Below, piece by piece: positions 1-64,000 of a stretch of DNA of 64,000 bases (its first letter is position 1; each line of letters starts with the position of its first letter). Source of the DNA: Coriobacteriia bacterium (GTDB taxonomy: Bacteria > Actinomycetota > Coriobacteriia > Anaerosomatales > JAAXUF01); assembly GCA_013336165.1 (NCBI GenBank), contig JAAXUF010000001.1, forward strand, positions 248,001-312,000. The letters run 5' to 3'. The notes beneath the pieces were generated by a model. It saw only the letters and a program-made list of their open reading frames with translations, was not told the DNA's origin and made no database searches. A program made the translations under genes and the position numbers.

Positions 1-342
1 GCCGCCCAGCTCTGAAACCACGTCGATATCCACGATGTCGCCGTCCGACACGATCCGGACCGAACCCTCAACGTCATCGGGAACCATAAGGCCGTCGGTG
101 CTCAGATCGTCAACGACCTCGATCCCGCTGTCGCGAAAGTGGGCGTAGACGTGCTCGAACTGCTCCTCGGTCAGATCGATATCTGACAAGGCTCCTTGGA
201 TCTCTTCCTCAGTGAGGTTGCCTTTCGACTTCCCCATCTTCGTGAGTGTCCGGACTTCGGCAAGCTCAAGTTCGGGAACGGTCTTCGAATCGATAGCGCT
301 CTTTTTGGGTGTAGTGGAGTTTTCGGGCACGCTGACTGTCAC
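1..342 (-). CDS. rpoD: RNA polymerase primary sigma factor RpoD, N-terminal part
   Basis: First 114 codons of a protein that runs off the left edge of the window. The start is a GTG 12 bp after the dnaG stop, with CTGGAG just upstream. The visible part has a short Lys/Ser/Thr-rich leader, then an acidic helical stretch (KGNLTEEEIQGAL, LTEEQFEHVYAHF) typical of sigma-70 region 1.1, the auto-inhibitory domain of primary sigma factors. Regions 2 to 4 lie outside the window. Placement directly after dnaG matches the classic dnaG-rpoD arrangement of the macromolecular synthesis operon, which strongly supports the call despite the missing DNA-binding regions. Confidence 0.8.
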   Translation of the reverse strand, partial: MTVSVPENSTTPKKSAIDSKTVPELELAEVRTLTKMGKSKGNLTEEEIQGALSDIDLTEEQFEHVYAHFRDSGIEVVDDLSTDGLMVPDDVEGSVRIVSDGDIVDIDVVSELGG

Positions 343-354
343 GCCTCCAGATCC

Positions 355-2181
355 TTATCCGACATCTCGGGCTCCCCTGCGGTACTCATCGAGTTCACTT
401 TGCAGCGCAGAGACCTTCTTAAACATCTCGTCATAATCAGCCTTTTCCTTGAATGATTCCGGCTGCCTCAGACGTCCCTTCCCTTCCGCAATGCGGCGCT
501 CAAGCTCAAATTCCTTGAGTTTGACCGCCAAGTCGTGCTCAACCGCATCGACTTCCGAGTCATCGACAAGCAACGACGATCCGGAAATCGCCTCAACGGC
601 GTGTGGAAACCGCTCTTCCAATGTGCCGATAAGTTCGACCGCACTCGCCTGAGGCAACGCATGCATCAGGACCTCAGCTATTTGCCTGCTGGTCGGGTCT
701 GACAGCAGGTTCTCGGTAAGCAAGAACTGTGCCCTGCTTCTCAGAGACGGCTTGCGAACCAGCAACGCGAGCAACTCATACTCAACCTGGACCTCGCGCG
801 TCAGCGACAAGCCACCAAATGGAGTAGTCCCTTTGCTCGCTTGAGCGCCCTCGTCCTGCTGAGAAGGATTCACTTTCATCGACGCCATGCGGCCGATGAC
901 AATGGCGGGCTCCGTGAACAGCCTGCCCGCTATGTAGCGGGCATACTCACGCGCGGTCTCGGACTCCCTGATCGGCACCAGAAGCTGCACCGCATCGCCC
1001 AAGGCGCGTTCACGCTGTTCGGGCCGATCGAGGTCCCATCGCGCAAGCCGACGGTCGATACCGAAGCGCAGGAGCGGCGTCGCGTCGGCGACAAGGTCCC
1101 TGACGGCCTCGGGACCCTTCTTCGACACGAGATCGGCGGGATCCATGCCCTCCGGGATCACTGCGGCGAAGAGATCTATCCGCGAACTCCCAGCTTCCAT
1201 CGTGCTGTCCCGCCCGACGAACTCCACCGCCCGGTCGGCAGCGCGAAGCCCCGCTGCGTCGCCGTCGAACAGATAGACGACCCTCTTGGCAAACCGCGAC
1301 AGCAGCCGCACGTGCTCGCGCGTCAACGCCGTGCCGAGCGTGGCCACCGTATTGGGAAACCCCGCTTGGTGCATAGCGATGACGTCTGTGTAGCCCTCAA
1401 CGACGATCGCAGTACCGGTCGACGTAATGTGGGTCTTCGCACGGTCAATGCCGTACATGTTGGCCGACTTGTGAAAAACCGGCGTGTCCTGCGTGTTCAG
1501 ATACTTCGGCTCGCCGGAGCCGAGTACTCGCCCGCCGAACGCGATAATGCGGCCCTGCAGATCGCCGATCGGAAACATCAGGCGTTCGTAGAAGCGGTCG
1601 CGCATCCGCCCGTTATCGCCCTTCATGCCGAGGTTTGCCTCGGTGATCTCTTCCGCCGAGAAGCCTGCACTCGCCAGGTGGGTCGAAAGAGCCGCTCGGC
1701 CGGGCGCATAGCCCAGCTTCCACACCTTCGCGACGTCGCTCCCGAACCCGCGGGTGGCAAGGTACTGGCGAGCCCCCTGCGACTCAGCGTCGCGCGACTT
1801 GGTGAGCATGTCATGGTAGAAGTCGGCTGCCGCCTCGCTCGCTGCCATGAGCCGCTCCCGCTGACCCCTCGGCGCGCCTCCGCTCTCCTCCACGATCTCG
1901 ATGTGAGCCCTGTCGGCGAGCATGCGAACCGTGTCGGCGAACTCAGCGTTCTCGGCCTTCATCAGGAAGCCGAACACGTCCCCGCCCAGCCCGCAGCCGA
2001 AGCAGTGCCACAGCTGTGTAGCCGGATCGACCTTGAAGGATGGGGTTTTCTCGGCATGAAAGGGACAGCAGCCCCAGAAGAGGCGGCCCTTCTGCTTGAG
2101 CACAACACGCTCCGAGATCGTAGCGACAAGATCGGTTGCTTCGCGGACCCGGCGCACGTCGTCATCAGGTATGCGCCCCAC
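355..2181 (-). CDS. dnaG: DNA primase DnaG
   Basis: Synthesises RNA primers for replication. The N-terminal CHC2 zinc-binding domain is visible with ligands near C39, H42, C60 and C63 (CPFH...CFGC). The TOPRIM catalytic domain follows with the EGYTD motif and the FDGDAAG acidic pair. The C-terminal 150 residues are the helical DnaB-interaction region. I start at the GTG at 2181 because an AAGGGGG Shine-Dalgarno lies 6 to 7 nt upstream and the protein then begins VGRIPDDDV, as in DnaG homologues; an in-frame GTG at 2214 would add 11 residues. Length (608 aa) is normal. It is followed at 12 bp by rpoD and preceded at about 60 bp by dgt. Confidence 0.96.
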   Translation of the reverse strand: MGRIPDDDVRRVREATDLVATISERVVLKQKGRLFWGCCPFHAEKTPSFKVDPATQLWHCFGCGLGGDVFGFLMKAENAEFADTVRMLADRAHIEIVEESGGAPRGQRERLMAASEAAADFYHDMLTKSRDAESQGARQYLATRGFGSDVAKVWKLGYAPGRAALSTHLASAGFSAEEITEANLGMKGDNGRMRDRFYERLMFPIGDLQGRIIAFGGRVLGSGEPKYLNTQDTPVFHKSANMYGIDRAKTHITSTGTAIVVEGYTDVIAMHQAGFPNTVATLGTALTREHVRLLSRFAKRVVYLFDGDAAGLRAADRAVEFVGRDSTMEAGSSRIDLFAAVIPEGMDPADLVSKKGPEAVRDLVADATPLLRFGIDRRLARWDLDRPEQRERALGDAVQLLVPIRESETAREYARYIAGRLFTEPAIVIGRMASMKVNPSQQDEGAQASKGTTPFGGLSLTREVQVEYELLALLVRKPSLRSRAQFLLTENLLSDPTSRQIAEVLMHALPQASAVELIGTLEERFPHAVEAISGSSLLVDDSEVDAVEHDLAVKLKEFELERRIAEGKGRLRQPESFKEKADYDEMFKKVSALQSELDEYRRGARDVG

Positions 2182-2241
2182 GAAACACCCCCTTCGCCAC
2201 CAGAAAGCCTTCACGATACACGAAAACGGTGCTCACGAGAT

Positions 2242-3282
2242 CTAAACGAGCCATTTCTGTGGGACGAACAGGCGCTCGAACTCACGGATCGCATAGCGGT
2301 CGGTCATGCCTGCAATATAGTCGACAACGGCTTGGACACGCTGCGACCCCTCGACCGGCCGCTCGTCGGCAGGCATGTCCTCGGGATGCTCAAGGAAGTG
2401 CGCAAACAGCGACCTGACAACGGCGTTGGCCTTCGGTTCTTCTGCCTTTGCGCGGTCAGACAGGTAGACATGGTCGAATAAGAAGGCGCGCATCTGCATC
2501 ATCGCATCCCAAACCAGCGGCGACATCCGGATCTCGCCCGCATCAGCCGAGGTGGTGATCATGTCGTTGATCATGGTGGTTATCCGCGTCGCGTGGTGCC
2601 GACCCAAGATGGCGACCGGCTCGGCCGGCAGGTCAGCATCGTCCAGAACCCCTGCGCGCACCGCGTCGTCGATGTCATGGTTCACATAGGCGATGCGATC
2701 GGCGATCCGCACGATCTGACCCTCAAGCGTGACAGGGATGTGCTCGCCGGTATGCCCCAGAATGCCGTCTCGGACTTCCCATGTGAGATTGAGGCCTTTG
2801 CCTTCGTATTCCAAGCACTCGACGATGCGTATTGAGTGGATATTGTGTCTGTACCGAGTGGGTGTGACCGACGGGTCCGAATTTGAAAGCGCCTGCAGTG
2901 CCTCATCCAAGGCGTCCTCGCCGGTGTGCCCGAACGGAGTATGGCCCAGGTCGTGACCGAGAGATATCGCCTCTGTGAGGTCTTCGTTGAGTCCGAGCGC
3001 CCGGGCAATCGACCGGGAGATCTGGGCAACTTCAAGCGTGTGCGTCAGGCGCGTACGGTAATGATCGCCCTCGGGTGCCAGAAACACCTGCGTCTTGTGC
3101 GATAGCCTGCGAAACGCCTTGCAGTGGATGATCCGGTCGCGATCGCGCTGGTACTCCGTCCGGTAGGGATCCAATGCGATGCTGACCTGCCGGCCACGGC
3201 TCTCGTCCGCGAAAGCCGCGAGCGGAGAGAACCGCACATGCTCTTCGACTTCAAGAACCCGTCGCGTCCTAGCCGTTGTCAT
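2242..3282 (-). CDS. dgt: Deoxyguanosinetriphosphate triphosphohydrolase-like protein (HD superfamily)
   Basis: 346-residue HD-domain phosphohydrolase of the dGTPase-like family, which cleaves dNTPs to deoxynucleoside plus tripolyphosphate and is thought to adjust dNTP pools. Visible family motifs are the FRRLSHKTQVF segment, the first metal His in THTLEV, and the paired LGHDLGHTPFGHTGE motif that supplies the HD dyad. The C-terminal part is helical. The ATG start follows the small membrane protein gene by 24 bp and the stop lies about 60 bp before dnaG, so it is probably cotranscribed with the replication genes. Substrate preference cannot be read from sequence. Confidence 0.93.
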   Translation of the reverse strand: MTTARTRRVLEVEEHVRFSPLAAFADESRGRQVSIALDPYRTEYQRDRDRIIHCKAFRRLSHKTQVFLAPEGDHYRTRLTHTLEVAQISRSIARALGLNEDLTEAISLGHDLGHTPFGHTGEDALDEALQALSNSDPSVTPTRYRHNIHSIRIVECLEYEGKGLNLTWEVRDGILGHTGEHIPVTLEGQIVRIADRIAYVNHDIDDAVRAGVLDDADLPAEPVAILGRHHATRITTMINDMITTSADAGEIRMSPLVWDAMMQMRAFLFDHVYLSDRAKAEEPKANAVVRSLFAHFLEHPEDMPADERPVEGSQRVQAVVDYIAGMTDRYAIREFERLFVPQKWLV

Positions 3283-3306
3283 CTACTCTGCCGCCACCCC
3301 TCGGCG

Positions 3307-3630
3307 CTATGCGCCACCAAATCCCGCACCTGCAACTGCCGCGAGGCCCCCGACCACTCCCAGAACGGTCCCGAGTACCCACATAGCCCGGTCCCCCATG
3401 AACTTGCTGAGCCACACACCCAACGCCGCGCCAACAGCAGCGCCGAGAATCGCCAGACCTACGGACGGGAACGAGAGCCGCCAGTCGAGCCAGAAACGCA
3501 TCAGCATGGCCGAACCTAGCGCCGCCAGTAACCACGCGGCAAACCACGAAGGCCACAGTATCCGCCTGCGCTTCGAACGCCCGCGGATAAGCGGAGATCC
3601 CGGATCCTGCCAGAGCCGCGTGTTCTTCAC
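3307..3630 (-). CDS. Small membrane protein of unknown function
   Basis: About 107 residues. A basic N-terminus (RGRSKRRR) is followed by a hydrophobic segment around residues 25-45, a second near 55-75 and a third, Gly/Ala/Val-rich one at the C-terminus, so three membrane helices are likely. I start at the GTG at 3630 because GGAGG lies 8 nt upstream; an ATG at 3645 in the same frame would place that Shine-Dalgarno inside the gene. It sits 24 bp before dgt in the same direction. I do not recognise the family; the glycine-rich helices resemble small AtpZ/AtpI-like proteins, but no ATP synthase genes are nearby, so no function is assigned. Confidence 0.7.
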   Translation of the reverse strand: MKNTRLWQDPGSPLIRGRSKRRRILWPSWFAAWLLAALGSAMLMRFWLDWRLSFPSVGLAILGAAVGAALGVWLSKFMGDRAMWVLGTVLGVVGGLAAVAGAGFGGA

Positions 3631-3655
3631 GCGTTCACCCTCCATGAGGGACTTG

Positions 3656-3683
3656 GGGTCCCGGCCGTGTGAGACCGGGACCC
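3656..3683 (-). terminator. Hairpin downstream of ppdK
   Basis: A 9-bp perfect stem (GGGTCCCGG / CCGGGACCC) with a 10-nt loop lies 17 bp after the ppdK stop and just before the small membrane protein gene. No clear U-tract follows on the minus strand, so it may be a weak or processing-type terminator. Confidence 0.45.
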
Positions 3684-3699
3684 GCCAGCGATGCGGATG

Positions 3700-6432
3700 C
3701 TACCTGTTGTCGGATCCCGGAGCGTTCTCGGCAAGCGACGCCTGCGCTGCGGCAAGGCGGGCCAGCGGAACGCGGTACGGCGAGCACGACACATACGTCA
3801 GGCCGATCTTGAAGAACGTCTTTACCGATTCCGGGTCGCCGCCATGCTCGCCGCAGACGCCCAGTTTGATCTTGGGGTTGGACTCCCGGCCCAGCGCGCA
3901 ACCCATTTCGACGAGCTTGGCCACTCCGGCGTCCACGGTTTCGAACGGATTGCGGGCGAGAATCTTGCGATCCAGATAGCGGGGCAGGAACTTGCCCTCG
4001 ATGTCGTCACGGGAGAAACCGAACGTCGTCTGCGTCAGGTCGTTGGTGCCGAAGCTGAAGAAGTCGGCGACCTTTGCGATCTCATCGGCCGTCACTGCGG
4101 CACGCGGGAGCTCAATCATCGTGCCGATCGGGATCTCGAGCGGACAATCGCTGGCCTCGGCGACCGAAGCGATGACAGCCTCCGTCTCGGCGCGCAACGT
4201 CTCAAGCTCGGTCACGACGGACACCAGCGGAATCATGATCTCCGGCTTGGGATCCATGCCCCGCTTCTTGAGCTCACATGTTGCCAGGGCAATTGCGCGG
4301 ACCTGCATCCCGTAGAGCTCGGGGTACATGATTCCGAGACGGCAACCGCGAAGGCCCAGCATCGGGTTCATCTCGACCATCGAGTCGATCTGAGCGAGCA
4401 GCTTGCGCTTGAAAGACAGCTCGGAAGCCGGCGCACCGGCGCATTCGGCACGGACGATCTCGACCTCGAGTTCGCGCGGGTTGTCGAGGAACTCGTGCAG
4501 AGGCGGATCAAGCAGCCGTACGGTCACGGGCAGGCCGTCCATGGCCTCGAAGATGCCGAGGTAGTCACCAACCTGCACGGCGAGCAGCTTCGCAAGCTCG
4601 GCGTCGCGGCCGGCTTGGTCCTCGGCGAGCACGAAACTCTGGATGATGTCTTTGCGGGTGCCGAGGAACATGTGCTCCGTGCGGCATAGGCCGATGCCGG
4701 CAGCGCCGAACTCGCGGCCGAGGCGCGCGTCATCGGGCGTATCGGCGTTGGCGCGAACACCCATCGTACGGAACTCGTCGGCCCACGTGAGGATCGTGCC
4801 GAATTCGTCGGACACACTGGGTGGTACCAGCGCAACGGCACCCAGCACCACAGCACCGGTCGTGCCGTCGATGGAGATCATGTCACCTTCGTGCAGCTCG
4901 ATGTCAGTGCCCGAAATGGTGGCGATCTTCTTCTCGGAGTTGATCTTGAGAGATTCAGCGCCACATACGCACGGCTTGCCCATGCCGCGGGCGACAACCG
5001 CCGCGTGGCTGGTCTTGCCGCCGTGGCTGGTCAGGATGCCCTGCGCAGCGATCATGCCGTGCAGGTCGTCCGGAGTGGTCTCCCAGCGAACCAGGATGAC
5101 TTTGCGACCGTCGGCCGCAGCTTTCTCGGCATCATCGGCAGTGAAGACGATCTCACCCACGGCAGCGCCCGGACTCGCGTTTAAGCCCTTCGCGATCACG
5201 TCGTAGTTGGCCTTGGTGTCGAACTGCGGGTGAAGAAGCTGGTCGAGCTGATCCGGATCGATCCGCAGCACGGCTTCTTCCTTGCCGATAAGCCCCTCGT
5301 CGACCATATCCACGGCGATCTTAAGCGCCGCGCGAGCGGTGCGCTTGCCAACGCGGGTCTGGAGCATCCACAACTTACCCTGCTCGATAGTGAACTCGAT
5401 ATCGCACATGTCGCGGTAGTGGTTCTCGAGGGTCACGAAGATCTCCTCGAGCTGAACGGCGACTTCGGGAAGCGGGTTATGCAGATCGGCGATCGGGCTG
5501 GTGTTGCGAATACCGGCGACTACGTCTTCTCCCTGCGCGTTCACGAGGAAGTCGCCGTAGAACTCGCGAGTGCCGTCGGCCGGGTTGCGGGTGAAGGCGA
5601 CTCCCGTAGCCGAGCTGTCGCCCTTGTTGCCGAATACCATGGCCTGCACGTTGACAGCCGTGCCGAGGTCATCGGCGATTCGGTAGAGTCGACGGTAGTC
5701 GATTGCGCGGCGGTTCATCCAGCTCTTGAAGACGGCCTCGATCGAGAGATGCAACTGAGCCTCGACGTCTTGCGGGAAGGCGACGCGGCCGTCAACGGCC
5801 AGCATCGGAAACTCTTCCGGCGAGACGCTGGTTGAGACAATCTCCTTGAACTGCGTGACCAGCCGCTCGAGATCCTCGGCGGACAGGTCCGTGTCATTGC
5901 GCACGCCGCGCGACTGCTTCATCGCGGTGATCGCATTCTCGAAATGATCGGCATCGACGTCGAGCACGACCTTCGAGAACATCTGGATGAACCTGCGGTA
6001 GCTGTCCCACGCAAAGCGCGGATTGCCCGTCTGAGCGATCAGACCCCGGACTGAAGTGTCGTTCAGGCCGAGATTCAAGATGGTGTCCATCATGCCCGGC
6101 ATCGAGAACGGAGCGCCGGAGCGCACAGACACGAGCAGCGGATCACTGGGATCGCCGAGACGCTTGCCCATCTTGGATTCGAGATCGGCAACGTAGGTCG
6201 CGATCTCCTCGGAAAGCCCTGCCGGAAACACAGGCGGCTTGGCCGTGTAGTACTCCCAGCAGGCCTGACAAGTGATCGTGAATCCTGGAGGAACCGGGAG
6301 GCCGATATTGGCCATCTCGGCGAGGTTCGCACCTTTGCCGCCGAGGACGAACTTGAGGCTCTTGTTTCCTTCGGTACGGTTCTCACCGCTCATGCCTTTG
6401 CCGAAGGCGTACACACGCTTGGTTTCAGTCAA
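3700..6432 (-). CDS. ppdK: Pyruvate, phosphate dikinase
   Basis: 910-residue cytoplasmic PPDK, interconverting pyruvate + ATP + Pi with PEP + AMP + PPi. The N-terminal nucleotide-binding domain begins with GKGANLAEM near residue 35. The central phosphohistidine domain carries the catalytic His in GGKTSHAAVVARGMG, around residue 455, and the Thr two residues before the His is the residue phosphorylated by PpsR-type regulators. The C-terminal PEP/pyruvate TIM barrel ends with GVCGEHGGDP. Length is typical. The gene for its likely regulatory kinase/phosphorylase lies about 110 bp upstream. In strict anaerobes PPDK often runs glycolytically or to supply PEP; direction here is not determinable. 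Confidence 0.97.
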   Translation of the reverse strand: MTETKRVYAFGKGMSGENRTEGNKSLKFVLGGKGANLAEMANIGLPVPPGFTITCQACWEYYTAKPPVFPAGLSEEIATYVADLESKMGKRLGDPSDPLLVSVRSGAPFSMPGMMDTILNLGLNDTSVRGLIAQTGNPRFAWDSYRRFIQMFSKVVLDVDADHFENAITAMKQSRGVRNDTDLSAEDLERLVTQFKEIVSTSVSPEEFPMLAVDGRVAFPQDVEAQLHLSIEAVFKSWMNRRAIDYRRLYRIADDLGTAVNVQAMVFGNKGDSSATGVAFTRNPADGTREFYGDFLVNAQGEDVVAGIRNTSPIADLHNPLPEVAVQLEEIFVTLENHYRDMCDIEFTIEQGKLWMLQTRVGKRTARAALKIAVDMVDEGLIGKEEAVLRIDPDQLDQLLHPQFDTKANYDVIAKGLNASPGAAVGEIVFTADDAEKAAADGRKVILVRWETTPDDLHGMIAAQGILTSHGGKTSHAAVVARGMGKPCVCGAESLKINSEKKIATISGTDIELHEGDMISIDGTTGAVVLGAVALVPPSVSDEFGTILTWADEFRTMGVRANADTPDDARLGREFGAAGIGLCRTEHMFLGTRKDIIQSFVLAEDQAGRDAELAKLLAVQVGDYLGIFEAMDGLPVTVRLLDPPLHEFLDNPRELEVEIVRAECAGAPASELSFKRKLLAQIDSMVEMNPMLGLRGCRLGIMYPELYGMQVRAIALATCELKKRGMDPKPEIMIPLVSVVTELETLRAETEAVIASVAEASDCPLEIPIGTMIELPRAAVTADEIAKVADFFSFGTNDLTQTTFGFSRDDIEGKFLPRYLDRKILARNPFETVDAGVAKLVEMGCALGRESNPKIKLGVCGEHGGDPESVKTFFKIGLTYVSCSPYRVPLARLAAAQASLAENAPGSDNR

Positions 6433-6540
6433 TGCCCTCTCCTTTAGTGCCGGTTAACAGAGGCTGTTGAGCATGATAGCGCACGAGTATCCTCACGCAC
6501 ATGCATAAAGAGATTGCGATACGATAATCCGCCCGTGGTT

Positions 6541-7359
6541 TCAGTCTTGTATCTCAAGCGCACCATGCAGGTGCCTGATCACTTCCTGCGCGGTTTCCTC
6601 GATGGCACGGTTGTCGGTGCGGATGCTGAAACAGCCGATCTTGCGCATCAGCGCACGGGCTTCATCAAGTTCGTCCTCGATATCGTTACGCTCCGCATAG
6701 TGGGAAACGTACGTGCCGAGTTCGGCCATCCGCTTCGCGCGGATCTCCGATAGCACGTCGGGATCGCTGAGCAGCCCGAAGACTCGCCGCGGTTCGCAGT
6801 CGAACAGTTCACGCGGCGGGTCGGTATCGGGTGTCAGCGGTATGTTAGCAACGAGATAGCCTTTCAGCGCCAGGTAGATCGAAAGCGGTGTCTTACCGGT
6901 GCGTGACACGCCGATGAGCACGATATCGGCGTGCGTGAGATCTGCGGGGTTGCGGCCGTCGTCGTGGCGAATCGTGTACTCCATCGCCTCGATGCGGTCG
7001 AAATACTCCTCGTCGGGCTGCCTGATCGCGCCGGCCTCGCCGCGAGGGGCGCTCCCATGGATCGACCCCAGAAGATCGACCGCCGGACCAACGACGTCGA
7101 CGCCGCGCACGCCCTTCTCGGTGACAAGCGCCCGCATCTCTTCGCGAAGCGACTGCTGCACGAACGTGTAGAAGAAGATGCAGTACGTTCCGCAGTGGGC
7201 TTCGACCATGTCGCGCAGCTGGGACGCCGAGGAGACTTTGGGCAGACGCTCGAGCACGAAGGCGCCACGCGGGAACTGCGAGAGAGCCGCGCGAGCGACC
7301 GCCTCGGCAGTCTCGCCCACGGAGTCCGACAAGATGTGAATCGTGATGGGACCTGCCAT
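6541..7359 (-). CDS. ppsR: PPDK regulatory kinase/pyrophosphorylase (DUF299 family)
   Basis: 272-residue bifunctional regulator that inactivates PPDK by ADP-dependent phosphorylation of an active-site Thr and reactivates it by Pi-dependent removal. The N-terminus HILSDSVGETAE is the family signature. The P-loop GVSRTGKT lies at residues 150-157, and the DPPRELF...VFGL segment after it is also conserved. Adjacency to ppdK supports a PPDK rather than PEP-synthase target. The ATG lies 6 bp downstream of the glyS stop, so transcription probably continues from glyQS. The 108-bp gap to ppdK may hold a separate promoter, but I could not identify convincing boxes. Confidence 0.94.
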   Translation of the reverse strand: MAGPITIHILSDSVGETAEAVARAALSQFPRGAFVLERLPKVSSASQLRDMVEAHCGTYCIFFYTFVQQSLREEMRALVTEKGVRGVDVVGPAVDLLGSIHGSAPRGEAGAIRQPDEEYFDRIEAMEYTIRHDDGRNPADLTHADIVLIGVSRTGKTPLSIYLALKGYLVANIPLTPDTDPPRELFDCEPRRVFGLLSDPDVLSEIRAKRMAELGTYVSHYAERNDIEDELDEARALMRKIGCFSIRTDNRAIEETAQEVIRHLHGALEIQD

Positions 7360-7365
7360 CGCGAA

Positions 7366-9438
7366 CTACCCTGCCAATCTGCTGAAGTCGGCGAACCGGG
7401 CGAACAACGCAATGAAGCGGTTCAGGAGCCTCAACCGATTCTCGCGCACCGCACTGTCGGGATCCATGACCAAGACGCCGGTGAAGAACTCGTCGATCGG
7501 GCCGCGCAATCCCGCGAAGGACTCCAGCAGAGCCGAGTGGGCGCGCTGACTGATGAGCGTGTCCGCAAGCCCCTCGGCGACGTCGAGTGCATCGGCAAGC
7601 GCCGACTCCTCCGCACCCATGAGTGCGCGGTCCACCCTCGTGCCGAGATCCGCCTGAGCGATGTTGCGGGCACGGCTGAATGCGACCGACAGATCCTCCA
7701 TGTCATCGCTCGACTCGCGAAGTGCCGTGAGTGCCTCGCATCGAGCAAGCGCGTCCGCGGGATCGTCTGCCGCAACTGCAAGCACGGCCGCAACTGTGTC
7801 GTATGCGTTGCCGCGCTCACGCAGGAGCCCATCGAGCCTCGCGGTGAAGAATGCCTTGACGTCGCCGCCGCTAGCCTCAGAGTCGAACGCCAGAACATCT
7901 TGGTAGCCCTCAAGCGTGGCCGTGACCAGCGCGTTCAGACCCACGCTGAGCTTGGCGTCGAGCATGATCTGTAGAATGCCGATCGCTGCGCGGCGAAGCG
8001 CAAAGGGATCGGCCGAGCCGGTTGGGGCCTTTCCAGCCGCGAATATGCCGACGATGGTGTCGAACTTGTCGGCAAGCGCGACGATGCGCCCTGCGGCGGT
8101 GGCAGGAAGTGCGTCGCCTGCGAATCTGGGCCGATAGTGTTCCATGATCGCCGAGACAACTCCCGGCTCTTCACCGGCGGCCGCGGCGTAGTATCCGCCC
8201 ATGACGCCCTGAAGATCGGTGAACTCGATCACGGCGCTGGTGACGAGATCGGCCTTGGCGAGATGCGCCGCGCGGATCGCGTAGGCGGCCTCGTCGGGGC
8301 CCGCGTCCGTGAGTTCCGCGATCTTCTCGGCGAGAGACTCGACACGCCGCGTCTTGTCGCCGAGCGACCCCAGCTTGGTCTGAAAGACGATCTTGTCCAG
8401 TTTGGCGACGTAGGACTCGAGCGGGTTGGCGAGATCCTCCTGGAAGAAGAATGCCGCGTCTGAAAGACGCGCGCGAATCACGCGTTCATGGCCGCGAACG
8501 ATTGCGTCGGTGCGTGCCGGATCGCCGTTGTGCGCGACAACAAAGCGGTTCGTGAGCGTGCCGTCCGAGCTTTCGACCGGGAAGTAACGCTGGTGGCTTC
8601 CCATGGCATTCTCGAGTATCTCGCGCGGCACCTTCAGAAACGCCTCGTCGAACGTGCCAACCGCCACGGTCGGATACTCGACGAGGTTCACAACCTCGGC
8701 AAACGTCTTCTCCGGCACCACGACGCGCCCACCGATCTGCTCGGCGACGGTGGAGATGCCTTCACGGATGAGCTTGGCGCGCTCGGCCTGGTCGGCCACA
8801 ACCTTGCCACGCGAGAGGGCACGCGCGTACTCGTCGGCTGTCGGGACCTCGATCTCGCCGGGAGCCAGGAGGCGGTGACCCCGGGTGATCCGGCCCGCCA
8901 CCAACCCGGCAAACTCGACGGGGACTGTCTCGCCGCCGAAGAGAGCGAGCAGCCAGCGCACCGGGCGCGTGAAGCGCGCGTCTCCGCTCCCCCATCGCTG
9001 GGACCGCGGCCACTCGATACTCTCGGCGAGGCGCGCGAGCAGTGTCGGGAGTACTTCGGTGGCAGGCCCGCCGATCACTTCGACGATCGCGTAGACGTAG
9101 GCGCCCGCTTCATCATCAACGACGGTGAGCGATTCGACGCCGACGCCCTTACCCCGGGCAAAACCGATGGCAGCCTTGGTGGGAGCACCGTCCTCGGCGA
9201 AAGCGGCGGCAGCCGAGGGGCCCTTGAAGGTGTTGACGGCATTGGCTTGGTGTTCAGACAGCTCAGTCACACTGATGACGAGGCGGCGCGGAGCGCCAAA
9301 AACGCTGATTTCGTCATACTCGATGCGCGCATTGTCCAAGGCCTTGGGAACAGCGACCTGGAGTTGTTCGATGGCACCGTAGAGCGCCCCGGAAGGCATC
9401 TCCTCGACGCCAATCTCAAATACAAGATTCCTCGTCAT
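7366..9438 (-). CDS. glyS: Glycyl-tRNA synthetase beta subunit
   Basis: 690-residue beta subunit of the heterotetrameric bacterial glycyl-tRNA synthetase, carrying tRNA recognition and HD-like and anticodon-binding regions. The protein begins [15 protein letters not shown], the family N-terminus. The ATG at 9438 overlaps the glyQ stop by 4 bp (ATGA), indicating translational coupling with the alpha subunit; the open frame extends 21 codons further upstream inside glyQ but that part is not GlyS-like. A conserved [11 protein letters not shown] segment and the C-terminal DALRV-type ALR region are present. Length is normal for the family. Confidence 0.97.
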
Positions 9439-10334
9439 CTCGCTGCCCCCCCTTCGGTCGCCGCAGAAGGGGTGACAAGTTCGATGTAGGCCGCACAGCA
9501 TGCCTTGGCAAGCGCCCGTACGCGCAGAATGTAGCCTTGACGCTCGGTCACAGAGATGGCGCCGCGAGCGTCAAGCAGGTTGAATGCGTGCGAACACTTC
9601 AAGACGTAGTCATATGCCGGCAGAACTAGCCCAGCGTTCAGGGTACGGCTGCACTCGCCTTCAAACGTCGTGAAGAGGCCGAGCAGCATGTCGACATCGG
9701 CAACTTCGAAGTTGTAGGCGGAGTATTGCTGCTCATTCTTCAGGAACACGTCCCCGTAGGTAAACACGTGCCCGTCCGGTCCCTTTGACCAGATGAGGTC
9801 GTAGACGCTGTCCACGCCCTGGATGTACATCGCGAGACGCTCGAGGCCGTAGGTGATCTCGGCAGGGACGGGGCGACACTCGAAGCCCCCCACTTGTTGG
9901 AAGTACGTGAACTGCGTGCACTCCATGCCGTTGAGCCACACTTCCCAGCCCAAACCCCAGGCGCCGAGCGTGGGAGACTCCCAATCGTCTTCGACCAGGC
10001 GGATGTCGTGATCGGCAGGTTCGATGCCAATCGCGCGCAGAGAGTTCAGATAGAGGTCGAGTACATCGTCAGGAGAGGGCTTGAGGATGACCTGGAACTG
10101 GTAGTAATGCTGGAGCCGGTTGGGATTTTCCCCGTAGCGTCCGTCCGACGGACGACGGGACGGCTGAACATACGCCGTACGCCACGCATCCGGACCCAAG
10201 GATCTTAGTGTGGTCGCCGGGTGAAACGTCCCCGCCCCAACTTCTGTGTCGTAGGGCTGCAAAACAACGCACCCCTGATCGGCCCAGTAGCGAGACAGAG
10301 CGAGAATGATGTCCTGAAACGTCAGAGAACTCAT
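9435..10334 (-). CDS. glyQ: Glycyl-tRNA synthetase alpha subunit
   Basis: 299-residue catalytic subunit that activates glycine and charges tRNA-Gly with GlyS. Diagnostic segments are [52 protein letters not shown] and the [16 protein letters not shown] block. Its stop overlaps the glyS start by 4 bp. A 139-bp non-coding stretch separates it from recO upstream; I looked there for a T-box leader and found no recognisable T-box sequence or terminator. Length is normal. Confidence 0.98.
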
Positions 10335-10473
10335 CGCTTTAGAAGTTTCCCCTTTGCGATCAATGCAGCCAGATGCGGCCGCAACCGGTGTGCAGCCATC
10401 TTACACGACAAAGCGCCATTTACGGCCGATGCCACTCGGGCCTCATCCCCTCACGGGCTCATCGAGCATTCCC

Positions 10474-11226
10474 TCAAGATCTGAGTAGCCCCGCGTAGAA
10501 GTCGAGTGCTCTGAGCCGCGCAGCAACATGGAATGCGGCAAACGCTCGCAGAAGATCGAAACAGTCGGCGACAGCCGCCTGTGGCATGCCCAGCTCGGGA
10601 ATCTCGATCATCTTGGCGCCCAGAAGCCTCTCAAGCCAAGCACGCCCCTCCGGCCCGAAAGGCAGCGCTCCGCCGTCACCTTCACCGCACTGCGGACACA
10701 GCGCTCCTCCCGCAACAACCGAGAACCGCACGCCTGCCGCCGCGTCCGCACCGCAGCGTGCGCACGTCGCCAGCTCTGGTCGGTAACCATGCATTGCCAT
10801 GGCCTTTGCGAGAAACGCGACTATCACAGACGGGAGCGCCTCCAATGGGGCACTCTCGAGCACGTCGAGAGTTGCAACCGCCAAACCAAAGAGTCGCTGC
10901 TCGCTTTGTCCCTCGACCGAGATCTTGTCGATCAGGTCAGCCACGACCGCCGCCGCCGAGGAGCGATCAAGATCCTCGCGAAGCCCGGCGTGCGAGGACG
11001 AAGTCGACGCCTCCGTGATGATGTCGAGTGACTTGCCGGAATGCACCAGAAGGTCGACGACGGCGTACGGCTCGAGTCGCGCGCCAAATCTGCCGCCGGG
11101 TCTCCTGAGGCCTTTCGCAACCGCACGCACCTGTCGGCCGTCGGACGACAGCAGTGTCAGAATGCTGTCGGTCTCGCCAAGTTTCGTCTTGCGCAGTACG
11201 AGCGCACAGAGTGAGTACGACGGCAT
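10474..11226 (-). CDS. recO: DNA repair protein RecO
   Basis: 250-residue recombination mediator that, with RecR, loads RecA onto SSB-coated single strands. The N-terminal OB-fold (YSLCALVLRKTKLGETDSILTLLSSDGR) is followed by the helical domain, and the zinc-binding pair CARCG...CPQCG lies in the C-terminal third. It lies 7 bp after deoC and is probably part of the era-deoC-recO train. The ATG start gives a normal-length protein with the family N-terminus. Confidence 0.93.
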   Translation of the reverse strand: MPSYSLCALVLRKTKLGETDSILTLLSSDGRQVRAVAKGLRRPGGRFGARLEPYAVVDLLVHSGKSLDIITEASTSSSHAGLREDLDRSSAAAVVADLIDKISVEGQSEQRLFGLAVATLDVLESAPLEALPSVIVAFLAKAMAMHGYRPELATCARCGADAAAGVRFSVVAGGALCPQCGEGDGGALPFGPEGRAWLERLLGAKMIEIPELGMPQAAVADCFDLLRAFAAFHVAARLRALDFYAGLLRS

Positions 11227-11233
11227 GTGCGTA

Positions 11234-11935
11234 TCACGCGTCCAAAGCTTCTTGCTTCCATGCTTCCGACAGGATCTCCTGGCCGGCGGACGTTCCGATC
11301 CTCACCGCACCCGCCGCGATGAGCTCCAGAGCAAGATCCAAGCTGCGTATTCCACCGGCTGCCTTGACGCGTGCGCGTGACTCAACCTCTTGCACCATTA
11401 TCTCGACGTCTCGGGCACTCGCTCCGCGAGGGCCAAAGCCGGTTGATGTTTTCACGAAGTCCGCTCCGGCTTCGACGGCCAGCCGGCACCCGAGCCTTAT
11501 GTCCGATTCCCCAAGATAGCCAGTCTCGAGAATGACCTTCACAAGACCTCCGGGACGACCCGCGCTTCGAACAGCTTCAACAACACCGGCTATGTCGTCG
11601 CGAACAAAGGAGCTGTCCCCTTCCAGCAATGCCGCGATGTTGAGCACCATGTCGATCTCATCGCAGCCCTGCTCGCACAGAAGCTTCGCCTCCTCGGCCT
11701 TCGAGGCCGCTAGCGAATAGCCGAGCGGAAAGCCGACAACGGAGCAGGTCTTCGTCTCACAATCTCGAAGCGCTGCCGACGCGAGGGGAACCAGAAAGGG
11801 CGCCACGCACAGCGAGGCGAACCCGCGGTCGCGGTTCTCGGCAATCCACCGAGCACCTGCGGAAAGCCCGATCGTAGGGCTCAGCAGCGTCTGATCGATG
11901 AAGGCTGCCAGCTCACTGTACCCGGGAACACTCAC
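11234..11935 (-). CDS. deoC: Deoxyribose-phosphate aldolase
   Basis: 233-residue class I aldolase cleaving 2-deoxyribose-5-phosphate into glyceraldehyde-3-phosphate and acetaldehyde. The Schiff-base lysine is K162 in VKTSTGFGPRG; the supporting acidic residues lie in DEIDMV (92-97) and the second lysine in VKAAGGIR. The GTG start overlaps the era stop by 4 bp (GTGA). Together with cdd four genes upstream in the same train it suggests nucleoside salvage and carbon recovery from deoxynucleosides. Confidence 0.96.
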   Translation of the reverse strand: MSVPGYSELAAFIDQTLLSPTIGLSAGARWIAENRDRGFASLCVAPFLVPLASAALRDCETKTCSVVGFPLGYSLAASKAEEAKLLCEQGCDEIDMVLNIAALLEGDSSFVRDDIAGVVEAVRSAGRPGGLVKVILETGYLGESDIRLGCRLAVEAGADFVKTSTGFGPRGASARDVEIMVQEVESRARVKAAGGIRSLDLALELIAAGAVRIGTSAGQEILSEAWKQEALDA

Positions 11936-12858
11936 AGTCCCTGCCCGTATCCGAAGCGCCTGATCTGGGACGCATCGCGTCGCCAGTTCGACTTCACTTT
12001 CACGCTCAAGTTCAGGAATACCCTGCCCGCCAGCAAACGCTCGAGGTCCACACGAGCGTCGGAACCGATCGATTTGAGCATCTCGCCCTTCTTGCCGATG
12101 ATGATGCCCTTCTGTGAATCCCGCTCGACGTAGACCACGGCCCAGATGCTCCAGAAGTTGGTCTTCTCGTCATACTCCATCTCTTCAATGGCCACGCCAA
12201 CCGCATGCGGAACCTCGTCGAATGTGGATCGCAGGATCTTCTCCCGGACGAACTCGGCGATCATTACCTCGAGCGACTGATCTGTCGGCATGTCGCGGGG
12301 AAACCACCGAGGACCCATAGGCAGAAAGCCAATTGCCATGTTCACGAACGCCTTGACGTTGTGGTCCTTCACAGATGAAAGGACTACCTCGTCGTCGAAA
12401 TCGAGCAGCGCCCGACCGGCCCGCAGCTGCGTGTCGACCTGGCCGGCTGTCGCAATATCGGCTTTCGTAAGCACCAGGATCTTCTTTGCCTTGGCAGCGG
12501 CCACGTGTTGCGCAACCCACTTGTCTCCGGTGCCAATGGAAGCCGTCGCGTCGATGAGCATTGCGACGACGTCGACGTCTTCGAGCGACTTGAGCGCTGA
12601 ACGGTTGAGCTCCTCGCCCAAGGCGTCGATAGGCTTGTGGAGCCCGGGCGTGTCAACGAGCACGAGTTGAGCATCATCTCGGTCGTAGACCGCACGCAGG
12701 CGATGGCGCGTCGTCTGCGGCTTGTCCGAGGTGATCGCGACTTTTGTGCCGACGATCGCGTTGACGAGCGTCGACTTGCCGGAGTTGGGACGGCCGACGA
12801 GCGCGACGAAACCACTCTTCACGGCGCCTGGTGTCTCGGATTCGTTGTACTTTGCCAT
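11932..12858 (-). CDS. era: GTPase Era
   Basis: 308-residue ribosome-assembly GTPase that binds the 3' end of 16S rRNA. G1 is GRPNSGKS at residues 22-29, G3 is DTPGLHKP and G4 is TKAD. The C-terminal KH domain carries GKKGEMLKSIG. The start lies directly after the cdd stop with no spacer. The neighbouring ybeY, also a 16S maturation factor, sits in the same operon, an arrangement seen in many bacteria. Confidence 0.98.
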   Translation of the reverse strand: MAKYNESETPGAVKSGFVALVGRPNSGKSTLVNAIVGTKVAITSDKPQTTRHRLRAVYDRDDAQLVLVDTPGLHKPIDALGEELNRSALKSLEDVDVVAMLIDATASIGTGDKWVAQHVAAAKAKKILVLTKADIATAGQVDTQLRAGRALLDFDDEVVLSSVKDHNVKAFVNMAIGFLPMGPRWFPRDMPTDQSLEVMIAEFVREKILRSTFDEVPHAVGVAIEEMEYDEKTNFWSIWAVVYVERDSQKGIIIGKKGEMLKSIGSDARVDLERLLAGRVFLNLSVKVKSNWRRDASQIRRFGYGQGL

Positions 12859-13296
12859 CTATCTGTCCACATTCTGATCGAGGTATGAGCGAGTGAGCGG
12901 CTCCGGGAGGTACTCGTCAAGCGACGCTACGCGAACCTCATCCGTGGTTCCGCCCATGATGAGACGCAAATGAGGATTGAACTCGGCCAGAACCTGGCGG
13001 CAGCAGCCGCATGGCTTGACCGGAGAACTCGAGTCTCCGACCACGGCAAGACCTGTGATATCGGTGCAGCCTGCCGTCACGGCCGCCGAGACGGCCGAGC
13101 GTTCGGCACATATCGTGGCGCCGTATGCCGCGTTCTCGACGTTGACACCTTGGAAGATTTCTCCATTCGCGTAAACCGCCGCGCCGACACGAAACCTCGA
13201 ATACGGAGCGTACGCCTTCTGCTGGGCCTCTCGGGCGAAGGCGAGCAACGTGAGGTCAGATTGAGTCGCAGCGAGCATCGTGATCTTTCCTCTCAT
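12859..13296 (-). CDS. cdd: Cytidine deaminase
   Basis: 145-residue zinc deaminase converting cytidine or deoxycytidine to the uridine form. Zinc ligands are C63 in CAERSA, with the catalytic E65, and C96 and C99 in PCGCC. The N-terminal YAPYSRFRVGAA and NVENAAYG segments are typical of homotetrameric CDA. The ATG at 13296 overlaps the upstream dgkA-PAP2 stop by 4 bp, but an ATG six codons later (13278) has a better Shine-Dalgarno (AGAGGAAAG), so the true start may be there. Confidence 0.95.
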   Translation of the reverse strand: MRGKITMLAATQSDLTLLAFAREAQQKAYAPYSRFRVGAAVYANGEIFQGVNVENAAYGATICAERSAVSAAVTAGCTDITGLAVVGDSSSPVKPCGCCRQVLAEFNPHLRLIMGGTTDEVRVASLDEYLPEPLTRSYLDQNVDR

Positions 13297-13997
13297 CGGA
13301 AGAACAACTGGAATACGGCGAAGACAACGACCATCCCGACCAAGGCACCGACGATCACCTGCGGAATCGAATGGATTCTACCCTCCACCCGGCTCTGCGC
13401 GACGAGCACTGCCAGCCCCATGGCGAGCACAAGGGCCGAGGCATTGTCGGTCACATACCCAAGCACGAGAGCCGCCCCAAAGGAAACTGCCGCATGTCCG
13501 CTCGGCCAGCCGCCATGCAGGAACGTACCCGTATGAGATGCGGCCTTGAGCACAATGACCACCAGAAGGACGAGTCCCAAGGCGATCACTGTGAGGTCCG
13601 CCGAGGCGATCTTTGCGAGCTTCAACCCCTCAGCCGCTATCCGGCGGAGCGGGTCGAACATCACCAGATACGCGATGACGAGTGCGTTGAGCGCCGCCAA
13701 GAACACAGCTGCCGCAGCAACATCCTTCGCGATCTTCGCCAATGGATCAAAGGTGTTGGTCGCGATGTCGACCGTAGCCTCGATCGCGGTATTCAGTACC
13801 TCCATGATCAGCACCAGGAATATTGCGAAGACGATCGCGACCAAGCCAAATCGCTCGACGCCGAGAACAGCCGCCGCGATCAGCGTCAGCGCCGCTGCAA
13901 GAACGTGCAGGCGCATATTGCGCTGAGTCCGCAGCACGTGCACGAGGCCTTGGATCGCGTAGTCGAAACTCCCGATCAGTGGCCGTGTCACTCCCAT
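13293..13997 (-). CDS. Fused diacylglycerol/undecaprenol kinase (DgkA) and PAP2 phosphatase
   Basis: About 234 residues joining two membrane enzymes. The first half is DgkA-like: the basic RTQRNMRLH segment, the LIMEVLNTAIEATVD catalytic helix and the KDVAAAAV helix. The second half is a PAP2 domain with the PSGH motif in GGWPSGHAAVSFG and a third motif SRVEGRIHSIPQ. At the position where classical PAP2 enzymes have Asp, Gln is found. About six membrane helices are visible. Such fusions are taken to phosphorylate undecaprenol or diacylglycerol and dephosphorylate lipid phosphates in envelope lipid recycling. I start at the ATG at 13997 (AAGAGG just upstream); a GTG at 14024 is possible. Confidence 0.85.
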   Translation of the reverse strand: MGVTRPLIGSFDYAIQGLVHVLRTQRNMRLHVLAAALTLIAAAVLGVERFGLVAIVFAIFLVLIMEVLNTAIEATVDIATNTFDPLAKIAKDVAAAAVFLAALNALVIAYLVMFDPLRRIAAEGLKLAKIASADLTVIALGLVLLVVIVLKAASHTGTFLHGGWPSGHAAVSFGAALVLGYVTDNASALVLAMGLAVLVAQSRVEGRIHSIPQVIVGALVGMVVVFAVFQLFFR

Positions 13998-14005
13998 GCG
14001 CCTCT

Positions 14006-14455
14006 TCAGCTCGCCGCAACCCACGCGGTCAGCAGCGACCGTTCGCGAGCCTGCATCACTTCCGCGTCGTCATCTTCTTCATGGTCATAGCCGAGAAGGT
14101 GCAGCACGCCGTGGACGAGCAGAAGGTTCAGTTCCTCCTCGACCGTGTGACCGTACTCGGCCGCTTGGGCCTCGGCGATTTCGGGAGCGATAACGACATC
14201 GCCAAGAGTGATCGGCTCGTCGGAGTCGGAAACCGCGCAAGGATCGTCGCACCCGAAGGAAAGAACGTCGGTTGGCCCCTCCTTGCCCCGGTAGACACGA
14301 TTGAGTTCCGCAATCTCGTCAACGTCAACAATCGCCACGGACAGCTCAATGGTGTCAGGTGCCTCTTCTCGGTCCAGAACGAACCCTGCGAGCCTCTCAA
14401 ACGCCGAGAGGTCGAGTGGTTCAGGTTCGCGGTGACTCGTGATGCTGATCTGCAC
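14006..14455 (-). CDS. ybeY: Endoribonuclease YbeY
   Basis: 149-residue zinc endoribonuclease for 16S rRNA 3'-end maturation and ribosome quality control. The metal site is the HGVLHLLGYDH motif, with H115, H119 and H125. The upstream TDVLSFG segment is the other family signature. The gene start lies inside the 3' end of the HD-domain gene (35-bp overlap), so expression is probably coupled to it. Partners in maturation (era) follow in the same train. Confidence 0.96.
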   Translation of the reverse strand: MQISITSHREPEPLDLSAFERLAGFVLDREEAPDTIELSVAIVDVDEIAELNRVYRGKEGPTDVLSFGCDDPCAVSDSDEPITLGDVVIAPEIAEAQAAEYGHTVEEELNLLLVHGVLHLLGYDHEEDDDAEVMQARERSLLTAWVAAS

Positions 14456-15455
14456 TGATGGGCCTCCTCAGAATCTCGGGGATGGGCGGGTATTCGCACC
14501 GTGCGTGATACATGCCCACAAGCGTTCGAATGTAGATCGACTCGATTGTATCGAGTTCGTCTGACGTCAGCCCGGCTTGAGCAAGCTGGCCGTCGGCAAG
14601 CTTCTCGCTGACGACCGAGCGCACTACAGCTCCTACTCTCCCCTCGGTGGGATGCTGGATCGCGCGAACGGCGGCCTCACACGCATCTGCGGTCATGACG
14701 AGCGCCGCCTCGCGGGTCGAGGGGAGTTCTCCTCTGTAGCGAAAATCCGCCTCGTAGACCGCGGCATCGGCAAGCGCAGCCTTGTTGTAGAAGTAGCGCA
14801 CGAGCGACGTCCCATGATGTTGGCGGATTATCGCGATCACTTTCGGCGGCAACCGGTACCGGTCCGCTAGGGCGATGCCATCATTGACGTGTGCTGTGAT
14901 GATGAGTGCGGAGGCGATCGCGTCCGTCTGGTCGTGCGGATTGAAATCGGGCCGCTGGTTTTCGAAGAAGTACAGAGGGCGTCGGACCTTGCCGATGTCG
15001 TGGTAGTACGCGCCAACTCTCGTGACGAGCGGATCCGCGCCCAAGGCTTCCGCCGCTGCCTCTGCGAGATTCGCGACTGCGACCGAGTGCGTGTACGTAC
15101 CCGGAGCGACGGTGATCAACTCGCGCATCAGGGGGTGGGCAGGACTGGCAGCCTCAAGCAATCGGATGTCTTCTGTCAGCCCCAGACTATCGCGGATGAA
15201 CGGCACGATGATCAGGCCGATTGCGGTCGCCGTCGCCGCACCGACCGCGCCCACGAAAGCGGCTGCTGCGATAACCTCGTCGCTGGCACCCAACGCCGCA
15301 GCCAGCAGCCACGCGACAGCGCCGCCGGCGAGCACGATCAGCGCGGACGCAAGCACGATCGATGCGTAGACGATCGGCTGGGAAGGAAACGATGTCTTCA
15401 CGCTGCGCGCCACCAGCCTGCTGGCGTTGTCGGTGATCTCGCGGTACCTACCCAT
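14421..15455 (-). CDS. Short PgpH-like membrane HD-domain phosphohydrolase
   Basis: 344 residues. A short cytoplasmic head is followed by two membrane segments (about residues 28-55 and 61-88), then an HDIG-type domain: PGTYTHS with H123, AYYHDIGK with H152-D153, NPHDQ, and IRQHHGTSLVRYFY. These segments closely follow the HD domain of PgpH, the c-di-AMP phosphodiesterase of Firmicutes, which also sits between phoH and ybeY. The large extracellular 7TMR-HDED domain and most of the seven helices of PgpH are absent. I infer a cyclic-nucleotide phosphodiesterase; the substrate is not proven. The ATG at 15455 overlaps the phoH stop by 8 bp. Confidence 0.82.
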   Translation of the reverse strand: MGRYREITDNASRLVARSVKTSFPSQPIVYASIVLASALIVLAGGAVAWLLAAALGASDEVIAAAAFVGAVGAATATAIGLIIVPFIRDSLGLTEDIRLLEAASPAHPLMRELITVAPGTYTHSVAVANLAEAAAEALGADPLVTRVGAYYHDIGKVRRPLYFFENQRPDFNPHDQTDAIASALIITAHVNDGIALADRYRLPPKVIAIIRQHHGTSLVRYFYNKAALADAAVYEADFRYRGELPSTREAALVMTADACEAAVRAIQHPTEGRVGAVVRSVVSEKLADGQLAQAGLTSDELDTIESIYIRTLVGMYHARCEYPPIPEILRRPISADQHHESPRT

Positions 15456-16440
15456 GGTGCGGCCGCATCCCTGCAGAATCCGCGGGTGCGTATGCCTCCT
15501 CGTACTCGCTGTAGGCACTCACGATACGCTGGACGAGTTTGTGTCGCACGACATCTTTGGCCGTCAGGTCACAAAACTCGATATCCGGAATGCCGTGCAG
15601 AATGTCTCTGACCTGACGCAGACCCGAGGCTCCTTTGGGAAGATCGGTCTGAGTCACATCACCCGTGATGACGATTTTGGAGCCGAACCCTAAGCGCGTC
15701 AGAAACATCTTCATCTGTTCCGGGCTCGTGTTCTGCGCCTCATCGAGAATGACAAACGAGTCGTTCAGTGTGCGCCCCCGCATGAAGGCGAGCGGGGCGA
15801 TCTCGATGACGCCGCGCTCCGTGAGCTGGGCCGATTTCTCGGCGTCCATCATGTCGAAAAGCGCGTCATAAAGCGGGCGCAGGTACGGATCGATCTTCTC
15901 GGTGAGCGTTCCGGGCAGAAAGCCGAGGGACTCGCCAGCCTCGACGGCCGGACGCGTCAGGATGATTCGTCCGACCTCCTTGTGCTTCAGTGCCTCGACC
16001 GCCATCGCCATAGCGAGGTAGGTCTTGCCGGTGCCGGCGGGACCGATGCCAAAGGTAATAGTGTTCTTGCGAATCGCATCGATGTAGCGTTTCTGACCGG
16101 CGGTCTTGGCGCGCACAGCCTTACCCTTGTGCGTGAGGATCACGTCCCCATGCAGAGCGGTCGGGGTGGTCTCACCGTGACGCATCAGCTCGATGGAGCG
16201 CTCGACCAGCTCCAAAGTCAACGACGCCTTCTGTTCAACAAGCCCCACCATCTCCGAGAACAACGCGGAGACCGTCTGACTGTCCTCGGCGGGACCCGCG
16301 ATCGTGATCTGGTTGCCCCGGACAACGATGTCTGACTCAAACTGGTCTTCGATCAGCCTGAGCAGCACATCTCCTTGGCCGAGAAGGCTGGCCATATCGA
16401 CTTCCGGCGGTACGACAAGTCGGATCTGCGTGGATTCCAC
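15448..16440 (-). CDS. phoH: PhoH-family ATPase
   Basis: 330-residue P-loop ATPase with an N-terminal KH-like/PhoH-like domain. Walker A GPAGTGKT is at residues 133-140 and the Walker B/DEAQ motif in SFVILDEAQNTSP. The MKMFLTRLGFGSKIVITGD segment is typical. The family is linked to RNA metabolism and is nearly always beside ybeY, as here with one gene in between. The ATG start gives MESTQIRLVV; a 103-bp gap precedes it after mtaB. Confidence 0.95.
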   Translation of the reverse strand: MESTQIRLVVPPEVDMASLLGQGDVLLRLIEDQFESDIVVRGNQITIAGPAEDSQTVSALFSEMVGLVEQKASLTLELVERSIELMRHGETTPTALHGDVILTHKGKAVRAKTAGQKRYIDAIRKNTITFGIGPAGTGKTYLAMAMAVEALKHKEVGRIILTRPAVEAGESLGFLPGTLTEKIDPYLRPLYDALFDMMDAEKSAQLTERGVIEIAPLAFMRGRTLNDSFVILDEAQNTSPEQMKMFLTRLGFGSKIVITGDVTQTDLPKGASGLRQVRDILHGIPDIEFCDLTAKDVVRHKLVQRIVSAYSEYEEAYAPADSAGMRPHHG

Positions 16441-16543
16441 GGTGTAGCTCGAACCTCTTCTTCACTTGTATCACCGGTGCGAAAAACACCGATGCGCGCA
16501 CTTCTTGCCTGAATCGAAGTCTAGCACTCTATCAAGAGCGCAA

Positions 16544-17845
16544 TTAACTTGCCAGATCGCCCCACCGTCCCTGGATCGTTTCTCCAAGCACATGATCCGC
16601 TTCGACGGCAGTCACTCTGACTTTCACGAGATCTCCCCTGCCAACTTCGGCTGCGGGAAACCTTACGCGCAGATAGTCCTCGCTCGTGCCCACAGCGATA
16701 GCGCCTTCGATGCTCTCGACGAGGACGATCGCCTCGCCACCAATACGTCCACGTTCAAAACGCCGCCGCAAAGCGTCTCCGACATCTCGCAGCGCTGCCG
16801 CGCGGGCAGCCTTGACCGGCGCGAGGACCTGACCAGACATCGCTGCTGCCAGCGTTCCTGGCCGCCGCGAATATCGAAACACATGGAGTTTCGAAAACCC
16901 CATCCGTTCACAAAACGCCCGCGTTTCGGCGGCCTGCTCGTCGGTTTCGTCCGGGAAGCCGACCATGACGTCGGTCGTGACCGTGAGACCGGGAATGCGC
17001 GACCTGGCCGCTTCGATCCTCTCGGCGTACTCGGCGGTCGTGTACGCCCGCCCCATCGCCGAGAGAACAGCGTCGCTGCCGGCCTGAAGGGGCACATGCA
17101 GATGAGCGCATGCGGCGCCGGCTCGCGCGAGCGTGTCGAGAAGCCGAGCTGTCAGATCGAGCGGCTCAATACTCGACACCCGGAGGCGAGCCACACCCGA
17201 ACCCGCCACCGCTTCGATCAGGCCGGCAAGATCGGTCCCGGTGACCGGATCACGATAGCGTCCGATATTGATGCCCGTCAGAACGATCTCTCGCACGCCC
17301 GCCTCGGCGAGCGCCTCGACCTGCGAGGTGACCTCGGTAAGCGGCACGGAGCGCGGAACGCCGCGCGCGAACGGAACGATGCAGTAGGAGCAGTATGCGT
17401 CGCAGCCGTCTTCGACCTTCACTGCAGCCCGTGTGCGAAACGCGCCCGGCGCTCTGGTCGCACGCGGCGCACCGAAGACTGACTCTCCTGAGTCAACGCC
17501 AAGCAGCCCCGCGACCCGTGCGGAGACCTTCGACTTGTCGGCCTCGACGACCACCCTATCTCCAAGCGCCGAGAGCGACGCACCATCGATCGCGGCAAGG
17601 CAGCCCGTGACCACGACCAAGGGGTGTCCAGCGGATTTGAGCGCTCTGCGAACGGCCTTTCTCGCCTTGGCGTCAGCCTCCGAGGTGACCGTACAGGTGT
17701 TGATGACGATGACGTCGGCCTCGTCCTCGACGGCTAGCCGGACACCGCAGCCAAGCAGCTCCGAGGCGAAGCGCTCGCTCTCGGCGCGGTTCACCTTGCA
17801 GCCGAGCGTCTGAAGCGCGACCGCTCGCATGCCGGGCAGACTCAT
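16544..17845 (-). CDS. mtaB: tRNA (t6A37) methylthiotransferase MtaB
   Basis: 434-residue radical SAM enzyme converting t6A37 to ms2t6A37 in tRNAs reading ANN codons. The N-terminal UPF0004 domain has its three cluster cysteines at C16 (TLGCKVN), C51 (NTCTVT) and C82 (TGCLA). The radical SAM cluster is CDAYCSYC at C148, C152 and C155. A C-terminal TRAM-like region follows. The ATG at 17845 overlaps the rsmE stop by 4 bp (ATGA); the open frame extends 80 codons further upstream inside rsmE, but that stretch is Arg/Gly-rich and not homologous. Confidence 0.95.
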   Translation of the reverse strand: MSLPGMRAVALQTLGCKVNRAESERFASELLGCGVRLAVEDEADVIVINTCTVTSEADAKARKAVRRALKSAGHPLVVVTGCLAAIDGASLSALGDRVVVEADKSKVSARVAGLLGVDSGESVFGAPRATRAPGAFRTRAAVKVEDGCDAYCSYCIVPFARGVPRSVPLTEVTSQVEALAEAGVREIVLTGINIGRYRDPVTGTDLAGLIEAVAGSGVARLRVSSIEPLDLTARLLDTLARAGAACAHLHVPLQAGSDAVLSAMGRAYTTAEYAERIEAARSRIPGLTVTTDVMVGFPDETDEQAAETRAFCERMGFSKLHVFRYSRRPGTLAAAMSGQVLAPVKAARAAALRDVGDALRRRFERGRIGGEAIVLVESIEGAIAVGTSEDYLRVRFPAAEVGRGDLVKVRVTAVEADHVLGETIQGRWGDLAS

Positions 17846-18603
17846 CGATCTCTCCCGAGACCGCCGAGCTCGTGAATCGCCAGAGCCAGCGCGACGACCG
17901 CGGCAGTCTCGGTTCGCAGTACCGATGGGCCGAGAGTGGCCACGCGTGCTCCGCGTGCAACCAGCGCATCGACCTCCTCGGCAGCCAGCCCGCCTTCGGG
18001 CCCCACGAAGAGTGCGACCTCCGAAGCAAGCGTCGCAAGCCCTGAAAGCGCCTCCGCAAGACCACCGCCCCGATGCTCTTCCCACAGCACAATCGCCCGC
18101 TCGTAGCGGCCGAAAAGTTCTGCGCCTTCGGCGAAGTCGACCGGATCGCTCACCTTGGGTACGAAATCACGGTGCGCTTGCTTGGCGGCCGACTGGGCGA
18201 TCCTGCGCCAACGTTCTCCGCGGTCCTGCCGCTTGCGGTCGTCGTATTTCACTACCGACCTGCTCGTGAGAACCGGAATGATCGCCAAGGCTCCCACCTC
18301 CACAGCCTGTCGAACCACATCGTCCATCTTCTCGCCCTTTGCGACACCCTGAAACAGGGTTACGCGCGTCTGCGGAGGGTGCTGCGCGATTCGCTCGCCC
18401 ACCTCTGCATCGATGGCCTCGGTCCCAACGGTCACCACGCATGCCAGCCAGGCATCGCCGGTAGGCTCCACGATCTCGATAGTCTCCCCCGCCTTCACAC
18501 GCAGGACGGCGATTGCATGATGAAGATCCATCGCCGAGAGAGGCAGCTGCTGCTGCCTCGAGTCCACCAGTGGTTCAGCAAGAAAGAATCGATGATTCGA
18601 CAT
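17842..18603 (-). CDS. rsmE: 16S rRNA m3U1498 methyltransferase RsmE
   Basis: 253-residue SPOUT methyltransferase. The N-terminal PUA-like part begins MSNHRFFLAEP. The knotted SAM-binding region shows VALFVGPEGGL and LGPSVLRTETA, the two RsmE signatures. The start ATG at 18603 has AGAGG about 8 nt upstream and lies 10 bp after the dnaJ stop; 23 codons of open frame upstream are not RsmE-like. The dnaJ-rsmE pairing is common in bacteria. Confidence 0.95.
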   Translation of the reverse strand: MSNHRFFLAEPLVDSRQQQLPLSAMDLHHAIAVLRVKAGETIEIVEPTGDAWLACVVTVGTEAIDAEVGERIAQHPPQTRVTLFQGVAKGEKMDDVVRQAVEVGALAIIPVLTSRSVVKYDDRKRQDRGERWRRIAQSAAKQAHRDFVPKVSDPVDFAEGAELFGRYERAIVLWEEHRGGGLAEALSGLATLASEVALFVGPEGGLAAEEVDALVARGARVATLGPSVLRTETAAVVALALAIHELGGLGRDR

Positions 18604-18613
18604 GGCGGGGCCT

Positions 18614-19750
18614 CTAAGCTCCAAGCCAGTCTCGCAGTTTCTGGACAGGGGACTTGTACTGTGCCGTCTCATCGCCGAACTCCTTGGCGAGTTCCTCCAT
18701 GAGTTCGCGTTGACGTTTGGTCAGCTTCTTCGGCACTTCGATCCCGATATGCACGAACAGGTCGCCATGGCCGAGCCCGTTGACCCGCGGCATCCCCTTG
18801 CTTTTGATGCGAATTTTGTCGCCGTCCTGAGTCCCCGCCGGCACATGGACGGTGCTGTCCTCGAGGACTCCGTGGACCTCAAGATCCGCGCCGAGAACCG
18901 CCTGCGTCACGGTGATCGTGGCCCGGCAGTGCAGGTCGTCGCCCTCGCGATGCAGGTATTCGTCGGGCTGGACGCGTACGGTGACGATGAGGTCGCCGCC
19001 TGTAGCACCGCGAATCCCCGCCTCGCCCTTGTTGCGCAGGCCGAGTTGCATGCCGTCGCGTACGCCTGCGGGAATCGTCACGGTGATGTGCTCGCGATCG
19101 GGTACGCGGCCCGAACCCTGGCATTCCTCACAAGGATTGTCGATGACTCTGCCGGTGGCTCCACACCGCTCACATGGTTCTGCAGACTGCATAATTCCCA
19201 AGAACGTCTGTTTCCGAATGAGGCGCTGTCCGGATCCGTGGCAGTCAGGACATGTACTGACTTCGCTGCCTTCAGCCGCTCCGGTTCCCGTACACGCGTC
19301 GCAGGTCGTCAAACGATCGACAATAATCTCCTTCTCCACGCCTGCGGCAGCCTCGGCGAGCGTGACGCTGATAGTCAGCGCCATATTCCGCCCCTCAAGA
19401 CGCACGCCCGTGCGAGCACCCGACACGCCACCAAAGAAGCTGGAGAAGATGTCTTCCATCGTGAACCCGCCACCACCGCCGAAGAAGTCACCGAAGTCCC
19501 CGTACTGCGAGCCACCACCCGTGCCGGGACCAACAGACCCGAAACGGTCATACTGCTCGCGTTTCGCAGGATCGGACAAGACGTCGTAGGCTTCGTTTAT
19601 CTCCTTGAAGCGTTCCTCGGCGTCGGGGGCGGAATTGACATCAGGGTGCAACTCGCGCGCCTTGCGGCGAAACGCTTTCTTGATCTCCGCAGCACTTGCA
19701 GAGCGCTCGAGCTCAAGAAGTCCGTAGTAATCTTTTGTGTCGGTAGGCAC
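18614..19750 (-). CDS. dnaJ: Chaperone protein DnaJ
   Basis: 378-residue type I Hsp40 that delivers substrates to DnaK and stimulates its ATPase. J domain with HPD at residues 35-37, then a Gly/Phe-rich stretch ([13 protein letters not shown]), then four zinc-finger CXXCXGXG repeats ([32 protein letters not shown]) and the C-terminal substrate-binding domain. The gene lies 43 bp after hrcA, which is under the CIRCE operator, so heat-shock control by HrcA is expected. dnaK and grpE are not in the window, so this dnaJ is separate from any dnaK operon. Confidence 0.97.
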
Positions 19751-19793
19751 GTGAAAATCCCTTTCGTCGTCAAACGGTCCTGCGGACCGCGTA

Positions 19794-20801
19794 TCAGCTC
19801 AAGACATCCGACAAATCGTCGGCGACCGCACGTACTGCAGCCATGGCGCGAGGATAGTTCATGCGTGTGGGGCCGATTACACCGATCACACCGTCGGCCA
19901 CGCCGGTTCCGTAGTTCATCGCCACGATACTCACGTTCCCGAGTTCTGCTCGGCGGTTCTCGTGGCCTATGCGAACGGTAAGCTCTCGCTTACCGAGGGC
20001 GTCAGAGAACATCTCCAGCACGGAGATGCCGTCTTCAAGAAACTCAATCAACGGTCCTGCACGCTCGGCGTCATGGAATTCCGGTTGCGCCAAGAGCGCG
20101 GGAACGCCCACGTGGTACAACCGGTCGCGATCCGCCTCTCCCAAGGATACGAGAATCTCGTCGACGACGCGCGATACCAGCCCATCGCCGTTGCGGCCTT
20201 CCTCCAAGCGAAAGCGCGCAATACGGATCTCCTCGGCCTGCTTGCCGGACAAACGCCTGTTCAGAAGCTCTTCCACCTCTCGGAGGCGCACCTGTGTCGC
20301 TTCCTCGGCAAGGATGATCGAGTGATTGACGACTTGCCCAGCCTCAGTGATAAGCACGAAGAGCGCACGGTTCGGCGCCATGGAAACAAGGTCGAGACGT
20401 TTGACGCGAGCAAGCGAAACGCTCGGCGCGAGAACAACCGCAAGGCAGTTGGTGAGTTCCGTGAGCGCAACCGAAGTCCGGCGCATGAGCTCGTCGACCT
20501 CCGATGCGGCGCGCAGACCCGCAGACCTGATCCGATTGGATTCGAGTGAAGGGTTGCCTCGTTCGATGATGTCGTTGACGAAAGACCGGTAACCGGTGTC
20601 TGTTGGGAGTCTGCCTGCCGAGACATGCGGCTGAACGACGTAGCCCGTCTCCTCGAGGATCGCGAGTTCGTTACGCACCGTGGCTGGGCTGCAGCCCAGC
20701 TCATAGCGATCGACGAGCGTTTTGCTCCCGACTGGCGTAGCGCTCTGCACATATTCCTCGACGAGGGCCTGTAAGACCCTCCGCCGACGCTCGTTCAGCA
20801 T
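19794..20801 (-). CDS. hrcA: Heat-inducible transcription repressor HrcA
   Basis: 335-residue repressor of class I heat-shock genes. The N-terminal winged helix ([47 protein letters not shown]) is followed by [12 protein letters not shown] and a GAF-like dimerisation region. The ATG at 20801 has a strong AAGGAGG 5 nt upstream. Its own operator (CIRCE) lies at 20838-20864, 36 bp upstream, so it is autorepressed. The open frame continues 52 codons upstream through the operator, but that part is not coding. Confidence 0.97.
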
Positions 20802-20837
20802 CGTTCCTCCTTGAAATGGCATCAGCGATACCACCTG

Positions 20838-20864
20838 TTGGCACTCCAGTATACCGAGTGCCAA
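20838..20864 (-). promoter_or_regulatory. CIRCE operator of hrcA
   Basis: Perfect inverted repeat TTGGCACTC - 9 nt - GAGTGCCAA, 36 bp upstream of the hrcA start. It differs from the consensus TTAGCACTC-N9-GAGTGCTAA only by one symmetric change (A to G in the left arm, T to C in the right). HrcA binding here should repress hrcA, dnaJ and possibly the genes downstream. Confidence 0.92.
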
Positions 20865-20889
20865 CGTTCGCGCGAAGCGGCGATTCTGC

Positions 20890-22116
20890 CTACTCCGCGT
20901 TCCATATTCTCCCGAACACCTCATTGCCGAGCAGCCAGCCACGCGACGTGGTCGCATAGCGCGTCTCGGCTCCCGTGCCGGTCACTTGCTTCACGAGTCC
21001 GTCGCGAGCGAGAGATTCGAAAACGTCGCCCAAATCCGCCGCCTCGATCGCACGCTGCGCCACCCCGCGCGTCAGTCTCATCCCAAGCATCAGGTCTTCG
21101 CGAACCGACTCCGCTGCACTGAGCACCTCGACTTCCGGTTTCTCGCCGGCAAGCCATGCCTCGACGTCGGCAGCCGCCGAGTACCTCACGCGGCTGCATT
21201 CCGCCCCCAGTGGAGACGCGGCCGAGAACACCAACCCCATCGCACGCGCTGTGGAGACGTCGAGCATTCCATGCGCGGCCGGTCCGATCCCGGCATAGGG
21301 CCGGCCAGTCCAATACGCCGTGTTATGCGCCGACTCGTGACCCGGCGCAGCGTAGTTCGCGACTTCGTAGCGATGGAGGCCATTCTCGGCTAGGAAGCGC
21401 TCAGCTTCGAGCATCATATCGGCGGCAAGGTCCGGATCTGGCGACTGTAACTCACCTGCCGCAATCCCAGCAGCAAGGGGGGTCCCATCTTCCACGGAGA
21501 GCGGGTAGACCGATACATGCGCACATCCGGTCCCGACTGCTTCGCCCAGAGTATCGCGCCAGGATCGCATGCTTTGACCCGGAATCCCACACATAAGGTC
21601 AAGAGAGAACTCCACACCGCTGGCGGCCAGTTGCCTGCATGCGGCGCGCGCCTGAGCGACGTCGTGCGCCCTGCCGAGAACACGCAGGACGCTGTCGTCG
21701 AAGCTTTGGACGCCCAGACTGATGCGGGTCGCGCCTGCGTCAATCAGGACGGCGAGAGCATCGGCGGACAAGGAGTCCGGATTGGCCTCGACGGTGATCT
21801 CGGCGACCTCAGAGAGAGGCAACTCGCGCTTGACCAGCGTGATGAGACGGCCGACGCGCTCGGCGTGCAAGGACGGAGTCCCGCCGCCCACGTAAACGGT
21901 GCCAACCGCCCCCGGCATCTTCATGCCAGCCCAACGACGGACCTCGGCTTCCATGCCGGAGAATACCGCCTCGGCGTGTTCGCGGCTCACACACGTGAGG
22001 GAGTAGAAATCGCAGTAGGCGCACTTGGATCGGCAGAACGGCACATGAAAGTAGAAGTGGGCAGGCAACTGCGGGCTGGCAGCTGCCGTGCGGCCCCTGT
22101 CTTTCGAGTTACTCAT
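20890..22116 (-). CDS. hemW: Radical SAM heme chaperone HemW
   Basis: 408-residue HemW, related to coproporphyrinogen dehydrogenase HemN but acting in heme insertion. The radical SAM cluster is CRSKCAYC near residue 30, followed by YVGGGTPS and the EANPDSL and GVQSFDD segments. The ATG at 22116 overlaps the lepA stop by 8 bp; a TTG one codon earlier is possible. lepA-hemW-hrcA-dnaJ is a widespread bacterial gene order and supports the call. Confidence 0.94.
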
Positions 22117-23911
22117 CAACTTTCAGAATCGCCATGAAGGCTTCCTGCGGAACCTCGATGGTGCCGATGTTCTTCATGCGCTTCTTGCCCTTCTTTTGCT
22201 TTTCGAGCAGTTTGCGCTTGCGCGTGATGTCGCCGCCGTAGCACTTGGCAAGCACGTCCTTGCGCATCGCACGCACGGTCTCGCGGGCGAGAATGCGCCC
22301 GCCTATCGCCGCCTGAATCGGTACTTCGAACATCTGCCGAGGAATGATGCCTTTGAGCTTCTCGGTGAGGACTTTGCCTCGGTCGTAGGCCTTGTCCCGG
22401 TGCACTATGAACGACAGTGCATCGACAGCTTTTCCAGCGAGCAGGATGTCGAGCTTGACGAGATTGCCGCTACGGAATCCGATGTACTCGTAGTCAAGTG
22501 AGGCATAGCCCTTGGTGCGACTCTTGAGCTGGTCGAAGAAGTCCATGATGAGTTCAGAGAGCGGCATCTCGTAGTGCAACTCCACAGTGCTCTTTGAGAG
22601 GTACTGCATGTTGAGAAACGTTGCACGCCGCCCGGTCGCAAGCTCCATGACGGCACCGACGAAGTCCGGCGGCACGAGGATCGTTGTATTGAGATAGGGT
22701 TCTTCCATATGATCGAGATGTGAAGGATCGGGCATATCCTGGGGCGAGTGCAGAACCGACATCGAGCCGTCTGTAAGATATGCGTGGTACTCCACCGAAG
22801 GCGCCGTCGCGAGCAGATCGAGATCGAACTCCCGCTCGAGACGCTCCTTGACGACTTCCATATGCAGCAGGCCGAGGAACCCGACGCGAAAACCGAAGCC
22901 GAGCGCATGTGAAGACTCCGGTTCATATACGAGCGCAGGATCGTTGAGGCGGAGCTTGTCCAAGGCGTCGCGCAGCTCCGGGTACTGATCGCCGTCGATC
23001 GGGAAGATGCCCGTGTACACCATCGGCTTGACCTCGCGGTAGCCGGGCAGCTGCTCGGTCGCTCCGTTCCGAGCAAGCGTGACGGTGTCGCCAACCTTCA
23101 CAAGCGATGGATCCTTCAACCCTGTGATGAGGTAGCCGACTTCACCTACGCCGAGTTCGTCGATCGGGAGGTTGGCGGGGCGACGAACGCCAACTTCCTC
23201 GACATCGGTCACCACGTCGGTGGCCATCATGCGGATCTTGAGACCCTTGCGGACCGATCCGTCGATGACACGGATGAGGGCGACGACTCCGCGATATGCG
23301 TCGAAGTAGCTGTCGAAAATCAGCGCCGTGAGAGGAGCGTCCGGATCGCCGACGGGGTGAGGCACGTTGCGGACGATCGCCTCGAGCGCCTCGCGAACGC
23401 CCGCGCCGGTCTTGCCCGATGCCAGCACGGCCTCATCGGCCGGTATGGCCAAACCCTCTTCGATTTCGTGGCGTACCCTCTCGGGGTCCGCGGCGGGAAG
23501 ATCGATCTTGTTGATGAGCGGAATGATCTCCAGATGCGCGTTCATGGCCAGCAGTGCGTTGGCGACAGTCTGCGCCTCAACACCCTGCGTCGCGTCGACC
23601 ACGAGCAAGACACCCTCGCAGGCCTGCAGCGACCGCGAGACTTCATAGGTGAAGTCGACGTGGCCGGGAGTATCGATAAGGTTGAGTTGGTACTGCTGCC
23701 CGTCATCGGCGTCATAGAGAACCCGCACCGCCTGGGCTTTGATGGTTATGCCTCGTTCGCGCTCGATATCCATTGAGTCGAGCACCTGTTCCATCATGTC
23801 GCGCTCTGAGACAGTGTGAGTCAACTCAAGGATGCGGTCAGCCAAAGTCGACTTACCGTGGTCGATGTGAGCGATGATCGAGAAGTTTCGTATGTACTCA
23901 GGGTTCGTCAT
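22109..23911 (-). CDS. lepA: Elongation factor 4 (LepA)
   Basis: 600-residue ribosome-binding translational GTPase. G1 is [10 protein letters not shown]2/G3 RERGITI and [10 protein letters not shown]4 NKIDLP. The C-terminal LepA-specific domain ends with [21 protein letters not shown] start at the ATG at 23911 ([20 protein letters not shown]) rather than 18 nt upstream. No Shine-Dalgarno precedes it, and an extended -10 motif lies only 8 nt before the ATG, so the mRNA may be leaderless. Confidence 0.97.
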
Positions 23912-23919
23912 GGCGCATG

Positions 23920-23928
23920 AGTGTAGCA
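23920..23928 (-). promoter_or_regulatory. Putative extended -10 promoter of lepA
   Basis: On the minus strand TGC-TACACT matches an extended -10 element (TGnTAnnnT). It ends 8 nt before the lepA ATG, predicting a transcript that starts at or within a few bases of the start codon. No good -35 was seen. Confidence 0.4.
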
Positions 23929-23943
23929 AGCACCACGCCCGTA

Positions 23944-23952
23944 TGCTAGACT
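23944..23952 (+). promoter_or_regulatory. Putative extended -10 promoter of rpsT
   Basis: TGC-TAGACT on the plus strand, an extended -10 element, would give a leader of roughly 55 to 60 nt before the rpsT GTG. It lies back to back with the lepA -10 motif in an 105-bp divergent region. Confidence 0.4.
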
Positions 23953-24016
23953 CTCGTGGTTCGGACGCACCCCACTGCGACGGGCACCATCGTTAGTCGT
24001 CTGGAGGAACACGCAC

Positions 24017-24283
24017 GTGGCGAACATCAAGAGCCAGAAGAAGCGCATTCTCACGAACGAGAAGGCGCATCAGCGCAACAAGGCCGTCAAGTCTGAACTC
24101 AAGTCTGCGGTCAAGAAGGTCCACACGGCTGTTGCAGCCGGAGATGCCGAGACCGCCGCGGCTGCCGCACTTGCGGCTTCACGGCTGCTCGACAAGGCTG
24201 CCAGCAAGGGCATCATTCACGCCAGCCAGGCATCCAACCGCAAGTCCGGCGTCGTGAAGCTTGCCAACAGCATCAAGGCCTAA
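24017..24283 (+). CDS. rpsT: 30S ribosomal protein S20
   Basis: 88-residue, Lys/Ala-rich 16S rRNA-binding protein of the small subunit body. It opens [21 protein letters not shown] and ends [15 protein letters not shown]-like ([15 protein letters not shown]), as in S20 throughout bacteria. The start is GTG with GGAGGA 8 nt upstream. It is the only plus-strand housekeeping gene here, divergent from lepA and convergent with holA, whose stop overlaps its own stop codon. Confidence 0.97.
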
Positions 24284-25248
24284 GCGCAGACTTTCACCAC
24301 CCAGAGTTCGAGAACGAGTCGGGAGTCCCGGCTCGTTTTCATTTCCGCCTCTGCCGAGGCGGCGGCGCGCAAAATGTCTGCAAGCTGATCTGCCGTAAAC
24401 CCCTGTGCCTGTCTGGGCAACTGCTTGACTTGCCAGTCCGGACGGCCGACGGCACGCGCAATCCCCGGCAGCGAACCCTGTCCCCTGTCAATCATGGCGC
24501 GCGCGGTGATAAGGTCCCGAATCAGGCGTATCGACATTGCGTGGATCCCATGCACCGACTCGCCGTCCGCTATCAGGCCAGCGAGCAGCCGCAAACTGGT
24601 TCGACAATCACGGTTGCCAAGCGCCTCCAGATACTCGAACACCGAGGTTTCCGCGGTCGTCGAAGCGACCTCCTCGATGTCCTCGATGGTGATTCTCGCC
24701 TTGCCGCCAACGTAGGCTACCGTCTTCTCCACTTCGACTGACAGTCGGCGCAGGTCATAGCCGACAGCGTTCACCAACAACTCGGCTGCGCGAAGCGGTA
24801 TCTGTTTCCCCTTGTCCGCGAAGAGCCGCTGCACTTCGCCCGGATACTCGGACTTGCGCGGAGCCGAGTACTCTGACGCGCCACCTTGCCGGTCGACAGC
24901 CTTGAAGAGTCTCGTGTTTTTGGCGAGCTTTGCCGCGACCATCACGAGAACCGTTGTCGGAGAAGGGTCGGCGATGTAGGCCACCATCTCCTCTTGTGCA
25001 TCCTTGGACATCTTTTCGACGTTCTTCACAATGACCAGCCGGCGTTCCGACGCAAAAGGAAGCGTGTTACAGGCGCCGACCACGTCACTCGCGCGAGCAT
25101 TGTCGCCATCGAACGAGTCCAAGTTGAAATCAATGTCCGCGGCTTCCGCCACGCGTTGCTTAAGCCGAGCAGTAGCCTGCTCGAGGCGGAGGGGCTCGCT
25201 CCCGTATATCAGGTAGACCGGTTTGAGGTCTGACAAGCCCTTGGACAT
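24280..25248 (-). CDS. holA: DNA polymerase III delta subunit
   Basis: 322-residue clamp-loader subunit that opens the sliding clamp. It begins [25 protein letters not shown], the HolA signature with the GxEPLL-type motif, and continues with the AAA+-like fold ([20 protein letters not shown]) and a collar domain. The ATG at 25248 is preceded by GGGAGAAG. The stop overlaps that of rpsT by 2 bp, tail to tail, and the start lies inside the 3' end of comEC (89-bp overlap in a different frame). comEA-comEC-holA-rpsT order is typical of Gram-positive bacteria. Confidence 0.95.
24313..24340 (+). terminator. Rho-independent terminator of rpsT
   Basis: Stem of 11 pairs (AACGAGTCGGG with CCCGGCTCGTT, one G-T pair), 3-nt loop, then TT and a short T-run on the plus strand, 30 bp after the rpsT stop. 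It lies inside the 3' coding end of holA on the other strand. Confidence 0.65.
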
Positions 25249-27682
25249 TCTTCTCCCAACGAATCGCTGCAGCCATGTCCCATTCGGCAATGGTCGAAAG
25301 CAGTGTCGCACACCGAAGCGATGACGTGCCAACCAAACCACGCTCCTGCGCGACCTGAATCGGTTGCATCGCTGCGGCGAGGCGTCTGGCGCCGGTTATC
25401 ACGACTCCATCGTCAGTGAATCGCGCAGTCACGTCGCCAACCTGATCGGTCCGAAAGACCATCGCTCCGCCCTGGACAAGAGCCTGCAGTGTGGTAGCCA
25501 CCGGATGGCCGAACCTGTTTCCCGTGCCAACACTTATCAGTGCCGTCTTCGGGTGTAACGCGCTCATCACTTCTGAGTCAACCGCACCGGCACTGCCGTG
25601 ATGGCCCACCTTCAGGGTATCGATGCCGTCGACAAGCTTCTTTGAGATGATCTCGCGAAGAACATCTTCCTCGGCATCCCCTGTGAGCAACGCGGAGTGT
25701 GTCCCGGACCACACAAGCAACACGACGCTGGCTTCGTTGGTCGCCGCGTCTTTGACTGGGCCGCTGGGCCATACAACCACGAGCTCGAACTTCCCTACCG
25801 TGATCTTGTCTCCCGCGCTCAACTCACGCACGTTGGTGCCCGCAAGAGCCCGGGCCTCGTCGATCGCCGGAGATGTGCTCTTAAGCGATCCGGCCGGCAT
25901 CGCAACGTACGGGACGCTCACAAGACCCTCAAGAGCCGATAGGCCGCCGTAGTGGTCGTCATGAAGGTGCGTGATGATGACGCCGTCCAGCGTCCTCACA
26001 TTCTCTCGGGCCAACGCCAGACGAAGCTGAGACGCTGAAGGTCCTGTGTCGACCAGCAGGCTGTGCGACCCGTCGCGAACCAGAATCGCATCGCCCTGCC
26101 CGACATCGAGCACAACGATCTCTGGTTCGGCCCCTATTCGCGGACCTGCTGCGAGCAACACAATTCCGAGAGCCAGAATGCCCAGCAGCACAGTCGCTCG
26201 CCGGCGAGTGGGTCGAGGCCATATCCCCCACACGAGGAGCGCCGCCGCCAGCAGAAGCGCCGTGGCCTCCAAAGGGAATGCAAGCGCCACTGCCGCGTGC
26301 GGCATGCGAGCCAACACCGCAGCCACCCACGTCGCACACGCTCCCGCAGCCCCCGCAGCATGAAGCACCATGCCACCGAGCGGGGCTACAACCGCCGAGA
26401 CCGCCAAACCCACCAGCCCAACCACGAGCACCAGTGAGACGATCGGCCCCACCAGAAGGTTCGCCAGCGGTGAGACCAGCGAAAGCATTCCGAAGACCGG
26501 CACCGTCATCGGCGCAGTTGTCGCCGTGGCCGCGAGCGTGAGCGATGCCGGCCCGGCAAGTGAGCGCACCATCCTCGGCAAGCCAGCGGCGATCCACGCC
26601 TCGCCCAGGCCTGCGAACAGCACCAACCCGGCGACAGCGGCAACAGAGAGCCGGAACCCCAGATCGAACGCGCTTGTAGGCGAGAGGACCAGTATTCCCA
26701 TGACTGCAGCTGCGAGGGCGGATCCGCCATCGACCCGGCGCCCGCTGAGCCATGCGGTCGAAACGACGACAGCCATCACCCATGCGCGGATCGCCGATGG
26801 CTGCACGCCTGAGAGCACGACGTAGCCTCCGAGCAGCACGGCGATAGACGCACTGCGCATGACCCTGCCAACTCCCAGAGCCCCGAGCACCCATCCGATC
26901 ACCGCTGCCACCACGACAAGGTGGCTGCCTGATACCGCAACGAGGTGAGTGAGTCCCGTCGTTCGAAAGTCGGTGTTTGCATCGGTTCCAGACAGCCGGC
27001 GCCTGTCGCCGAGAACCACGCCCGCAAGAAGATCACCTCCCGGTCCGGGAACCAAAGCGACCTGTCGGCACGCCCACTGCCTGAGCGGACCGACAATCCC
27101 CCGCGCACTCTCCGCCCAACCCGCAGTCGAGACCGCCTTTGCGCGCAAACTGCCTGCGACACCGGACGCGCGATCCTCTGGCGACGGTGCAGTGATCCCG
27201 CCGGTAACTTCCACACGGCTGCCCAACTCGGGCACCGCCGAGTCCTGCGGCCAATTGATCGAAACGACTGCGCCCATACCCGTCGGGCTGAGAATAGTCG
27301 CCTCTGAACTCGACCCAAATCGCCCGGTAGAGGCGTCTGAGAGCACTTCAATCGTCCAGTGCGTATTTGCGCTCTGTGTCAGCTCCAAAGCCTTGGTATC
27401 TAAGTCCATCCAGTAGAACGCCGCCGTCGCGGCGCTGGCAGCAAATGCGAACACAATGAGCGCGGCCAATGTCTTACGCCTGCGCACCAGAAGACCGCCC
27501 ACGGCGAATGCCAGACAGACCGCAAGCACAAGTGCCCACACGGTTGAATGTCCGCCGCCAAGAATCGGGGTTGCGGTCGCCTTCTGCGCAGCTGCGACAC
27601 CGCACCATGCCGCAGCCGCCGCCCAGCCCAGTGGCGGCAGCGAAGGACGAAGCGGCATACGTTCGGGGCCGCTACTTGACAC
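25160..27682 (-). CDS. comEC: ComEC/Rec2 family DNA internalisation protein
   Basis: 840-residue polytopic membrane protein forming the channel that passes transforming single-stranded DNA. Two helices open the protein, then an OB-like extracytoplasmic domain (to about residue 200), then the Competence domain with LTHLVAVSGSHL and about ten helices, then a C-terminal metallo-beta-lactamase domain with THLHDDHYGG and GHHGS, which would be the nuclease. The start GTG at 27682 has GAGGG 8 nt upstream and overlaps comEA by 11 bp. The last 30 codons overlap holA in another frame, an unusually long overlap. Confidence 0.93.
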   Translation of the reverse strand: MSSSGPERMPLRPSLPPLGWAAAAAWCGVAAAQKATATPILGGGHSTVWALVLAVCLAFAVGGLLVRRRKTLAALIVFAFAASAATAAFYWMDLDTKALELTQSANTHWTIEVLSDASTGRFGSSSEATILSPTGMGAVVSINWPQDSAVPELGSRVEVTGGITAPSPEDRASGVAGSLRAKAVSTAGWAESARGIVGPLRQWACRQVALVPGPGGDLLAGVVLGDRRRLSGTDANTDFRTTGLTHLVAVSGSHLVVVAAVIGWVLGALGVGRVMRSASIAVLLGGYVVLSGVQPSAIRAWVMAVVVSTAWLSGRRVDGGSALAAAVMGILVLSPTSAFDLGFRLSVAAVAGLVLFAGLGEAWIAAGLPRMVRSLAGPASLTLAATATTAPMTVPVFGMLSLVSPLANLLVGPIVSLVLVVGLVGLAVSAVVAPLGGMVLHAAGAAGACATWVAAVLARMPHAAVALAFPLEATALLLAAALLVWGIWPRPTRRRATVLLGILALGIVLLAAGPRIGAEPEIVVLDVGQGDAILVRDGSHSLLVDTGPSASQLRLALARENVRTLDGVIITHLHDDHYGGLSALEGLVSVPYVAMPAGSLKSTSPAIDEARALAGTNVRELSAGDKITVGKFELVVVWPSGPVKDAATNEASVVLLVWSGTHSALLTGDAEEDVLREIISKKLVDGIDTLKVGHHGSAGAVDSEVMSALHPKTALISVGTGNRFGHPVATTLQALVQGGAMVFRTDQVGDVTARFTDDGVVITGARRLAAAMQPIQVAQERGLVGTSSLRCATLLSTIAEWDMAAAIRWEKNVQGLVRPQTGLPDIRERAPPPRAGYCSA

Positions 27683-28352
27683 TGATCAAACCCTCGAGGT
27701 CCGCCAAGGTCTTGTCGCCGATACCCGAAACTCGGCCCAAGTCATCGGTGGACTTGAACGGTCCGTTCGCGGTTCGATCGGCAATAATCTTCGCGGCCGT
27801 GGTAGGCCCGATGCCGGGTAGCGTGTCGAGCATCGCGGCATCGGCCGTATTGATGTTGACTGGCCTGCCCGCTGTAGCGACCGCTCCGCCCGTTGAAGTC
27901 CCCCCGCCGGCGGTACTCGTGCCCTGAGCGAACTCCTCTTGCGTGGGAACCACGATCTGCTCGCCGTCGCGCAGTGCCTCGGCGAGGTTCACGCCCGCCT
28001 GTGCCGCGCCGGGCAGCAGCCCTCCGGCCGCATCGATCGCCGAGACTACCCTGGATCCTGTCGGCAGCGTATATACTCCTGGACTCCTGACGGCGCCCGT
28101 AACGTGCACGCACACTGTGCCGCTGGGTTCTTCCGAGGGGGCCGCACTCGTAGCCGCGTCGGTGCTGCGCGAAGCCGCCGCACCCGGGACGTACGTGGCC
28201 ACGGCCGGCTGTCTCGGCCACCAGTGCCAAGCCGCGTACGATACGGCGATCGCCAGGCAGACCGCTGCCGCGATTACCACGGCCGGCGGAAGTCCCGCGA
28301 TACCGGCACGGCGCGCCAAAGCCTCCAACCGCGCCTTCAATTCCTCCGTCAC
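27672..28352 (-). CDS. comEA: ComEA-type DNA-binding competence protein
   Basis: 226 residues. One N-terminal membrane helix (about 23-43), a Ser/Thr/Ala-rich linker, an SLBB domain (VHVTGAVRSPGVYTLPTGSRV...IVVPT), a Gly/Ser/Thr linker, and a C-terminal helix-hairpin-helix pair (VNINTADAAMLDTLPGIGPTTAAKII) that binds double-stranded DNA. It anchors incoming DNA at the membrane and hands it to ComEC, its neighbour. The GTG at 28352 lacks a Shine-Dalgarno and sits 4 nt after a strong terminator, so the exact start or its expression is uncertain. Confidence 0.92.
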   Translation of the reverse strand: MTEELKARLEALARRAGIAGLPPAVVIAAAVCLAIAVSYAAWHWWPRQPAVATYVPGAAASRSTDAATSAAPSEEPSGTVCVHVTGAVRSPGVYTLPTGSRVVSAIDAAGGLLPGAAQAGVNLAEALRDGEQIVVPTQEEFAQGTSTAGGGTSTGGAVATAGRPVNINTADAAMLDTLPGIGPTTAAKIIADRTANGPFKSTDDLGRVSGIGDKTLADLEGLISVK

Positions 28353-28355
28353 ACG

Positions 28356-28396
28356 AAAACGCCCCCTCGCCTTCTTCCAAATGCGGCGAGGGGGCG
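28356..28396 (-). terminator. Rho-independent terminator after leuS
   Basis: 12-bp perfect stem (CGCCCCCTCGCC / GGCGAGGGGGCG), 13-nt loop, followed on the minus strand by TTTT. It lies 91 bp after the leuS stop and ends 4 nt before the comEA GTG. Confidence 0.85.
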
Positions 28397-28486
28397 TCGC
28401 CTTGTCGGTTATCGGTCAATCGGCAACTCATGCGAGCGCCGAGCCCAAGTCTCCTTCAAGTGACTTTCTGAAGTGTATCCGTCGTC

Positions 28487-31021
28487 TTACCCGGCGACGA
28501 CAATGCTCACAATCCGCCCGGCAACGACCATGACCTTCTTCACGTCTTTGCCTTCAATCCACGAGCCGACCGCCACCAACGCCGCGGCGATCACGTCCTC
28601 CTCGGCGGTATCGACAGCGACGGTGACTTTGCCGCGAACCTTACCGTTGACCTGGACGGCCAGCTCGACCTCGTCCGCGACCACGGCCGACGGGTCCCAT
28701 GTCGGCCACGCCTGCGTGTGCACGGATCCCTCATGGCCGAGAACGACGCGCCACAGTTCCTCGGCCATGTGCGGCACGAACGGCGCCAGCAACAGCGTCA
28801 GCGTATCGGCGAGTTCGCCGAGCAGCACCAGGTCGCGCTCCCCCACCGCCATGTCGCGGCGGTAGTCGTGTCCCGCGTTGGAAAGCTCCATAATCGCCGA
28901 GATGGCCGTGTTGAACTGGAACCGGCCTATGTCCTCGGTCACCTTGCCGATCACCCGGTGCAACTCGCGATGCAGCGTCTTGCCGGCGGGATCGCCGGCC
29001 GCGACCACGCCGCAGCCGCTTCTCGCCTCCTCGGCAGACTCCGTCACGATCCTCCAGACGCGCGTGAGGAAGCGAAACATGCCGTCGAGACCCTCGTAAC
29101 TCCACTCAAGGTCCTTGTCCGGCGGTGCCATGAACAAGATGTAGGCGCGCAATGTGTCGCAACCATACTTCGCAATCATGTCCTCCGGCGCGACAACGTT
29201 GCCTTTCGACTTGCTCATCGTGGCGCCGTCGAGCTTGACCATGCCCTGCGTCAGCAGGTTCGTGAACGGCTCGGAGTACGTAAGCATCCCCATGTCGCGC
29301 AGTACCTTGGTGAAGAAACGCGAGTACAGCAGGTGCAGGATCGCGTGCTCGATGCCGCCGATGTACTGGTCGACCGGCATCCAGTAGTTCGCGTTATCGG
29401 CCGAGAACGGCAGCTCGTCGTTCTTCGCGTCGGTGTAGCGCAGGTAGTACCACGACGAGCACGTGAACGTGTCCATCGTGTCGGTCTCTCGCCGAGCAGG
29501 ACCGCCGCACACAGGGCACGTCGTCTCGTAGAACTCCGGGAGGTCGGCAAGCGTCTGGCCCTTGGTGACGTCGATCTCCATCGGCAGCACGATCGGCAGG
29601 TCTTCCACCGGCACAGGCACCAGACCGCACGCCGGGCAGTGGATTGCCGGGATCGGGTTGCCCCAGTAGCGCTGACGGCTGATGAGCCAGTCGCGCAGGC
29701 GGAAATTGACGCTCTCGCGTCCCAGTCCGCGCTCGGCAAGCCATGCGCTGACCGCGTGCATGCCCTCGCTCGCTTTGCCGCCTGCAAGGCCCGAGAACGC
29801 CCCTGAGTTGATCATGATGCCGGGGCCTGCGTAGGCCTCTGCCCAGTCGACCTCCTGCGGAATCGCGCCGATGGTCGCCTCGGAGAGCGCCCCGGCCTGC
29901 TCGGCGGGTACGACGACCGGCACGATGGGCAGTCCGTACTGGCGCGCGAACTCGAAGTCCCGACCGTCACCCGACGGGACCGCCATGACGGCGCCGGTGC
30001 CGTAGTCCATCAGAACGTAGTCGGCGACCCAGATCGGCACCTTGCGGCCGTTGACCGGGTTTTCGACGTAGCGTCCGGTGAAGGCGCCGCGCTTGACGCG
30101 CTCGCCCATCGAGCGCTCGACGGCGGTCTCGCGCGCCGCGGCGGCGACGATGTCGAGCACCTCGGCCTCGTACTCGGTGCCGACAACGAACTGCTTGACT
30201 AGCGGATGCTCGGGCGCAAGCAGGAAGAATGTGCACCCGAACAGCGTATCGGGGCGCGTCGTGAACACGGTGATGCGGTCATCGGTGACGTCGCCGGCCT
30301 TGTCGCAGAGCGCAAACTCGACCTCGGCGCCTTCGCTGCGGCCGATCCAGTTCGCCTGCATCGTCTTGACACGCTCCGGCCAGCCCGGCAGGTCGTCGAG
30401 ATCGTCAAGCAGCGCTTGCGCGTAGTCGGTGATCTTGAAGAACCACTGCTCCAGCTCGCGCTTCTCGACAACGCTCTTGCAGCGCCAGCACACGCCGTCG
30501 CCCACGACCTGCTCGTTGGCGAGCACGGTGTTGCAGCACGGGCACCAGTTGACGGCCGAGGACTTGCGCTCGACTAAGCCGCGCTCCCAGAACTTCAGGA
30601 AGATCCACTGGCCCCAGCGGTAGTAGTCGACGTCGCACGTCTTGACGGTGCGGTCCCAATCGTACGAGAAGCCCATGCGCTTGAACGAGGACGCCTGCTT
30701 CTCGATGTTGGCGTACGTCCACGTCGCCGGATGCGAATTGCTCTTGATTGCGGCGTTCTCGGCAGGCAGGCCGAAGGCGTCCCACCCGATCGGGTGCAGC
30801 ACCTCAAAGCCCGCCATCGATGCTTGACGCGCGATCACGTCGCCGATCGTGTAGTTGCGCACGTGCCCCATGTGGATGTCGCCCGACGGGTACGGGAACA
30901 TCTCGAGCACGTACTTCTTCGGCTTGGCGGCATCCTCCCGCGCATGGTACAGGCCATCGCGCACCCACTCGGCCTGCCAGTGCTCTTCGATGCGGTGCGG
31001 ATCGTAGACGAACTCGCTCAA
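28487..31021 (-). CDS. leuS: Leucyl-tRNA synthetase
   Basis: 844-residue class Ia synthetase charging tRNA-Leu. The HIGH element appears as [13 protein letters not shown] near residue 45, the CP1 editing domain follows ([23 protein letters not shown]), with two zinc-type Cys pairs (CPCCNTV..CWRC; CPACGL..CPVCGG). The KMSKS loop reads [10 protein letters not shown], with Thr in place of the first Lys. A C-terminal anticodon-binding domain follows. TAGAAT at 31070-31075 (minus strand) is a plausible -10 box 42 bp upstream; a terminator for leuS lies at 28356-28396. Confidence 0.98.
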
Positions 31022-31093
31022 GAGAGGGCCTCCATCAGGCGTACGCGGGCGTAGCAGTGCTAATAGGCGATTCTAGCCGAGGAACGCCCCCGC

Positions 31094-31117
31094 CGAAACC
31101 CGCACGCGCCATGCGGG
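31094..31117 (-). terminator. Terminator after ccdA
   Basis: 6-bp GC-only stem (CCCGCA / TGCGGG), 7-nt loop, then TTTC on the minus strand, 30 bp after the ccdA stop and before the leuS promoter region. Confidence 0.5.
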
Positions 31118-31146
31118 CACAAAGCACCCACCCGAAAACCCGATTC

Positions 31147-31860
31147 CTACGCGATCCAGACCAGGTACACCGCTGCCACCAGCAGCGCGGCGCCGCCAAT
31201 CTTCGTGAGCACCCCGGTCGTCCTCGACAGCGATCGCATCATCCCGAGCGACCCGGATGCCACACCGAGTACAAGAAGCGGCACCCCATAGCCGAGTCCG
31301 TACGCGAACAGCAGCACCGCGCCTTTGAGCGCCGAGCCCTGCACCATCGCTATCGTTGCGATCGCACCGAGGATTGGCGTTGCGCACGGCGACGCCACCA
31401 GCCCGAACACCATCCCAAACAGCAGCGCGCCGAGCACACCACGTCGTCCGGGCCGCTTCATCGGCATGAACCGGTTCAGCGCGTCGAAGTTCAGGTTGAT
31501 GACGCCCAGCATAGACAAGCCGAGCACTGCGCTCACGATTGCCGCGAGGTAGTAGCCCAGCGGCCCGATCCGAAGCGCGTATCCAAAGAGTCCCGCCGCG
31601 GCCCCGATGACCGCGAACACCAGGCTCATCCCCACCACGAACGTGGCCGACAGCGCCAGCCCGCGCCACCAACCTTTGTGTGCCGAGTTCTCCGTCTCCG
31701 TGCGCCCCACGCTGCCGGTCACGTAGCCGAGAACAGCCGGCACGAGCGGCAACACGCACGGGCTGAAACCACCCAAGACGCCACCCGCAAACGCGATCCC
31801 GAGCGCCAGAATGCCTCCCCCGTTACCTAACGCGAGCTGATCCGCAATCGACGCGAACAT
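31147..31860 (-). CDS. ccdA: CcdA/DsbD-type membrane thiol-disulfide transporter
   Basis: 237 residues with about six membrane helices. The two redox cysteines lie in the pseudo-symmetric motifs FSPCVLPLVP (helix 1) and VASPCATPIL (helix 4). The family passes electrons from cytoplasmic thioredoxin to thiol proteins outside the membrane, for cytochrome c maturation or other disulfide reduction. The partner is visible: a membrane-anchored thioredoxin ends one base before this ATG. No cytochrome c genes are in the window. Confidence 0.93.
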   Translation of the reverse strand: MFASIADQLALGNGGGILALGIAFAGGVLGGFSPCVLPLVPAVLGYVTGSVGRTETENSAHKGWWRGLALSATFVVGMSLVFAVIGAAAGLFGYALRIGPLGYYLAAIVSAVLGLSMLGVINLNFDALNRFMPMKRPGRRGVLGALLFGMVFGLVASPCATPILGAIATIAMVQGSALKGAVLLFAYGLGYGVPLLVLGVASGSLGMMRSLSRTTGVLTKIGGAALLVAAVYLVWIA

Positions 31861-31861
31861 C

Positions 31862-32371
31862 CTACTTGCCGCTCAGAAGGAGGTTGAGTTGAAGCCTCAG
31901 CTCACTCTCGGTCATCGGACCGACGACAGATTTCAAGACCTCACCGCCCGGCTTGAGAAACAGCTCGGTCGGGACGTAGCCAAACTTGTACTGCGTGGCC
32001 AAGTCGTACGCACCCTGCTCCTCTTCCAGCGCATTCACGAAGATGACCTTGCCGGCGAAATCCGGCATAACCTTCTCCACGACTGGCGAGAACTGCTTAC
32101 ACGATGGACACGTCAGCGTGTGGAAGTAGACGAACACCGGTCTGCCATCGGCGAGCGCCGCCTTGTACTCCGCCGCGGTGTCACCCTGAATCGAAGTGAT
32201 ACCTGCGGAGGAAGACGCCGGCTCCACAGCCTTGTTCTCGGCCGAACGCGCTGAGGTGATGTTCTTGCCGATAACAACGGCTACCAAGGCCAGTAGGACA
32301 AGAGTGCACGCCAACACGATCTTGGTCGTACGCCCAAGTCTTCCGGGCACATGATCATCCGAATTCGCCAT
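31862..32371 (-). CDS. Membrane-anchored thioredoxin-fold protein
   Basis: 169 residues. The N-terminal membrane anchor (about residues 19-38) is followed by a linker and a thioredoxin domain with the active site CPSC in FHTLTCPSCKQFSP and the cis-Pro loop GYVPTELFL. The domain should face outward and receive electrons from the adjacent CcdA. The ATG at 32371 has AAGGAG 8 nt upstream; an earlier in-frame start at 32389 would place that Shine-Dalgarno inside the gene. Substrate unknown. Confidence 0.9.
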   Translation of the reverse strand: MANSDDHVPGRLGRTTKIVLACTLVLLALVAVVIGKNITSARSAENKAVEPASSSAGITSIQGDTAAEYKAALADGRPVFVYFHTLTCPSCKQFSPVVEKVMPDFAGKVIFVNALEEEQGAYDLATQYKFGYVPTELFLKPGGEVLKSVVGPMTESELRLQLNLLLSGK

Positions 32372-32426
32372 CTTAAAGACTCCTTGCATCAGCTGCGCCG
32401 TCTAACAGGCCTATACCCCTCGGATG

Positions 32427-33536
32427 CTACTCCGCACGTTGTCGATGCGGTTTCCGTATCCTCTGACCCAGAAGCAATTGGCCGATAAGCGGAGTCCGCT
32501 CAAGGAGCACCGTGATCGCTACCGAGATGCCCAGCGCGACTACAACCAGCACGAATACATTCGTCAATCCATTGCTTGAAAGCCACCACAACACAGGGCC
32601 TTCTATCGCGTATATCCCAAGGCTCCTTCGGCCAATCCAAGCTTGAACGTCAATCGCCTTGCCTGTTCGACCAAGATAAAGAGCATAGATCGCAGTGACT
32701 GCCACAACACCGCATGCATATGGGAGCAAGGGAGCCAGGGCGGAGAACCACACGCCCAACACGCGACCTCCACTTGTGCCGAGTTCGCGTGCGGCCGCCG
32801 CTAGCTTATTGATGGGCTGAAGACTCGGTACGTGTACGGGACTCAGGAGGTAGAACAGCGGCACAAACGCCGCCAGACTCACGGCGACGATCCGCCACCG
32901 ATGCTTCACAAACTTCGCCCTGAGAGGCCCAAACACATAGCCGAGCACAACAAACGGGTACACCCAGAAGACTTTGTCCAAGTAGAGAACGTTCGGAATC
33001 GCGAAGAACACCCCGGAGAAGCCGATGATTGCGCCAACGACCGAGAGGGGCAGAGTCCATCGCGTACCGGGAGCGCTTTCAAGGCACAAGACGATCGCGG
33101 TGCAGATGAACAGGGCGTAGAGATACCAGAGATTGTCCCGACCCAGGACAGCGTCTCCTAAGGATTGGCCGAATCCTCTTGAAGGATGTGGAACAAATCG
33201 GACCGCGTAGAGAAGAACAAACCACGCCATGTAGGGAACCAACAGACCGCGAACTCGACTCAGAATCGAAGTGGTCAGGGAATAATCCCGCGGCGGCCAC
33301 ATGACCAACCCGCTGACGAACGCGAAAAGGGGCAAATGGAAGCTGTAGATGAGGCTCAAAGGCGGACTTGAAGCGGTGGCCAACGATATCCAGATGGGGC
33401 CCATGTTGACGACGCCTTGCTCGCCAGGGTCCACAGAACCCGCATCGATGATGGCGTGGCCCACCACAACCAGTACGATTGCCAGGCCCTTCAGTGCATC
33501 AATGGACTGGTCGCGTGACAGATTGACTCCAGACAT
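32427..33536 (-). CDS. Membrane acyltransferase, acyltransferase-3 family
   Basis: 369 residues with about ten membrane helices. The N-terminus NLSRDQSIDALKGLAIVLVVVGH is the family signature, with R and D before helix 1 and His at its end; YSFHLPLFAFVSG is the second conserved block. The family O-acetylates cell-surface sugars, peptidoglycan or lipids; the target here is unknown. The ATG at 33536 lacks an obvious Shine-Dalgarno; 37 further codons of open frame upstream run through palindromic DNA and are unlikely to be coding. A 16-bp inverted repeat 15 bp upstream may be an operator. Confidence 0.85.
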   Translation of the reverse strand: MSGVNLSRDQSIDALKGLAIVLVVVGHAIIDAGSVDPGEQGVVNMGPIWISLATASSPPLSLIYSFHLPLFAFVSGLVMWPPRDYSLTTSILSRVRGLLVPYMAWFVLLYAVRFVPHPSRGFGQSLGDAVLGRDNLWYLYALFICTAIVLCLESAPGTRWTLPLSVVGAIIGFSGVFFAIPNVLYLDKVFWVYPFVVLGYVFGPLRAKFVKHRWRIVAVSLAAFVPLFYLLSPVHVPSLQPINKLAAAARELGTSGGRVLGVWFSALAPLLPYACGVVAVTAIYALYLGRTGKAIDVQAWIGRRSLGIYAIEGPVLWWLSSNGLTNVFVLVVVALGISVAITVLLERTPLIGQLLLGQRIRKPHRQRAE

Positions 33537-33550
33537 AGACGTGGAATACG

Positions 33551-33566
33551 CATGCCAAATGGCATG
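33551..33566. promoter_or_regulatory. Inverted repeat before the acyltransferase
   Basis: CATGCCA-AA-TGGCATG, a perfect 7-bp inverted repeat with a 2-bp centre, ending 14 bp upstream of the acyltransferase ATG. It could be an operator for a dimeric repressor or a small hairpin at the ribosome-binding region. Confidence 0.4.
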
Positions 33567-33598
33567 GATCGCTGTTGACAATGTCAGAAGTGTACCCC

Positions 33599-33631
33599 GA
33601 ACGCATGCATGCGTTCCCGCAGGAACGCATG
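33599..33631. repeat. Overlapping palindromes of GAACGCATG
   Basis: The 9-mer GAACGCATG occurs at 33599-33607 and 33623-33631 and inverted at 33608-33616. Copies 1 and 2 form a perfect 18-bp palindrome; copies 2 and 3 form a 10-bp stem with a 4-nt CGCA loop. The second could terminate the lipoprotein gene, though no U-tract follows; the first could be an operator. Confidence 0.6.
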
Positions 33632-33677
33632 AGAACCCCCTTGACAATCCCTCGCGAAGTCACAATTCGCAGAAGAC

Positions 33678-34592
33678 TCAGTTCTCTTGACCGAGCAGGA
33701 TCTCGGCGATTCCACTGATCGTCTCGATTCCATAGGCCATGCTCGAGTCACCGTCCGTCATCACCGCGAGCGAAATCGGCTGGTCACCTGGACGTTCCAA
33801 GCGGGCCACCTGATGCACGAGTTGACCCAAGCCTGTCTCCCTCCATCCTCCCTTGAAGAAGACGGTCCACCCCGCAGGCCTGGCTATGGTGGGAATTCCC
33901 CAGCTCTGATCCTCCTCAATCTGCGACAGCAGCTCGCGCGCAAACGCACGATGATTCTCGGGAAGGAGAGAATCAATTCCAAGGAAGAATCGCGCTTGAT
34001 CGGCTGCGGTGAGCTGAGCGGAACCCCACGAGCCCCATACGTCGAAATTATTCATGCCGACAGCTTCTGCGACGGATCGAAGCCCATCATCACCAACAGC
34101 GGCATAGATCGTGGTCGCAGCATCGTTGTCGGAGTACTCAATCATCGCACTCAACGTCTGGCGCTCCGCATCGCCAATCTCCGGATTGGAGCGCAAATAG
34201 GCCACGAGGAGCATCGCTTTCACGACGCTCGCAGAAACGAAGGGCTCGTCTACGTTGTAGCCGCGAATCTGCCCGTCGCTCGTGGCCACCGCGAATGCAA
34301 CGTTCCCACCCCGTTCGCTCGCCCATGCGATCGCCGCTTCCACCGCGGCGGTGGAAGGAAACGATGGGGTCGCAGGAGTAGCATCGGCAGTACTTGTTTC
34401 CGGCTCCGAGCCCGACATATAGACTGGAGTCACGAATGCGGTCACGCCACTCGACATGCGCACCGCCGTGTTGGGTTGTGCTGATCCCGATGAAGACTCT
34501 TCAACACCTGCCGGCGTGCAGGCCCCGAACAACAACGCAACGGCAAGAGCACAGGCCAGCTTTGCCACGCGAAGCGGCACGAACTTGCTCAT
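33678..34592 (-). CDS. Lipoprotein serine hydrolase, class A beta-lactamase fold
   Basis: 304 residues. Lipoprotein signal with lipobox LFGAC near residue 24, a Ser/Thr-rich linker to about residue 80, then a penicillin-recognising fold: SVVK (SxxK), SDN in YSDNDA, and KGG in FKGGWRE at the place of the KTG box. The omega-loop Glu needed for class A beta-lactamase deacylation is not obvious, so a cell-wall or non-lactam serine hydrolase is more likely than resistance. The ATG at 34592 has GGAG 8 nt upstream. It is divergent from the LuxR regulator. Confidence 0.85.
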   Translation of the reverse strand: MSKFVPLRVAKLACALAVALLFGACTPAGVEESSSGSAQPNTAVRMSSGVTAFVTPVYMSGSEPETSTADATPATPSFPSTAAVEAAIAWASERGGNVAFAVATSDGQIRGYNVDEPFVSASVVKAMLLVAYLRSNPEIGDAERQTLSAMIEYSDNDAATTIYAAVGDDGLRSVAEAVGMNNFDVWGSWGSAQLTAADQARFFLGIDSLLPENHRAFARELLSQIEEDQSWGIPTIARPAGWTVFFKGGWRETGLGQLVHQVARLERPGDQPISLAVMTDGDSSMAYGIETISGIAEILLGQEN

Positions 34593-34844
34593 TTGCCTAC
34601 TCCAATTCGAATTCACCTGCATCGCTTACTTGAGCTACTGCCACAAACCAAGCCTATGTCGAACCGAAGGATCATGCATCCGCCTGATGGCGCAAATCGG
34701 TATACGCCCTGCATCGTATCTGCCGGGCTTGGCACCCCATCGATCCGCGCCTTGCATGCGCAGCATCACCTTGACGTTTTGTGTATGATTCGGAAGAACC
34801 GGTCACTGCCGATCGGTCGTAGGTGATGCGGGGGTGCAGCGCCG
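34593..34844. promoter_or_regulatory. Divergent intergenic region of lipoprotein and LuxR genes
   Basis: 252 bp without a gene. On the plus strand TTGACG (34771-34776) and TATGAT (34784-34789) are present but spaced too closely to be one promoter; TATGAT alone could serve the LuxR gene with an activator. No AGGGGT repeat like that of the reductase promoter was found here. Confidence 0.3.
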
Positions 34845-36263
34845 GTGAATGCGTCGAGCCAGCTAGGCAACGCAGCCAAGGAAGCTCGCTTCGAGAAGCT
34901 ACCTCGACTGATGCCGACCTTTTTTGGCATATCCTTCTTGGTTGCGTTTGAGACCCTGCTTGCGATCGACGCCTACCCCTCGGCCGGCTCCAGTTTCGCA
35001 ATGGTCGGAAATGTCACTCGTTATGTCGTTTGTGTTCTCACTTTCGGAGTGGTCGCGCTGGCGTCCCGCTCGCTGTTCCCACTTTCCAATCGACCGCATC
35101 TTCTCGGTCTGTCCGTGGCCGCATGCTTATCGGGCGGACTGGTTCTCATCGCGTCCCGATTCCTCGTCTTGCCGAAGGCATACCTCATTGCCGGATCGAT
35201 TCTTGTGGGGTTTGGAATACCCCTGCTGAAGCTTTTCTGGCTCGAGCTGTTCGCCCGGCTTGACATCATTCGCGTCGTTCTTCACTACTCGATGGCGCAG
35301 GTTCTCGCGTCGCTGTCCATAGCCATCCTGTCGCTCCTCGATCCAAGGTGGTTCGTGATCGCTCTGTATCTTTCCTTTCCTCTCCTCTCCCTCCTCTGCT
35401 ATCGGAGCTCTCTGAAGCACTACGCGAAGGGCGATTACGTTCAAGGCGAGAAGCTGGATAGTACGAGGTGGTCCTTCCCGGTGAAACCCGTCCTCTTGGT
35501 AGGTCTGTTTACCTTCACCAACACCCTTGTGCGCTCGTATCTTCCGATCGATGCACGAGGGTATGCCGCCCTTGGCGTTTCGCTCGCTTTGATCCCGATA
35601 TTCCTCTATGCGTACTTCCGTTCAGAGACTTTCGACGCTCGCATGTTGTATCGAATATCGTTTCCTTTGATGATCACCGGCCCGCTTTGCCTGATTGTCG
35701 GGGGAAGTGTTCTCGGCGTAATCGGTGCCCTGAGCACCAACGCCGCCTTCTCCTGTTTCGCGCTCTTTGTCGTCGTGGTCTTGTGCAACATATCCTTCAG
35801 ACACGGGGCGAATCCGCTGTGGCTCTTCGGCTTCGCATGGGGATCTCTTGATGCCGGCAAGCTGCTCGCCAAGATCACTGAGATGTCGCTTGTGCCTGTT
35901 GCGGCGCATCAGACAGTCTTCTTCTGCCTGATCATTCTTGCGTTGACGATCATGTTCACAATGCTCATGACAGGCAGCGATTGTGACGGCACGTGGGGAA
36001 TCCTGGTGCGTCGCGGCGGCGCGTCCTCAGTCACCGCACTCGACGACATCGTCAACAGCTGCACTCGCCTCGCACGCGTGAAGGGCCTTACTCGAAGAGA
36101 AGAAGAGATCCTCTTCCTCATCACGCAAGACTGCAGTTCCTCGGTAATTGCAGCACGGTTGTCCCTTGCCGAGTCGACCGTCAAGACCCACCTCAAGCAT
36201 ATCTATGCAAAACTCGGGGTCCACAGCAAATACGAGTTGAACGGCCTGATCGCCAAGAGGTAG
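34845..36263 (+). CDS. Membrane-embedded LuxR-type transcriptional regulator
   Basis: 472 residues. Residues about 25-380 form roughly twelve hydrophobic segments resembling a transporter-like module. After a linker, the C-terminal 65 residues are a LuxR helix-turn-helix (LTRREEEILFLITQ, SSSVIAARLSLAESTVKTHLKHIYAKLGVHSK). The design is shared with the membrane LuxR regulators of Eggerthella lenta and relatives, which sense small molecules and induce neighbouring reductases. The start is a GTG with GGGGG about 8 nt upstream. It converges on the flavin reductase gene, its most likely target. The ligand is unknown. Confidence 0.9.
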   Translation: MNASSQLGNAAKEARFEKLPRLMPTFFGISFLVAFETLLAIDAYPSAGSSFAMVGNVTRYVVCVLTFGVVALASRSLFPLSNRPHLLGLSVAACLSGGLVLIASRFLVLPKAYLIAGSILVGFGIPLLKLFWLELFARLDIIRVVLHYSMAQVLASLSIAILSLLDPRWFVIALYLSFPLLSLLCYRSSLKHYAKGDYVQGEKLDSTRWSFPVKPVLLVGLFTFTNTLVRSYLPIDARGYAALGVSLALIPIFLYAYFRSETFDARMLYRISFPLMITGPLCLIVGGSVLGVIGALSTNAAFSCFALFVVVVLCNISFRHGANPLWLFGFAWGSLDAGKLLAKITEMSLVPVAAHQTVFFCLIILALTIMFTMLMTGSDCDGTWGILVRRGGASSVTALDDIVNSCTRLARVKGLTRREEEILFLITQDCSSSVIAARLSLAESTVKTHLKHIYAKLGVHSKYELNGLIAKR

Positions 36264-36308
36264 TCGCGATTTGGACACGCGGAGGTTTCCGCTCGATGTC
36301 TCAACGAG

Positions 36309-36345
36309 AATGACGGCCCGGCAGGAGACCTGCCGGGCCGTCATT
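36309..36345. terminator. Bidirectional terminator between LuxR gene and reductase gene
   Basis: Perfect 17-bp stem with AGA loop; the GC core is GACGGCCCGGCAGG and the base ends in AAT/ATT. It lies midway in the 125-bp convergent gap. U-tracts are short on both sides, but stem length makes termination in both directions likely. Confidence 0.8.
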
Positions 36346-36388
36346 GACACGCCGACTGCGCTCAGCGCAATCGCCCTTGATTGGCTGG

Positions 36389-38557
36389 CTAGCCTTTCAG
36401 GTACTTAATCGCGCTGGTGGTCGCTACATAACCTGAGACCGTGTTGTGCCACGAAGTCAGGCCGCCGATGTCCGGATAGGACCTCCCGAACCAACCGCAC
36501 GAAACATCGCCTGCGGCATAGAGCCCAGGGAGCGGGGATCCGTTATCCTTGCACACTTCGTAGTCCGCTGTCATGAGGAGCCCGCCGAAGCTTCCAAGGC
36601 AGCGTGGGCGCAACTCCACGGCGTAGAACGGACCCGTCTCGATCGTGTACTTCAAATAGGCTGGATCCCTGTAGTAGTCCGGATCGACCTTCGCGTTGAT
36701 GATCGCGTTATACTTTGCGACCTCTTCTTTGGCCACCTTAGAATTCCAGCCGGTCTTTGCCGCGAGCGCCTCGATGGTGTCGGCCTTGTAGACAAATCCG
36801 GTCTTCTCGCCGTCGGAGAGCTGCTTTGCAAGATTCGTAAGCGGTGTTCCAACAGCTATGCCGCGCCACGGCTTGACCAAGGTCCCGCTCTTGATCATCG
36901 CGTCGACGGTTGCTTGGTCAAGAACATTGAATCCCTTTTGTGCGAACAACATGACGTTGCCGCCTGGAGTCGCACCAAAGGCCTTCGTCTCGTCGCACCA
37001 GCGTCTTCCTTCGCGGTTGAGCCAGAGCAGAGGAATGTTTCCGAGGCTGGCCACATCGTCCGTCGCTTCGACCGTTGAAATGCCGGCCAACTTCGCCGTG
37101 AGCGGAAGTGTATGGTTGTGGCCGTGTACGCCAAACATAGCTTTGGTTGCACCCGCGTTCCACGCGGCCCACAGCCCGGCGCCATCATCGGAAGATATCG
37201 CGCAGTTCTCCATGGTGGGGGGGTAGTCGGGGAACATGTCGATCATCATCTGCTGGTTCGCGCACGCGCCGCCGGAGCACAGAACGACCGCTTTCGTCTT
37301 GATCGTCAAGTGGCTGCCGTCCTTGCGCGTCGCAACAACCCCGGATATCTTCCCGGCATCGTCTACAAGCAGCTTGTCGACACGATGGTTCCGCAGGGTC
37401 TGAGAGCCGAGACTGGCGGCTTTCGCATGAAGACCCTGGAAACGCTCGCCTTTGATCGGAGGCGTGATGCCAGTGGCGCTGGCAACCTTGAGCGTCATAC
37501 CGGCATCAGCAAGCATGTCGACCATCGGGCCGGTAGCCCGACAGGCATTCTGGATCATCTTCTCGTTCGCCTGATACACAACCGAAGTGAAGTACGAGAT
37601 CGTCTGTTCCTTGATCTTCTGTTCGACAGCCGCATCCGTGATGTTGAGCGCTGTCTTCTGCATTTTTGATCCGAACCAGCTCATCGAAGCGAACCCAGAG
37701 ATCTCGCCCATTCCTCCTACTACGGGCGCCGACTCTACGCAGATCGCCTTGAGTCCAGAGGTCGCAGCGCGCGTCAGCGCAACGGAGCCGGAAGTCCCGC
37801 CGCCCACGATGACGATATCGGCAGTTGTCTCTTCGTCTTTGGCAACCGTGGGATTCGAAAGAAGCGGGCGCTTCAGACCGGCGGGATCTCCCCCAGCCTG
37901 TTTGACGCAATCGGCAACCCCACTCATGATCGCCCGGGACGAATAAGTCGCCGTGGTCACTGAGTCGACGCCCAGAGACTGATCGGCAATGATCTGCGCG
38001 CTCATCTGATTGAACGCGCCGTTGACGAGGCTCGGGGTCTCCGTGTGCGTGCCGAGTTCGATCTTGTCGATCTTGTTAGCCGAGAAGGTTACTTTGACGG
38101 TAACAGGACCCATGTGCCCCTTGTAGGTCGCGCTGTACGTCCCGGCCTTGTAGTTCTGCGCGGCAGGAGTAACCTTCACGGACACGCCGGCCTTGCTCAT
38201 GCAATAGGCAGTCGCCTTGAGAATCGCTACCGAGGTCAGCGTTGCGCCTGAAACCGCGTCGACCGCAAGACTGTTCTTCTCGACGATTGTCTTCGGCAGA
38301 CCTTCGAGCGCGAGACCTCCGATGCTCGGCGTCTCCAAAGGACCCGTGACTTTGAGGGACTTGATCGCTCCACTCTTGATGACCGCCGTTGCGGTGATGT
38401 CGCCATGGCACCCTTTTGCTGATGCCGTGTAGGTATCCTTCGAATCGTCCGTGGAAGTAGAACTGCATCCCGTCAACGCGCCTACCGAGCCGATTGTCGC
38501 CACCCCGACTGCACCGAGAGCAGCGCCCTTTAGAAATGTTCTTCTGCTGACTTCCAT
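36389..38557 (-). CDS. Tat-exported FMN/FAD-binding fumarate reductase-like flavoprotein
   Basis: 722 residues. Tat signal SRRTFLKG at residues 4-11 with lipobox LTGC (Cys31), so probably an exported lipoprotein. Two tandem FMN-binding domains follow. The first carries a covalent-flavin motif DAVSGAT at 100-106; in the second the equivalent is DSVTTAT at 198-204, lacking Gly. From about 245 a FAD_binding_2 domain (IVIVGGGTSG; GLYAAGDVSCGWFG) like flavocytochrome c fumarate reductases and the substrate-specific reductases of Eggerthella. The ATG has AAGGAGG 5 nt upstream. No haem motif (CXXCH) is present. Electron donor and acceptor are unknown; flavinylation would need ApbE, not seen here. 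Confidence 0.92.
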   Translation of the reverse strand: MEVSRRTFLKGAALGAVGVATIGSVGALTGCSSTSTDDSKDTYTASAKGCHGDITATAVIKSGAIKSLKVTGPLETPSIGGLALEGLPKTIVEKNSLAVDAVSGATLTSVAILKATAYCMSKAGVSVKVTPAAQNYKAGTYSATYKGHMGPVTVKVTFSANKIDKIELGTHTETPSLVNGAFNQMSAQIIADQSLGVDSVTTATYSSRAIMSGVADCVKQAGGDPAGLKRPLLSNPTVAKDEETTADIVIVGGGTSGSVALTRAATSGLKAICVESAPVVGGMGEISGFASMSWFGSKMQKTALNITDAAVEQKIKEQTISYFTSVVYQANEKMIQNACRATGPMVDMLADAGMTLKVASATGITPPIKGERFQGLHAKAASLGSQTLRNHRVDKLLVDDAGKISGVVATRKDGSHLTIKTKAVVLCSGGACANQQMMIDMFPDYPPTMENCAISSDDGAGLWAAWNAGATKAMFGVHGHNHTLPLTAKLAGISTVEATDDVASLGNIPLLWLNREGRRWCDETKAFGATPGGNVMLFAQKGFNVLDQATVDAMIKSGTLVKPWRGIAVGTPLTNLAKQLSDGEKTGFVYKADTIEALAAKTGWNSKVAKEEVAKYNAIINAKVDPDYYRDPAYLKYTIETGPFYAVELRPRCLGSFGGLLMTADYEVCKDNGSPLPGLYAAGDVSCGWFGRSYPDIGGLTSWHNTVSGYVATTSAIKYLKG

Positions 38558-38607
38558 TCTTCCTCCTTCTCCTACGTCCGTAGGGACATTCCGTCGTCCC
38601 GAGATTG

Positions 38608-38687
38608 ATGCTACGGCGAATGTCGATGCGATAGGTGGTAATCCCAGGGGTATTGCGGAGGCTGATTAGGGGTGTTTTTGTACCCCT
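38608..38687 (-). promoter_or_regulatory. Reductase promoter region with AGGGGT repeats
   Basis: On the minus strand TAGCAT (38608-38613) is a plausible -10 box about 50 bp before the ATG, with no good -35. Upstream are three copies of AGGGGT: an inverted pair AGGGGT-8-ACCCCT (38668-38687) and a single copy (38646-38651). Relative to the predicted start they lie near -47 and -76, fitting an activator-dependent promoter. The adjacent LuxR regulator is the natural candidate. Confidence 0.45.
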
Positions 38688-38951
38688 CCGCCTCACGCGC
38701 ATCATCGCGACACATGGTTCTTCGACTGAAGAACTGGGCGTCTGACGGCAAAGACCAATCCATCACATGAAACGCGCGTCAGACTAGATGCAAGTCTGCG
38801 CCGCGTTTCCTAAGGAAAGCGACTGTCCACGTGGATCCACGGTCGAGAGTACGTAGAAAGCCGACCCCTCTTCGAGATCGGCTTCAGATTAGTGCATGTG
38901 GGACTATCAGGTTCTGATGCAAACCGAGTGAACGGTTTGAGTAAGGTCGTG
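38688..38951. other. Non-coding stretch with small hairpins
   Basis: No credible gene. It contains several inverted repeats: GTTCTTC-4-GAAGAAC (38717-38734), AAGCCGA-13-TCGGCTT (38858-38884), CAAACCG-6-CGGTTTG (38920-38939), and the palindrome GTGGATCCAC (38831-38840). It lies just outside the left island repeat and could be the scar of older insertions. Confidence 0.4.
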
Positions 38952-38976
38952 ATGGTGGAGCCTAGGGGGATCGAAC
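38952..38976. repeat. Left attachment repeat (tRNA-Ala 3' fragment)
   Basis: 25 bp identical to 42706-42730, the acceptor stem/T-arm end of tRNA-Ala(GGC) including CCA. Identity stops after ATCGAAC on one side, as expected for a tyrosine-recombinase crossover core. Confidence 0.85.
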
Positions 38977-39114
38977 TCGTCAGTAGTGCTTTCAGACACT
39001 CTCGTGTGGTACCGCACGGAACGACGTTCGCGCAGTTCAGAGGCCGTTTTCCGCCCAATTCACATTCTGTCAGTCTCACATGGTTTCGAGGCATTTCAGA
39101 GCGTTATTCGAGTG

Positions 39115-39138
39115 CATGGCGACGGAATGGCGACGGAA
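39115..39138. repeat. Left arm repeat, tandem TGGCGACGGAA
   Basis: A 24-bp sequence made of CA plus two tandem copies of the 11-mer TGGCGACGGAA, identical to 42594-42617. It lies 138 bp inside the left attachment repeat and is in the same orientation as the right copy; a candidate integrase arm-binding site. Confidence 0.7.
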
Positions 39139-39322
39139 AGCGGCGGCCGCGTACTAGCTTCTGGCGTGGCCACGCAATGACCCACGTACGCGCGGAAGGC
39201 CGACCGGCGTCAAAGACAGGAGCGCCCCGTGAGTGCTAGGTTGACAACTCCCCGGGCGAACGCCCGCCTGCGCCGTGAGCGTTGGAAGCGACGCAGTTCG
39301 CCGAAACCTAGGCGTGGTATCG

Positions 39323-39351
39323 TTGACAAAGGCGGGGATCACGGGTATACC
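39323..39351 (+). promoter_or_regulatory. Promoter of the NYN nuclease leader
   Basis: TTGACA (39323-39328), 17-bp spacer, TATACC (39346-39351): a near-consensus sigma-70 promoter. Transcription would start near 39358, about 70 nt before the nuclease ATG. A second TTGACA at 39241 has no matching -10. Confidence 0.75.
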
Positions 39352-39365
39352 TTGGTTAACTTCCT

Positions 39366-39411
39366 CTGAGATGCGTCTCAGGGCGTAGGAACCGCCTTCG
39401 GGCGGTTTCTG
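39366..39411 (+). terminator. Leader hairpin and UUCG terminator before the NYN gene
   Basis: Two stem-loops in the leader. The first is CTGAGA-TGCG-TCTCAG (39366-39381). The second is AACCGCC-TTCG-GGCGGTT (39390-39407), a 7-bp stem capped by a cUUCGg tetraloop and followed by TTTCT, a compact intrinsic terminator. It ends about 20 nt before the ATG of the NYN gene, so the promoter either makes a short RNA of about 50 nt or is attenuated. Confidence 0.65.
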
Positions 39412-39429
39412 CATTCTAGGGGGAAGTTC

Positions 39430-40113
39430 ATGGATGAGCCGGTGCGAGTTCGCGCAAGGGTCTACTTCGACGGGTTCAACTTCTACTACGGAGCGTTCGT
39501 GGACAAGAACGGTGGTCCGAGTCCTCGTGCAGCCTACAAATGGCTGGATCTCCGTCGATTCTGCGAGAACGTACTGCCGCGCACGTATGACATCGGTGTC
39601 ATAAGGTACTTCACCACCCCCTCGTTCGACGCTCCAGCCGGGAATGCTCGTACGCGGCAGTTCACGTACCTCAGTGCCCTCGAAGAGTACAGCGACATCA
39701 CCGTACACAGCGACAGCCACTTCGAACGTCGCACGAAAAAACGAAGGCTTGCCAATCCCGAGAACCATACGTGCGGGCGCGAAAAGGTCACGGTGTCGTA
39801 CTTGGAGGAGAAGGGCGCCGATGTGAACCTCGCGACCCATCTACTTCTCGACTGCTTCAATGAGGAGTTCGAGGTCGCTGTGATCGTCTCCGACGACTCG
39901 GATTTGCAGGGCACAGTCAATGCAGTGATCAGGAACTTCCATAAGGACGTTGTCGTGATCAACGTACGAAAGCGCACCAACAGCTATGACGGCGCCCTTG
40001 AAGTCTTCAAGGCAAGCAAGCCTGAATACTACACGAACAATCAGCTGCCGCTGGAAATCGCACTCTCCGGGGGCAAGACGCTACGCTGCCCCGTTGCTTG
40101 GGGCGGCCCTTGA
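39430..40113 (+). CDS. NYN-domain (PIN-like) nuclease
   Basis: 227 residues. The fold signature is clear: RVYFDGFNFYYG near residue 11 with the first Asp, EKGADVNLATHLLLD near 137 with the second acidic group, and VIVSDDSDL near 158 with the third. These give the metal site of NYN/PIN RNases. Between them is a basic stretch (ERRTKKRRLANP) that could bind nucleic acid. The ATG has AGGGGG 7 nt upstream. It is the only plus-strand cargo gene of the island and has its own promoter and a terminator-containing leader. Role unknown; RNA cleavage in defence or in element control is possible. Confidence 0.85.
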   Translation: MDEPVRVRARVYFDGFNFYYGAFVDKNGGPSPRAAYKWLDLRRFCENVLPRTYDIGVIRYFTTPSFDAPAGNARTRQFTYLSALEEYSDITVHSDSHFERRTKKRRLANPENHTCGREKVTVSYLEEKGADVNLATHLLLDCFNEEFEVAVIVSDDSDLQGTVNAVIRNFHKDVVVINVRKRTNSYDGALEVFKASKPEYYTNNQLPLEIALSGGKTLRCPVAWGGP

Positions 40114-40124
40114 CCTGAATGCTC

Positions 40125-40952
40125 CTAGAGGTCCGAGCAATCCCACCCCTGCGGCAACGCATCGATCAGAGGCGCCGGGTCGTACTTCAGACCAATGTCG
40201 CTCAAGGCGCCGAGCGTCGCGTGAGCGAACACGAGTGCCTGCAATGCCATTGAGGCGCTCTTGAATGCCGCATCATGACGATCCCGTACACACAGCCGCG
40301 AATCGTGCTTGACCAGGTAGTCGCTCGCCAGCCCCGGACTGCCGTGAGTATGCTCGCACAAATACTGATACCCCCGAAATAGGTCGAGAGTATCGGGGTA
40401 TTTCGCGTTTGCGATTTCGGCCGCTTGGCGGATTGTCTTGCGCGTCCAGCGATCCTTCAGCAGGTATCTGCCTGCCTTAGTCTTGCTCACCTTCTTGATG
40501 TCTTGCTGCGTCTTCTCTGCCGCAATCCTGCGCGCTTCCGCCCAATCGGCTTCGATCAGTCTCTCAAGGTCCTCGAAGTCGCATGGGATATCGGTCCCCT
40601 GAGGATCGTCTGTGACCATCTTGTACGCGTAATAGCGGCGCCGACTCCCATGCTGACGCCACTGCTCACAGAGAGCAACTGGATCTGTGGCGATGTATCT
40701 AACGTCTGCAACGTCCTGCAGCATGCTCCTCAGGAGTGACTGCGACTCTACCCCAAACGAGCTACGACATAGCAGTGCTACAGCCGAAAGAAGGCGAGAG
40801 GTGCGAACACCGTAGAACGCACACACCACCGCAGCTGAGGGGCCGTACGTCCCGAGCACCTCAATGCCTGCACCCAGCCCGGCGGTCAGCGCCCCCGCGC
40901 GTTCGGAGGCAGTAATCAGAACCAGCCGCCGCGTCTCCTCTTGTGTTGTCAC
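40125..40952 (-). CDS. Hypothetical protein, DUF5677-like
   Basis: 275 residues, largely helical and not clearly membrane-bound. Segments such as SQSLLRSMLQDVADVRYIA, ALCEQWRQHGSRRRYYAYK and YQYLCEHTHGSPG resemble DUF5677-type proteins, which are frequent in mobile and defence-associated islands; the match is by eye only. It lies tail to tail with the NYN gene (11-bp gap) and is last in the minus-strand cassette. Base composition is lower in GC than the housekeeping genes. No catalytic motif recognised. Confidence 0.65.
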   Translation of the reverse strand: MTTQEETRRLVLITASERAGALTAGLGAGIEVLGTYGPSAAVVCAFYGVRTSRLLSAVALLCRSSFGVESQSLLRSMLQDVADVRYIATDPVALCEQWRQHGSRRRYYAYKMVTDDPQGTDIPCDFEDLERLIEADWAEARRIAAEKTQQDIKKVSKTKAGRYLLKDRWTRKTIRQAAEIANAKYPDTLDLFRGYQYLCEHTHGSPGLASDYLVKHDSRLCVRDRHDAAFKSASMALQALVFAHATLGALSDIGLKYDPAPLIDALPQGWDCSDL

Positions 40953-41040
40953 TCAAACTCCTCTTCGAGACTAATCCAGGACGGACGATCATTCGAAGAG
41001 CACGACAAAGACTCCCGAGACACCGGTCCAAGAATCATCC

Positions 41041-41529
41041 TCACCTGAAGAGCCCCGTGCTTCGCTCCACGCGAACCGACACGCCCACATCGGCAAAATG
41101 CCTGCAGAGTCCGAACATCGTTTCGAGAAGACGCCCTGCGGCCTCGTCGGAGACTCTGCCCAACATGGAATCACGGTCAATCCGCACGGTCGTCTCCTCA
41201 GCGGCGCCGACACCGCACACGACGATGCTCAACTCCGTGACCGCAAGGCGATCCGACGCATTCGTGAAGTCGTAACGGCCATGATGCGGCATGTTGAGTT
41301 CAGCCCTGACGATGCGATCATTCGGCACGAACTCCACCGCATGTGTCCTGACTGCGCCGCCCCTGCTCTCCGATAGTAGCCATAGCCCCTCTTCAGTATC
41401 CGACAGCATCTTCAAGGGCTCGTTGTGCGCGCCTGATAGAGCGGTCCACGTCTTCGAATCAAGCCCTGCGAATTGGAGAAGCTGATCCGCATCGTCCCAG
41501 CCTGTGACCGCGCCCTGTGTTATCGACAT
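41041..41529 (-). CDS. Hypothetical protein of the island cassette
   Basis: 162 residues from the ATG at 41529, which follows GAGGGAGA closely; a TTG 9 codons earlier is possible. It is acidic, of mixed alpha/beta character by eye, with no Cys cluster, no membrane segment and no motif I recognise. The C-terminal part (FGLCRHFADVGVSVRVE) looks like a folded end. It lies between the zinc-ribbon gene (133-bp gap) and the DUF5677-like gene (88-bp gap), all on the minus strand. Function unknown. Confidence 0.6.
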   Translation of the reverse strand: MSITQGAVTGWDDADQLLQFAGLDSKTWTALSGAHNEPLKMLSDTEEGLWLLSESRGGAVRTHAVEFVPNDRIVRAELNMPHHGRYDFTNASDRLAVTELSIVVCGVGAAEETTVRIDRDSMLGRVSDEAAGRLLETMFGLCRHFADVGVSVRVERSTGLFR

Positions 41530-41662
41530 GTCTCCCTCATCCCTACTGTCTGCCAACCGCTCGTGCCCACACGATCGAAACCTACCTCAGAGCAATCATA
41601 GCGCGGACGACTGACATTCACGCATCCTTCCGCTCGACGGGCGGCGCAACGTCGGTCAGCCA

Positions 41663-41968
41663 TTAGTTGCGCAACGACGTCCTCTGGCGCTTAAGCCTTC
41701 CGTCGGCCCTCCGTGCATCGTTGTACGCACGGCTCTTGCACAGAGCAGAGCAGTATCTGATCTGGAGGTTCCCCGTGACCTTCCCGCCGCAATAGGCGCA
41801 CGCACGTTCGACGGACTGACGAACGGCTGTTAGTGCACGTTCGCGTCGCAGCTGCTCGCGCGTTTGCCACGTTCGCGCACACTCCGGTGAGCAAACCCTC
41901 GGAACGCCTCCACGAACGTCATGCGTGAACGTTCTTCCACAGACTCGACAAGTGAGTTCTCTGATCAT
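41663..41968 (-). CDS. Small double zinc-ribbon protein
   Basis: 101 residues with two Cys4 clusters: CRVCG...VCSPEC (about residues 7-30) and CAYCGG...YCSALC (about 57-77), the latter followed by a basic KSRAYNDARRADGR helix. This resembles the zinc ribbons of phage and mobile-element DNA-binding proteins. The basic tail suggests nucleic-acid binding, so a regulator of the cassette is plausible. The ATG has AGGAG 7 to 8 nt upstream. It follows the small 51-aa frame by 10 bp. Confidence 0.72.
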   Translation of the reverse strand: MIRELTCRVCGRTFTHDVRGGVPRVCSPECARTWQTREQLRRERALTAVRQSVERACAYCGGKVTGNLQIRYCSALCKSRAYNDARRADGRLKRQRTSLRN

Positions 41969-41978
41969 TTCTTGGCTC

Positions 41979-42134
41979 CTAAAGACGCTCTATCTCGTAC
42001 AGAGACGGAGAGATTCGGGCATTCGAGGCTCTGTGGGCACTGGAGCTGAAACGTTGTAACCCGTACAGAACCCTGCACGCACCACCTTCCAGGGCGGCAA
42101 GAGGGTATGGCACGGGAGGGATGGCCAGGGTCAT
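41979..42134 (-). CDS. Possible 51-residue protein
   Basis: A short frame starting MTLAIPPVPYPLAALEGGAC. The ATG overlaps the stop of the coiled-coil protein by 4 bp (ATGA) and has GGGAGAG at good spacing, which is why I list it. Composition is not convincing for a folded protein and nothing is recognised. It could equally be non-coding spacer. Confidence 0.3.
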   Translation of the reverse strand: MTLAIPPVPYPLAALEGGACRVLYGLQRFSSSAHRASNARISPSLYEIERL

Positions 42135-42298
42135 AAGGCACTCTCCCGGAGCACGCCGACGAGGCATTCGATCGCCTGCTTGAGTTCCTCGCACTCTTTG
42201 GTGTTGGCCTTCGCCCGCTTCTCCCAGAGTCGGCTGTAGTATGTGACGCGTTCGAGTTCAGCCTTGAGCGACTCGATCGTTTCGATCTGGTCGGTCAT
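42131..42298 (-). CDS. Small coiled-coil protein
   Basis: 55 residues: MTDQIETIESLKAELERVTYY onward, with a Leu-rich heptad-like pattern over residues 7-50, rich in Lys and Glu. It is typical in size and composition of small phage or integrative-element proteins. It is the first gene of the minus-strand cassette, starting beside the truncated integrase. Shine-Dalgarno weak. The open frame extends 44 codons upstream antisense to the integrase, which I regard as non-coding. Function unknown. Confidence 0.5.
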   Translation of the reverse strand: MTDQIETIESLKAELERVTYYSRLWEKRAKANTKECEELKQAIECLVGVLRESAL

Positions 42299-42301
42299 GC
42301 G

Positions 42302-42571
42302 ATACGCCCAACAACGGTCTCTCGCATGTTCCGAACGATGGTGGACAAGAACGGTTTGGAAGGCATCCGCTTCCATGATTGTCGGCATGCTCACGCGACG
42401 ATTCTTCTGCGCAATGGGGTACCGCCTCATGTCGTTCAGAACCGCCTAGGGCACTCTGACGTGGCGATCACGTTGCGCGTGTATTCGCACGTTCTGCCGC
42501 AACAAGAGCGCGATGCTGTGGACACCTTCGCCGCAGGCATTGAGCGCGCCGTGGCTGCTCAGAGAGGGTGA
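42302..42571 (+). pseudogene. 5'-truncated tyrosine integrase
   Basis: Only the C-terminal catalytic part remains, about 90 codons. Recognisable homology begins near RPTTVSRMFRTMV and covers box II, RFHDCRHAHATILL (His-x-x-Arg), the RLGHSD His and the catalytic Tyr in LRVYSHV. The N-terminal arm- and core-binding domains and the first catalytic Arg are missing; that DNA is occupied by the coiled-coil gene on the other strand. An ATG at 42326 could start an 81-aa fragment, but it cannot be an active recombinase. It sits next to tRNA-Ala, the expected place of the integrase. Confidence 0.85.
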
Positions 42572-42593
42572 CTGAAATCATGATATCGGCGTA

Positions 42594-42617
42594 CATGGCG
42601 ACGGAATGGCGACGGAA
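42594..42617. repeat. Right arm repeat, tandem TGGCGACGGAA
   Basis: Identical to 39115-39138, in the same orientation, 22 bp after the integrase remnant and 88 bp before the right attachment repeat. Candidate integrase arm-binding site. Confidence 0.7.
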
Positions 42618-42705
42618 GACAGTATCTGAGCCTCACGCTCAAGAGCGCGCTTCCCTCTTTACGCAGGTAAACCCGCCATTTTCACAGCGGGCCTACAGAA
42701 ATATC

Positions 42706-42730
42706 ATGGTGGAGCCTAGGGGGATCGAAC
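42706..42730. repeat. Right attachment repeat within tRNA-Ala
   Basis: The 3' 25 bp of the tRNA gene region (T-arm side, acceptor, discriminator and CCA, plus one base), identical to 38952-38976. It defines the right boundary of the island. Confidence 0.85.
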
Positions 42731-42782
42731 CCCTGACCTTCTGGCTGCCAGCCAGACGCTCTCCCAGCTGAGCTAAGGCCCC
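42707..42782 (-). tRNA. tRNA-Ala (anticodon GGC)
   Basis: 76 nt including encoded CCA. Acceptor GGGGCCT pairs with AGGCTCC (one G-U). D-arm GCTC/GAGC; the anticodon stem CTGGC/GCCAG holds loop TGGCAGC-type with GGC anticodon; the T-arm contains GGTTCGATCC. Discriminator A. GGC reads GCC and GCU alanine codons. Its 3' end served as the integration target of the island. Confidence 0.95.
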
Positions 42783-42838
42783 ACATCCGGGTGCGCCCTC
42801 AAGGCGCAGGGGCTAGTATACCAGCAGCTCAATACGGG

Positions 42839-43840
42839 TCAACCCCTCGCATCAAGCTCCTCAGAATCCTGCCCAACCTCCAGCGTGAACGCTGGTTCCT
42901 GACCCATAATCGGCGCCGGAATCCCCTCCACTGCCGGCTCGAAACCCATCTTCTCGGCTGAGGGTGCCATCGCAGCCATCGCCTCGGCTACGATCATCCC
43001 TGCGAACATCGTCGCGGCGCCGAGGATCTCCCGGATCGGCCACACTCCCGCAACGGCCCAGCCAAAGACGCCGCCAAAGGCCGGCTCAGTAACCAGGATC
43101 AGCGCAACCCGTGAAGGCGCCAGCTTGCTCTGCGCCCACGTCTGCACCACAAAGGCGAACGCCGACGCAAGCACGCCGCACACAAGGATCGCCATGATCA
43201 CCGAGAGTTGCGTGGGCAGAGGCGGACGCTCCCTCACGACGGAGATCACACCACACACCAAGGCCACGGTCACGAGCTGCACAAGCGTCAGCACGCCAAT
43301 ATCGTGCGTCTCATCGGTCATTCCCAGCACAATCATGTGCACGGAATACGCCAACGCACAGATCGCAACAAACGTGTCGCCCAGAACCCACCCGCCGCCT
43401 GCGCCGATTCCCGACAGGATCCACAACCCCGAGAGCGCGATGACGCCGCCAAGCATCGTCGACTTTCGCGGGCGCTTACGAAGGACTACCGCCTGCAGAA
43501 GAGGCGTGAACACGACGTAGAGTCCGGTGATGAACGCAGCGCGCGCGGGCGTCGTCCGAGTGGCACCGTCCAGGCCGAGAGTCTGGAAGATGTAGCCCGC
43601 CGAAAGCAGCAAACCAGCGACAAGCCCCCTTCTGACGCTCACAGCGGACATCCGTCGAAGGACGGCCGGGAAGAACACCACAAAGGCCAGTGCGGCCACT
43701 GCAAAGCGCCAGAAGAGAAACCCATACATCGGATACAGTGCGATGGCGTCTGCGACAACCACAAACGTGCAGCCCCATATCGCAGCTACAACTATAAGTG
43801 CCGTCTGAACGCCGTACTTCTCAAAGTACTCGCGCGCCAC
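42839..43840 (-). CDS. EamA-family (DMT) membrane transporter
   Basis: 333 residues, ten hydrophobic segments in two EamA repeats. The first repeat opens ALIVVAAIWGCTFVVVADA and contains GATRTTPARAAFITGLYVVFTPL; the second ends SRVALILVTEPAFGGVFGW. These are typical of drug/metabolite exporters. A polar C-terminal tail of about 45 residues follows the last helix. The gene starts 2 bp after rsfS, so it is probably cotranscribed with it. Substrate unknown. Confidence 0.88.
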   Translation of the reverse strand: MAREYFEKYGVQTALIVVAAIWGCTFVVVADAIALYPMYGFLFWRFAVAALAFVVFFPAVLRRMSAVSVRRGLVAGLLLSAGYIFQTLGLDGATRTTPARAAFITGLYVVFTPLLQAVVLRKRPRKSTMLGGVIALSGLWILSGIGAGGGWVLGDTFVAICALAYSVHMIVLGMTDETHDIGVLTLVQLVTVALVCGVISVVRERPPLPTQLSVIMAILVCGVLASAFAFVVQTWAQSKLAPSRVALILVTEPAFGGVFGWAVAGVWPIREILGAATMFAGMIVAEAMAAMAPSAEKMGFEPAVEGIPAPIMGQEPAFTLEVGQDSEELDARG

Positions 43841-43842
43841 CG

Positions 43843-44247
43843 TCAGGACTCATCCGATGGTTCCGTCTTGGCGTCCTTTGGGGCATCCGCCCCATCCGTG
43901 GCGCCGGGCACGCTCAGTCTCGGCGCGTCGCTCCACAGCTTCTCAAGGCGGTAGAAGTCCCGCTCCTCAGGCTGGAAGACATGCACGACAATGTCGACGT
44001 AATCGAGCAGCACCCACTTGCCCTCGCTGACTCCCTCACGCCCGATCGGCTTGATGTTGCCACGCACGCGCATCTGCTCTTCGATTTCATCCGCAATGGC
44101 CTGCACCTGTATGTTCGTGCGACCAGTGGCAATGACAAAGTAGTCCGTCACGACCAGCAGCTCGGCGACATTGATGGCAACGATGTCCTCGGCCTTCTTG
44201 TCACTCGCCGCCTCGGCTGCGATTACTGCCAATTCCTGTGAATTCAC
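43843..44247 (-). CDS. rsfS: Ribosomal silencing factor RsfS
   Basis: 134 residues. Binds L14 on the 50S subunit and blocks subunit joining during starvation. Family signatures are KKAEDIVAINV, TDYFVIATGRTNIQVQAIADEI and WVLLDYVDIVVHVF. The C-terminal 20 residues are a disordered acidic tail. It stands after yqeK and the LytR_C-like gene, as in many Gram-positive nadD clusters. Confidence 0.95.
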   Translation of the reverse strand: MNSQELAVIAAEAASDKKAEDIVAINVAELLVVTDYFVIATGRTNIQVQAIADEIEEQMRVRGNIKPIGREGVSEGKWVLLDYVDIVVHVFQPEERDFYRLEKLWSDAPRLSVPGATDGADAPKDAKTEPSDES

Positions 44248-44269
44248 AAATATCCCTTTCTAGCGTAGG

Positions 44270-45394
44270 TCACCCTTTGGGTGGCTTGTAGTCCTTGCCG
44301 ATGATAACGATGACTTCGGCAACATCCTGATCGGCAGGCTGGTTGACAACCGTGCCGACTCCAAGTGTCTTCGCGATCGAATCGCCCTGCGACAGTGCTC
44401 CGCGCTGAACGATCACTTGCGTCTTGGCATAGTTGAAGTTATCTGCGTTCTTGGTGTCCACGACGTGCAATCCGGTGCCGATCAGCTGCTGGGCGGCCAG
44501 ACCTGCGATGCCTGGCACACCCGAACCGTTATACAGGATAACCCGTGTCGCCGTTGCCGCCTGGCTGGCTTCGACACCCCACCACGATTTCAACAGATCC
44601 GCAACCTGCGCGCGCTGCGGTTCGAGATAGGTCTGGTTTCCGAGCTTGATGGAAGTGACCGGAAGCGGCACGATCGCCGTATTCTTCTGCGGGAGTGTGG
44701 AGAAGTCGCGCGCAAGCGATTTGAGGTCATCGGCCGAGAGATTCGTGGCCAAAGGCGAGGTAGTCAAACCCGCAACGGATTGCCCCTGCACCGCCGACGT
44801 GTACGCATCGGCAGACACTGCGATGAACAATTGGAACGGCACCATCAGATAGTTGGAAATCGCGGACATCGCCATCTTGGCGGTGGTCGTCTCGGTCGAA
44901 TAGCTGTCTCCAACACGCGCGATGCCTTGACCCGGCACTTCAATGAAAGTCCCGTCGGGAATAGCGATCCCGACGACCCTGTCATTGGCACGGTCCACAT
45001 TCAGCGCCAGAAACCCTGTAGCGCGACCATCCTTGACGCCGATCACGAGCACATTGGTGTTTGTCGCCTTCGCCACTGCGGGAGCCGCACCGGATTCAGT
45101 GCTTGCGCCATGCCGCAGGGCATTCCACCGAGACGCCCCGTTGATCGCGGTGCCCAGGAGTAGAAGGACGCACACCGTGCCGAGAAGTGCCGTCAATGCG
45201 ACGGTGCCATAGAACCCGGCAATCCGAAGTCCTTCCACGACACCCGTCACCTGCCGAGACTCCCGCGCATGCTGGGCCTTCTGCGTGTGCCGAGACATAC
45301 CCCGCACCTGTTTCGCAGGCTTGATGGAAGGGCGATCCTCTTTCTCTGTCCTCCCGACCCGCCGTGTGGACCTGCTGTGGGCCCCCCTACTCAT
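44270..45394 (-). CDS. LCP-like/LytR_C domain membrane protein
   Basis: 374 residues. A basic cytoplasmic N-terminus (about 50 residues), one membrane helix (about 58-83), an extracytoplasmic region of LytR-CpsA-Psr character (NVLVIGVKDGRATGFLALNVD...GIAIPDGTFIEVPGQGIARVGDSY), and a C-terminal LytR_C domain (RVILYNGSGVPGIAGLAAQQL). LCP enzymes transfer polymers to peptidoglycan, but the catalytic Arg of the SIPRD motif is absent here (AIPDG) and RSD is RAT, so it may be inactive or structural. It overlaps yqeK by 8 bp. Role in envelope polymer attachment is inferred only. Confidence 0.78.
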   Translation of the reverse strand: MSRGAHSRSTRRVGRTEKEDRPSIKPAKQVRGMSRHTQKAQHARESRQVTGVVEGLRIAGFYGTVALTALLGTVCVLLLLGTAINGASRWNALRHGASTESGAAPAVAKATNTNVLVIGVKDGRATGFLALNVDRANDRVVGIAIPDGTFIEVPGQGIARVGDSYSTETTTAKMAMSAISNYLMVPFQLFIAVSADAYTSAVQGQSVAGLTTSPLATNLSADDLKSLARDFSTLPQKNTAIVPLPVTSIKLGNQTYLEPQRAQVADLLKSWWGVEASQAATATRVILYNGSGVPGIAGLAAQQLIGTGLHVVDTKNADNFNYAKTQVIVQRGALSQGDSIAKTLGVGTVVNQPADQDVAEVIVIIGKDYKPPKG

Positions 45395-45974
45395 GCTTCT
45401 CTTTCACCACAAGGGAGTTCCATACCGCCACGGTATCCGGATGCAGGCGGCGGCGTGAACGCACCAGATGCATCACGGAGAGCTGGTATCCGCGAGCAAA
45501 GAGCTCCGCAAGCGTGACGACGCCGACGGCCTCCCGTAGCTCGTTCACGCCCGGAAAGTCGCGCGCGGGCGCAATCATGTCGGCCAGATAGACGATCTTG
45601 TCGAGGTCGCTCATCGTTGGCGCGCCCACCGTGTGACACCGGATCGCGTCAAGCACTTCGGCGGGCAGGTCGGGGTAGGTGCGCTGCAGCGCCACGGCAC
45701 CGGTCTTCGAGTGCAGCAGGTATGGAACCACCCTGTCGGCATCGGTAACCTCAATGCCGGCTTCCGTGGCCGAGACAATCAGCTGCCGTCCGCTCTTCTC
45801 CCTGTCCCAGTCATGAAGCAGGCCGGCAATCTTCGCGTACTCGGGATTCACGCCGTAGACTATCGCGAGCGCGGCGGCGGTATCGCCCACCCGAATTGCG
45901 TGGCCGACAGCTTTCTTGCTCAAGCGGGCCTTGACAACCGCGAGCGCCTGATGAATGTCGAGATCTCGGATCAC
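45387..45974 (-). CDS. yqeK: YqeK, HD-domain Ap4A hydrolase (symmetrical)
   Basis: 195-residue HD-superfamily enzyme that hydrolyses diadenosine tetraphosphate to two ADP. Visible are VGHAIRVGDTAAALA, the HD dyad in AGLLHDWDREK, HSKTGAVAL and the CHTVGAPTMSDLDKIVYLADM block. The gene follows nadD by one base, the usual neighbour. It overlaps the LytR_C-like gene at its 3' end. Confidence 0.94.
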   Translation of the reverse strand: MIRDLDIHQALAVVKARLSKKAVGHAIRVGDTAAALAIVYGVNPEYAKIAGLLHDWDREKSGRQLIVSATEAGIEVTDADRVVPYLLHSKTGAVALQRTYPDLPAEVLDAIRCHTVGAPTMSDLDKIVYLADMIAPARDFPGVNELREAVGVVTLAELFARGYQLSVMHLVRSRRRLHPDTVAVWNSLVVKEKHE

Positions 45975-45975
45975 G

Positions 45976-46593
45976 CTAACCTACATCCTTGTACAAGCCG
46001 TTTTTCGCGATATAGGCGACCACAGGCTCCGGCGTCAGGTAGCGTATGGGGCGCCTCTCGGCAATTCGGCGACGAATATCCGTCGAGGAAATGGAGAGCG
46101 AGGGGACTTCGATGTACTCGATCCTGAACCGCGTTGCAGCTTCCTCATGCGCTCGGCGCGCCGCCGCAAGGTCATAGCCCGGCCTCGTCGCCGCAATGAA
46201 CGTCGCGAGGTCCGCGATCTTGTCGGCATCCTTCCAGCCGACTATCTCCCACACCGCGTCCGCACCGGTGATGAAGTAGAGCTCCGCCGCCGGCCCATAC
46301 TCGTCACGGATCTCAGTCAGCGTGTCGACGGTGTAGGTGAGTCCGAGACGATCGACTTCCATGCGGCTGACGTCAAAATCCGGGTTGGCCGCCGTCGCGA
46401 TGACCGTCATCAGATAGCGGTCCTCGGCGGGTGAGACGGGTTCGTGCGTCTTGAGGGCCGGCTGCCCCGTCGGCATGAAGATCACCTTGTCCAGGTTGAA
46501 TTGGACGAGGGCCTCCTCGGCCGTCACAAGGTGCCCGAAGTGAACTGGGTCAAACGTCCCACCCATTATGCCGAGACGCACGTTCGTCCTCAT
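45976..46593 (-). CDS. nadD: Nicotinate-nucleotide adenylyltransferase
   Basis: 205-residue nucleotidyltransferase forming NaAD from NaMN and ATP in NAD synthesis. The HxGH motif is in GGTFDPVHFGHL (His18-Phe-Gly-His) and the C-terminal signature is SISSTDIRRRI. The ATG shares one base with the proA stop (TGATG). Length is normal. Confidence 0.97.
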   Translation of the reverse strand: MRTNVRLGIMGGTFDPVHFGHLVTAEEALVQFNLDKVIFMPTGQPALKTHEPVSPAEDRYLMTVIATAANPDFDVSRMEVDRLGLTYTVDTLTEIRDEYGPAAELYFITGADAVWEIVGWKDADKIADLATFIAATRPGYDLAAARRAHEEAATRFRIEYIEVPSLSISSTDIRRRIAERRPIRYLTPEPVVAYIAKNGLYKDVG

Positions 46594-47843
46594 CAGCGAA
46601 TCTGCCCGTCGCCCATCAGCAGGTGCTTGGTCGACGTCAGCGCCGCCAGACCCATCGGGCCACGCGCGTGCAGCTTCTGCGTTGAGATGCCGATCTCGGC
46701 ACCCAAGCCAAACTCGGCACCGTCGGTGAAGCGAGTCGATGCGTTCACGTAGACCGCTGCAGCGTCCACCTCGGTCAGGAACCGGCGGGCAGCTGCGTAG
46801 TCGGCCGTCACGATCGCCTCCGAATGCTTGGTGCCATAACGATTGATGTGTGCGATGGCCTCGTCGAGCCCGGAAACCACTTTCACGGACATCTTGAGCT
46901 CGTGATACTCGGTGCCCCAGTCCTCTTCGGTCGCCGCCTCGATCGCTGCCGAGACCCCGAGAGCGCGAATCCTCTCATCGGCATAGAGAGTCACTCCATG
47001 CGCGAGCAGATCATCAAGAATCGCAGGCGCGACCGCCACGTAGATCTCCTCGTCGAACAGGAGCGATTCGGCTGCGTTGCAGACCGACGGCCGCTGGCAC
47101 TTCGCGTTGATGACGATACGCTGCGCCATGGCCGCGTCGGCTGCCGAGTGCACATAGACGTGGCAGTTGCCTGTCCCTGTCTCGATGACCGGAACCTTCG
47201 AGTTCTCCACGCAGCTCTTGATGAGCCCTGCGCCACCGCGAGGTATCAGCACGTCGATGAGGCCGTGCAGGCTCATGAGTTCGTCGGCTGCTGCGTGATC
47301 GGTCGAGGAGACGAGTGCGACACAGCCTTCCGGCAACCCAGCGAGTTCGGCCGCCTCGGCGAGCACGTCGACGAGCTTCATGTTGCTCCGTATCGCGAGC
47401 GAACCTCCGCGCAGGATCACGGCGTTGCCGGTCTTGACGCACAGGCCTGCCGCATCGGCGGTAACGTTTGGCCGAGCCTCATAGATGATGGCCACGACAC
47501 CTAAAGGCACGCGCACCTGTCGCAGCTCGATGCCGTTAGGCAGCGTATGCCCGCTCACAACCTCACCAAGCGGATCCGCCAACAGCGCGACCGCCAGTAA
47601 TGCGTCGGCCATTTCCTTCATGCGTGCAGGCGTCAGTTCAAGCCTGTCGAGCAGCCCCGCCTCCACGCCTCTGTCTCGAGCTGCAGCCATGTCGGCTGCA
47701 TTCGCTGCCAGGATCTCGTCTTCGCGGGCCAGTAGTGCCTCGGCCATCAGCCGCAACGCACGATTACGCTCATCGCTAGACGTCAGGGCAAGCCGGGCCG
47801 ATGCGAGCCGGGCCTTCTCGGCAAGAGCGCGAACCCCATACAT
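46593..47843 (-). CDS. proA: Gamma-glutamyl phosphate reductase
   Basis: 416-residue NADPH-dependent enzyme, second step of proline synthesis. The catalytic Cys lies in INAKCQRPSVCNAAE, and the YEARPNVTADAAGLC and GTGNCHVYVH segments are characteristic. I start at the ATG at 47843, preceded by AAGGAG 8 nt upstream; the frame also opens at 47888, overlapping proB by 4 bp, but the extra 15 residues are not conserved. proBA adjacency and length support the call. Confidence 0.96.
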   Translation of the reverse strand: MYGVRALAEKARLASARLALTSSDERNRALRLMAEALLAREDEILAANAADMAAARDRGVEAGLLDRLELTPARMKEMADALLAVALLADPLGEVVSGHTLPNGIELRQVRVPLGVVAIIYEARPNVTADAAGLCVKTGNAVILRGGSLAIRSNMKLVDVLAEAAELAGLPEGCVALVSSTDHAAADELMSLHGLIDVLIPRGGAGLIKSCVENSKVPVIETGTGNCHVYVHSAADAAMAQRIVINAKCQRPSVCNAAESLLFDEEIYVAVAPAILDDLLAHGVTLYADERIRALGVSAAIEAATEEDWGTEYHELKMSVKVVSGLDEAIAHINRYGTKHSEAIVTADYAAARRFLTEVDAAAVYVNASTRFTDGAEFGLGAEIGISTQKLHARGPMGLAALTSTKHLLMGDGQIR

Positions 47844-47884
47844 GACGAGTTCTCCTTCCGTGGCGCCAGACGCCACCTGCGCCG

Positions 47885-50430
<2,546 letters not shown>

Positions 50431-50461
50431 TCAAACGAAAGACATGCCGATACGGGCCTGT

Positions 50462-50716
50462 TTAGGCTTCGCTCGGTCGGACGTGAACGCGGCGCTTGAG
50501 CCCATGCGTGAACTCCACAATGCCGTCGCACAGCGCGAAGAGCGTATCGTCCCCGCCTCGTCCCACGTTCCCACCGGGATGAATGTGGGTCCCGCGCTGG
50601 CGAACGATGATCGAACCAGTGGTCACTTCTTGCCCCGAGAACCGCTTGACCCCTAGGCGCTTGGCCTTGGAATCGCGACCGTTCCTTGTTGAGCCGAGAC
50701 CTTTCTTATGTGCCAT
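50462..50716 (-). CDS. rpmA: 50S ribosomal protein L27
   Basis: 84 residues starting [16 protein letters not shown], close to the peptidyl-transferase centre of the 50S subunit. [21 protein letters not shown] is the family core. It starts directly with the mature-like MAHKKG N-terminus, so no N-terminal cleavage extension as in staphylococci is present. It follows rplU by 18 bp. Confidence 0.98.
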
Positions 50717-50734
50717 TTCTCAGGATCCCTGCCT

Positions 50735-51133
50735 CTAAGCCTGTTCGGAGGATTCGACCGTCGCAACGACGGCTGCATCCTCGACTTTGTCGGTCTTCTT
50801 CTTTGCTGCGGCCCTCTTCTTGGGTGCAGCTGCAACATCGGTGATGCGGACATGCATCAGATCCTGGCGATGTCCTTTGAGGCGCTTGTAGCCTTTGCGC
50901 TTCTTGAACTTGAAGATGATCGCCTTTTCGCCTTTGTACAAGTCGACAACCTCGCCGGTCACCTTTGCGGTGGCCAACAGGGCGGGATCAACGATAACGT
51001 TTTCATCATCGGCGAGAAAAACGACGTCGAAGGTGACGCTCTCGCCGATAGCAGCATCCAGCTTCTCAACGGAAACAACGTCGCCGACTGCGACCTTCAC
51101 TTGTTTGCCGCCTGTGGCAACGATTGCGTACAT
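50735..51133 (-). CDS. rplU: 50S ribosomal protein L21
   Basis: 132 residues. [18 protein letters not shown] and [17 protein letters not shown] are diagnostic of L21. A C-terminal tail of about 35 residues rich in Lys, Ala and Val goes beyond the usual end near residue 102. It is first in the rplU-rpmA unit and has its own promoter 40 bp upstream. Confidence 0.98.
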
Positions 51134-51171
51134 TCCGGGAACCTTCCACTCGTATCAATGCGCGAGGAGAC

Positions 51172-51200
51172 ATGCTAACAGGGAGATACCCCAGCGTCAA
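51172..51200 (-). promoter_or_regulatory. Promoter of rplU-rpmA
   Basis: On the minus strand TTGACG (51195-51200), 17-bp spacer, TAGCAT (51172-51177): a good sigma-70 promoter giving a leader of roughly 30 nt before the rplU ATG. Confidence 0.7.
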
Positions 51201-51256
51201 CGCCGGAAATCATCGTCCCGCTTCACACGCCACCGGGTGTTGCCACACAGTCTACC

Positions 51257-52744
51257 CTATTCCGGGTTCCTGCCAAAAGCACCGGTCCGTCCCTCGATCA
51301 GGATGCGAACTTCCGTAGGGCCGGTCTCGTCGTCCGGCACGATCGAAACCTGCTTTCCGGTCTCGGCACGAAGCGATGCCGCCGTGTTCGCGCCGGGTGC
51401 CATCACCAGTTCATACGTCTGAGGACTCAGGCCAAAGAGATACGCGTTGGATTTCCCGGTTCTAAGAATCTCCCTCATCCGACGCTCGACAGCGATACGC
51501 CGAGTTGTTCGCGAAATGACGCGTCCTTCGCCCTCGCAGTTCGGGCACGGTTCGGTCAGCACTCCATACAGGCCGTCTGTCACGTTCTTGCGGGTGATTT
51601 CCACGAGGCCCAGGCGCGAGACGTCGCTCATCCGCGTCTTCGTACGGTCGCGTTCGAGCGCCGCACCGAGACGTTCCAAGAGGAGTGCACGGTGAGCCGG
51701 GTCCTCCATGTCGATGAAGTCGATTACGATGATGCCGCCAATATCGCGCAGCCTCAGCTGTCGGACGGTCTCCTCGGCGGCTTCGAGATTGGTGCGAAAG
51801 ATCGTCTCCTCAAGGCTCTTCTTCCCTACGAACCTGCCTGTGTTCACGTCAACTGCGGTCAGGGCCTCTGTCTTGTCGATGGTGAGGTAGCCGCCGCTCG
51901 GCAGAACAACGCTGCGTCGCAGCGCCGAGTCGATCGTCGGCTGCAGTCTGAACTCGTCGAAGAGTGGCGTCTTCTCCTTGTACAGGTGTACCCGCCTCAC
52001 AAGGTGCGGCGAAGTCCGCTTGAGAAATGAGACTACTTTCTCATACGTCGCCCGGTCATCTATCGCCAGGCGGCGAAACTCCTCTGAGAAGACATCGCGA
52101 ACAAGCTTCAACGCGAGATCCATCTCCATGTAGATGGTCTCGGGCGCAAGCGCTTCTGTCGCCTGATGGTTGACTCGGTTCCAGAGTCTGAGCAGGAAGT
52201 CCAGATCGTTGGTCAGGTCGCGCTCTGCTACCCCTTGAGCGGCCGTCCGGACGATGATCCCTGTCTTCTCCGGCACCAGCGGAGCGACGATCCCGTGCAA
52301 GCGCTCGCGCTCCTCCTCGGGCAACTTTCTCGAGACTCCGATGAAGTCTGAGAAGGGCATCAGAACCAGGAAGCGTCCCGGGAGGGTGATCTCCGTTGTG
52401 ACGCGCGCGCCTTTGGTTCCCATGGCGTCCTTGAGAACCTGCACCATCACTTGTTGTCCGGGCTTGAGCAATGTCTGTATGTCCCTCTTCGGGACATCTT
52501 CGAGACCTTCCGGGTTCAACACTTCGTCGACATAGAGAAATGCGTTCTTCTCCAGGCCGATGTCCACGAATGCTGCTTGCATGCCCGGCAGCACATCGGA
52601 CACCTTGCCGAGATACACGTTGCCCACAACGCTTCTTCTCGGCCGCTCGATATAGAGCTCGACCAGCGCGCCATCTTCAAGAAGCGCGACGCGAGTCTCG
52701 TTCGTATCGTGCGAGATCAACATCTCGCGATCCAGATCAGCCAA
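51257..52744 (-). CDS. rng: Ribonuclease G/E family endoribonuclease
   Basis: 495 residues. S1 domain near residues 35-130 (VGNVYLGKVSDVLPGMQAAFVDIGLEKNAFLY), RNase H-like core, then the catalytic DNase I-like part with VDVNTGRF and IDFIDMED, and the zinc-link CPNCEGEG. Size and lack of a long C-terminal scaffold make it RNase G-like. It acts in rRNA 5' maturation and mRNA decay. I keep the TTG start at 52744 (protein then reads MADLDREMLISHD as in relatives); ATG at 52723 is the alternative. Confidence 0.93.
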   Translation of the reverse strand: MADLDREMLISHDTNETRVALLEDGALVELYIERPRRSVVGNVYLGKVSDVLPGMQAAFVDIGLEKNAFLYVDEVLNPEGLEDVPKRDIQTLLKPGQQVMVQVLKDAMGTKGARVTTEITLPGRFLVLMPFSDFIGVSRKLPEEERERLHGIVAPLVPEKTGIIVRTAAQGVAERDLTNDLDFLLRLWNRVNHQATEALAPETIYMEMDLALKLVRDVFSEEFRRLAIDDRATYEKVVSFLKRTSPHLVRRVHLYKEKTPLFDEFRLQPTIDSALRRSVVLPSGGYLTIDKTEALTAVDVNTGRFVGKKSLEETIFRTNLEAAEETVRQLRLRDIGGIIVIDFIDMEDPAHRALLLERLGAALERDRTKTRMSDVSRLGLVEITRKNVTDGLYGVLTEPCPNCEGEGRVISRTTRRIAVERRMREILRTGKSNAYLFGLSPQTYELVMAPGANTAASLRAETGKQVSIVPDDETGPTEVRILIEGRTGAFGRNPE

Positions 52745-52762
52745 TTCCCTTCAGCTCTCCCG

Positions 52763-53455
52763 TCACAGAGGGCGTGTGTGGAGTTCCCCTTCGCTTTCGA
52801 AATAGGTTTCCACACGCGTCGTACTTCTGACGGACGCATCGAGGGATGCGGAGCTCAGGGCCGCCCGGACAAGCAACTCGGGACGAAGAGACCCTTCGGG
52901 TCCCATTCGGACGGTGAGTTCAACCGTGCACCCACCTTCTGCCTCCTTGACACGCATCTCTTCCGGGAGACTGCGCGTCAAGTCGAAAACTTTTTGTTTG
53001 TCCCTATGCTGTACGGTCAACGTACCTAACTCAACAATCCCCGCAAGCGCCGACTGCACCTTACCTACCTCGGAGTCTCTCCCTTCCACCTCCACGTGAT
53101 ATACCGCAACAGTGATCCCCGCCGCAAGCGAGACCTCCCTCTCCGGTACGTAACCGACCGCGGTTGGCGCAAGATCTTCCGCGGTGGCGTCGACAAGGCG
53201 CTTGAACACCTCGTCGATGCCAGTGTAGCGCGTTAGCCATACATCGTAGTACTCATTCTCTCCGGCAGTTCCCACCGGGAGGGCAGGGCCGAATGCGATC
53301 TTGATGTGGGGGCTGAATCCTTGTGTCACGGCGTACTTGAGCCCGGCCCGGCGAGTCGCCCGCTCCAGTGCTCGTACAACCTCCAAGTGAGAGAGCCAAC
53401 GCAACCTGCCTACCTTGCCGTAGCGCACGCGCAGTCTGTATTCGCCGCTAGCCAC
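52763..53455 (-). CDS. DUF2344 (TIGR03936) protein
   Basis: 230 residues. The conserved N-terminus YRLRVRYGKVGRLRWLSHLEVVRALERA and the GFSPHIKIAFGPALPVG motif identify the TIGR03936 family, which always lies next to, or is fused with, the radical SAM protein encoded just upstream. Function is not established. The GTG at 53455 has GGAGG upstream and overlaps the radical SAM stop by 8 bp, so the pair is translationally coupled. Confidence 0.88.
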   Translation of the reverse strand: MASGEYRLRVRYGKVGRLRWLSHLEVVRALERATRRAGLKYAVTQGFSPHIKIAFGPALPVGTAGENEYYDVWLTRYTGIDEVFKRLVDATAEDLAPTAVGYVPEREVSLAAGITVAVYHVEVEGRDSEVGKVQSALAGIVELGTLTVQHRDKQKVFDLTRSLPEEMRVKEAEGGCTVELTVRMGPEGSLRPELLVRAALSSASLDASVRSTTRVETYFESEGELHTRPL

Positions 53456-55316
53456 GTCTCTCCCCTCCCAGCACCACTTCGACCCCGAGATCCCCGCATA
53501 CGTCGCATCCGGTACAGGATCCAAAACTGCAGTCCGGCGTCGTTACCGTGCCAAGAGCCCTTGCACGCTCACTAAGGAGGTACTTTCGCGACACCCCCGC
53601 CGAGATATGGTCCCACGGGAGCGGCTCGTCCTCGGTCCGTTGCCGATTTGCGATCGCCGAGGGATCCACGCCGCAACACTCGAAGGCGTCTGCCCACCGT
53701 TGCAGCCGGAATTGCTCGGTCCACGCATCAAACTTCGCTCCGCCGCGCCAAGCCGATTCGATTACATCGGCAATTTCCCTGCCGCCGCGAGCCATAACGC
53801 CCTCAAGAAACGACTCCTGCGCATCGTGCCAGTGCAAGTCTATGCCCTTGCGAGGCATCGAATCACGCAGGATCGCCTGACGACGTCTCACCTCATCGAG
53901 CGGGATCTGCGCCTCCCACTGGAACGGAGTCTGCGTTTTGGGAACGAACGTCGACACCGATACAGCAACCCGGATAGAACCACGTGCGGAAGGCGGCGTG
54001 GCTGCGCGCGCAACCGCGAACGTCCTTGTCACGAGTTCGCCTATTCCTTGCACGTCGGCATCGGTCTCCGTGGGAAGGCCGATCATGAAGTACAGCTTGA
54101 CCCTGCGCCACCCGGCTGCAAACGCGCGCTCCACGCTGCCGAGCAGGTCTTCCTCGGTGACATTCTTGTTTATGACGTCGCGAAGCCGCTGGGTGCCGGC
54201 CTCAGGGGCAAACGTCAACCCGCTCTTCTTGCCGCCCCCGGAGACCAGATGCGCCATTTCGACCCCGAAAGCGTCGACACGCAGCGAAGGCAGCGATACC
54301 GAGACACCGGTTCCCTCGAGCCTGCGATGCAGTCGACGCAAGATCTCTTCGATCTGGCTGTGATCGGTCGTCGACAGCGATGTGAGCGAGGCCTCGTCGT
54401 AGCCACTGCAGGCCAGGCCGCTCATGACTTCGCGCACAACCGTGTCGGCCGAGCGTTCGCGCACAGGCCGATACACCATCCCTGCCTGACAGAACCGGCA
54501 CCCGCGCGTGCATCCGCGAAGGATCTCCACGCTGAAGCGGTCATGAATAACATCCACGAACGGCACGACACCGCGCACCGGCGGTGCCACGCTCTCCAAG
54601 TCGCCAACTACCCGTTTGGTGATCTGCGCAGGCGCATTCCCGAGAGGTTCGATCCCCTTGAACGCTCCTGAACCATCTCGGGTTTCCGTGTATAGCGATG
54701 GAACGTAGACGCCGGGGATCTCGGCAAGTCGCGTTAGGATCTCCGTCCGGGAAACGCCGGCGTTCTTGGCCTCGCGGTGCACCGCAACGATCTCAAGAAT
54801 CGCGTCTTCGCCTTCGCCGATGAGGATCGCATCGAAGAACGGTGCCACCGGCTCGGGGTTATAGACGCACGGCCCGCCACCCACGACGAGCGGGTGCGAC
54901 ACGTCGCGATCCGCGGACCGAAAGGGTATACCCGTCAGATCGAGCGCCTCGAGCACGTTCGTGTAACTCAGTTCGTGAGGCAGCGTGATGCCGAGAAGGT
55001 CGGACTCGCAAACCGGCTTGCACGACTCGAGAGAGAACAGCGGAACGCCGTTCTCGCGCATGAGAGCCGCCATGTCCAACCATGGAACGTACGCACGTTC
55101 TGCGGCTACGTCTGCGACGGCGTTGAGGCGATCGTACAGAATCGCAATGGCTTGGTTGGGCTGGCCGACCTCATAGGTATCCGGATAGACGAATACGGCG
55201 CGATAGCCTGCTTCAGGTTTGTGAACGGCTCCCCACTCCCGGTCGATGTAGCGCGCCGGACGCTCCACACGGCCCAGCAATGCCTCCACACGAGGCCAGA
55301 GGTCCTCCTGCGTCAC
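53448..55316 (-). CDS. TIGR03960-family radical SAM protein
   Basis: 622 residues. An N-terminal B12-binding-like region (FVYPDTYEVGQPNQAIAILYD) precedes the radical SAM domain with the cluster motif CTRGCRFCQ near residue 270 and GLTFAPEAGTQRLRDVINK. The C-terminus holds an extra Cys group, CSFGSCTGCDVCG, that could bind a second cluster. Family function unknown. It overlaps DUF697 by 4 bp upstream and DUF2344 by 8 bp downstream; the block links cell-elongation genes to rng and rplU. Confidence 0.9.
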   Translation of the reverse strand: MTQEDLWPRVEALLGRVERPARYIDREWGAVHKPEAGYRAVFVYPDTYEVGQPNQAIAILYDRLNAVADVAAERAYVPWLDMAALMRENGVPLFSLESCKPVCESDLLGITLPHELSYTNVLEALDLTGIPFRSADRDVSHPLVVGGGPCVYNPEPVAPFFDAILIGEGEDAILEIVAVHREAKNAGVSRTEILTRLAEIPGVYVPSLYTETRDGSGAFKGIEPLGNAPAQITKRVVGDLESVAPPVRGVVPFVDVIHDRFSVEILRGCTRGCRFCQAGMVYRPVRERSADTVVREVMSGLACSGYDEASLTSLSTTDHSQIEEILRRLHRRLEGTGVSVSLPSLRVDAFGVEMAHLVSGGGKKSGLTFAPEAGTQRLRDVINKNVTEEDLLGSVERAFAAGWRRVKLYFMIGLPTETDADVQGIGELVTRTFAVARAATPPSARGSIRVAVSVSTFVPKTQTPFQWEAQIPLDEVRRRQAILRDSMPRKGIDLHWHDAQESFLEGVMARGGREIADVIESAWRGGAKFDAWTEQFRLQRWADAFECCGVDPSAIANRQRTEDEPLPWDHISAGVSRKYLLSERARALGTVTTPDCSFGSCTGCDVCGDLGVEVVLGGERRG

Positions 55317-56293
55317 AAGGCATCGGTCATTTCGCCTTGAATGCTCTCTGTGGCGGGGATCGTCACGTACGCCGTCTCCGCGGTGGCTTCCGTCCGAACG
55401 GAAGTCGCGCTCATCCGCTTGCGTGCAGTCCCCGCTACTTTCTCGCGAACTTCCCTTATCTTCGTCGCAAGTCCAGCCGGATCACCGCCAGCCTCGAAGT
55501 ACTCCAGGGCTGCATAGCCCATCGCCAAGGTGCCGGAATAGCCGATACCCGCCTTCAGTGCCCAGCCCAGCCCGGGAACGAAATCCAAGGCTTGCCTCGC
55601 AACTGCCCTGAGGACGAACCCTCCGCCGACAACCGCTGCGAGTTCCTTGATGCGCTCGGGTCCCAACTCCTCCCCGTACGCAGCAGCGATCTGCAACACC
55701 ATTTTCGCTTGGTTGGCCGTCATGATAGGCATGTCGGCACCGGGCAGAATCACAACGAATCCGATGACGGCATTCTGAAACGCCGTCGACCGTATGGCCT
55801 CCTCGGCGACGGCCCGGCGAACGAACTCGAAGTTCGACGCAAGTGCGATCCTCTTACCGTGCAACCGGTCCGCGAGCCACTTTCCCAAGGCGCGCACGGC
55901 TTGCTCAGGATCCTCGGCTGCAACCGTGTCGAGAATCGGATGAGCTAGACGCTCAGATAGCGGCAACGCATCGCCGAAGGCGACGACAACACTCGGAACA
56001 AACCGCTCCCTTGCCGATACCAGAGTGCGCCCCAAAGTGGCGCCCTCACCGGCAAGAGCAACAACCGCATCAGCCGCCGGGTCGACGATGAGCGTCTCAC
56101 CGGGAGCCACCACCTCGATGTGAAGCTGCGCACCGGTGGTCAGCGGCCGCAAGGCGATCCGGACGGCGTCCACAAGGACGTCAGGCGCATCCACGTCGAC
56201 AAAAATGGCTATGCGCACCGGCTTGCCCTTCTCGGCACTCAGGTCTCGTCCGGAGCTCAGGATATCCCTGATGTCCACAGGCAGTTTCATCAT
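55313..56293 (-). CDS. DUF697-domain protein
   Basis: 326 residues. The N-terminal half is an alpha/beta segment (RIAIFVDVDAPDVLVDAVRIAL) with no P-loop or other GTPase motif. The C-terminal half is a DUF697 region: PGADMPIMTANQAKMVLQIA, then GGGFVLRAVARQALDFVPGLGWALKAGIGY with amphipathic/membrane helices. DUF697 usually follows a small GTPase domain in YcjF/YcjX-like proteins; that domain is missing. It lies between rodA (21-bp gap) and the radical SAM gene (ATGA overlap). Function unknown. Confidence 0.78.
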   Translation of the reverse strand: MMKLPVDIRDILSSGRDLSAEKGKPVRIAIFVDVDAPDVLVDAVRIALRPLTTGAQLHIEVVAPGETLIVDPAADAVVALAGEGATLGRTLVSARERFVPSVVVAFGDALPLSERLAHPILDTVAAEDPEQAVRALGKWLADRLHGKRIALASNFEFVRRAVAEEAIRSTAFQNAVIGFVVILPGADMPIMTANQAKMVLQIAAAYGEELGPERIKELAAVVGGGFVLRAVARQALDFVPGLGWALKAGIGYSGTLAMGYAALEYFEAGGDPAGLATKIREVREKVAGTARKRMSATSVRTEATAETAYVTIPATESIQGEMTDAL

Positions 56294-56314
56294 CTAAACG
56301 CCCCCAATTTCGTG

Positions 56315-57472
56315 TCAGATTCCCGGAATGCCCTGGCGGCGCGTCCATACCGAAAGAAGCAGACCTATTCCAAACATGTTCGTAACCATAAACGAAGAAC
56401 CGAAACTCATGAAAGGAAGTGGAATACCCGTGATGGGCATGAGTCCAATCTGCATCCCGATGTTCTCAAGAACCTGGAAGATCCACATCGCGATCAATCC
56501 GGCGGCGATGAGCGACCCGAAGAGGTCCCTCGACGAAGCCGAGATGGACAATGATGCGACCAGCAGGGCCAGATACAAACCCAGAAGCACGATCACTCCG
56601 AAGAAGCCGAACTCCTCTGCGGTGACAGCGAAGATGAAGTCGGTATGCGGGTTCGGCAAGAAGCGCAGGTTGGTCTGAGTGCTGGATCCGAGCCCCTTGC
56701 CCGAGAACTCACCGGAACCGATGGCTATCTTGGCCTGCTTCAGGTTATAGCCGGCACCCAGCGGGTCCCGGGTCTCGTCCACGAAAACCATCAGCCGGTC
56801 GATCTGATACTGCTTAATGAGAACGTCCTTACCCAACGCCTTGTCGAGTACGGAGTTGAGGCCGAACAGCGCTCCGACGAGAAGTGCCGCCGATATTCCG
56901 AGAATCGCGAACCAGCGGGGCTTCAGGCCGCCGATGAGAAGCATCCCCGCCGCAATGGCGACAAAGACCATTCCGGTGCCGAGGTCGGGTTGCACAAGTA
57001 TCAGCCCAAGCGGAACGGCCAGAATCCCCACGAGTTTGAACACGTCTGAAGGCTTGTCGATCGACCCTTTGTGACTGGCAATGACGGATGCGAGCACGAG
57101 AATGGTCACGATCTTCGCCGGCTCAGAAGGTTGAAACAGCCTGATCCCACCGATCGCAAGCCAGGAGGTCGCACCGTTCACGGTCGATCCCAAACCAGGA
57201 ATCTTGGGAGACAGGATCAGTAACGCATCCAGAATCAGCAAAGGACCCGTCCAACCCTGAAACTTCCGGTAGTCAAACGCCCACGCGCCGATCATGAAGA
57301 CGCCGCCCAACCCAATCCCCAACAACTGGCGCTGGAAGAGAGCAGAACCGCCGGTCATTCCCGACGTCGCCGATTGCACCATCACGCTTCCGGCAGCAAG
57401 CAACAGGATCGAGACCACGACGAGCGGCCAGTTGACAAACCATAGACGCGGACGCTCGTTGACCCTCGTCAT
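56315..57472 (-). CDS. rodA: Peptidoglycan glycosyltransferase RodA
   Basis: 385 residues, ten membrane helices, SEDS family, polymerising glycan strands for elongation. The signature QPDLGTGMVF and the end motif FMSFGSSFMVTNMFGIGLLLSV are visible. The ATG at 57472 overlaps the mrdA stop by 4 bp, and the open frame extending 55 codons further upstream is a shadow of mrdA. Works with the adjacent PBP2, MreB, MreC and MreD. Confidence 0.96.
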   Translation of the reverse strand: MTRVNERPRLWFVNWPLVVVSILLLAAGSVMVQSATSGMTGGSALFQRQLLGIGLGGVFMIGAWAFDYRKFQGWTGPLLILDALLILSPKIPGLGSTVNGATSWLAIGGIRLFQPSEPAKIVTILVLASVIASHKGSIDKPSDVFKLVGILAVPLGLILVQPDLGTGMVFVAIAAGMLLIGGLKPRWFAILGISAALLVGALFGLNSVLDKALGKDVLIKQYQIDRLMVFVDETRDPLGAGYNLKQAKIAIGSGEFSGKGLGSSTQTNLRFLPNPHTDFIFAVTAEEFGFFGVIVLLGLYLALLVASLSISASSRDLFGSLIAAGLIAMWIFQVLENIGMQIGLMPITGIPLPFMSFGSSFMVTNMFGIGLLLSVWTRRQGIPGI

Positions 57473-59334
57473 CTCGACACGTCCGTGGCGGTGACATGTT
57501 CGATCTTCAGATTGAGCAGTGCAGCGAATATCTGCCGCGCGGCAGGTCCGGCGATTGAGCCTCCGTGGCCACCCTGCTCGACGAGAACCGCAACTGCGTA
57601 AGTGGGGTTGTCGGCAGGCGCGAAGCCGACGAACCAAGCGTAGTCATCTATTCCCGCTACCTCCGCGGTTCCGGTCTTGCCCGCAACCGTCACCGGAAAC
57701 CCTTTGAAGGCGTCATACGCGGTACCTCCCGACCTTGTAACGCTCACCAATGCCGCCTTCATTGCGGCCAGATTCTCGGCGGACGTCCCCGTGTCGAAAG
57801 CCACTTCCGGCTTGTACTCGTACACGGCCTTACCATCGGCCCCCAAGACCGCTTTGAGAATATGTGGCTTCATGACCTTTCCGCCGTTCGCGATACCGGC
57901 GTAGGCGTTCACGAGTTGAAGAGGCGTCACAAGTAGGTCGCCTTGGCCGATAGCCAAGTTGACGGTGTCGCCGGGATTCCAGCCCTGATACTCGGGGTAG
58001 TTCTGGTTGTAGGCCGCCTTCCATGCGGCGTCCGGCACGCGGCCGACAGCCTCGCCGGGAAGGTCGATTCCGCTCTTCTGACCAAATCCGAACTTGCGTG
58101 CGAACGCCTGCAGCTTCTCGCCGCCGTCGTTATAGAAGAGATAGCCAAGGTGGTAGAAGTAGATGTCGCATGAGTCCCGAATCGCCGTCGTGAACGATTC
58201 CACTCCGTGGCCCGCATGGTTCCAGCAGTATTTCTTCCACTGCTCGCCCATCTCGGTCCAGACACCCTTACAGTTGTAGGTGGTGCCGGTGTTCAGCATC
58301 TTGTCCTCAAGCCCAGCCAGCCCCACGACCGCCTTGAAGGTGGATGCCGCGGGATACTGACCCATGATCACGCGGTTGGTCAACGGGTAGTTCGAATCCT
58401 TGCTCGTAAGTGCCGTCCAGTTCTTCTCCGAGATCCCGCCAAGAAAGAGCGACGGGTCATAGGTAGGAAGGCTCGCCATCGAGATGATCTCGCCTGTCTT
58501 CACATTGATAGCAACGGCAGCCCCCGCTTTTGCGGCCGGGAAACCACTCTTATGCGCATCATCGATAGCTTGCGCAAGTGCCTGCTCAGTGACAGCCTGA
58601 ACGGCGCTGTCTATGGTCAGTTGGACGTCCTTACCCGCTACCGCATCAACCTGCTTGATCAGGCTCTGGATCTTACCGGTCGCGTCGACCTGATAGACGT
58701 TGCTTCCACGAACGCCCTGAAGCACATTCTCGAATTGGACTTCGGCTCCCGACTTGCCGACGAGGTCACCGTACTGGTACGCGGTAGAGCCGGCGTTCGC
58801 TATGTCGGATTGCGATGCCTCTCCAATGTAGCCCAGCACGTGCGCAGCCAGCATCCCCATCGGGTAGACCCTGACGGGCTGAGCCCGTACTTCAACCCCT
58901 GGGAACAGAACCGAGTTCTCTGAAATGTATGCGACGGCGGCCATCGGGACGTCCACCGCGACTATCCGTGGAGCCAACGCCTGTTCTCGCACGTCGGAAG
59001 CCCGCGACACAACGTCGGCCAACGGTATGTTGAGCGCCGTCGCAAGACGCCCCAACAGCGCCGAATCGCCCTTCGCCGATGCGTCGACGTACACCGCCAT
59101 TGTGGCTCGGTTGGTCACCAGTTCCTTGCCTTGGCTGTCGAGTATTCTGCCGCGAGGCGCTGCTGTGGTGACTTCTCGAGTGAGATTCTTATCGGCCTGC
59201 TTCGCGTACGCGACCCCGTTGAGAACCTGCATGCTCCACAGCCTCGCGAGCAGAAGGCCGAGAACGACAATGACAACCACGCCCAAAGCGGCGTAGCGAC
59301 CCTTAAGCTGTTGCTGGTAATTCGGCAATCGCAT
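57469..59334 (-). CDS. mrdA: Penicillin-binding protein 2 (class B, elongation)
   Basis: About 621 residues. One N-terminal membrane helix (about 14-36), pedestal/dimerisation region with RGRILDSQG, then the transpeptidase domain with STFK (SxxK), SCD in RDSCDIYFYHLG and KTG in VAGKTGTAE. Pairs with RodA for side-wall synthesis. Start is uncertain: ATG at 59334 has GGAG only 2 nt away, and a TTG at 59361 or one three codons after the ATG (LPNYQQQ) are alternatives. Confidence 0.95.
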   Translation of the reverse strand: MRLPNYQQQLKGRYAALGVVVIVVLGLLLARLWSMQVLNGVAYAKQADKNLTREVTTAAPRGRILDSQGKELVTNRATMAVYVDASAKGDSALLGRLATALNIPLADVVSRASDVREQALAPRIVAVDVPMAAVAYISENSVLFPGVEVRAQPVRVYPMGMLAAHVLGYIGEASQSDIANAGSTAYQYGDLVGKSGAEVQFENVLQGVRGSNVYQVDATGKIQSLIKQVDAVAGKDVQLTIDSAVQAVTEQALAQAIDDAHKSGFPAAKAGAAVAINVKTGEIISMASLPTYDPSLFLGGISEKNWTALTSKDSNYPLTNRVIMGQYPAASTFKAVVGLAGLEDKMLNTGTTYNCKGVWTEMGEQWKKYCWNHAGHGVESFTTAIRDSCDIYFYHLGYLFYNDGGEKLQAFARKFGFGQKSGIDLPGEAVGRVPDAAWKAAYNQNYPEYQGWNPGDTVNLAIGQGDLLVTPLQLVNAYAGIANGGKVMKPHILKAVLGADGKAVYEYKPEVAFDTGTSAENLAAMKAALVSVTRSGGTAYDAFKGFPVTVAGKTGTAEVAGIDDYAWFVGFAPADNPTYAVAVLVEQGGHGGSIAGPAARQIFAALLNLKIEHVTATDVSR

Positions 59335-59387
59335 TGCTCCAGAGACTCGTGTACCGACCAATTAGCCGAAGACGATCGGCTTGAGCA

Positions 59388-59900
59388 CTAAGCCAAACGG
59401 CGAAATGTCTTCATAGGCTGGTCCTGGCGCAAGAAACGCGCCAACCAAGGATAGATGAGCAAAGCAAGAACGGTGTTGTATACAGCGCCCGGCACTATCC
59501 TTGTGAAGAAGATCGACCACAACGCTCCGCCTGTTCCGAGCAAGTCGAGCATGAGCACGTAGGCAACGCCCGTCATGAGTGAGGCAATAGCCAGAACCGT
59601 GAGCGGCAAGAGCCAGCCCTCGGCGAATATCGCCTCGTGCATGGTTCCGGCGAAGTAACCCGTTATCGACAGGACAAGCGTCATCGGGCCCACCGGCCCT
59701 GACCCCAGAAGGTCAAACAGGAGTCCCGCGGCAAAGCCCAAGGTGGTACCCGCGTTCGGTCCCTGCACCAAGGCAAGTGTGATCACTGCGAGCAACAGGA
59801 AATTGGGAACCACGCCGCCAATCGCCAGGTAGGGCGCAAAACCTGCCTGAATGACAAACGCCGCCAGAAGCATCGCAGCAGTCGGAAGTCCCTTCTTCAC
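59388..59900 (-). CDS. mreD: Rod shape-determining protein MreD
   Basis: 170 residues, five to six membrane helices, with GAxxGFAxGLLxDLLGSGPVGPM-like pattern (GFAAGLLFDLLGSGPVG) and YPWLARFLR at the end. Links MreC to the elongation complex. The start lies one base after mreC. Short and hydrophobic as usual for the family. Confidence 0.93.
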   Translation of the reverse strand: MKKGLPTAAMLLAAFVIQAGFAPYLAIGGVVPNFLLLAVITLALVQGPNAGTTLGFAAGLLFDLLGSGPVGPMTLVLSITGYFAGTMHEAIFAEGWLLPLTVLAIASLMTGVAYVLMLDLLGTGGALWSIFFTRIVPGAVYNTVLALLIYPWLARFLRQDQPMKTFRRLA

Positions 59901-59901
59901 G

Positions 59902-60756
59902 CTATTTGCCTCCCGCCGCTTGGGTACTCGAGGCTGTCCCGAGAAGCACTAGGACCTCCTCGAGCTTGCTAAAATCGCCTGCAGGCGCCAGCCGTATGGT
60001 CTGATACAGATTCGATGGCAGGTTCTCGATCTTGGTCACTTCTCCGATCAGCAGTCCCTTCGGATAGATGCCCCCGATTCCTGAGGTGACCACCAGGTCC
60101 CCAACCTTCACAACCGTATCGCGACCCACAAAATCCAGCTCCAGCACGCCTTCAACCGATCCGCGTACGATGCCTGCGGCACGGTTCGTTTGAATCAAAG
60201 CGGCGACTCCGGAGTCGGCATCGGTGATAAGCCTTACCTGCGCCGTATGGGCCGTCACCTCGATTGTCTGTCCCACGACCCCCGCTGCGCCTACAACCGG
60301 CATGGCAACGGTTACCCCGTCGGCCGAGCCACGGTCTATCGTAATGACTCTTGAGTAGTCGGTAGGTTGTCCGATAACCCGGGCGCCCAGAGTCTTCAGG
60401 CCGTTCGTTTGAACGAATCCGAGCAGGCTCGTCAGCCTTTGATTCTCCAGCGCCGCCTCTTCGAGGGTCGCCACCCGATTACGAAGCTCCTGGTTCTGCG
60501 TTTCGAGCGTTTGGAGCTGGCTGCGAGAGACTCCCAGGTCCGCTATCCATGCAAAGGTCTTTCTCGCAGGTCTCGTCACGAACTCACCTGCCGACTGCAC
60601 CGGAGCTGCAACCGTCTGAATGGCAGTACGAAGCCGATGAACCGGTCCCGTACTGCCCTCGCGAAACCAAAGGGTGATAAGGACGATCGACAGTACGATG
60701 AACAGGATCAGAAGTCCTGATCGACGTGATCGTGCTTCAGGTTGAGAGACTCTCAT
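59902..60756 (-). CDS. mreC: Rod shape-determining protein MreC
   Basis: 284 residues. N-terminal membrane helix (about 12-30), a coiled coil around residues 75-110 (LQTLETQNQELRNRVATLEE), and the extracytoplasmic beta-barrel region with VIGQPTDYSRVITIDRGSADGV and DLVVTSGIGGIYPKGLLIG. Connects MreB filaments and PBP2 across the membrane. mreB stop lies 18 bp upstream of its ATG. Confidence 0.96.
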   Translation of the reverse strand: MRVSQPEARSRRSGLLILFIVLSIVLITLWFREGSTGPVHRLRTAIQTVAAPVQSAGEFVTRPARKTFAWIADLGVSRSQLQTLETQNQELRNRVATLEEAALENQRLTSLLGFVQTNGLKTLGARVIGQPTDYSRVITIDRGSADGVTVAMPVVGAAGVVGQTIEVTAHTAQVRLITDADSGVAALIQTNRAAGIVRGSVEGVLELDFVGRDTVVKVGDLVVTSGIGGIYPKGLLIGEVTKIENLPSNLYQTIRLAPAGDFSKLEEVLVLLGTASSTQAAGGK

Positions 60757-60774
60757 TGATCTGTCGTGATGGGA

Positions 60775-61815
60775 CTATCGGCCACCCTGGAGCACCTTCT
60801 TGAGGGCGTCTATCTCCTCAAGCGCTTGCGCTGAACCTTCGCAGACATTGGTTAGCGCGCTTTCGGAGACATGCACGGGCATTCCGGTCTCGTGGCGAAG
60901 TCGCTCATCGAGACCCTTCAGTAGCGCCCCCCCACCGGTAAGCACGATCCCATACTCCATCAGGTCGCTCGCAAGTTCCGGCGGCGTCTGCTCCAGCGTC
61001 CCTTTGACCGCCGCAACAATCGCAGCTGTGGGCTCCTCGATGGCTTCCCTGATCTCCTCGGACTCGATCACGAGAGTGCGCGGCAATCCGGTCAACAGAT
61101 CCCGGCCACGCACCTCAACGTCGATTTCTTCTAGAAGTGGCCACGCGCTTCCGATTTCGAACTTGATTTCCTCGGCCGTGCGCTCCCCGATGAGGACGTT
61201 ATAGACACGCTTGATGTGAGCGATGATCGCATCGTCAAACTCGTCGCCGGCAATACGGACAGACTGTGAGACTACGATGCCACCCAACGAGATGACGGCA
61301 ACTTCGGTAGTTCCGCCGCCGATATCGACGACCATGGATCCTGTGGGCTCTTGGATCGGCAGGCCCGCACCGATCGCGGCTGCCATCGGTTCCTCGATCA
61401 AGTACGCATGCCGCGCGCCCGCGGACATAGTCGCTTCAAAGACTGCACGCTTCTCAACTTCGGTCACGCCTGAGGGCACGCACACGACAACGCGCGGCTT
61501 GGGCTGCCAAGGAAAGCGCTTCACACGCGTCTTGTTGATGAAGTAACGCAGCATCGCCTCGGTGACCTCAAAGTCGGCGATAACTCCGTCCTTGAGCGGA
61601 CGAATGGCAACGATGCTTCCCGGGGTGCGGCCAAGCATCCGCTTCGCCTCGATGCCCACCGCGAGAACACGCTTCGTGCTCTTCTCGACCGCGACAACAG
61701 AGGGCTCTATAAGCACTATCCCCCGGCCACGCACCGAGACCAGTGTGTTTGCAGTGCCGAGGTCGACGGCCATGTCGCCGCCCCAAGAGTTGAAGAACAT
61801 ATCAACAAGCGACAC
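60775..61815 (-). CDS. mreB: Rod shape-determining protein MreB
   Basis: 346-residue bacterial actin directing cell elongation. Phosphate-1 motif [18 protein letters not shown]-like [15 protein letters not shown], and the adenosine motif [15 protein letters not shown]. The start is the GTG at 61815, with AAGGAG 6 nt upstream, giving [20 protein letters not shown]; the open frame extends 46 codons further but is not conserved. First gene of the elongation cluster, 165 bp after radC. Confidence 0.97.
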
Positions 61816-61943
61816 GGTCGCTCCTTTTCTTTTCGTCGGCTGCCGACACGACGCCGCAAGTCCTGCGCCACCAACCCGGCAGCTGTATGCCAAGACCGGC
61901 TCGGAAACGAACATCTCGAGCCGATCACATTGAACGTGGATGA

Positions 61944-61952
61944 AGTTTAGCA
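61944..61952 (-). promoter_or_regulatory. Putative extended -10 promoter of mreB
   Basis: TGC-TAAACT on the minus strand, an extended -10 match, about 130 bp upstream of the mreB GTG in the 165-bp gap after radC. No clear -35. Confidence 0.4.
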
Positions 61953-61980
61953 CAGTGCAGTCCGCTCGCAGTGTGTCCTG

Positions 61981-62643
61981 CTACATAAGACCAAGGTCCT
62001 TCAGGCTGGCATGCTCTCCACCGTCGCCGATCACCACGTGGTCGAGCACCTCGATCCCCAACACATCGCCCGCCTTCACGAGACGGCGTGTGAGCTGGAT
62101 GTCGGCTCCGGAGGGGGTCGGATCACCGCTTGGATGGTTGTGGACAACCACAACCGAGGCCGCAGACACTTTCACCGCGTCCTTGAACAGCTCCCGCGGG
62201 TGGACAATCGATGCGTTCAGCGAGCCGACGGAGACTTCGATCATCCTGAGCAGCCCGTTCTTCGTATTAAGTGCAAGCGCCCAGAAATGCTCACGGTCCA
62301 ACCCCCGCAGTTGTGCCGAGCACAGATCGACCACGTCCTCAGGCGTGGAAATGGTTCGACGCCGAGAAGAGCGCCACGTTGCAGCCCTGCGGCTCATCTC
62401 AAGGCACGCCAACACCCGCGCAGCCGCAGCCGGCCCCACGCCTTCAAGCGCGACTAGGTCTTCCGCACACACGCGCCACAAGCCATCGGGGATGGGGTGT
62501 TCGGCCAGAAGTGCGCGCGCCTTGCTCCCCTCTTCCTCTCCGATCAACACCGAGAGAAGTCCCGCGTCCGAAAGAGCCTCGGCATGTCCGGAGAGCAGAA
62601 GCTCCCGAGGCCTTGCCTCGAAGCTCGTGAGACGCGGTGCCAT
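61981..62643 (-). CDS. radC: RadC-family JAB-domain protein
   Basis: 220 residues. N-terminal helix-hairpin-helix region (LVALEGVGPAAAARVLACLE) followed by a JAB/MPN metalloprotease-like domain with HNHPSGDPTPSGAD and its downstream Asp, the family zinc site. Despite its name its role in repair is disputed. The ATG at 62643 has AGAGGG upstream; a 102-codon upstream extension through the hydrogenase terminator is not coding. radC-mreB is a common gene order. Confidence 0.95.
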   Translation of the reverse strand: MAPRLTSFEARPRELLLSGHAEALSDAGLLSVLIGEEEGSKARALLAEHPIPDGLWRVCAEDLVALEGVGPAAAARVLACLEMSRRAATWRSSRRRTISTPEDVVDLCSAQLRGLDREHFWALALNTKNGLLRMIEVSVGSLNASIVHPRELFKDAVKVSAASVVVVHNHPSGDPTPSGADIQLTRRLVKAGDVLGIEVLDHVVIGDGGEHASLKDLGLM

Positions 62644-62731
62644 CCTGTGCCCTCTCTGTCGCGGTGCCGAGGAGAGAATCATCCCTAAAGCGTTTCCATA
62701 GAGCTTGCCGCAACCTTGCCGCAGCAACACG

Positions 62732-62764
62732 AAGCGGCCTGACGGATACCCCGTCAGGCCGCTT
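62732..62764 (-). terminator. Terminator after the hydrogenase gene
   Basis: 14-bp perfect stem AAGCGGCCTGACGG / CCGTCAGGCCGCTT with a 5-nt loop, 25 bp after the hydrogenase stop. On the minus strand TTCGTGTTG follows. It isolates the hydrogenase operon from radC. Confidence 0.8.
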
Positions 62765-62788
62765 GCTTCATACTCTTCTGCGATGCTC

Positions 62789-64000
62789 CTAGTGCACGGA
62801 GCAGGACAAACACGGATCGTACGCACGAACAAGCTGTTCGACGCGCAGTATGAACTCTTCCTCAGGAAGATGAACCACGGTGGGCGCAAAAGCCCGCATA
62901 TCGGCTTCCAGATTCGCCAGATTCTGCGCGGTCGGAGTGATAACGTCACCTGCCGTCAGAACGCCATCCTCACCAATTGTCACCGAATGGTAGAGCGTTC
63001 CGCGAGGGGCCTCGGTTGCCGCTGTACCTTCACCGGCACGAATCGTGTACTTCACGGGAGCGCTTGAGCCTGTGTCCTCAAGCAGCGTCTCGCACAGAAT
63101 CGCGCATCGCTCGGCAGCATCCACCAGCTCGATAGCCTGACAGAGGTTGTTGTAGAACGTGTTCTTCGAAACCGCTCGGAATCCCGCCTTAGACGCGACG
63201 ATACGCGCAGCCGGGGTCAACCGGTCCCATGACAAATTGACACGCGGTAGCGAACCGACCATGAACGTCCGGCCGCCGACAGTCGAATGCTTCGCGTTAC
63301 TGTGGCCAACCACCGACTCATCGACAAACTGCCGGTATTCGCTCACCGGGCGGCACCACCCCGCGTCCAGCGCGCAGATCTCTCCGTCATAGATCGCATA
63401 GTCGCCGTCGTCGTGAAGAGCCAGCATTTCGCCTTGCGTCTGAAATGTTGGTATGTCAAAGGTGGAGAAGAGCGCGACGGTCTCGACAACATCATTGGCC
63501 ACGGCATGAAGCCGAGCCGCGAAGGTCTCAAGATCATGCGCGCTTGGCTCGGCGGTGAATCCTCCGACGGCCGCAGCAATCGGATGCACCGGACGCCCAC
63601 CCACCATCGTCGTGAGTTCGTTGCCGAGCTTCTTGATCGCAAGCGCCCTATGGAACACCTCCGGGTGAGTCTCGGCAAGCGGGAGCACGTTAGGCTGACC
63701 AACATAATCAGGAGCCGCCAAGATGTAGAGATGCGTCGCGTGATTCTGCAGGTAGGAGCCGTGGACGAGAAGCCTCCGGAGCATCTTCGTGCGCTCCGAA
63801 ACCTCAATGCCCATAGCGGCCTCGACGGCTTTGAGCGAAGTTACCGCGTGATTTGGGGAGCAGATTCCGCAAATACGCGAGGTGATGAGCGGCGCCTCGT
63901 CGAAACGGCGTCCGACAATCATCGACTCAAAGAGACGGGTCGGCTCGATGATGTCCATGCGAATCTCGCCGACGACGCCGCCTTCGACCTCGACAGAGAT
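62789..64000 (-). CDS. [NiFe] hydrogenase large subunit, C-terminal part
   Basis: About 403 codons, open at the right edge of the window. The first Ni-binding pair is in SRICGICSPNHA and the second in DPCLSC near the C-terminus. The motif and the GRRFDEAPLITSRICGIC context fit group 3 cytoplasmic hydrogenases (Mvh/HoxH/sulfhydrogenase type) better than uptake types. The protein ends DPCLSCSVH and stops at once, so the C-terminal extension normally cut off by a maturation peptidase is absent. The small subunit and electron-transfer partners should lie upstream, outside the window. Not NuoD: complex I lacks these Cys. Confidence 0.93.
   Translation of the reverse strand: MSVEVEGGVVGEIRMDIIEPTRLFESMIVGRRFDEAPLITSRICGICSPNHAVTSLKAVEAAMGIEVSERTKMLRRLLVHGSYLQNHATHLYILAAPDYVGQPNVLPLAETHPEVFHRALAIKKLGNELTTMVGGRPVHPIAAAVGGFTAEPSAHDLETFAARLHAVANDVVETVALFSTFDIPTFQTQGEMLALHDDGDYAIYDGEICALDAGWCRPVSEYRQFVDESVVGHSNAKHSTVGGRTFMVGSLPRVNLSWDRLTPAARIVASKAGFRAVSKNTFYNNLCQAIELVDAAERCAILCETLLEDTGSSAPVKYTIRAGEGTAATEAPRGTLYHSVTIGEDGVLTAGDVITPTAQNLANLEADMRAFAPTVVHLPEEEFILRVEQLVRAYDPCLSCSVH

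Follow-up and report, generated by a model that had tools for sequence, protein, structure and literature searches.

A small structured RNA accompanies the NYN nuclease HEC-09 in a decayed island at tRNA-Ala

Results and discussion

Remnant of an integrated element at tRNA-Ala

The window analysed here, a stretch of 64,000 nucleotides (64 kb) from a Coriobacteriia bacterium, contains a 3.8-kb island adjoining a tRNA-Ala gene. Two identical copies of the 25-bp direct repeat ATGGTGGAGCCTAGGGGGATCGAAC delimit a segment of 3.75 kb. The right attachment repeat (42706-42730, + strand) forms the 3' end of a tRNA-Ala(GGC) gene that is intact, lies on the minus strand (42707-42782; ARAGORN, Rfam tRNA 65.4 bits) and served as the integration target, and the left one (38952-38976, +) is a displaced copy of the same tRNA end, with 25/25 identity. 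A search of the 1.99-Mb genome placed the repeat at these two positions only when up to 3 mismatches were allowed, and the stretch examined around the island (30.0-52.0 kb) contained no third copy. A second pair of repeats, ATGGCGACGGAATGGCGACGGAA, lies inside the attachment copies, one at each end of the island; the left repeat (ATGGCGACGGA x2, 39116-39138, +) recurs as the same 23-mer on the right (42595-42617, +), and the position of the pair makes it look like integrase arm-type sites. Next to the tRNA gene is the C-terminal remnant of a tyrosine integrase (42326-42571, +; Pfam Phage_integrase, E = 6.5e-15; PHROG integrase, E = 2.9e-22), which is without its N-terminal part. In a related genome (G013), an integrase at the same tRNA has an open frame of 421 aa, and the remnant aligns with the C-terminal end of that frame.

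The sequence-only reading of this DNA had described identical 25-bp repeats as the bounds of the island, one of them belonging to an intact tRNA-Ala, at its 3' end, and the other displaced, with a truncated tyrosine integrase beside the tRNA. Each of these points was borne out: the repeats match at 25 of 25 positions with no third genomic copy, ARAGORN finds the tRNA gene intact, and both Pfam and PHROG recognise the fragment as a genuine integrase C-terminus. The repeat is not scattered through the genome (no further copy within 3 mismatches), and no relative was found to carry the same genes at this place without the second repeat copy. The duplication of a tRNA 3' end together with an integrase at the site, here a truncated one, is what characterises tRNA-integrated mobile elements. 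The island is real. It represents what is left of an integrated mobile element, most likely an eroded tRNA-Ala-integrating prophage, most of whose integrase is gone.

The tRNA-Ala locus in related genomes

Comparison of the tRNA-Ala locus among relatives, which had been proposed along with the island, recovered the ancestral order LeuRS - tRNA-Ala - EamA. To the right of the tRNA gene the order EamA - RsfS - LytR - HD - NadD is uniform in nearly all readable relatives (one locus, L039, is too short to judge, and extra genes intervene in a few relatives), and the 3' side is variable. In a genome of the same family (G001) LeuRS lies 97 bp from tRNA-Ala, which represents an empty site, and LeuRS is found within about 1 kb of the tRNA in several other relatives. 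Integrases related to the fragment in the window adjoin tRNA-Ala in G057, G012 and G013, with longer frames in G057 and G013, and in G057 a displaced attachment copy lies 8.4 kb away from the tRNA. Because of these related integrases and the attachment copy in G057, we conclude that the tRNA-Ala gene is an integration hotspot and that the window holds a decayed element there. The element in G057 (locus L035, contig C14) spans 8.4 kb and has both a long open integrase frame and the displaced copy. Integration at tRNA-Ala, as originally claimed, is thus well supported by the unique attachment pair, the arm-type repeats, the integrase remnant, the conserved LeuRS - tRNA - EamA order and the related integrases.

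LeuRS ends at about 31.07 kb in the window, and 7.8 kb separate it from the left attachment copy. The intervening block (31.1-38.9 kb) encodes CcdA/TlpA-like, acyltransferase, beta-lactamase-like and LuxR proteins and a Tat-exported FAD/FMN reductase, and it is missing at the tRNA-Ala locus of all relatives examined. The exact empty site of the species itself was not seen among the relatives compared, since the set contains no congeneric genome and the flank at 31.1-38.9 kb is not conserved.

Cargo of the island

The cargo consists, as first described, of an NYN-domain gene (39430-40113, +) followed by a run of small minus-strand genes. The latter comprise a DUF5677 protein of 275 aa (40125-40952, -; Pfam DUF5677, E = 6e-13) with a 58% relative in G026, an ORF of 171 aa with no family match (41041-41556, -), a small zinc-ribbon/HNH-like phage protein of 101 aa (41663-41968, -; PHROG 1271 HNH endonuclease, E = 4.4e-9), and a possible coiled-coil ORF of 99 aa (42131-42430, -; PHROG 9857, E = 6e-5), a weak candidate that lies opposite the integrase fragment and overlaps it. 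The earlier inventory was correct in the cargo that it listed and overlooked two things, an RNA gene at 39362-39415 and the non-conserved flank at 31.1-38.9 kb. The four minus-strand ORFs were considered as partners of the NYN gene and rejected, as none of them occurs in any NYN locus retrieved. Judged by co-occurrence, the recurring unit is the NYN gene plus a small structured RNA, and not the whole cargo.

Between the left arm-type repeat and the RNA gene lies a conserved GC-rich non-coding element (39152-39282, +). It was rejected as an NYN-linked RNA, as two of its three genomic copies stand at prophage ends without an NYN gene. The copies are those in the window, at C16:1942-2084 (56/63 identity to C16:1942) and, on the minus strand, near 236657 of contig C3, where the core is present. 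On C16 and C3 the element follows amidase and holin-like genes, and in all three places it is followed by a terminator-like hairpin; its hairpins appear to be retained despite sequence change. No Rfam match and no copy in 149 relatives or in viral contigs was found. A 17-mer of its core has four IMG/VR matches, which aligned with unrelated sequence and were taken as chance, and the amidase of the neighbouring prophage had no match in viral contigs. The contig ends C16:1-2850 (L005) and C3:233000-238632 (L006) carry near-identical prophage tail and lysis genes (98% over 133 aa), with the C16 prophage end near tRNA-Arg(CCT), and this suggests that a pair of related prophages caused the assembly to break there.

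The NYN protein belongs to HEC-09

The NYN gene (39430-40113, +) encodes 227 aa and matches Pfam NYN (E = 1e-5), PHROG 7929 (E = 2.2e-29) and the PADLOC family HEC-09. The match to the HEC-09 profile PDLC04163 covers residues 8-224 of 227 and profile positions 3-202 of 203 (E = 4.6e-32), which places the protein in the family, and all 37 aligned homologs (37/37) match both HEC-09 and Pfam NYN. Residues Y12, D14, N17, E127, K128, D131, D156 and D158 are invariant across the 37 homologs. The AlphaFold (AF2) model has a pLDDT of 92.2 and a pTM of 0.88, and the solved folds nearest to it by Foldseek are VPA0982 (2qip) and the MARF1 NYN domain. Comparison thus supports both the fold and the conserved acidic active-site residues of NYN-domain (PIN-like) RNases, and we regard the protein as a predicted RNase of the MARF1-type NYN fold whose substrate would be RNA. 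Homologs are present on plasmids and in IMG/VR contigs, and in the protein tree the branch of the window protein is long.

HEC-09 reportedly derives from a preprint by Payne et al. (2024). The cargo had been guessed to serve in defence, and this guess is strengthened in that the NYN protein belongs to a candidate defence family (PADLOC, E = 4.6e-32); the cargo is not to be taken as a single unit, however, the minus-strand genes not co-occurring with NYN elsewhere. No defence gene was noted beside the NYN gene in the window region examined, the PADLOC run covering the island proteins only. The acronym HEC denotes an Hma-embedded candidate (PMC12111858), and some HECs defend against phages (PMC12988326). 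In one survey of Pseudomonas, HEC-09 correlated with phage susceptibility and not with resistance (PMC12447246), and no phenotype of HEC-09 itself was found in the open-licence literature searched.

A two-hairpin RNA gene precedes the NYN gene

When the regions ahead of NYN homologs within the same order were compared, a shared stretch with two hairpins emerged. In the window, this HEC-09-associated RNA (39362-39415, +) is approximately 55-65 nt long and lies between a promoter and the NYN start, and its second hairpin is an intrinsic terminator. The promoter, read from the sequence, is of the sigma-70 type (39323-39351, +; TTGACA - 17 nt - TATACC), and in most homologous loci the promoter stands at a similar distance from the RNA. 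The stretch 39360-39430 folds far better than its shuffled versions (z = -4.5). The layout, seen widely across the genomic and viral HEC-09 loci retrieved, begins with the promoter, continues with AUCCCCC-stem1-(UUCG-like loop)-GGGYGC and GC(G/A)AG-stem2-CUCUGC-UUUU, and ends with the NYN gene.

Unaltered sequences from other organisms, 12 in number and without the window copy, served as seeds of a covariance model, R1. In the 64-kb window R1 finds a single match, at 39362-39415 (+), with a modest score of 28.4 bits and E = 4e-4, R1 E-values being rough. Stem 1 of the window copy is changed in sequence with its pairing kept. Across 71 distinct sequences, 96.3% of the cells pair and 20/20 pairs show changes on both sides, counts which arise partly by construction and favour the model, as most seeds of R1 are in the alignment, which was fitted to the model. 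For covariation the score is 0.577, compared to 0.201 for shuffled alignments and at most 0.112 when the structure is slid along the alignment. Comparison thus shows the structure of the RNA, its promoter and its terminator, and likewise its pairing with the NYN gene and the two gene arrangements described below. Rfam 15 returned only tRNAs at E up to 1 for the window stretch and ten canonical loci, and no report of the RNA was found in the open-licence literature searched, which does not include the source preprint of HEC-09.

Association of the RNA with HEC-09 across genomes

The relationship between the RNA and the nuclease was assessed in HEC-09 loci, 80 of them genomic and 74 viral. R1 yields 73 matches in the 80 genomic loci, and the RNA adjoins the NYN gene in 68 of the 80. 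In 56 of these 68 it precedes the NYN match by 2-78 nt and shares its strand; in the remaining 12 it is downstream on the opposite strand, 1-25 nt past the stop codon. In either arrangement the distance from the -10 box to the RNA that follows it is mostly 11-14 nt. The convergent arrangement is also found in mycobacterial prophages (L083, L198), and one viral locus (L212) is divergent. Parsimony on the protein tree requires at least six changes of arrangement, of which the well-supported branches alone force one. Because it has its own promoter in either arrangement, the RNA is, on this comparative evidence, a separate gene and not a leader. In one further locus (L213, 2865-2985) the RNA occurs twice in tandem, upstream of a single NYN gene.

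An unbiased R1 scan of 396 genomes gave 16 matches, 11 of which touch independently found HEC-09 genes (one of them, in G251, is a seed) and 2 of which touch NYN remnants. The RNA occurs beside NYN relatives in at least 16 phyla, 15 from the tree labels plus Spirochaetota through a Leptospira plasmid. It is present on plasmids of E. coli (L297), Leptospira and Paenarthrobacter; among 5,426 complete genomes of E. coli, 4 contain the E. coli plasmid with the RNA, and the 3.46-kb E. coli plasmid pCPF6.4 carries a copy.

R1 fails on 12 of the 80 genomic loci and on 27 of the viral loci checked. A terminator hairpin stands just before the NYN gene in 24 of these 27 viral loci, compared to 87 of the 604 remaining genes there, which suggests that the R1-negative loci with such a hairpin hold diverged versions of the RNA. 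NYN genes also lie on plasmids of E. coli, Salmonella and Xanthomonas (L297-L303), with small enterobacterial plasmids of 3-5 kb among them, and in several R1-negative ones a terminator hairpin immediately precedes NYN, perhaps again a diverged RNA.

The RNA persists beside decayed NYN genes in L283, L270 and, as the upstream copy, in L170. Orphan RNAs without an intact NYN gene were observed in G053 (L082/L285), G428 (L278), G329 (L277), G273 (L282) and G021 (L290), and two orphans adjoin small ORFs that resemble, by eye, type II toxin-antitoxin genes (RelE/HigA-like).

Proposed function of the RNA-nuclease pair

These results lead us to favour, as the probable explanation, a nuclease restrained by its RNA in a type III-like manner, with the RNA as antitoxin. 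The RNA would be produced in excess from a strong promoter and would bind the NYN nuclease directly, neutralising it by holding it inactive; the nuclease itself would be made when transcription runs on beyond the terminator, while at loci with a downstream RNA a promoter of its own would serve. If a phage or a rival element disturbed host transcription, the short-lived RNA could be lost, and the freed, toxic nuclease would cut RNA and stop growth, acting in defence by abortive infection or else as an addiction to the element. The RNA outlives decayed NYN genes and occurs as orphans, and therefore a type III-like antitoxin fits best, since such a pattern would be expected were the RNA harmless and the nuclease costly. 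Against this reading weigh the correlation of HEC-09 with phage susceptibility, the single copy of the RNA at nearly all loci, the loci on which R1 fails and the modest score of the window copy.

An unlikely alternative sees the RNA as a positive partner, that is, a guide, cofactor or sensor that the NYN nuclease would require for recognising the RNA of phages or a certain host RNA. The strict conservation of structure, the second hairpin closed by GC...GC and the presence of one RNA per nuclease would all fit a ribonucleoprotein cofactor. However, no variable guide segment was seen, and the RNA copies beside broken NYN genes and the orphans suit an antitoxin better.

It is still less probable that the RNA acts mainly in cis, as a leader (attenuator) controlling NYN expression. 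At most loci the RNA with its terminator lies 2-78 nt upstream of the NYN match, and in the fold of 39360-39430 the 5' end of the window RNA (CUUCCUC) pairs with the NYN ribosome-binding site GGGGGAAG. This pairing is not general, however, several whole-genome RNA matches have no intact NYN gene, and the convergent arrangements (12 of 80 genomic loci and the mycobacterial prophages, with the RNA downstream on the opposite strand) contradict such a main role.

That the element is decayed and functionless, with the NYN-RNA pair a passenger awaiting loss, would agree with the truncated integrase, the anonymous other cargo and the long NYN branch, but is very improbable given that the NYN reading frame, the acidic residues, the promoter and the RNA pairing are all intact. 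The two-gene module of the island (RNA and NYN RNase) is apparently intact.

Since the RNA sits beside relatives of the nuclease in at least 16 phyla and on plasmids and phages, the data suggest that RNA and nuclease form an unrecognised immune or toxin-antitoxin pair. A candidate defence gene of this distribution has apparently been catalogued without half of its system, and if the RNA does restrain its partner, screens with NYN cloned by itself may have failed or given misleading results. More tentatively than the antitoxin reading itself, we speculate that HEC-09 could be a phylum-spanning toxin-antitoxin or abortive-infection RNA-protein pair, in which a single-copy two-hairpin RNA, of a family absent from Rfam, restrains an NYN/PIN-like RNase in a type III-like way with a new toxin fold. 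If true, it would add a further independent protein family placed under a dedicated RNA antitoxin, after the ToxN-like and Abi_2 proteins.

Comparison with known systems

PADLOC catalogues HEC-09 as a single-gene candidate defence system, of which the window NYN protein is a full-length match. The loci described here differ from that entry in having an RNA partner, none being mentioned in the open-licence literature searched. The closest solved folds to the HEC-09 NYN protein are the NYN domain of MARF1 and VPA0982 (2qip), and we know of no RNA gene associated with either.

The layout resembles that of type III toxin-antitoxin systems (ToxIN, CptIN, TenpIN), which likewise have a promoter, a structured RNA, a terminator and a ribonuclease gene in succession, occur on mobile elements and are linked to phages. 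The HEC-09 loci share with them an RNA gene with a terminator beside an endoribonuclease gene, the nuclease being assigned here by its fold. The type III antitoxins known so far usually consist of tandem repeats, whereas the HEC-09-associated RNA is a single copy in the window and at nearly all loci, with two copies in L213. The nuclease differs as well, having an NYN/PIN-like fold and not that of ToxN, CptN or TenpN, and the RNA is often downstream on the opposite strand, unlike in type III systems. Because neither the toxin fold nor the tandem repeats of type III systems are found, HEC-09 and its RNA fall outside the known type III families.

The nearest experimental analogue is the pair of AbiF (Abi_2) and the non-coding RNA RCd22 in C. 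difficile, in which a toxic phage-encoded protein is neutralised in cis and in trans by a neighbouring structured RNA through direct binding (PMC12373285). Both the protein family and the RNA of that pair differ from those of HEC-09.
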